From Phycisphaerae bacterium (GTDB taxonomy: Bacteria > Planctomycetota > Phycisphaerae > Sedimentisphaerales > Anaerobacaceae): a stretch of 33,183 nt of DNA. Each line of letters begins with the position of its first letter. Positions within the stretch are counted from its first letter, which is position 1. The position numbers were made by a program, and so were the translations under genes. Where the stretch lies: assembly GCA_011776225.1 (NCBI GenBank), contig JAABXR010000129.1, forward strand, positions 1 to 33,183, given 5' to 3'. Under the pieces are notes generated by a model. The model saw only the letters and a list, made by a program, of their open reading frames with translations. It did no database searches and was not told the origin of the DNA. Shown here piece by piece: positions 1 through 33,183 of the stretch.

Positions 1-2029
1 GACAAACAAAGTCCCCCAATGTAAATTCCCAGGCCAGGCGGGGATAATCAACGAGATCCTGGCACATCCGCCATAGAAAATCGTTGCCGTTGTCGGTCTC
101 ACCTACAAAATCCCATCCTGCGTTTGTGAATGTGCTCATTGTTTGCATGTCGTCTGTCATCAGGCCTGTACCACCGGCACTGGTCGGCTCACCACTGCTG
201 TTGACATCCCAAAATGAATTCGTAACAGGGCCTGAATTTCTCGAGACCAAGCCGCCATAATCAAGTATTCCATCAACCCTGCCCCTCGAATAGCAGTTCG
301 ATATTATCCCCGCGTTGCTTTCGACGAGGCCTCCCACACCGAACCAACCAGAAATGTAAACATTTGCATAGCAGTTTGAAATCGTTCCGGCATTTGAACC
401 GACCAGCCCGCCGCCATCGGACTCAAATACCTCGACTCTACCTCTTTCAGCGAAACAACCGGTGACGGTCCCATTCAACAACCGGCCAACGAGCAAACCA
501 ACCGTTTGATAACCCCCTCCGGACATATAGGAATCGGTCAAACCTACATTTTTTATCTCGGCGCCGTCGCCATCGACAATACCGAAAAGACCTTTAGTCA
601 TTTCGCCTGTAGAGGAGTAACGATAGAAGCTTGAAATCACATGGGCGGCACCATCGAAAGTGCCGGCGAATGGATATAATGCGTTGCCAATAATAAAATG
701 GGTAGTGTCGGCCATATTAACATCATTGGTCAGTTTGAAATGGGCGTTCATTAACCTCGGATTATGGCCGATGCGACTCAAATCGGCCGGTGTGGAAATA
801 AGATAAGGATTATTTGGCTCACCCGAACCGCCTGAAAAAGCAGGCAATGGCAGGAGTTCACCAAGCTGCCACGATAAAACGGGGTACCCGCCGCAGGCAG
901 GCTCGGCCCAATCGTCATTTGGCCCGTTCTCATACTCTCCAACGAAATCCCAACCGTAGTCAAGAAAGGTATTTGGATCCTGCATTTCGACAGTCGTCTT
1001 AGGCACGCCGCCGGCGCTGGTTTGTTGCCCGCTTGTCTGTGTATCCCAGAAAGAGCTGAACACAGGGCCGCCGTCATTGAATCCAATGAGGCCGCCGACA
1101 TTATTCGTTCCCGAAACAGCACCCACAGCATAGCACCTGGCAACCGTACCGCTCGGAGTTGAATAGAAAGTCCTCTGATTATATCCCACGAGTCCACCGA
1201 TATGGTCTCGGCCGGAAACGCTGCCTGTTGCATAGGATTCAGAAATAATCCAGTCACTAAATCCGGTTAGTCCGCCGACACAGTTTGCTTCTGATTCAAC
1301 GCTACCCGATGAATAGCAACTTATAATACGGCCCATATAATTATCCCCCGCAAGTCCACCAACATAATCGGCAGATCCCGCTACATTGCAGTCGGCAAAA
1401 CTGTTGAGCATTATCCCGCCATTCGAACCGACAAGCCCTCCGATTTGACCGCCGCCGGAAACGGAGCCGCGTTGTGCATAGCAGCTTACGAGTTTGCCGG
1501 AATTGTTTCCTGTCAGTGAGCCAACAAAACCTGCCGCGGCGGCACTGACGTTTGGGTCAACCAATCCCAAATCTTTGATTACACCAGTAACTCTGGCGAA
1601 AAGACCGATGTAATTTGTGCCTGTGGAGGAAAAAGTAAAGTTCGAAATGCTGTGTCCGTTTCCATCAAAAACACCGGCAAAAGGATCGCTGTAACTGCCA
1701 ATAATATTGAAACTTGTCCCGGGAAAGCCTGCCAAATCAATATCGGCCCTCAGCTTGAAGTGCCTGTCCCAGTCGTTGGGCTCGACACCAATTTCATTTA
1801 TGTGGTTTGCATCGAAAATCAGATAAGGATCGTTTGGCTCGCCAGTACCGCCGCCATATTTGGCATGAGCGGGCAAAGCAATGTTGACAAGCACAAGAGC
1901 ACAAGTGCACAAGAGCAAAAGGAATTTAGCCGGGTTTGTTGGGCTTAAATCCACCTTACAATCTGCCAGGCTCAAAGTTTTACCTAAATTACACAAGCTT
2001 GCCCTCCTTCGACAAATGGCGTTAATCAT
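1..2029 (-). CDS. Partial GLUG-motif/right-handed repeat surface protein (N-terminal part; C-terminus lies beyond window start)
   Basis: Manual reverse-strand translation stays open from ATG at about 2029 to base 1: ...LLLLCTCALVLVNIALPAHAKYGGGTGEPNDPYLIFDANHINEIG...GLFARVTGVIKDLGLVDPNVS...GLVGSN..., with a second module FSGGSGEPNNPYLISTPADLSRIG... in the same frame. Absent from the ORF track, probably because it runs off the window edge. Start codon uncertain. Confidence 0.8.
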   Translation of the reverse strand, partial: MINAICRRRASLCNLGKTLSLADCKVDLSPTNPAKFLLLLCTCALVLVNIALPAHAKYGGGTGEPNDPYLIFDANHINEIGVEPNDWDRHFKLRADIDLAGFPGTSFNIIGSYSDPFAGVFDGNGHSISNFTFSSTGTNYIGLFARVTGVIKDLGLVDPNVSAAAAGFVGSLTGNNSGKLVSCYAQRGSVSGGGQIGGLVGSNGGIMLNSFADCNVAGSADYVGGLAGDNYMGRIISCYSSGSVESEANCVGGLTGFSDWIISESYATGSVSGRDHIGGLVGYNQRTFYSTPSGTVARCYAVGAVSGTNNVGGLIGFNDGGPVFSSFWDTQTSGQQTSAGGVPKTTVEMQDPNTFLDYGWDFVGEYENGPNDDWAEPACGGYPVLSWQLGELLPLPAFSGGSGEPNNPYLISTPADLSRIGHNPRLMNAHFKLTNDVNMADTTHFIIGNALYPFAGTFDGAAHVISSFYRYSSTGEMTKGLFGIVDGDGAEIKNVGLTDSYMSGGGYQTVGLLVGRLLNGTVTGCFAERGRVEVFESDGGGLVGSNAGTISNCYANVYISGWFGVGGLVESNAGIISNCYSRGRVDGILDYGGLVSRNSGPVTNSFWDVNSSGEPTSAGGTGLMTDDMQTMSTFTNAGWDFVGETDNGNDFLWRMCQDLVDYPRLAWEFTLGDFVC

Positions 2030-2149
2030 TCCTACTCCATCAATCTGTAATTGTACTATTTATCAACACTAAACACAAGGTACATTTGGGAGTGAATTTT
2101 TAGATTTGTTTCAGTCAGAGGCTGCTGTCCGAGGGACCGGCAATAACTT

Positions 2150-3610
2150 TTATCTGGAGATGCTCTCCTCGAGATTACTAAGTATGGTCCTTGCCTTTGC
2201 GACTTTATTTCCGGCCGGTCCGTTCCAGTATATTTCCGCATTCCTCTCGATGAGGCTTTCTATCCTTCTGCAGCCCAACAGTACGGTGGCATGATTTTTA
2301 TTGCCCATAAACCTTCCGACTTCCGATGAAGACATCTTTGTGTGCTTTCTTGTAAGATACATACTAAAATGCCGGGCGAGCGCGACGGTCCTGTCCTTCT
2401 TCGAGGAGTGTATATTTGCCGGTGTTATTCCGAAATATGTCGCGACGGCGGATTCGATGTCCGAAATATGGACAATAGGATCACACCTTTCCAGATGCTC
2501 GGCGAGGACGGCCTGGGCCATAGCGAGGTTGATTTTCTTGTTCTGCAGGGCCGAGTAGGCGATTAATTTCAGCAGTGCGCCTTCCAACTCCCGCACGTTG
2601 GTTCGCAGATTTTCCGCGATGTATTTTATTACACTTTCTGGAATGCCTCTTCCGATTTTTAACCTTCCATTTTCCGCGGCCAGCTTTTCGGCGTACTGTC
2701 TGCAGATTTGACATCTGGTGTTAAAATCCGGGTTTTGTATCTTGACGACCATTCCCGAGACAAAACGGTTAACGAGCTTTTCAGATAGCTGTCCTATCAT
2801 CTTAGGATGGGCATCCGAGGCCAGCACGACCTGTTTGCCGGCCAGATTGATGGTATTAAATGTATGCAGGAACTCCTCCTGCGTGGAAGGTTTGCTGGCC
2901 AAGAAGTGAATGTCGTCGATTGCCAACAAATCCGTTTGTCGCATTCGTCGTCTAAAAGCCTCCAGCTTTTTTGTCTTCAAGGCCAGCACAAACTGATTGA
3001 CAAAATCCTCCGCTGAGAGATATAGCCAATTAGTTTGGGGGCGCTTCGAACACACTGCATTGCAAATCCCTTGCAGCAGATGTGTTTTGCCGACCCCGTA
3101 TCCTCCGTGAATAAACAGCGGATTGAAAGGGCAATTTTTTTCTTCCACGACGGCCTTTGCCGCGTTGAAAGCCAGTTGATTCGAAGTTCCGACAACGAAC
3201 GTGTCCAAACTGAAGTGGAGCCTTTTCGTTGAAGCCGGTTTCGCTTTTGTTCTCGTGGTATCGAGCCGATTCTGTGCCCTGTCCACGAGTTGTGCCTGTG
3301 AGTCCAGTTGATTTCTTCGCATGGAGCCGGACAGTTCGGGATCGATTGTAAATGTAATCTTCGGCCTGCTTCCGGCAACTTCCCGAACGGCCTGAGAGAT
3401 TTGGTTGGAAAAATGGTTCTCAATCCAGCTCGCAATAAATAGATTAGGTACACCAACTTTCAAATATCCATCAGCAAGTGACATTTTGGTTGAATTTTTA
3501 AACCAGATTCGATACTTCTGCGGTCCGACCTTCCTGGCGAGAACTTCGTTAATAGCACTTATCTCTGTTCCCGTGGACCGGGCTTGCTCATCCCTGATTG
3601 TGCCCTGCAT
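2150..3610 (-). CDS. dnaA: Chromosomal replication initiator protein DnaA
   Basis: Walker A HGGYGVGKTHLLQ, Walker B LLAIDDIHFL, domain IV helix-turn-helix NKNHATVLLGCRRIE. Confidence 0.97.
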   Translation of the reverse strand: MQGTIRDEQARSTGTEISAINEVLARKVGPQKYRIWFKNSTKMSLADGYLKVGVPNLFIASWIENHFSNQISQAVREVAGSRPKITFTIDPELSGSMRRNQLDSQAQLVDRAQNRLDTTRTKAKPASTKRLHFSLDTFVVGTSNQLAFNAAKAVVEEKNCPFNPLFIHGGYGVGKTHLLQGICNAVCSKRPQTNWLYLSAEDFVNQFVLALKTKKLEAFRRRMRQTDLLAIDDIHFLASKPSTQEEFLHTFNTINLAGKQVVLASDAHPKMIGQLSEKLVNRFVSGMVVKIQNPDFNTRCQICRQYAEKLAAENGRLKIGRGIPESVIKYIAENLRTNVRELEGALLKLIAYSALQNKKINLAMAQAVLAEHLERCDPIVHISDIESAVATYFGITPANIHSSKKDRTVALARHFSMYLTRKHTKMSSSEVGRFMGNKNHATVLLGCRRIESLIERNAEIYWNGPAGNKVAKARTILSNLEESISR

Positions 3611-3957
3611 CGATACTCTCCTCTGCTAATTGTAAGTTGTAAATTTTTCAAAGTTAACGCCATCTGTTAAAAGCCATATATCGATTTCGCACGAAGCAAA
3701 AAGTAAAATACAACGGTAAAACAATGGCTATTATTGGTCAGTGGGAAGACAAATCAATGGCATTTTGGAAAATTTCTTTTCCACTTGATAGAGGTTACTG
3801 TCTGCATTGAGTTTGCGCGCGAAAAAAATTTATTTTTAACAAGTTTTGCACAACGTAAGTTCGTTTTGTGGAAAAGCTGTGGATTTAATTTTCGTTTACT
3901 TTTCAGGACCTGTTATTTATTATCGTTTATCTATCAATTTCAAAGGAGAATATCAAT
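3611..3957. promoter_or_regulatory. Candidate oriC / dnaA regulatory region with DnaA-box-like 9-mers and an A/T-rich tract
   Basis: TTTTGCACA (3844-3852), TGTGGAAAA (3867-3875, reverse complement TTTTCCACA), TGTGGATTT (3878-3886) and weaker TTTTCCACT (3777-3785); A/T-rich gaaaaaaatttatttttaac at about 3822-3841; lies directly upstream of dnaA. Confidence 0.45.
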
Positions 3958-5322
3958 ATGAATCGACGTAATTTTTTGAAAGTAATGAGTTTGGGTGCCG
4001 CGTCGTTTGCAATTGAAGGCTGCCGGAGCATTGGTAAACCTTTTAAGGGAGACAGTAACAAACCCAATATTGTGATAGGACTGTGCGACGACTTAGGTTA
4101 TGGAGACCTTGGCTGCTACGGCCATCGGCATATCAAAACACCAAACCTTGATAAATTAGCTTCCGAGGGGATTAAACTGACGGATTGTTATGCTGCGGCC
4201 CCGGTTTGTTCACCTGCGCGGGCGGGAATGCTTACCGGCAGGACGCCCTTTCGCTGCGGCGTTTACGACTGGATACCGAATAATAACGTAATGCATTTGA
4301 AGCAAGAAGAGATTACCGTTGCTACGCTGCTGAAAGAGGCCGGTTATAGGACGTGCCACGTGGGTAAGTGGCACTGCAATGGTAAGTTTAACTCATCCGA
4401 GCAGCCGCAGCCGGGCGACCACGGATTCGAGCACTGGTTCTCAACGCAGAACAATTCCCTGCCTACACACCATAATCCGAGAAATTTTGTGCGCAACGGT
4501 GAACCGATGGGCGAGATGAAAGGATATTCCTCGGCGCTGATAGCTCAGGAGGCCATCGACTGGCTAAAAACCAAATGGGACCGGTCGAAGCCGTTCTGCC
4601 TGTTCGTGTGGTTTCACGCACCGCATGAACCAATCGCAACGGGACCGGAATTTATGAAGATGTACGAGGGCAGGAAAGAGGCGATATATTACGGCAACGT
4701 CACGCAGATGGACCACGAATTCGGCCGGCTTATGGAGACTTTGGATGAAATGATGCTGCGCGATGAGACGTTTGTGATGTTTACAAGCGATAACGGGCCT
4801 GAAACACTGAATCGCTACCGCGGGGCGCACCGCTCATTCGGCTCACCGGGCACGCTTAGGGGAATGAAACTGCATATGTATGAAGGCGGGATTCGCGTGC
4901 CGGGTATTATCCGATGGCCGTGCAGGACAAAAGCGGGTACTATTTGCGGTGAGCCGGTCAACGGGACGGATATTTTGCCGACGTTATGCGCAATAGCGGG
5001 GGCAAGCGTGCCGACTGACAGGCCAATCGACGGTAACAGTATTCTGCCTATTTTTCAGGGTAAGAAAATTGCGCGAAAAGTGCCGCTATACTGGCGATAT
5101 GATCGGGCACTGAGCAGGCCTTTGACGGTTGCGATGAGGGAGGGCGACTGGAAGATTTTAGCCGATAATAAAATGACGAAATTCGAACTGTATAATGTTC
5201 TCAAAGATATAGCGGAGGAGCAAAATCTGGCCGACAGCGAGCCGGGGCGGCTTGCTGCGATGAAGAAAAAGCTGGTAAAACTGCACGCCGAAATTGATGC
5301 CGAAGGGCCAAAATGGAAATAG
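3958..5322 (+). CDS. Type I sulfatase (arylsulfatase family), exported
   Basis: N-terminus MNRRNFLKVMSLGAASFAIEGC (Tat/lipoprotein-like); metal site LCDDLGYGDLGCYG; formylglycine motif CSPARAGMLTGR; HVGKWH. Confidence 0.95.
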   Translation: MNRRNFLKVMSLGAASFAIEGCRSIGKPFKGDSNKPNIVIGLCDDLGYGDLGCYGHRHIKTPNLDKLASEGIKLTDCYAAAPVCSPARAGMLTGRTPFRCGVYDWIPNNNVMHLKQEEITVATLLKEAGYRTCHVGKWHCNGKFNSSEQPQPGDHGFEHWFSTQNNSLPTHHNPRNFVRNGEPMGEMKGYSSALIAQEAIDWLKTKWDRSKPFCLFVWFHAPHEPIATGPEFMKMYEGRKEAIYYGNVTQMDHEFGRLMETLDEMMLRDETFVMFTSDNGPETLNRYRGAHRSFGSPGTLRGMKLHMYEGGIRVPGIIRWPCRTKAGTICGEPVNGTDILPTLCAIAGASVPTDRPIDGNSILPIFQGKKIARKVPLYWRYDRALSRPLTVAMREGDWKILADNKMTKFELYNVLKDIAEEQNLADSEPGRLAAMKKKLVKLHAEIDAEGPKWK

Positions 5323-5493
5323 CTCAATACTCATAAAAGAGAAAATGAAGCGTAAAAACATATTCTGGGGCGTTTTTGTTAGTTCCTATGGCAATCCCTA
5401 TTTGTTTACTGGTTGAGTAGTTGATATACTGGATAATAGTACTTTGAAAATAAGGACTGTTCCCATTATTTACTCAATTATGAAGGGTATAAG

Positions 5494-6861
5494 ATGAGAC
5501 GTTCTTTTCAGATTGGATTGCTACTTATGCCGGTGGGGATATTTGCGGCATATGCGGGATTTATTCTCGGCCCTGCACCTAAATTTGGGGTGGGGATGGC
5601 AATTGACCAGGAAGGCAATGTGTACTTTGCTGGTGGACCCGATGGATTCAACACTCGATTTACTGCCGTGACGAAATACGATAAGGAAGGCAAACAATTG
5701 TGGGAACGTCGCTTCGGAATTCGTGGGGCTTCTGGCGGTGTTTGCGAGGGATTTGCGGCAGACTACGAAGGGAATGTTTACGTTACCGGTACCATTCAGA
5801 AGCACAAGGTGGAGAAGAGTATATATACCACTATGAAGTATGCCAAGAACGGGAAAAGGTTGTGGCAGGTTAGTTATAAAACGCCTCCAAAGTACTGCTT
5901 CGAAGCCATAGCTATTGCTGTCGACACCAAAGCCGATGTGCATATTGTGGGACTCTATGAACTGGAGGACTGGACCAAGTATTTAGATGTCAACCTCAAC
6001 TTTAATTCCGAAGGTGATAGCAAACCGACTTCGGACATCCTTACAATCAAATATGACACAAACGGTCGGGAATTGTGGACAAAGCGGCATGGCCGCGCCG
6101 AAAATCAAAGGTGTGAGCCAGGTGATATTGCTGTCGACAGGGCTGGCAACGTTTATATAACCGGAAGAAGCTGGGTCGATAGTAACGACGGCCTTGAAAA
6201 ATTGAAGTTTGTAACGCTTAAATATAATGCAGAGGGCAAAAAATTGTGGGTGGTCTTATGGCCGCCCAGCGGAGAACGAACCTCTTCTTTAAATAGGTCC
6301 AATGTCCTGACACTTGATAAAGCTGGTAACGTCTATGTTCTGGGTGACAGTTCACATACACAAAATGAATACACTGACATGGTCACCATCAAGTATGATA
6401 CTGACGGAAACCGAAAGTGGATGGCGCAATACCGGACGTCAGGGAAAAAACTAATTTTTCCCAAATCTATAGCATTGGGGGAAGCAGGCACTGTCTGCAT
6501 TCTCGGCAACGAGAAGCCGAGAACATATGGGGCCGGCTACCCGCCGAATGATACTCTCGATTCGATGAAAAAGGCTGAGTTCATAACGGTCAAATATGAT
6601 GCCGATGGTAAAGAATTGTGGAGGGCGAAGTACAAAAACCCGGAAGGAAGCGTGATCATCACCCACTACATAGTAGTAGGTGCCAGGGGTAATGTTTATG
6701 TTATAGGTTCTGTCCTGTTAGATGCTCTTGTTATTATGTACGATTCCAATGGTAATGAACAGTGGGTTAGACAGCTCAAAGATCCTTCACAGTTAGCAAA
6801 GCTGATAGCAGAAGTGAAAATGCAACGTGCAACGCTTTCGGCAGAGAGTCTAAGAGAATAA
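5494..6861 (+). CDS. SBBP-type beta-propeller repeat protein, exported
   Basis: Repeats of the type D.AGNVYVTG......TIKYD.DGKELW; N-terminal hydrophobic signal. Confidence 0.85.
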   Translation: MRRSFQIGLLLMPVGIFAAYAGFILGPAPKFGVGMAIDQEGNVYFAGGPDGFNTRFTAVTKYDKEGKQLWERRFGIRGASGGVCEGFAADYEGNVYVTGTIQKHKVEKSIYTTMKYAKNGKRLWQVSYKTPPKYCFEAIAIAVDTKADVHIVGLYELEDWTKYLDVNLNFNSEGDSKPTSDILTIKYDTNGRELWTKRHGRAENQRCEPGDIAVDRAGNVYITGRSWVDSNDGLEKLKFVTLKYNAEGKKLWVVLWPPSGERTSSLNRSNVLTLDKAGNVYVLGDSSHTQNEYTDMVTIKYDTDGNRKWMAQYRTSGKKLIFPKSIALGEAGTVCILGNEKPRTYGAGYPPNDTLDSMKKAEFITVKYDADGKELWRAKYKNPEGSVIITHYIVVGARGNVYVIGSVLLDALVIMYDSNGNEQWVRQLKDPSQLAKLIAEVKMQRATLSAESLRE

Positions 6862-6950
6862 GATATTATTTAGCCGAATTTTAAAACCGGAGGATAGCAA
6901 TCTGAAAAGAAAGCGGTAATATAAGCGTGGTTTTGCTTAAAAACGGTTTT

Positions 6951-7044
6951 TAACTCTGTTTTAGCCAGCGCAATATTTCGAAGATGCCGGGCTTTTTTCC
7001 ATACATTAGAATACCGGTTCTGAAAATCTTGGCCGCGGCACAAA
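6951..7044 (-). pseudogene. Remnant: duplicate of the last ~29 codons of the ABC permease gene
   Basis: Ungapped match to 7932-8025 at 85/94 identity by eye; encodes [29 protein letters not shown]-stop. Confidence 0.85.
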
Positions 7045-7119
7045 AGAATGAATAGCCTTAATTCTACGGTAGTTTGCACGTAACGAATAAAGCGCCGCTT
7101 TGCGATTGTATAATTATAG

Positions 7120-7383
7120 TTATAATGGTTTTCTATACACCTGTCTTCGGTGGGCAATTCTGAGCACTAATATAATCACTTCTTTGCTTTTGACCATGTA
7201 AATAATTCTATAATCGCCGGAACGTATCCGATATAAATCCTCCTGACCTTTTAACTTTACACAATTCGGGGGGTAAGGATTGTTCCCAAGATTCTTGATT
7301 TTATTATAGAGCTGGCGCTGGATCTTCTTTGCTTGTCCTCTAATAAAATCGGCCGCGCTTTCAGCAACAATGATTTTATACAT
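7120..7383 (-). CDS. RelE/ParE-family toxin
   Basis: MYKIIVAESAADFIRGQAKKIQRQLYNKI...VKLKGQEDLYRIRSGDYRIIYMV...LRIAHRRQVYR, typical of the RelE/ParE superfamily; adjacent to an antitoxin gene. Confidence 0.92.
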   Translation of the reverse strand: MYKIIVAESAADFIRGQAKKIQRQLYNKIKNLGNNPYPPNCVKLKGQEDLYRIRSGDYRIIYMVKSKEVIILVLRIAHRRQVYRKPL

Positions 7384-7395
7384 CGCCGTATTGTA

Positions 7396-7641
7396 TTACA
7401 AATCCAGCTCAGCCTCCAGCTTTTCCAAAGGAATAAACCTGCCTTTTTTCAAAGCTTTCTTCGCTTCTTGAATATCGATTTTCTCCTCAAGAGCCTCTAT
7501 TGCCTCAAAATCCTCGAAACTAACCATCACAAATACCGGCTCTCCGTTTCTTTCCACACATATCCGCTCGCCGTGATGACAGACCCTATCCGCTAATTTA
7601 CGGAATTGTGAACGAGCATCTGTAATTGTAACCTTCGTCAT
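7396..7641 (-). CDS. Phd/YefM-family antitoxin
   Basis: MTKVTITDARSQFRKLADRVCHHGERICVERNGEPVFVMVSFEDFEAIEAL, Phd/YefM N-terminal pattern; upstream of the toxin gene. Confidence 0.9.
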   Translation of the reverse strand: MTKVTITDARSQFRKLADRVCHHGERICVERNGEPVFVMVSFEDFEAIEALEEKIDIQEAKKALKKGRFIPLEKLEAELDL

Positions 7642-7654
7642 CGTTAATCCACCT

Positions 7655-7695
7655 GTACGTAATATACACTATTGTCATTATGTACATAATATACA
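7655..7695. promoter_or_regulatory. Candidate operator of the toxin-antitoxin operon (two direct copies of GTACRTAATATACA)
   Basis: GTACGTAATATACA (7655-7668) and GTACATAATATACA (7682-7695), 27 bp apart, directly upstream of the antitoxin start at 7641. Confidence 0.6.
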
Positions 7696-7809
7696 TTTTT
7701 TTCGGCCTTTTGTCAAGGATTTTTGAGAAATTTTTTGCCCAAATACCAAAAAAGGGGAAAATCAAAGCCGCTCTTAAGTCGAATCATCCAAAAATTGACA
7801 TTTCTTTTC

Positions 7810-7827
7810 GGCGGGGCAAGCCCCGCC
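7810..7827. repeat. GC-rich perfect hairpin GGCGGGGCAAGCCCCGCC
   Basis: Perfect 8-bp inverted repeat in an otherwise A/T-rich intergenic region, downstream of the ABC permease. Confidence 0.7.
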
Positions 7828-7930
7828 CTACTTGTTGTATAAAGAGTTTATGAAATGGCGCTGCAGTATCTATAACCTGCCGTAAAACGGCATACTGAAT
7901 ATAAATCCCGCAACTTCAGGGGAACCGCTA

Positions 7931-9202
7931 TTAACTTTGTCGTAGCCAACGCAATATTTCGAAGATTCCGGGCTTTTTTCCGTACATTAAAATTCCGGTT
8001 CTGAAAATCTTGGCCGCGGCCCAAATCACGATAAGAACGGAGGCAGCCAAAACGAGTATAGAAACCGCAATCTCCACGAACCAGACACCGGAACCTGCAG
8101 ACAGACGCAGTATCATTACCATCGGCGTAACGGGCGGGACAAACGACAATACTCTTGCGAGGATTCCGTTGGGACTTTGAACAAGCTTGAACCAACCCAT
8201 TAATGGAATTATGAAGATTAACATGACGGGCATCATCAGGCTCTGGGTCTCCTTTATCGTGTTACAGACAGAGCCGATGCCGGTTAGTATAGCGCTGACT
8301 AAAATATAGCCAAGTATGTAATATATAACAAAATACACTAACAATTCCGGACCAACTCCAACGTTGAGGCCCTGCCAGCGGGCGGCGGCAAAGGCAGCAC
8401 CGCACCAAAGCGCCATTACTGTCAGGCCTATTCCGGCCAATCCGAGGATTTTCCCGGCCATCAACTGAAAAGGGCTTACGGCCGACAGCAGGACCTCGAT
8501 AATCCTTGAATTTTTCTCTTCAATGATGCTGCTTAGCATGTGCTGGCCCGTTGCCACCATTCCCATAAATATCAGGTACATAAAGAAAAAGGGGACCATC
8601 ATTCCGGCTATTCTCTGGCCCTGACTCTGGACCTTCTCCTTTTCGCCGGCTGCTCCAATTTCGAGGCGTTCAAGAGGGACGTTTCGCAGCCTTGCGAGGA
8701 GCTTTTGGTCTATTTTCTCTATTTCATAACGCCTGTTCTCTACGGCCTTCCTGAAAAAATTCTCGATGGTCCATAGGGCATCAACGTTTGCGGGCTTTGG
8801 TTTATAAGTATAAAAGCGTATTTTACCGGGGCCTTCGATGATGTCTTCTTCCAGTACAACATAAACATCGAACTCACCTTTGCGGAGTTTGGCCTTGCCT
8901 TGTTCCTCAGTTGAATTGGCATCCTGCTGCACATCGAGGGTCTGAAGAAGAAATTGTCTGTTGGGATTTCGTTTGTTGTAGCCGTCGAAAGAGGTTTTGA
9001 TGTCTTCGACAAGTGTTTTTGAGAGATCGGTGACGGCGACCTTGATAGGGGGGCGCGGGCCTGCTTTGCCGCCCGAAACCGCTTTAGTGAAGAATATTAT
9101 CCCACCAATAATGATGGGCGTCATTAAAATACCAATAATGAACGTCTTGGTCTTGGCTGTTTCGATGTATTCGCGCTTTGCAACCTTAAGAATTCTCTGC
9201 AT
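7931..9202 (-). CDS. ABC-2 type transporter permease (NatB-like)
   Basis: MQRILKVAKREYIETAKTKTFIIGILMTPIIIGGIIFF...MLSSIIEEKNSRIIEVLLSAVSPFQLMAGKILG; multiple TM segments; overlaps the ATPase gene by 17 bp. Confidence 0.93.
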   Translation of the reverse strand: MQRILKVAKREYIETAKTKTFIIGILMTPIIIGGIIFFTKAVSGGKAGPRPPIKVAVTDLSKTLVEDIKTSFDGYNKRNPNRQFLLQTLDVQQDANSTEEQGKAKLRKGEFDVYVVLEEDIIEGPGKIRFYTYKPKPANVDALWTIENFFRKAVENRRYEIEKIDQKLLARLRNVPLERLEIGAAGEKEKVQSQGQRIAGMMVPFFFMYLIFMGMVATGQHMLSSIIEEKNSRIIEVLLSAVSPFQLMAGKILGLAGIGLTVMALWCGAAFAAARWQGLNVGVGPELLVYFVIYYILGYILVSAILTGIGSVCNTIKETQSLMMPVMLIFIIPLMGWFKLVQSPNGILARVLSFVPPVTPMVMILRLSAGSGVWFVEIAVSILVLAASVLIVIWAAAKIFRTGILMYGKKPGIFEILRWLRQS

Positions 9203-10109
9203 CGCTCACTCCAACCAGGTTTACAAAGATTTCATGTAACGAGGGCACCTTTACCTCAAAGGCCTTCACGCGCGCTTGCTGCATAAGGGCCTGTAGAAAT
9301 TCTTGTGTGTCAACATCGGCCAAAGTAACATCCAGGCGGTTGCCTTCAGACTTTACGGCCGTTACCATTGGTAGTCTGTCGACAAAGGTGGCATCCCCCT
9401 CAAGCTCGACGCTGACGGTATGGGCACTTTGTCTGGAACGGATATTTTCGAGCGTGTCATCCAATATCAGCTTACCCTTGTTAATAAGAAGTATGTAGTC
9501 GCAAAGCTTTTCGGCCTCGTGCATTACATGCGTCGAAAAGATTATGGTTTTTCCCTCATTTCGCATTTCAAGAATGATGTTTTTCAGCAGGTCCTGGTTC
9601 AACGGGTCGAGGCCTGAAAACGGCTCGTCAAGAATAACAAGCTCGGGCTCGTTGATGACGGTTACCGCAAACTGGAGCTTCTGGTGCATTCCTCGAGAGA
9701 GTTCCTCCACTTTTTTGTCGGCCCAGTCAGCCAGTTCAACTCGCTGGAGCCAGCGGGGTATACGCTCAATTAGTTCTCTGTCACTGACGCCCTTTATAGC
9801 GCCAAAATATGCCAGCACCTTACGAGCGGTCATTTTTCGGTATAGCCCACGCTCCTCGGGCATATACCCTATCCTGGCTTTGACCTGCTCAATTTTACCA
9901 TCTCCTAATATCTCGATGCGGCCACTGTCCGGCCGGATGATATTCATCATCATCCGAATTGTGGTAGTCTTGCCGGCACCGTTAGGGCCGAGGAAGCCGT
10001 AGACACTGCCCGCGGGGACCTTGACACTCAGGTTATCGACGGCGTGGAGGCGGCCGAAAGATTTACAGACATTATCAAGTAATACGGCGTTCATATTAGA
10101 TATCTTCAA
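9186..10109 (-). CDS. ABC transporter ATP-binding protein (NatA-like)
   Basis: Walker A GFLGPNGAGKTTT; signature LSRGMHQKLQFA; Walker B LVILDEPFSGLDP. Confidence 0.95.
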   Translation of the reverse strand: MKISNMNAVLLDNVCKSFGRLHAVDNLSVKVPAGSVYGFLGPNGAGKTTTIRMMMNIIRPDSGRIEILGDGKIEQVKARIGYMPEERGLYRKMTARKVLAYFGAIKGVSDRELIERIPRWLQRVELADWADKKVEELSRGMHQKLQFAVTVINEPELVILDEPFSGLDPLNQDLLKNIILEMRNEGKTIIFSTHVMHEAEKLCDYILLINKGKLILDDTLENIRSRQSAHTVSVELEGDATFVDRLPMVTAVKSEGNRLDVTLADVDTQEFLQALMQQARVKAFEVKVPSLHEIFVNLVGVSDAENS

Positions 10110-10155
10110 TATGGATTTAGCTCATTTATTGTAATAACAGATGCAGTTTAAGCAA

Positions 10156-11532
10156 CTACTTTCTGGTTATGATTGCGACATAGCCGCCGTCGCGGTCGAA
10201 TTCCTCAGCAGATGGTAAGGTCAGCAATTCGGATTGTAGTTCGAAGTCGGGATTATCCCGCAAAAAATCTCTTACACGCCGGCTGTTTTCATCCTTTTGG
10301 ATGCTGCATGTGCTGTAGCATATTCTGCCTTTTGGCTTCAGCATTTTCGCGGTGGCAGCGAGCAGGCCCGCCTGTGTTTTTGTAAGTTCATTAACGGCCT
10401 TCGGATTTATTCTGTAACGGACCTCGATGCGCTTTGCCAATACGCCGGTATTCGAGCAGGGTACATCCAGCAAGACAGAATCGAATTTAGAATTCAGAAC
10501 CTGCTCGTATGGCAGAATATTGACAGAGGTTATTCCGAGGCGGGCGGTATTTTCATTTACAAATTTCAGGCGCTCCTGGTCAATGTCTGTAGCGATAATC
10601 TCTGCCGAATCTTCGGTAAGCTCGGCCAGTTGAGTTGTCTTTGTGCCCGGGGCGGCACAGAGGTCGAGGATTTTCCAGTCCGGCCGGGGATTCAAAAGAC
10701 GGGCGGGAAGCGAGGCAGTGATGTCCTGAACGGTAAACAAGCCTTTTTTAAAGCCGGACAATTCAGTTATGGCCCTTGGATTTCTGATTTTTATCATTCT
10801 CGATGCCTGCAGATTATCGAGAGGGGCTATTTCAAAATCGGTGTCTTCATATTGAAACTTTTCGGCAATTTCATCGGTTGTTGTTCTCAAGGTGTTCGGC
10901 CTGATATAGACGCTCGGCCTTCGATTACTCGCAAAGCAGATTTGGCGGACCTGTTCTTCGGTGAATTCGCTGAACCAACCGGTTACGAGCCATTCGGGCA
11001 ACGAGAAAGCGACGCTGAAATAATCAGCCGGCGAAGTTTGTGGATCGGGGAGAATCTCCTTATCGAACTTACAGCCCGTGGAGAGCGTTTGTGGAAGTGT
11101 TTTCCTCGGATCGGCCTGTGATAGTGGAATCTGTCGGTTTTGTATATGTCTTGTGATTTGGCGGAGGACCGCATTTACAAAGGCGGTTTGTTTTTTACGC
11201 GTGAGTGCTTTGGCTATATTGACCGCTTCGTTGACGATTGAATATTCAGGGGTCTGGGGACAATAGATAAGCTCGAAAGAGGCAACGCGGATGATATTGA
11301 GCAGTTCAGGTTGTATCCTTTCGACAGGTCGACCTGAGAATTCGGCTATGACCTTATCGACGGCAGCGCGATTTCTTATCGTGCCGAAGACGAGGTCGGT
11401 GGCCCGCTGTCTTTCTCTGGTCTGGCCGAGTAAATCGCTTAAGATGGCAGTAGCGTATCCTCGTTTTGGATCGAAGCGGTTTAATACATCCGTTGCGATT
11501 TGACGAGCGGTTTTGGGGCTGTGACCGGTCAT
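10156..11532 (-). CDS. rsmB: 16S rRNA (cytosine(967)-C(5))-methyltransferase RsmB
   Basis: N-terminal NusB-like domain; SAM motif ILDLCAAPGTKTTQLAEL; LLDVPCSNTGVLAKR; ICYSTCSIQKDEN. Confidence 0.93.
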   Translation of the reverse strand: MTGHSPKTARQIATDVLNRFDPKRGYATAILSDLLGQTRERQRATDLVFGTIRNRAAVDKVIAEFSGRPVERIQPELLNIIRVASFELIYCPQTPEYSIVNEAVNIAKALTRKKQTAFVNAVLRQITRHIQNRQIPLSQADPRKTLPQTLSTGCKFDKEILPDPQTSPADYFSVAFSLPEWLVTGWFSEFTEEQVRQICFASNRRPSVYIRPNTLRTTTDEIAEKFQYEDTDFEIAPLDNLQASRMIKIRNPRAITELSGFKKGLFTVQDITASLPARLLNPRPDWKILDLCAAPGTKTTQLAELTEDSAEIIATDIDQERLKFVNENTARLGITSVNILPYEQVLNSKFDSVLLDVPCSNTGVLAKRIEVRYRINPKAVNELTKTQAGLLAATAKMLKPKGRICYSTCSIQKDENSRRVRDFLRDNPDFELQSELLTLPSAEEFDRDGGYVAIITRK

Positions 11533-11533
11533 T

Positions 11534-12487
11534 TCATTGCTCTATCTTGATAAAGCTGTCACCAGCCTTTGTTTGGTGACCGTTAACGAAATCCCTGAAG
11601 CGCATAAGGCGTGAGCCGGTCGGCTTGATTTTTATAATCTTCAAGGCGTCGCAGCCGCAGATAACATTGAGGTTTTCATCGAGGGTTCCGGGTGGCAAGT
11701 CAGCCGGATTTGAAGTGGACACTACCTCGGCCATAGCTATTGTAATCCGCAGAGGCTTTTTGGTTTTTTTCGAGATATAAATTGCCGAAGCGCCGGGCCA
11801 GGGCCAGAAGCCTTGTATCTTTCTCTGGAGCATCTCAGCCGGTTCTTTAAAGTTTAGGAAACCATCGGATTTTTTCAGCTTTGGCGCCAGGGTGGCTTTT
11901 GAGTGGTCCTGCCTGCCATAGACGGCTGTGCCGTCGGCGATATGGTCAATAGTTCTTATCAGCAGAGGAGCGGCGATTTTTGCCAGTCTGTCGTGAAGTT
12001 CGCTGGCCGCTTCATCCGCTCCAATATCGGTTGTTGCCTGCGCCAGGATGTCGCCGGCGTCCATTCTTTCGGCCAGCGAGATTATACTGATGCCGGTTTG
12101 CTTTTCGCCTTTGATTATGGCCCAGTTTATGGGAGCAGCTCCCCGATATTTGGGCAGGAGCGAAGCGTGGACATTTATGGCGCCTTTGGGCGGCAGATTT
12201 ATTAGCTGATTTCCGATTTTCTGGCCGAACGCAACTACTACAATCACATCCGGCTGATAAGCCGCTATCTTTTCGATAGCCTGGGGCGCGTTTACGTTGT
12301 CAGTTTCGATGAAAGGTATCGAATGTGAAACCGCCCAGCGGGCTACGGGTGTTGGTGTCTGCTTTCTGCCTCTGCCCGCCCCATGTGGAGGCTGAGTGAC
12401 AATCAAATCCAGGCTATGGCTTGACTGTGCCAAAGCATTTAGGCATTCAAGGCCGAATTTTCCGCTGCCGAGATAGGTTATCTTCAT
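11534..12487 (-). CDS. fmt: Methionyl-tRNA formyltransferase
   Basis: INVHASLLPKYRGAAPINWAIIKGEKQTGISI...MDAGDILAQ. Confidence 0.96.
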   Translation of the reverse strand: MKITYLGSGKFGLECLNALAQSSHSLDLIVTQPPHGAGRGRKQTPTPVARWAVSHSIPFIETDNVNAPQAIEKIAAYQPDVIVVVAFGQKIGNQLINLPPKGAINVHASLLPKYRGAAPINWAIIKGEKQTGISIISLAERMDAGDILAQATTDIGADEAASELHDRLAKIAAPLLIRTIDHIADGTAVYGRQDHSKATLAPKLKKSDGFLNFKEPAEMLQRKIQGFWPWPGASAIYISKKTKKPLRITIAMAEVVSTSNPADLPPGTLDENLNVICGCDALKIIKIKPTGSRLMRFRDFVNGHQTKAGDSFIKIEQ

Positions 12488-12548
12488 AATACGGGGTACT
12501 CAATTCACGATACTCGATGCTCAATTATCGCGTATCGATTTTTAAGAT

Positions 12549-13076
12549 TCACATTTCACTGTTCTTTTCGTGGTCCTGACTCAGTTTTTTAAGCTGTCTC
12601 CTGTGTGCGATCTTCGCGGCCTGTCCCATGCGGTTGACGATAGTGATGCCGTTGATGTGGTCATTTTCATGCTGCAGGGCCCGTGCGTAAAGGCCGTCAG
12701 CTTCCTCTGTAAATTCATTGCCGTCGAGGTCGGTGGCGGTAACTTTGCATCTTTTGTATCTTCGAATCTTAGTATAAACGCCGGGCACAGAGAGGCAGCC
12801 CTCTTCGACCGCATCAAGCTCGCCATTCGGGGTGACAGTTGGATTTATATAAACTTTGACGTCATCCCTGTTTCCACTCAGAGATATTATAAACAGACGC
12901 AAGGGCAGGCCAATCTGTGGGGCTGCGAGACCGACACCTTTGTTCTTTAGCATAACATCGGTCATTTTCACTATCAGTTGACGGATATTGTCGTCGATCT
13001 TCTCTACGGGCGAAGCCGATCCGGCCAAAACGTCAGCGGGGTAGTGCGTGAGTCGACATTTTTCAAAATCCATCAT
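12549..13076 (-). CDS. def: Peptide deformylase
   Basis: GVGLAAPQIGLPLRLFI; EEGCLSVPGV; LQHENDHINGI (HExxH-type variant HENDH). Confidence 0.95.
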   Translation of the reverse strand: MMDFEKCRLTHYPADVLAGSASPVEKIDDNIRQLIVKMTDVMLKNKGVGLAAPQIGLPLRLFIISLSGNRDDVKVYINPTVTPNGELDAVEEGCLSVPGVYTKIRRYKRCKVTATDLDGNEFTEEADGLYARALQHENDHINGITIVNRMGQAAKIAHRRQLKKLSQDHEKNSEM

Positions 13077-13121
13077 TATTCGTATTTCACTTTTCGCAGC
13101 TTAATTCCCGAAGCATCACGG

Positions 13122-13862
13122 TTATTTATCGTCGAATTCGTCACCATCGAATATATCGCCGAGATAATATTGTCTAACAGTCTCGTCACGGACAATCTCG
13201 GCCGGCGAGCCCGAACCTATGACCTTACCATGGTCGATTATGTATGCCTTTTCGACAATCTCAAGGGTCCTTTCGACATTATGGTCGGTAATCAGCACAC
13301 TGAGTCCCGAAGCGACAAGCCGGCGAATCTCCTCCTGCAGGTCCCCGACCGCAATAGGGTCAACGCCGGTAAAAGGCTCATCCAAGAGAATCAACGAAGG
13401 ATCGGTTACCATGGCGCGGGCGATTTCGAGCTTTCTTCGCTCGCCGCCGGAGAGGAACCTTCCCTGACTGTCTGCAACCTCCCGAAGTGAGAAACGGTCA
13501 ATGAGCATATCGGCTTTGCGGTCTCGCTCGGCCTTTGTGATAGACATGGTTTCGAGAATCGCATAGAGGTTGTTTCGGACGCTCAGGCGCTGAAAGATAC
13601 TCGGCTCCTGTGAAAGATAGCCAAGACCGAGGCGGGCACGTTTGTACATCGGCAGCTTTGTAACATCCTGGTCCTGGAAGAAGACCTGTCCGCTGTTGGG
13701 AGTAATCATCCCGACAATCATCCTAAAAGAGGTGGTTTTTCCGGCGCCGTTTCTTCCGAGCAGCCCGACAATCGTTCGCCGGCCAATCTCCACCGATACT
13801 CCGTTTACAACGGCCCTGCCCGAATATTTTTTTACCAGCCCGCGAGTCTCAAGAAGTGTCAT
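13122..13862 (-). CDS. lptB: LPS export ABC transporter ATP-binding protein LptB
   Basis: GLLGRNGAGKTTSFRMIVG; YLSQEPSIFQRLSVRNNL; LSGGERRKLEIARA; LLDEPFTGVDPIAV. Confidence 0.92.
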   Translation of the reverse strand: MTLLETRGLVKKYSGRAVVNGVSVEIGRRTIVGLLGRNGAGKTTSFRMIVGMITPNSGQVFFQDQDVTKLPMYKRARLGLGYLSQEPSIFQRLSVRNNLYAILETMSITKAERDRKADMLIDRFSLREVADSQGRFLSGGERRKLEIARAMVTDPSLILLDEPFTGVDPIAVGDLQEEIRRLVASGLSVLITDHNVERTLEIVEKAYIIDHGKVIGSGSPAEIVRDETVRQYYLGDIFDGDEFDDK

Positions 13863-14214
13863 ATGTCGAATCTCTTATTCCGTATCTTCTATTTCGTGTT
13901 TTGTACTTCATACCTTGTATTTCGCAGGCGATATTATAGTGATAACCACAGGCAAATCAAGGCGTATTTAGTCGTTAATATTCACATCGCCTTTTCACGG
14001 CGGCCGGGGCAACAAAAATCCGGACCATTTTGAGCAAAGTCAAAGAGTCAATCTTCGTTTATTACGCCACTAACTATCCAAAAGAAGTGTTTGAACGACC
14101 TATAACCTGTTTTTTCCCTGAAAGCCAATAAATATGCTGGCATTCGGACAGATTTTTTGATATAAGGTAGGGTTTTGCGAAAGACAAGGTCAAATATTTA
14201 CTTAAAGGATACGT

Positions 14215-15000
14215 ATGTTTGCGGTTCTGAGCGATATACATTCCAATCTCGAAGCTTTAACGACGGTCCTGGCTGATATCGAAAAGCGCGGTATAAAGAC
14301 GATTTATTGTCTCGGTGATGTTATCGGCTACGGAGCAAATCCAAGGGAATGCCTGGATTTGATAATAGAGAGGACCAAGTGGTGCGTTCTTGGTAATCAC
14401 GATTACGCTACACTCTATGAGCCGACAAATTTTAATTACGGCGCCGAACAGGCAAGCTTCTGGACCCGCTTTATTCTGGAATCAAACCATCAAAATGACT
14501 CACAAGATTCTCACAACAGGCGCTGGAGCTTTCTCGGCGAGCTTCCGATGCGTCACACTCTGAAAGCAAAATTAGGAACCAATTCAGCGATAATAGACTT
14601 TGTTCACGCCTCACCGAGAAGGCCGATTAACGAATACATCTTTCCTGATGATGTTTACACAAATCCTGCGAAGGTTCGGCTTCTTTTTGAGCGCGTAAAG
14701 CATATCTGCTTTGTCGGCCACACTCATATGCCGGGTGTATTTCTTGATGAGCCGGACTTCTACCTGCCCGACGAGCTTAGTAATGTTTATCCGATTATCG
14801 CCGAAGAGAAAGCGATAATCAATATCGGCTCTGTCGGACAGCCAAGGGACAAGGACAATCGTGCAAGCTACGCCTATGTCAAGGAAAACGAGGTTCACTT
14901 CGTCCGGTTGGAATACGATCTTGAAACCACTATCAAAAAAATACAGGCAGTCGAACAACTGGATAACTTCCACGCTGAAAGACTGCGGGATGGAAGATAA
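14215..15000 (+). CDS. Metallophosphoesterase family protein
   Basis: FAVLSDIHSNLEAL, YCLGDVIGYG, VLGNHDYA, CFVGHTHMPG. Confidence 0.93.
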   Translation: MFAVLSDIHSNLEALTTVLADIEKRGIKTIYCLGDVIGYGANPRECLDLIIERTKWCVLGNHDYATLYEPTNFNYGAEQASFWTRFILESNHQNDSQDSHNRRWSFLGELPMRHTLKAKLGTNSAIIDFVHASPRRPINEYIFPDDVYTNPAKVRLLFERVKHICFVGHTHMPGVFLDEPDFYLPDELSNVYPIIAEEKAIINIGSVGQPRDKDNRASYAYVKENEVHFVRLEYDLETTIKKIQAVEQLDNFHAERLRDGR

Positions 15001-15017
15001 GTAATTAAGAATACAGG

Positions 15018-17021
15018 ATGAACTTCAGGATTGTTTTAGTATTAATTGTGGCCGGCTTCGTGGTGCTCTGCGGCTGGCTTGTCCTCGATTCCGGATTATG
15101 TCAAACCTGTCGGCCCGGAACAGGACCCTGTGTGCTCCTGCAGCAGACGACAATTACCGAAGGGAAAGAGAGTGGAAATTCATCCCCGGCAAAGAAACAG
15201 ACACTGGAAGCAGCTAATTCTATTCGCTTTTGGGCCGGCGACGCTAATGATACTAATTCTGTTTCGTTAGGTTCGATTGATCCCAGGAGCAACTTTATGC
15301 TCCAGTTGGAACTGAGCCCCAAAGGTGCGGCGATCAGCAGCGCGGTCTTTAGTCAATTCAAGGACCGTGATCCCAAGGACCCCCAGCCGCTGGAAATTCT
15401 ATCGCCAGTGCAGCTACCTGACGGCCGTGAAGTCCTGTCGATGGCCAACACAAGCTTTATATTTGTCAGGGAGGGCTTATACCTGCTTCGCCTTGATGAA
15501 TTGTACTGGGAAAATATGGGAATTGAAAAAGGAGCGGATGGCTCGCAGACAACGAGCTTCAAAGCGGTCATTGAAGATAAGGATACCGGCGTACCATTAA
15601 TAGAATTGACCAAAACCTATATAATTACACCCGGCAGTTACCTGCTGAATTGCGATATCACGGTTGAGAACCTGACAGACAGCGAGCAAAAAGTGCGCTT
15701 TAATTTAGGCGGTCCAACCGGACTTGGCAGAGAGGGTTTCCGTGGCGATATGAGGCAGGTGATAGCAGGCTTTAGACAGAAAGAAGATGCCGGAGGTAAT
15801 GTAGTCAGTGTTGGACTCAAGACGGATAAGCTCCGTAAAGCAAAAGAAGTCGCCGACAGACGTCCGGCAAAACCCGGCGCCGATTTTCTCTGGATCGCCG
15901 CCGTAAACAAATATTTTGCGGCCATAGTGGTTCCTGTTCCGGATGAGGGCAGGAAGTTTTGTGACTGGTTGGCAGATAAAACGGGGCGATTTTACAATCC
16001 CGACGGAGATGAGAGTTCCAACAGCGGCGATGAGACAATCGGTTTGGATTTGAAAATCGCATCAAGGATCCTTGCTAAAGCCGGCGAAGTCAACAGTAAG
16101 AAGACATATAAATTTCAGTTATATCTCGGTCCGAAGGACAAAAGCCTCTTCGATAAAACCCCTCTGTATGAAAACATGGGCTTTGCCCATACGATAACTT
16201 TCATGCCCTGTTTTTGCTGTCCCACTTGTATTATCCATCCTATAGCCTTTGCGATATTGTGGCTGATGAAATGGATGCATACTTACATCATCGGTAACTA
16301 CGGGATTGTGATTATGATACTTGTGTTCCTTTTTAGGTTTGTGATGCATCCCGTGACGAAGAAGAGCCAGATCTCAATGAGGAAAATGACCAAGCTTGGA
16401 CCGAAGGCCGAGGAGATAAAGAAGAAATACGCCAACAACAAGGCCGAGATGAACAAGCAGATGATGGCTCTTTACAAAGAACAGGGCCTGCCGATAATGG
16501 GATTTCTTCCGATGATGGTGCAGATGCCGATCTGGATTTCTCTTTGGAGCGCGGTATATGCCAGCGTCGAACTTAGAGGTGCCGCCTTTTTGCCGTTTTG
16601 GATCACGGACCTTTCGATGCCGGACGCTCTGGTCAGATTTTCAACGATAACCGTGCCTTTGATTGGCTGGAAGATAGAATCTCTAAACCTGCTTCCTCTT
16701 TTGATGGGGCTTGCATTTTATCTTCAGCAAAAACTGATGCCGCACCAGTCAGGGACTCCGGCCAATCCCCAACTCGCTCAGCAGCAAAAAATGATGATGA
16801 TTATGTTCCCGCTGATGTTTCCATTGATGTTATACAAAGCACCTTCGGGGGTGAATCTGTATATTATGTCGAGTACCTTTGCGGGCGTTATTGAGCAGTA
16901 CTTCATCCGCAAGCACATCCGGGAGAAGGAAGAAGCCGAATCGAAGGGGCTGGTAGCGACAACGAGCAAAACCGGGGGAAAAGCCAAAAAGAAAAAACCC
17001 AAGCCATTCTACAAGATTTAA
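15018..17021 (+). CDS. yidC: Membrane protein insertase YidC
   Basis: Large periplasmic domain followed by YGIVIMILVFLFRFVMHPVTKKSQISMRKMTKLGPKAEEIKKKYANNKAEMNKQMMALYKEQG...MVQMPIWISLWS. Confidence 0.96.
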   Translation: MNFRIVLVLIVAGFVVLCGWLVLDSGLCQTCRPGTGPCVLLQQTTITEGKESGNSSPAKKQTLEAANSIRFWAGDANDTNSVSLGSIDPRSNFMLQLELSPKGAAISSAVFSQFKDRDPKDPQPLEILSPVQLPDGREVLSMANTSFIFVREGLYLLRLDELYWENMGIEKGADGSQTTSFKAVIEDKDTGVPLIELTKTYIITPGSYLLNCDITVENLTDSEQKVRFNLGGPTGLGREGFRGDMRQVIAGFRQKEDAGGNVVSVGLKTDKLRKAKEVADRRPAKPGADFLWIAAVNKYFAAIVVPVPDEGRKFCDWLADKTGRFYNPDGDESSNSGDETIGLDLKIASRILAKAGEVNSKKTYKFQLYLGPKDKSLFDKTPLYENMGFAHTITFMPCFCCPTCIIHPIAFAILWLMKWMHTYIIGNYGIVIMILVFLFRFVMHPVTKKSQISMRKMTKLGPKAEEIKKKYANNKAEMNKQMMALYKEQGLPIMGFLPMMVQMPIWISLWSAVYASVELRGAAFLPFWITDLSMPDALVRFSTITVPLIGWKIESLNLLPLLMGLAFYLQQKLMPHQSGTPANPQLAQQQKMMMIMFPLMFPLMLYKAPSGVNLYIMSSTFAGVIEQYFIRKHIREKEEAESKGLVATTSKTGGKAKKKKPKPFYKI

Positions 17022-18446
17022 TTGTACATGTATGAACTTGATGATACTATCGTGGCCATCAGTTCTCCGGAGGCGGGACAAAGAGTTATTATCCGCATCA
17101 GCGGATCCGAGACAATCAATATATGCGAACGGATTTTCAGCACGCCAATCCCAAAAGAACAAGGCGGAGTTTTTCCGGGACGTATAGCCGTCGACTCGGA
17201 GCTGCAAATTGATGCAACGCTGTATCTATTTTTGGCTCCGCATTCCTACACCGGTGATGACATTGCCGAGATTCACATCCATACAAACGCGTCCGTAACT
17301 GAGGCCTTAATGGGTAATCTTCTCTCGTCCGGCGGGCAGATACGCATGGCCGGGCCGGGTGAATTTACTGCGCGGGCATATCTCAACGGCAAAATGGATT
17401 TGACCCAGGCCGAGGCCGTGAACGAAGTTGTTGTCAGCAGCAATAAGCTCCAATTGGCCGCATCCGAGAAACTTCTTGCCGGCCGATTGGGACAAACCAC
17501 GTCAAAAATACGCTCGGAATTGATGGACTGCCTTAGCTTGATAGAGGCGGGTCTTGATTTCAGCGGCGAAGATATCGAGTTTATAACCCGTCCGGAGGCG
17601 GTAGAAAGATTAACGCAAATAAACAATGAGCTTGAGGGGCTGCTATCGGGCAGTGTCAGATATGAAGAGGTGGTTGATTTGCCGGCGGTGGGAATCGCCG
17701 GTGCACCCAACGCCGGAAAGAGCAGTCTGCTCAACAGGTTACTCGGTCAGGAAAGAAGCATTGTCTCTGAACTGCATAAGACAACGAGGGATGTGTTGAC
17801 GGGCACGTTGACGTTGACCCACTGCAAATGTGTGCTGTTCGATTGCGCAGGATTGATAACCGAGTCGCACGAAATCCTCGATGAACTGGCACAGCAGGCC
17901 GCAATCGAGGCGCTGCGGAATAGCTCTGTGGTCGTTTTTTGTGTGGATATCACAAAAACAGACTGGAATAAAGACATTTCAATCCGCACACTTATAGAAC
18001 CGGAATCGCTGATACCGGCGGCAACAAAATCGGATTTGCTCTCGGAAAAACTGGTTGCCAAGAGGCTCTGCGTTCTCCATGAAGTGTTCGGCGTCGAGTT
18101 TTTGCCGATCTCAGTAGAAACCGGCAGGGGTATAGAGCTTCTGCGAGAGACGATTGATAAAACGATAATTGATCTGACGGTCGGAGCTGGTAGTAGTGGG
18201 CAGGTTCTGGAACAAATATCGACTGTTGCTCTTACAACCAGACACAAACAGGCAATCACCGAGGCGATTGAAAATGTAAGCGAAGCCATTAGTGAATTGA
18301 AGGGTGGCAACGATGAGGTTGCCGCAATGATGCTTCGGGCCGCCCGCCAGGGGCTTTTCGATATAGAGTCGGCCACCGGCGGAGTGGAACGGACCGATGA
18401 GCAGATATTAGAAAGAATATTCGGGCGGTTCTGTATAGGTAAATAA
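17022..18446 (+). CDS. mnmE: tRNA uridine-5-carboxymethylaminomethyl(34) synthesis GTPase MnmE (divergent G domain)
   Basis: GEFTARAYLNGKMDLTQAEAV, GIAGAPNAGKSSLLNRLLG, C-terminal LERIFGRFCIGK. Start may be TTG at 17022 or ATG at 17028. Confidence 0.93.
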   Translation: MYMYELDDTIVAISSPEAGQRVIIRISGSETINICERIFSTPIPKEQGGVFPGRIAVDSELQIDATLYLFLAPHSYTGDDIAEIHIHTNASVTEALMGNLLSSGGQIRMAGPGEFTARAYLNGKMDLTQAEAVNEVVVSSNKLQLAASEKLLAGRLGQTTSKIRSELMDCLSLIEAGLDFSGEDIEFITRPEAVERLTQINNELEGLLSGSVRYEEVVDLPAVGIAGAPNAGKSSLLNRLLGQERSIVSELHKTTRDVLTGTLTLTHCKCVLFDCAGLITESHEILDELAQQAAIEALRNSSVVVFCVDITKTDWNKDISIRTLIEPESLIPAATKSDLLSEKLVAKRLCVLHEVFGVEFLPISVETGRGIELLRETIDKTIIDLTVGAGSSGQVLEQISTVALTTRHKQAITEAIENVSEAISELKGGNDEVAAMMLRAARQGLFDIESATGGVERTDEQILERIFGRFCIGK

Positions 18447-18456
18447 GTACAGACAT

Positions 18457-18492
18457 AAAAAAGCACAGGCATTGGTATGCCTGTGCTTTTTT
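18457..18492. terminator. Bidirectional rho-independent terminator between convergent mnmE and dnaK
   Basis: AAAAAAGCACAGGCAT-TGGT-ATGCCTGTGCTTTTTT: perfect 16-bp stem with a 4-nt loop. Confidence 0.95.
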
Positions 18493-18524
18493 AAGGAGTC
18501 AAAAACCGTTTATTTTTCGGTTTT

Positions 18525-20468
18525 TTATTTATCTTTTGCTTCGAATTCGGCGTCGATTACGTCATCACCGCCTTTTCTTTTGACTTCTCCCTCTGGTGGG
18601 GGTGGCGGAGGTGGCTGCTCGGCCTGTCCGGAGGCTGCCTGTTTTTTAGCCGCTTCTTCGTAAAGTACCTTGCCCAGCTCCTGGCCGACGGTTGAGAGGT
18701 TTTCCACGGCTTTCCTTATTGCATCGGCATTATCGCCCTTGACTGCCTCTTTCAAGTTGTTTACAGCGCTTTCGATATTGCCGCGAGTTTCTGCGGGGAC
18801 CTTGTCTCCGTGCTCTTTTAGAGTTTTTTCAGTCGAATAAATCAACTGGTCGGCCTGGTTCTTCAAATCAACAACTTCTCTTTTTTTCTTGTCTTCCTCG
18901 GCATGGGCCTCGGCGTCCTTAGTCATCTTATTGATTTCGTCTTCGCTTAGGCCCGAACTGGATTTAATCTCGATAGACTGCTGCTTGCCGGTGCCGAGGT
19001 CTTTGGCCGAAACGTTCAAAATACCATTGGCGTCGATATCAAAGGCAACCTCAATCTGAGGCATACCTCTCGGGGCCGGCGGGATTTCGGCAAGCTGGAA
19101 CCTGCCGAGCGTTCGGTTGTCGTTGGCAAATTCCCTCTCGCCCTGGAGGACATGGATGTCGACGGTGGTCTGACCATCGGCAGCAGTCGAGAAGATCTCT
19201 TTTTTACTGGTTGGGATGGTGGTATTTCGGTCGATCAATCTGGTCATAACACCACCAAGGGTCTCGACTCCGAGCGAAAGCGGGGTTACGTCCAAAAGCA
19301 AAATATCTTTCACACCGGCATCACCGGCCAGCACCGCCCCCTGGATTGCGGCACCCAGTGCAACGACCTCATCGGGATTGATGCTTTTATTAGGCTCTTT
19401 TCCGAAGATTTCCTTAACAATCTCCTGCACCTTCGGAATTCTGGTGGAGCCTCCTACAAGGAGCACCTCTGTAATGTCGTTGTTACTAAGTTTCGCATCT
19501 TCCACGGCACTATAACACGGCTGCTTCAGTCTTTCCAGGATGTTTTCCACCAGCGACTCGAACTTACTGCGTGTAATTGTAATCTGTAGGTGTTTGGGGC
19601 CGGAAGCATCTGCGGTAATAAAGGGCAGATTTATGGTTGTCTCCAGTTGAGTGCTCAACTCGCATTTTGCCTTTTCGGAGGCCTCTTTTAGCCTTTGATG
19701 CGCCATCGGGTCGTCCCTGAGGTCGATTCCTTCGGTCTTTTTGAACTCATCAGCGAGATAATTTATCAAAACGGCATCGAGATCATCACCTCCGAGATGC
19801 GTATCGCCATTTGTGCTAAGGACTTCAACGACTCCTCCTTCCTCTCCAAAGCCACCGATGTCGAGGATAGAGATGTCGAAAGTACCCCCGCCGAAGTCAA
19901 AGACGGCCACCTTTTGGTCCTTTTTCTTTTCGACGCCGTAAGCCAGAGCGGCCGCCGTGGGTTCATTGATAATTCTCCGCACGTTTAATCCCGCTATTTG
20001 ACCGGCGTCTTTTGTGGCCTGGCGCTGAGAATCGTTAAAGTAGGCAGGAACAGTAATGACAGCGTCAGTTACCTTTTCATCCAGATAATCCTCGGCGGTC
20101 TTTTTCAAGTCCTGCAAAATCATGGCCGAGATTTCCGGCGGTGTATATTCTTTTCCGCGAGCGTGTACTTTGACGAGTTCTTCCGGCCCGCCGGTAATTT
20201 TATAAGGGACAATCTTTTCTTCTGCGGAGACTTCGTTGTGCCGTCTGCCCATAAAGCGTTTGATTGAGAATATAGTGTTTTCAGGATTGGTTACCTGCTG
20301 ATGTCGCGCAATCTGGCCGACGAGTCTCTCACCCTTGTCAGTAAAGCCGACCACCGAAGCGGTCAGGCGAGAGCCAGCTGAATTAATCAAAACCTTCGGT
20401 GAAGAGCCTTCCATTACGGCAACGACAGAATTTGTCGTTCCCAAATCTATTCCAATGATTTTAGCCAT
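18525..20468 (-). CDS. dnaK: Molecular chaperone DnaK
   Basis: [21 protein letters not shown]...[14 protein letters not shown]...[10 protein letters not shown]...; C-terminus [15 protein letters not shown]. Track start at 20516 is probably too long; [12 protein letters not shown] begins at 20468. Confidence 0.98.
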
Positions 20469-20764
20469 AATCAATTTCCTTTCGCTGTACTCTTCATTAC
20501 CATTTATTAAGTACAAAAATTCTCATGTATAAATGTGCAAAAAGCGTGCCAGTTAGGACGCGCCTGCGGCTCAGTTTATTTAACTTCTTGTAGTTTAAGA
20601 GTTTAAGTTTTTTCCTGCCGTATTTATTGTAATTCCAATTGGCCTTATATAGTGCCATTTTGGCAGAATCAAACGATACAGATGAGCGGCAAATACAACA
20701 AGTCCGATTTATGGTGGTATTGAGTAAGCGTAGCGGTAAAATCCGGCTTCGGAGGCAAAAAGGA

Positions 20765-20996
20765 TAGTAAAATTGGGTTTGTTCCTGCTTCGTCAAGGGG
20801 CTACGACAGGATAAATTGGGTTTGAATTGGATTCGTATTGTCGTTTTATTGGCTAAAATTGGGTTCGTTTTGGGTTTGTTTGGGTTTGTTTGGCTTTGTT
20901 TTGTCCTAATTGACCAAGTGTCCAATTGAACGTATTCCCTTGTTAATACTTTGTTTACGTTCAACTTGACTTTTCTGAAATTGGGTTCGTTTTGCA
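20765..20996. repeat. Degenerate short interspersed repeats, core AAATTGGGTTYGTT
   Basis: AAATTGGGTTTGTT (~20770), AAATTGGGTTTGAA (~20813), AAATTGGGTTCGTTTTGGGTTTGTTTGGGTTTGTTTGG (~20857), AAATTGGGTTCGTTTTG (~20978). Confidence 0.7.
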
Positions 20997-21343
20997 AAAA
21001 AAGGTTTATTTGTAGTGCGCTCACGACATCTGTAATGGTATCTCTACAGATGTAGAGACGTAAGTATTTGCGGACAATGAAGTTAGTGATCAGGGGCCAG
21101 TTGACAGTAGTTAGTAGTTGGTGGTTCATAGTTCGTAGCCCTGCAAATGAAATCCTAATCTCTAAATCCTAAGCCCTAAACAAATCCTAATTACCGAAAT
21201 TACAATGTTCAAAACACTGGCAATTCTGCCAGAAAATGGGTTTTTAGCTGGTGAAAAACGGTTATTTTTAGTCGTAAAGATGTACAAAAAGGCGCTTTAT
21301 TTGTCATTTATAGACCAAAATGTTCAATAATTTGCCTTTTCCG

Positions 21344-21475
21344 GTGCCTTAAAGGCACGTAAGTAGCGCCGTCTTAAAGACGGCGGAAAAAAAGACAAAA
21401 GACTAACGATTAAATTTTACTTGGGCGACTTGCCCTACTCGTGCGGTGCTCCGCTATCTGCCATTTCTATGGCAG
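21344..21475. repeat. Cluster of three hairpins
   Basis: GTGCCT-TAA.-AGGCAC (21344-21358); CGCCGTCT-TAA-AGACGGCG (21367-21385); CTGCCAT-TTCT-ATGGCAG (21458-21475). Confidence 0.7.
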
Positions 21476-21703
21476 TATGTATTATACCAAACTATCTCGG
21501 GATGTTCAATGAAAAATAAACTTTTTTATGGAAAAAATTACAGAATTTTAACATTTAGCTGTTGACAGAACTATATAAATAGTCTAAAATTATTTATCAT
21601 AGGAAGATAAGCACGGGAATTTGCACCTTTTGAACAGGCGAAGAATGGACGCTTATATTACGAAGGCGTAAAGTCCGCATTTGTCAGAAATAAGGTTAGG
21701 AAA

Positions 21704-22293
21704 ATGGGGAAAATTTTTGAGATAAGCTTTTTATTCATAACATTCGTAATTACGTCAGCGGATGCGGCTATTGTTGAATTGCCGTTGGCTGCCGAAGGGC
21801 GTTACGATGTAAATTCGGTACACTGGGAAATGGACTTCGACCTTGGGATCACATTTACAGAGATATCCCATGTATATATAGACTGGTCGGGGGAGATGAT
21901 GGCTGGATTGGCTATTGACCATACAACACCCGGTCCGCAGCCGTTTCCGCTTGATGTAGGATTGCATGCGTCCTTAGGTAGTAATCCATGGCCACGTCTA
22001 ACAGATGTTTATGGGGGGAAGCAACTTATCCAGAGCCGGAAAGTTTTGACTTACAGAGTGAGTTTGGTTTACCGGGGTCAACCACCTGGTCTGACCTACT
22101 CGACGGCCAGGGTAAGATTGCGATTGATTATGCTGTACTGGGCGGTCCCTATGTGATATATGTTGAATCTGGTTTTATTGATCTAAGCAGCGCAATTTTG
22201 ATAGTGGAGGGTACTCCAGTACCTGAACCGGCAACGGTTATTCTACTGGCGTTAGGTGTAATTGGACTTTGTGCGGGCAGACGCAAGCGCTAA
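21704..22293 (+). pseudogene. PEP-CTERM sorting-domain protein, frameshifted at a G6 tract
   Basis: Frame 1 gives signal peptide and N-terminal domain (MGKIFEISFLFITFVITSADAAIVELPL...LTDVYGG); the other frame continues EATYPEPESFDLQSEFG...GTPVPEPATVILLALGVIGLCAGRRKR. Junction at GGGGGG 22013-22018. Confidence 0.85.
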
Positions 22294-22329
22294 AAGGAGT
22301 GGATTTTAACTAATTGAAAGGATTCTGTC

Positions 22330-23136
22330 ATGTCGAAGAAAACAATCCTTTTCTTTATAGTGGTAAACGTAACTATCTTTAGCCTGGCCGTGATATACAT
22401 GGCTTATGCCGGGGCACAGACCGGAAGCTTGGGGGCGTCTGGCCCATTGGATTTGGGTTACGAGCCGGGAGAATTACTTGTGCGCTTTGCTCCAAAGCCA
22501 GATGGAACACAGCGTACGCCGAGTGAATGTAACGCGATTTTAACTGCGATTGAAGGAGGAGTTATCGAGCAGTCTTATAAGCTTGTGCCTGGTTTGACGC
22601 TGGTAAAACTTCCTGAGAATGTTAATGTTGAAAACGCCCTTGTACTATTCAAGAAAACTGGTGGGATTTTATATGCTAATCCCAACTACTTAGTTACCAC
22701 AGTTTCAACGTTTCCCGATGATCCGCAATTTGGTAACCTCTGGGGTATGCATAATACGGGCCAATTTGGTGGGACGGAGAACGCAGATATTAATGCGCCG
22801 GAGGCATGGGATATCGAGACAGACGCCAGCGATATTATTGTCGCTGTCATTGACTCAGGAGTTGATTACGAGCATGAGGACTTGGCAGCTAACATGTGGA
22901 TAAATCAAGGTGAAGACCATCCACCTTTAGGCGTAGTAGGACCGGAAGATTTTGACGGAATTAACGATGATGGGAACTATGATCCTGAAGGCAATCCTCT
23001 TATAGATGACATTTATGGTTACGATTTTTGCAGAAGGGGCCAGGGATCAGGGAAAAAATTCAGTATTTCTACCGGAGGCCGCGATTCGCATCGTACAGTA
23101 TCACGTAGGCCGGATCCCTGCCATATAAATAATTAA
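22330..23136 (+). pseudogene. Truncated S8 (subtilisin-family) peptidase
   Basis: Inhibitor-like prodomain, then DINAPEAWDIETDASDIIVAVIDSGVDYEHEDL...IDDIYGYDFC; His and Ser catalytic motifs absent, unrelated tail RRGQGSGKKFS.... Confidence 0.85.
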
Positions 23137-23375
23137 ATAAGACATCTGGGTCCCTGCCTAAAGCATGCAGGGATGCAGGCCGGAGTGAGGAAAGGAAAAG
23201 TAAAAATCAAAATGTAAAATGCAAAATTGTGGAGGTCCTTCGGGCGGATTTTTATTGAAAAAAATAGAATGCGAACCGCAGGTAGAAATGCTGTTTACAT
23301 TGTGAAATACGTAATCCTTACCATATTTTCAGATAAAACCTTCTTGTGAATAATATAAGAAAAGGTTACTATATA

Positions 23376-23576
23376 GTCGGCTGAGAGAAAACAGCCGGAC
23401 AATTGAATACACTGAGACTTCAAGCGTTTCACCTCAAACCGCGAGTTTTCAATCGGGAACGTTTGGGAGGCTCGGTGCTCTTTGTATGTCTGCAGAGAGC
23501 ACCGCCTGTCTTTCATGTCCCGAAAGGCTTTCGCGGGCCTGAGGTGAGCGTGATAGCGGCGGTGCTCTTTTTTTTT
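23376..23576 (+). ncRNA. Candidate structured RNA / attenuator-like leader
   Basis: Nested complementary segments forming a rod-like fold, ending in GGCGGTGCTCT plus T9 that can alternatively pair with 23496-23506. Confidence 0.6.
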
Positions 23577-23611
23577 AAAAGTATGCCGCAGAAAGGGATA
23601 GGAGCAAATAA

Positions 23612-23818
23612 ATGGGGAAAAAGAAAAAGTCAGTGAAACAGCCGGAACCAACCGCAGCGGCCAGCCGGTTGAAATACAAACAAATAACCGTTGAGTTTGC
23701 GTTTACCGACGGAGGGACAGAAACGGTCACTTTTTATAGTCCGGTGGATTGTTTCCATTATATTGAGAGGAGAGTTTGCGAACAATATACCAATAGCGTC
23801 CGAGTTGAATTGTTCTGA
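23612..23818 (+). CDS. Small hypothetical protein (68 aa) with a Lys-rich N-terminus
   Basis: GGAG Shine-Dalgarno at 23601-23604, 7 nt before ATG; MGKKKKSVKQPEPTAAASRLKYKQITVEFAFTDGGTETVTFYSPVDCFHYIERRVCEQYTNSVRVELF. Confidence 0.65.
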   Translation: MGKKKKSVKQPEPTAAASRLKYKQITVEFAFTDGGTETVTFYSPVDCFHYIERRVCEQYTNSVRVELF

Positions 23819-23873
23819 AATGCCGGAAATAAAAAGCTAAGATTGGCAAGGATTCTAACTTCAAGATATGTGG

Positions 23874-25004
23874 CTATAATCCCTGGTCGAGGGCTGAGCG
23901 GATGATTTGGGCCCGCAGTGCGTCCCTGTGCGTGGCATCGAGGGTTTTTCCATAGTTTAACTGCAGATGCGCGGGGAGAGTGAGCATAAAGAGTCGGTTT
24001 ATGGTGGCGATGGAAAGGCCGTCGCTTTTATCTTTACGGCCGGATTGTTTGCTGAGCGTGCCGAGGGTGTCAATGGCGGGACTGGAAGCGCCCATGGACT
24101 CGCGCATATTCAGGCCCAGCCGCAAATGACTCAGAAGGAACAAGGCCTCCTGCGAACTTATCAGATGAGCATTGCGCAACAGCGCAACGGCGCGAGAAAT
24201 CTTATCATCAAGGAGGTCTATCTGCTCGGAGAGCAACTGACTTCTGGCGGCGTTTTCATATTCGACAATTTCGGGGATGATGGAATTTTCAAACTGCTTT
24301 ATGATATCGGCCTCCGAGACGCCGAGTGTTACCTGATTCGATATCTGATAAAAATCACCCGCGGCCTCTGTGCCCTCGCCAAAAAGCCCCCTGACGGCAA
24401 GGCTCATATCCTTTGCGGCATTGAAGAACTTCTCAATCTGGTCTGTTATCTTCAACGCCGGCAGATGCAGCATAACGGAGACGCGAATCGCCGTGCCCAG
24501 GTTTGTCGGACATGCGGTGAGGTATCCATATCGAGGGCTGAAGGCGAAGCTTACCTTTTTCTCAATCATATCGTCGATGTTATTTATCTGCTCGGCACAT
24601 TTTGATAACTGGAGGCCGCCTTTTAGGACCTGGATTCGCAGATGGTCCTCCTCGTTAATCATCGCGGTGAAAAATTCCTTCTGCGCGATAACCACTCCCC
24701 GCGGCCCTTTACCGAAGGCGTGATGGCGGCTGATAAGGTGTCTTTCCATCAGGAAATGCCTGTTTAGAGGAGGGGCCTTGTCGACACTGATATAAAAGAT
24801 TTTATCCCCAAGGTCCAGGGACATCAGGACATCTCTGAGCATTTTTAGTATTTCAGATTTTTCTTCCGTTGAGCATCTGTTCAGGAATTTGTACCCTTCC
24901 AGATTTCTTGCCAGCCGAATCCTGGAGGATATAACAATATCGGCCAAAGGCCCGGAACCGCTGAACCATTCGTTTATGTCGCTACTTAGATCGGTCAGCT
25001 TCAT
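23874..25004 (-). CDS. mcsB: Protein arginine kinase McsB (ATP:guanido phosphotransferase family)
   Basis: IVISSRIRLARNLEGYKF; ISRHHAFGKGPRGVVI; EEDHLRIQVLKGG; GYLTACPTNLGTAIRVSVMLHLPAL. Confidence 0.96.
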   Translation of the reverse strand: MKLTDLSSDINEWFSGSGPLADIVISSRIRLARNLEGYKFLNRCSTEEKSEILKMLRDVLMSLDLGDKIFYISVDKAPPLNRHFLMERHLISRHHAFGKGPRGVVIAQKEFFTAMINEEDHLRIQVLKGGLQLSKCAEQINNIDDMIEKKVSFAFSPRYGYLTACPTNLGTAIRVSVMLHLPALKITDQIEKFFNAAKDMSLAVRGLFGEGTEAAGDFYQISNQVTLGVSEADIIKQFENSIIPEIVEYENAARSQLLSEQIDLLDDKISRAVALLRNAHLISSQEALFLLSHLRLGLNMRESMGASSPAIDTLGTLSKQSGRKDKSDGLSIATINRLFMLTLPAHLQLNYGKTLDATHRDALRAQIIRSALDQGL

Positions 25005-25513
25005 CTTTTTTAGTCTCGTACTTCTTTATTTTGTCCCGCAACTGTGCGGCCATTTCGTAATCTTCACTTTGCACGGCCGCTTCAAGCTGCTGCTTGAGCG
25101 TAATAAGTTTTATTTGCTTTTTTGTTCCCGTGGAAGTTTTTGAAGGGATTTTTCCACAGTGAGTAGTTTTTCCGTTGTGAGCTTTTTCTATCAGGCGGCG
25201 AAGGGGCTTTTCAAAAATCTCATAATCATAAGGACAACCCAGCACCGCCTCCTTGCGGAATTGTTCGAGCGTAAAACCGCAGTGCGGGCACGAAGCCGAG
25301 GCACTCTTCTCGGCAGGGCCGAACAATTCCTCGTCTGACGGCTGGACGGCCAGCAGGCTGCTGAGAAGCTCATTCAAGGGGATCTGACTCTTGACGGCTA
25401 TACCCTGCTCCTGCGCGCAACTGCTCACAAATATGCATCTCTGCGCGCACGCCATCAGCAATCTCAGTAAGATGAATAGTCGCATCGTTTTTGGAACAAA
25501 TTTGACACTGCAT
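24982..25513 (-). pseudogene. mcsA: McsA-like zinc-finger/UVR-motif protein, frameshifted in the second CXXC
   Basis: MQCQICSKNDATIHLTEIADGVRAEMHICEQ in one frame, CAQEQGIAVKSQIPLNELLSSLL...CPHCGFTLEQFRKEAVLGCPYDYEIFE...LKQQLEAAVQSEDYEMAAQLRDKIKKYE in the next; one extra base near 25419-25420; overlaps the mcsB start. Confidence 0.85.
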
Positions 25514-25732
25514 ATAAATGATTCCCGATTCTCGATACCCAACACTTATCAAATATCCGGCACGCGGCATCGAGCAAACTTCTTACATATATCATACCAC
25601 AATGCTACCGACTCCGCAAGTTCCCGGCAGGCCTTAGAAAATATCGTCAAATTCAGGAAACCTCTGTAGGACGATTTATCAAAAGCGTTCTATTTATCCA
25701 GCTCTGAAACGCATTTTTCTGCGTTTTTTGAT

Positions 25733-26104
25733 CTAATGCGGGCCGGTGAATTTTGCCGAACAGCCCGGTTCCTCAATAATCCTTATAGCTTCGAGTTTGA
25801 CATCTTTATGTAGTTTGGGCTGGAGTTGTTCGTATATATATTTTGCTACGTTTTCGGCAGTCGGGTTGTTCTGTTTAAAATAATCGATTCCATCCAATGC
25901 TACGTTATCAAAGTCGGCCACTATTTTATCGAGCATAGCCTTCAGGCGGCGAAAATCCATGACGAGTCCCATATCCGTTATCTTTTCCGTGCCGACATCA
26001 GCGGTAACGGAGAAGTTATGGGAGTGCGCAGGTTCTTTCGAGCCATCCGGCAAGGTCAAGCGGTGCGAAGCCCAAAAGTGTGTTTCAACACTAACCGTCC
26101 ACAT
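25733..26104 (-). CDS. 6-pyruvoyl-tetrahydropterin synthase/QueD family protein (possible PTPS-III type)
   Basis: MWTVSVETHFWASHRLTLPDGSKEPAHSHNFSVTADVGT...GLVMDFRRLKAMLDKIVADFDNVALD...NPTAENVAKYIYEQL. Start may be 26134. Confidence 0.88.
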   Translation of the reverse strand: MWTVSVETHFWASHRLTLPDGSKEPAHSHNFSVTADVGTEKITDMGLVMDFRRLKAMLDKIVADFDNVALDGIDYFKQNNPTAENVAKYIYEQLQPKLHKDVKLEAIRIIEEPGCSAKFTGPH

Positions 26105-26149
26105 ATCTGGTGACTGGCGGCCGTTCGCCGCCAATAATTCGCGGCCTTG

Positions 26150-26656
26150 TCATGTATCACGACCGCCTTTGTTGAGGCGTTGTTGTATCCGCTTGCGGAT
26201 ACTTTCCGGAATCAGGTTTGAAAGGTCACCTCCAAGTGTGGCAACCTCTCGAATCAGAGTCGAACTGGTGAAGCCATACTGCTCGCTGGTCATAACAAAG
26301 ATAGTTTCTATACCCGCCACGGCGCGGTTTGTCATGGCAAGCTGAAACTCATACTGGACGTCAGTAAGGCTTCTGAGGCCGCGTAGGATGACATGCGCCT
26401 CTTTTTTGGCGGCATATTCAACGGTCAGTCCGTCGAAACTCTCAACGGAGACGCCGGGCATATCAGCTACAATTTCGGCTATCATCTCCACCCTCTCCTG
26501 AGGTGTAAAGAGCTGGTTCTTGACGGGACTTCGTCCGACCGCAATTATAAGCTCATCGAAAAGTTTTATGCCGCGGTTGATAACGTCCAAATGCCCGTTT
26601 GTAATCGGGTCAAATGAGCCTGGAAAAACCGCTCTAACAAATTTGCGGGCCATCAT
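26150..26656 (-). CDS. coaD: Phosphopantetheine adenylyltransferase
   Basis: RAVFPGSFDPITNGHLDVINRGIKLFDELIIAVG; VILRGLRSLTDVQYEFQLAMTNR; SSTLIREVA. Confidence 0.97.
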   Translation of the reverse strand: MMARKFVRAVFPGSFDPITNGHLDVINRGIKLFDELIIAVGRSPVKNQLFTPQERVEMIAEIVADMPGVSVESFDGLTVEYAAKKEAHVILRGLRSLTDVQYEFQLAMTNRAVAGIETIFVMTSEQYGFTSSTLIREVATLGGDLSNLIPESIRKRIQQRLNKGGRDT

Positions 26657-26737
26657 TAAACCTTTATAATTAATGAACTACTTTTGTAACCGGGTTAAGT
26701 CATGTATTGTAAAATATTTATAAACAATAATCAATCA

Positions 26738-28786
26738 TCATTTTTTCAGCCATCTGTCGAGCCAGCCAATCACCGTCTCGTGCCAGAGAATGGAATTGTT
26801 GGGCTTGAGCACCCAGTGGTTTTCATCGGGGAAGTAGAGCAGCCTGCTTTCAATGCCGAGCCGCTGCAGGGCGTTAAACGTGGACAAGCCCTGGGTATCA
26901 ACAACCCTAAAATCCAACGCTCCATGGATAACCAGCATCGGGGTTTTCCAGTTTTTGACGTAGTTGACAGGATTGTGCTTTTCATAGCCATCGGGATTTT
27001 CCCAGGGTGTTCCGAGATGATCCCATTCAGGAAACCAGAGTTCTTCGGTGTCAAAGTAGGCCATTCGTTCATCAAGGTTGCCATCGTGGTTTACGAGACA
27101 GCGGAAACGGTCGGGCCATTTTCCTGCTATCCAGTTAACCATATAACCACCGAATGAAGCGCCCAGGGCACCCACTCTATCACCGTCCATCCAGGGATAT
27201 CGCTTCAGGGCTGCAGCCAGACCTTTTTGCAGGTCCTCAAGGGGCTTGCCTCCCCAGTCGCCCCTGATGGAATCAGTAAAGGGCTGTCCATAACCTGTAG
27301 AGCCGTGAAAATCGACCATAACGGCCGCATATCCGGCCCCCGCATAGGCTTGCGGATTCCAGCGGTAGTGGAAAGTGTTGCCGAAAGAGCCCTGAGGGCC
27401 ACCGTGAATCAGAAAAGCTACGGGGTACTTTTTACGGGGATTAAAATCCACGGGTTTGACTATGTAGCAATAGACCTTCTCGCCATTGAATCCCTCGAAG
27501 GAAAACTGCTCATATTCACCCATTCGGGCGGCGGCGATTTTCTCTGCGTTGATTTTGGTGACTTGACGCACATTACCACCATCAGGTCTAACCGAATACA
27601 ATTCCACGGGGCTGGTCATGGAACAGGCGCCATAAATAATCCTTTTGCCTGCAATATCGGGGGAACTGATGCTGCCTTCTTTGACTACAGTACGAACTAA
27701 AGCTGTTTTTACATCGATTGCGAACAGGGATTTTTGGCCTGTATTAGCCGCTGTGGCATAGATTGTCTTGCTATCGTCTGAGAAGCAGAGAGAAGATGGG
27801 CTGCGATCCCAGTTTTCCGTTAAGATGCGTCTTCTGCCCCTCGGCCATTTCTGGAGGATAATTCGAAATCTGTCGGACTCGTAACCGGGCCTTGCCATGG
27901 CCAGGTAGGCCAGGACTCTGCCATCCGGCGAAAAGACGGGATTAGTATCCCATGCTTTGTTTTCCTCTGTCAAGCATTTCGGGGGGGATGAGCCGTCAAT
28001 TGGCACCTGATAGAGGTCGAAGTCCGTCGACCAGGGCTCCTGACGGCCTACATCGCGGGCGGAAAAGATAATGGCTTTGCCATCCGGTGTGAAGGTAATT
28101 TCCTCGGGGCCTCCAAATGGTTTGGAAGGAGTATCGGCATCCATTCCCGGCATCAGGTCTATGGGCTTGCCTGCGTCCGAGGGCATGACAAACAGATGCG
28201 AGCGTCGACCATCCTTCCATGTATCCCAGTGTCGAATAAAAATTCGGTCATAAATACGGCCGGTTGCTTTTTTTGCCTCGGTTTCGTCGAGCCTTTCCTT
28301 TGCACATTCTACCGTGTTGCAGTCGGGGAAGACTTCCATAGTAAAAGCAATGTGGCGGCCGTCAGGGGAGATGAGAAGATTTGCAACGTCAAGGGGCTCA
28401 TCCGTAATCTGCTCGGCCTCTCCACCATCAATGCGAATGCGCCAAACCTGTGAGGATTCCGAGCGTGTTGATATAAAATAAATGGTCCTGCCATCCGGCG
28501 CCCAGCGCGGATTAAAGTCGCCTTCAGTATGAGAAGTCAAACGACGAAGCCCGTTGCCGTCGACGCCGATGAGCCACAGGTCGTTGCTGCCGCCGTTTGC
28601 TTCGAGGTCTGTTTTCCTGAGCACAAAAACAATCGATTTGCCGTCCGGAGAGACTTGTGGATCCGAGATACGATCCATCGCCAGCATATCGTGAACCGAA
28701 AACGGATGAGTCCGGACGGCAGGGTCCGAGGCACAAACCGCAACAGTCATGTGAATAATGAAGAACAACAAACAAATCACACGCAT
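26738..28786 (-). CDS. S9 family (prolyl oligopeptidase/acylaminoacyl-peptidase type) exported peptidase
   Basis: WD40-like/TolB propeller repeats (ISPDGRHIAFT, FSPDGRVLAYL); catalytic domain HGGPQGSFGNTFHYRW, GALGASFGGYMVNW, HGALDFRV. Confidence 0.95.
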   Translation of the reverse strand: MRVICLLFFIIHMTVAVCASDPAVRTHPFSVHDMLAMDRISDPQVSPDGKSIVFVLRKTDLEANGGSNDLWLIGVDGNGLRRLTSHTEGDFNPRWAPDGRTIYFISTRSESSQVWRIRIDGGEAEQITDEPLDVANLLISPDGRHIAFTMEVFPDCNTVECAKERLDETEAKKATGRIYDRIFIRHWDTWKDGRRSHLFVMPSDAGKPIDLMPGMDADTPSKPFGGPEEITFTPDGKAIIFSARDVGRQEPWSTDFDLYQVPIDGSSPPKCLTEENKAWDTNPVFSPDGRVLAYLAMARPGYESDRFRIILQKWPRGRRRILTENWDRSPSSLCFSDDSKTIYATAANTGQKSLFAIDVKTALVRTVVKEGSISSPDIAGKRIIYGACSMTSPVELYSVRPDGGNVRQVTKINAEKIAAARMGEYEQFSFEGFNGEKVYCYIVKPVDFNPRKKYPVAFLIHGGPQGSFGNTFHYRWNPQAYAGAGYAAVMVDFHGSTGYGQPFTDSIRGDWGGKPLEDLQKGLAAALKRYPWMDGDRVGALGASFGGYMVNWIAGKWPDRFRCLVNHDGNLDERMAYFDTEELWFPEWDHLGTPWENPDGYEKHNPVNYVKNWKTPMLVIHGALDFRVVDTQGLSTFNALQRLGIESRLLYFPDENHWVLKPNNSILWHETVIGWLDRWLKK

Positions 28787-28882
28787 AATTTCCTCCTTTT
28801 TCAGTTAAAAAAACAGATGGCTTGTTTACCAAAATTGCGGGATAAACAGTTTTTCGACCGGCCCCACCCGGCGCCCAGCCTT

Positions 28883-30505
28883 TCAGGCAGTGCGAGCTTC
28901 CTCCTTCACAAGTGTAATCGGGATATCGAGCCAGAAGGTTGAACCTTTGTCAAGCTCGCTTTCCAGTCCTATACTTCCGGCCAGCATAGCAGCTAATTCC
29001 TTACTGATGGTAAGGCCAAGGCCGCTTCCGGTCGTTTCACGTGTTATCGAGCCATCAGACTGGCGGAATTTTTCAAATATCTTTTCCTGATCGGCCTCAG
29101 CGATACCACATCCGGTATCAGCTACGGCGATTCGCACGGTGTTACCATCCGGCAGGAGGCTGGCGCGAATTTCAATTCTCCCCCGCTGGGGCGTGAACTT
29201 TACGGCGTTACTTAGAAAATTGTTAAGAATCTGCTGAACCTTGCCGGCATCCGTCATAAGTGGCGGGATATTGATATCGGTCAGGAGCTTTACCTTGATT
29301 TTCTTTTTCTTGGTCAGCAACGAAAAGGACGCTATCAGGCCCTTGCACAACTGGGGGACAGAGGTTTCTTCTATGTGCAGCTCCATTTTTCCGGCTTCGG
29401 TCTTTGCCAGGTCGAGCAGATCATTAATCATATTCAAGAGCCTGTTTCCGCCGGTAATGATATTCTCGGCGTACCTCTGTGCCTTTTCTTTTTTCAGAAG
29501 GCCGGGCTTGTCCCGCAGTACCTGGGCAAAACCTAAAATCGCGTTCAACGGCGTTCTGAACTCGTGCGAGACATTCGCCAGAAACTCGCCCTTTATTTTG
29601 TTTGCCTTGAACAGCTCGATATTCCTCTCGGAAAGCTCGGCTATCTTTGCATCGAGCTGTTTGTTGGCCTGTCGTAGTTTCTCCTGGGCGGCCTGCAAGC
29701 CATCAAGCATATCATTAAAGGCATTTGCGAGCTTTTCATATTCGTCTCCGGTCTTTATCGCGCTTCTTATATCGAGATTTCCCTCCGCTACGTTACTTGC
29801 CAGTGCCCGCAGTTGCCGAATCGGGCGCAGGATTACGCGCTGCGTTATCATATAAAATGCAACGATAGCCCCCGCACCGGCGAAGAGCCACGCGACGATT
29901 ACCGAGACCCAATTTATAAGTACCGTATATCCGATATCAGCCGATCGCTGAATAACCACGGCACCAATTTGTTCATTTAGCGAAAAAGCACTGCCAGAAC
30001 CCTGTGGCTTATGGCAATTTATACATTTATCATTTGCCCTGAAAATACGCACGTAGTTACTGTAACGGAGGCCAGCTTTGCTGGTAAAATAAATATCGTC
30101 TTCTCTGGTCTCCTCGGATCTTAAGGCATCAATCATCTCTTTCTGCTGTTCGGTCAACTGTGACAAGTCGGTTTCGCCATCTTTTGTGAAACGAATAAAT
30201 TGCATTTCCGGGTCATTCGCATCAAGTACTATATCAGTATCAAACAGCGGCGGAAGTGTCATTTCGCCGGGCTCTTTTAACCTGAAGTGCTGTCGCAGTA
30301 GGATCTCAGCTTTTGCCCGGCCGGTATCAAGATAGGCCTTTTTTGTCAACTGACCCATCCAGATATAAGGCCATGAAAGCGCAAGAGTTAAGACAAAAAT
30401 GACCGCCAATCCAAATGCTATCCTGCATTTTTCGGCTAAAGACAGAGGCCACAACCTAAGAAGCTTTAAAAACCTGGCTACAATGTTCTCTAATTTAATC
30501 CTCAT
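28883..30505 (-). CDS. Sensor histidine kinase with periplasmic CXXCH (DUF3365/Tll0287-like) sensor, HAMP, HisKA and HATPase domains
   Basis: Two TM segments; KCINCHKPQGSGSAF; HAMP after ITQRVILRPIRQL; H box FLANVSHEFRTPLNAILGF; N box ILNNFLSNAVKFT; GSGLGLTISKELA. Confidence 0.93.
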   Translation of the reverse strand: MRIKLENIVARFLKLLRLWPLSLAEKCRIAFGLAVIFVLTLALSWPYIWMGQLTKKAYLDTGRAKAEILLRQHFRLKEPGEMTLPPLFDTDIVLDANDPEMQFIRFTKDGETDLSQLTEQQKEMIDALRSEETREDDIYFTSKAGLRYSNYVRIFRANDKCINCHKPQGSGSAFSLNEQIGAVVIQRSADIGYTVLINWVSVIVAWLFAGAGAIVAFYMITQRVILRPIRQLRALASNVAEGNLDIRSAIKTGDEYEKLANAFNDMLDGLQAAQEKLRQANKQLDAKIAELSERNIELFKANKIKGEFLANVSHEFRTPLNAILGFAQVLRDKPGLLKKEKAQRYAENIITGGNRLLNMINDLLDLAKTEAGKMELHIEETSVPQLCKGLIASFSLLTKKKKIKVKLLTDINIPPLMTDAGKVQQILNNFLSNAVKFTPQRGRIEIRASLLPDGNTVRIAVADTGCGIAEADQEKIFEKFRQSDGSITRETTGSGLGLTISKELAAMLAGSIGLESELDKGSTFWLDIPITLVKEEARTA

Positions 30506-30659
30506 AAAGTTTATTATCCGTGAGCCAAAAAGAGTCTCGTCTGCGAATAAGTCAAAGTCCCGGTTGTTATTTTCAGCATCGAGGCAACACTTTTATCCGC
30601 CAAATCAGCAAAAAATTCAAGCTAATTTTTCGTCTTTACCTGTTGTCTTTGGTGTTGTT

Positions 30660-31313
30660 TTATGCCTTTATCGACCTGATAATAGCATCATCCATGCTGT
30701 CTCTGTTCACCAATTTTGAGGTTAAGAGGATTATTACCAATATGACGCCCCCAAAAAAACCACCGAGGTGGGCAAAATAAGCAACTCCCCCGGTGTATCC
30801 ACTGATAGCACCCAAGATATCCAAAGCCACACGCAATAGAATTATCCAAAAACCCGCTATGCTGAACCATCGCAAATAGGCTAAAAACCAAAAAAAACAC
30901 TTTATGGAATTATACGGATACAACACAAGATACACTCCAATAATCCCGTTTATCGCACCACTGGCACCGAGAGCCGGACGGACGTCAAAAGTTAGATGAA
31001 TAACCGCAGCCAGCAGCCCGACAGCTATGTATACAGGCAGATAGAGTACATTGCCAATCTTCGCACACACAGCATTACCAAAAACCCAAAGGAAAAGCAA
31101 ATTGAATATAATGTGAGGGTAGCCATCGTGCAACCACATATACCCAAGAAGGGCCCTCGCAGACCAACCAGACAAAACAAAAGGATCCATTCGCTCTTTG
31201 GGATAAATCTGCTGCAGGACAAACACAGCTATCATAGCAACAATTACAAGATAGTTAGCATACGGCCTTCTACTGCTTTTAACGTCGACTTTATATGGAA
31301 GCAACAGGAACAA
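30660..31313 (-). CDS. Rhomboid family intramembrane serine protease
   Basis: HIIFNLLFLWVFG, PALGASGAINGIIGVYLVLYP (GASGA), YFAHLGGFFGGV. Confidence 0.93.
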   Translation of the reverse strand: MFLLLPYKVDVKSSRRPYANYLVIVAMIAVFVLQQIYPKERMDPFVLSGWSARALLGYMWLHDGYPHIIFNLLFLWVFGNAVCAKIGNVLYLPVYIAVGLLAAVIHLTFDVRPALGASGAINGIIGVYLVLYPYNSIKCFFWFLAYLRWFSIAGFWIILLRVALDILGAISGYTGGVAYFAHLGGFFGGVILVIILLTSKLVNRDSMDDAIIRSIKA

Positions 31314-31368
31314 TAGACATTCTCCTCAATCGCGGCGGTGCGCGTTCCCCCCGCTATGGGCGAGGTTA

Positions 31369-33180
31369 TTACTGTTGGTCATTTGTTTTTTGCTCGATTG
31401 CACGCAAATGCTTTTGCGTTCTCAGGTTCAACTCTTCGAGCTGTTTTGCATCCACCCGGCTCGGCGCATCAGTCAAGAGACACTGTCCCCGCTGTGTCTT
31501 TGGGAATGCAATGACGTCTCTAATATTTTCGGTTCCTGTAAGCAACATAATGAGCCTGTCAAGACCGAATGCTATTCCACCGTGGGGCGGAGCTCCGAAT
31601 TCGAGTGCCTTTAGAAAGAAACCGAACTGCTGCCGGGCCTGTTTTTTGGATATATTGAGCAGGTCAAAGACTTTCTGCTGTACTTTCATGTTGTGTATAC
31701 GAATACTGCCTCCGCCAATCTCGGAGCCGTTAACAACGATATCATATGCCTGTGAGCGGACACCGGCCGGGTCTGTTTCAAGCTTGTCCAGGTCTTCCTG
31801 AACAGGGGCTGTAAACGGATGGTGTAATGAATCGTAACGCTTTTCGTCCTCGTTGTACTCAAACAATGGGAAGTCTACCACCCAGACAAACTCAAAGCCG
31901 TTTTCATCGTAGAGCCTGAGGTCTTTAGCCAGTTTACACCGCAGCGGCGCCAGAGACTTATTAGCAACATTTTCGCTATCTGCGACAAACAACAGCATGT
32001 CGCCCTCTTTTGCTTCGTAACGTTTGATGATCTTTTGCTGCAGCTGTTGTTCGAAGAACTTCGACAGGCCGCCAACAAATGAAAGTTTATCGTTTTCTTT
32101 TTTTAGCTTTGCCCAGGCCAGGCCCTTTGCGCCATAGTCTGCAACAAAACCTGTTAGCGTCTTTTCAATATCGCTTCTGGAATATTTTTTGCCCGGGGCA
32201 CAAAGACCTTTAACAATCCCGCCTTTTTCTATTGCCGAGGTAAAGACTTTGAAGGTGCTTTTTTCCGCGATATCCGATATGTCTTTCAACTTCATATCGA
32301 ACCTTAAATCCGGCCGGTCGGTACCGTAATCATCCACCGCTTCTTTGTATGACATCCGCCGCATCGGCGCCCTGACATCCACGTCCAGTATTTGCTTCCA
32401 AATCCTCGCTGTCATATTTTCGTGTACGCCGATGACGTCGTTAGTATCGACGAAACTCATCTCGACATCGATCTGGGTAAACTCGGCCTGTCTATCGGCC
32501 CTCGGGTCCTCATCGCGGAAGCATCTGACTATCTGGAAGTATTTATCGAGGCCGCCAACCATCATAATCTGCTTAAACAGCTGCGGGGATTGGGGCAGTG
32601 CGTAGAAGCAGTCTTTATGCAACCTGCTGGGGACGAGAAAATCCCTTGCTCCTTCGGGCGTGCTCTTTGCCAAATAGGGTGTCTCAATCTCCAGGAAACC
32701 CAATCTGTCGAAATAATCCCTCACAATTTTGGCGACACGATGGCGCACCCGGAGTCTCTCCTGCACCTGTGGGCGACGCAGATCAATATACCGGCTGGTG
32801 AGTCGGAGTTCCTCACTTGTTTTTTCAGCACTGTCGATTTCAAACGGCGGAGTTTTTGCGACATTTAAAATCTCCAACCGCTCAACGGCCAGTTCAATCT
32901 GGCCTGTCGGCAGCTTTGGATTTTCCATGCCCTCGCTTCTCTGCTGGACCTGCCCTTTGGCCGCTATTACCCATTCGCAGCGGACCGTCTTTGCCAGCTT
33001 GTGTGCCTGCGGTTGGGTCACAGGATTAAAGACCAATTGTGTCAGGCCTTCCCTATCCCTCAGGTCGATAAAAACCAGATTTCCGTGGTCTCGATAGGAA
33101 TGTGCCCATCCAGCCAGCGTTACCTTTTTACCGGCATCTTCCAGGCGAAGCCGGCCACAAGTATGTGTTCTTTTGAGCAT
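31369..33180 (-). CDS. aspS: Aspartate--tRNA ligase
   Basis: RTHTCGRLRLEDAGKKVTLAGWAHSYRDHGNLVFIDLRDREG; FLEIETPYLAKSTPEGARDFLVPSR; QIVRCFRDEDPRADRQAEFTQIDVEMSF; GGIAFGLDRLIMLLTG. Confidence 0.97.
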   Translation of the reverse strand: MLKRTHTCGRLRLEDAGKKVTLAGWAHSYRDHGNLVFIDLRDREGLTQLVFNPVTQPQAHKLAKTVRCEWVIAAKGQVQQRSEGMENPKLPTGQIELAVERLEILNVAKTPPFEIDSAEKTSEELRLTSRYIDLRRPQVQERLRVRHRVAKIVRDYFDRLGFLEIETPYLAKSTPEGARDFLVPSRLHKDCFYALPQSPQLFKQIMMVGGLDKYFQIVRCFRDEDPRADRQAEFTQIDVEMSFVDTNDVIGVHENMTARIWKQILDVDVRAPMRRMSYKEAVDDYGTDRPDLRFDMKLKDISDIAEKSTFKVFTSAIEKGGIVKGLCAPGKKYSRSDIEKTLTGFVADYGAKGLAWAKLKKENDKLSFVGGLSKFFEQQLQQKIIKRYEAKEGDMLLFVADSENVANKSLAPLRCKLAKDLRLYDENGFEFVWVVDFPLFEYNEDEKRYDSLHHPFTAPVQEDLDKLETDPAGVRSQAYDIVVNGSEIGGGSIRIHNMKVQQKVFDLLNISKKQARQQFGFFLKALEFGAPPHGGIAFGLDRLIMLLTGTENIRDVIAFPKTQRGQCLLTDAPSRVDAKQLEELNLRTQKHLRAIEQKTNDQQ

Positions 33181-33183
33181 ATA

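Follow-up and report, generated by a model that had tools for sequence, protein, structure and literature searches.

A probable orphan, riboswitch-like transcription attenuator in the 5′ leaders of Phycisphaerae genes

Transcription-attenuating riboswitches (the cis-regulatory classes of Rfam) are the closest described systems to the element reported here, which shares with them its place in the 5′ leader, a conserved structured core, an antiterminator and terminator with a U-run, and many unrelated target genes per genome. It differs from known riboswitches in having no match in Rfam 15 and in its core, a long-range rod made from two hairpins with complementary loops. The c-di-GMP-I riboswitch (GEMM-I, RF01051) often controls surface and signalling genes and is likewise a cis element, but ours is unrelated to it in sequence and structure and gives no match; among 61 of these genomes, just 2 carried that riboswitch, too few to inform on co-regulation. 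Attenuators of the trp type follow the same partner-swapping logic, in which segments pair 1:2, 2:3 and 3:4, whereas here no leader peptide was seen and there are additional covarying helices (P1–P3, P5 and P6). With 6S RNA (RF00013) the resemblance is in the rod shape only: where a 6S RNA would stand free in one or two copies per genome, there are up to 11 here, linked in cis to different genes, with a partner-swapping terminator and without an RF00013 match.

The locus lies in a 33,183 nt stretch of DNA (hereafter the window) from contig JAABXR010000129.1 of a draft Phycisphaerae genome that is 55% complete (GCA_011776225.1). The host's place in this planctomycete class is borne out by a near-identical protein in a Phycisphaerae MAG. 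The leader copy occupies positions 23376–23576 of the forward strand and is a member of a structured-RNA family. A preliminary description made from the sequence had named a series of nested stems here, and inspection found every one of them in place. Against dinucleotide shuffles, folding gave z = -5.45 for 23376–23611 and z = -5.0 for 23420–23576, with 0/200 shuffles equally stable. Screening the window and 17 loci against Rfam 15 at the gathering threshold returned only tRNAs, and four copies, including divergent ones, produced only chance-level matches at E ≤ 10. The family is uncatalogued in Rfam 15 and comes from Phycisphaerae and some relatives. In the literature searched we found no report on PEP-CTERM with a riboswitch, on a riboswitch or RNA motif in Phycisphaerae or Planctomycetota, or on a kissing loop with a four-way junction that matches the element. 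A phage or plasmid origin of the window's copy was rejected, as it had no match among phage and plasmid sequences.

A DNA search of 99 related genomes recovered further copies, several per genome, as a unit that begins with the 5′ hairpin and extends through the T-run. Twenty-two cores, with an apical insertion (~55–100 nt) excised from the longer copies, were aligned (A1) to build a covariance model (R1), which matched copies in 78 of the 161 genomes of the window's order, with a maximum of 11 per genome. An alignment of 53 more distant, shorter copies (A4) gave a second model (R2), whose matches extended, more patchily, to other orders of the class Phycisphaerae and, beyond that class, to three genomes elsewhere in the phylum. 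These searches covered the phylum Planctomycetota, mostly as draft genomes, with strict filters whenever more than 40 genomes were searched. A conserved aptamer-like core was found across many targets in alignments A1, A4 and A5. Some leaders are clustered, at spacings between a few hundred and roughly two thousand nt (L099, L103, L167, L168, L019); in genome G076, L099 and L103 are both upstream of similar secreted-protein genes. Many copies lie close to a contig end, no more than a few hundred bases away (L093, L106, L116, L140, L143, L150 and those on G061 contigs), which suggests repetitive or strain-variable surroundings.

Two folds emerge from the alignments. Fold I is a long-range rod of P1, P2, P3 with an extension, and P4, the last of which sequesters the 5′ arm of the terminator. 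Fold II is made up of a pair of local hairpins, P9 on the 5′ side and, on the 3′ side, an intrinsic terminator of P7, P5 and P6 followed by the U-run. Their parts in the window are as follows, with the share of alignment cells paired; the figures for P1–P4, here and below, are biased in favour of these stems because they were base pairs in the search model.

23344–23372, + strand: putative sigma-70-type promoter, TTGTGA-17-TACTAT, read from the sequence (a promoter pattern scan did no better than chance)
23378–23397, + strand: H1, optional 5′ hairpin CGGCTGagagaaaaCAGCCG; many copies have a comparable hairpin ahead of the conserved GACAATT
23398–23409, + strand: conserved 5′ segment GACAATTGAATA, found again at this position in most homologues
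23410–23416, + strand: segment 1, CACTGAG, the 5′ strand of P9a (99.6% paired, modest covariation)
23424–23428, + strand: GCGTT, the 5′ strand of P9b, with partner AACGT at 23458–23462 (91.7% paired in A4)
23430–23435 with 23541–23546, + strand: P1 strands (99.5% paired in A4, 7/7 pairs with double changes)
23436–23448, + strand: P8 hairpin AAAC-CGCGA-GTTT, which presents the 5′ strand of P2 as its loop (81.8% paired, the pairs being for the most part invariant A-U)
23439–23444 with 23531–23536, + strand: P2 strands CCGCGA/TCGCGG (99.5% paired, 6/7 pairs with double changes)
23454–23458 with 23518–23522, + strand: P3 strands (89.0% paired with the extension, 10/12 pairs with double changes)
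23471–23484, + strand: segment 2 (arm A), CTCGGTGCTCTTTG, partner of segment 1 (P9a) or segment 3 (P4)
23493–23506, + strand: segment 3 (arm A′), partner of arm A (P4, 99.8%) or of the terminator arm (P7, 97.7%)
23513–23518 with 23548–23553, + strand: P5 strands TCATGT/GCGTGA (98.5% paired in A1, 93.9% in A4, with double changes)
23526–23539, + strand: P6 hairpin GGC..GCC, its loop containing the 3′ strand of P2 (100% paired)
23558–23576, + strand: segment 4 (arm A″), GGCGGTGCTC, then T9; 3′ arm of the intrinsic terminator (P7 covariation)
23600–23604, + strand: Shine-Dalgarno AGGAG, from the sequence
23612–23818, + strand: downstream gene for a 68-aa protein without a confident Pfam family

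Compensatory changes among the homologues support both folds, in keeping with the mutually exclusive hairpins of the preliminary description. Fold I is paired in 95.1% of cells in A4 (53 copies, 465 double-change cells) and 96.3% in A1 (22 copies, 123 double-change cells), compared with 77% in shuffles and 31–47% when slid; in A4 the values are 77.1% and, for slides of 1–3 columns, 31–46%. For the terminator of fold II the corresponding values are 97.1% and 48 double-change cells (A4) and 98.3% and 22 (A1), with covariation of 0.31 in A1 and 0.30 in A4 against 0.22 and 0/500 shuffles as high. The shuffling nulls used for both folds ignore kinship among the copies. P9 pairs CACUG and GCGUU with CGGUG and AACGC (95.7% paired, 20 double-change cells). 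P5, P6, P7 and P9 were absent from the base pairs of the search model, so their covariation was not made by the search. Support for P8 is weaker because its pairs are nearly invariant; the third pair of P6 varies between C-G, U-A, G-C and A-U. Segment 1 could form an alternative local hairpin, H2, and as only around half of the copies have it, H2 was rejected as a universal element.

The folds draw on the same strands and therefore cannot both be complete together: CGGUG pairs with GCACCG (P4) or CACUG (P9), GAGCACCG pairs with CGGUGCUC either of arm A (P4) or of the tail (P7), and the strands of P1 and P3 fall within the hairpins of fold II. The proposed competition between the apical stem and a hairpin running into the T-run (AGAGCACCGCC/GGCGGTGCTCT) is thus present and, with P4 and P7 paired as listed across 53 homologues, conserved. 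Its terminator stem is real but had been drawn too short, as it continues into P5 and encloses P6, and a conserved pairing of CACTGAG with CTCGGTG (23471–23477) that ties up the 5′ arm of the apical stem had been overlooked. GTTTT/AAGGC, another of the named pairings, exists in the window but is not a conserved element; homologues have in its place local AAAC..GUUU and GGC..GCC hairpins flanking the strands of the CCGCGA/TCGCGG helix. Similarly, the unpaired stretches facing each other below the apical stem are there, but rather than a 6S-like bubble they hold the conserved AACGT and CATGT, which are re-paired in the other fold. At least 5 T are found in the 8 nt directly after the terminator stem in 47/53 copies. 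Beyond the order, P4/P7 are changed wholesale in sequence, to GGGUGCUGU/ACAGCACCC in L151 and GGGAGUC/GGCUCCC in L158 for example, and the pairing between segment 3 and the tail is kept in most copies. In the long copies L023, L024, L034, L039, L040, L041 and L043, an apical insertion contributes further hairpins as well as a second A′ arm, such that P4 and the terminator arm need not share one strand.

The same alignments bear on the idea that the copies are a mobile repeat (a MITE, REP-like or integron-like site) whose palindromes merely mimic an RNA switch. The multiplicity of copies, the position of several near draft contig ends and the unrelated REP-like repeats adjoining the leader in the window would fit; however, copies within one genome diverge while compensatory changes preserve every stem in both folds, G-U pairs fit a + strand transcript only and the orientation towards genes is fixed, all of which makes this explanation highly improbable. 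Attenuation through translation of a leader peptide, as in trp, would account for the order of pairings, which is that of the classical leader-peptide attenuators. Inspection of the alignments, however, showed a 5′ segment without a conserved start codon, Shine-Dalgarno or frame, indels of every length occur between copies, and biosynthetic operons are not among the targets, leaving this mechanism a very slim chance.

Next to the leader, 75/111 copies have a same-strand ORF (≥50 codons, with a Shine-Dalgarno) 15–180 nt past the element's end, compared with 12/111 for the mirror-image control of a divergent ORF upstream and 13% for random positions. Signal peptides are present in 42/66 (64%) of the downstream proteins versus 49/244 (20%; p = 4.5e-11) and PEP-CTERM-like tails in 12/60 versus 5/244 (p = 3.6e-6), both as called by a simple home-made classifier. 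Pfam and NCBIfam concur, assigning PEP-CTERM to 17 and 15 of 78 downstream proteins, respectively, with beta-helix proteins and EcoRI-type and other DNA methylases among the other targets. Outlying copies precede genes for a response regulator, a possible chemoreceptor and a LuxR-type regulator. EcoRI-type adenine methylase genes carry the leader in different genomes (L108, L129, L144).

The window's own gene is an incidental partner, contrary to the link first drawn between the leader and the 68-aa protein. Relatives of this protein, for which Pfam offered only DUF3330 (E = 0.007, below that family's cut-off), occur in the sister genome G001 and, distantly, in two other genomes only; the leader is absent from the two relatives in G017, and other copies precede unrelated genes. 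Directly upstream of the leader, 23030–23230 holds REP-like palindromic repeats (GGCCAGGGATCAGGG/GGCCGGATCCCTGCC and neighbours), with 21 more partial matches in the window's draft genome. An ORF at 22330–23136 encodes a fervidolysin-type protease prodomain and ends inside a REP-like repeat; it looks like a subtilase gene shortened by that repeat. Convergent with the leader's gene is a gene with an ATP:guanido phosphotransferase domain (23877–25004, – strand), whose product is arginine/creatine kinase-like and possibly McsB.

This gene context weighs on the alternative of a free-standing regulatory sRNA, 6S-like or other, with its own promoter and terminator and only incidental neighbours. A rod-like sRNA recalling 6S had been suggested, and the rod shape, the promoter-like sequence upstream and the terminator at the 3′ end agree with it, as do the convergent or distant neighbours of some copies. 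For about a third of the copies, moreover, no ORF with a Shine-Dalgarno is evident on the same strand within 180 nt, and some copies may thus stand free. Against this, two thirds of copies sit 15–180 nt before a Shine-Dalgarno gene, 5–6 times the controls, the targets are functionally biased, and a conserved partner-swapping terminator would be superfluous in a free sRNA. The 6S version falls with the many copies per genome, their cis linkage to different genes and a covariance-model search of the window with RF00013, which gave no match even at E ≤ 10; an sRNA of any kind we consider improbable.

Taken together, these data point to a transcription attenuator that acts in cis from the 5′ leader of the gene behind it, an orphan of riboswitch-like character, and we hold this to be probable. 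A terminator and an antiterminator that exclude each other are both conserved, a U-run follows, and the copies are upstream of and co-directional with genes, as the preliminary reading of a riboswitch or attenuator had proposed. The order of partners, 1:2 (P9), 2:3 (P4) and 3:4 (P7), is that of a transcription attenuator. In the long-range fold, segment 2 would capture segment 3, with P4 acting as the antiterminator held inside the P1/P2/P3 rod, and RNA polymerase would read into the gene (presumably the ON state). In the local hairpins, segment 1 would capture segment 2, leaving segment 3 to pair with segment 4, and transcription would stop, probably at the U-run (OFF). The P2 strands double as the loops of local hairpins P8 and P6, and P2 may be either part of a continuous rod or a loop-loop (kissing) contact; as the two loops are mutually complementary, such a contact could nucleate the long-range fold. 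Predicted energies in the window are -89.6 kcal/mol for fold I and -79.2 kcal/mol for fold II (a difference of ~10). With fold I predicted to be the more stable, termination would depend on kinetic trapping or an effector, failing which the window's copy would read through.

The balance between the folds would be set by an effector, most likely a small molecule and possibly a protein. A small molecule is the first guess because the conserved core is elaborate and the targets are unrelated. The same attenuator might instead be run by an RNA-binding protein or a processive antitermination factor, to which the sequence-conserved loops and flanks lend some weight and a set of surface-protein genes would be equally suited; the core, however, is complex and highly conserved, its long-range and loop-loop pairings recall ligand-binding RNAs, and we regard control by a protein as rather unlikely. 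More specifically, and tentatively, since we put it somewhat short of an even chance, the attenuator may be a new riboswitch class in which a ligand, possibly a signalling molecule, controls surface display in planctomycetes with the loop-loop contact as sensor. Two local hairpins with complementary loops would then convert into one long-range rod, and the display so controlled would be that of PEP-CTERM and other exported proteins.

Few riboswitch-like families combine many targets with the lack of a catalogue entry, and covariation in both folds is strong enough here for direct in vitro testing. The copies usually lie shortly ahead of genes for exported surface proteins, where the element appears to choose between stopping and continuing transcription. 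The targets (exported, PEP-CTERM and related surface proteins, a few DNA methylases and, in outlying lineages, signalling proteins) suggest a global cell-surface signal. Regulation in this phylum is little known and, if this reading is true, the identity of the effector would name a signal that governs the cell surface.
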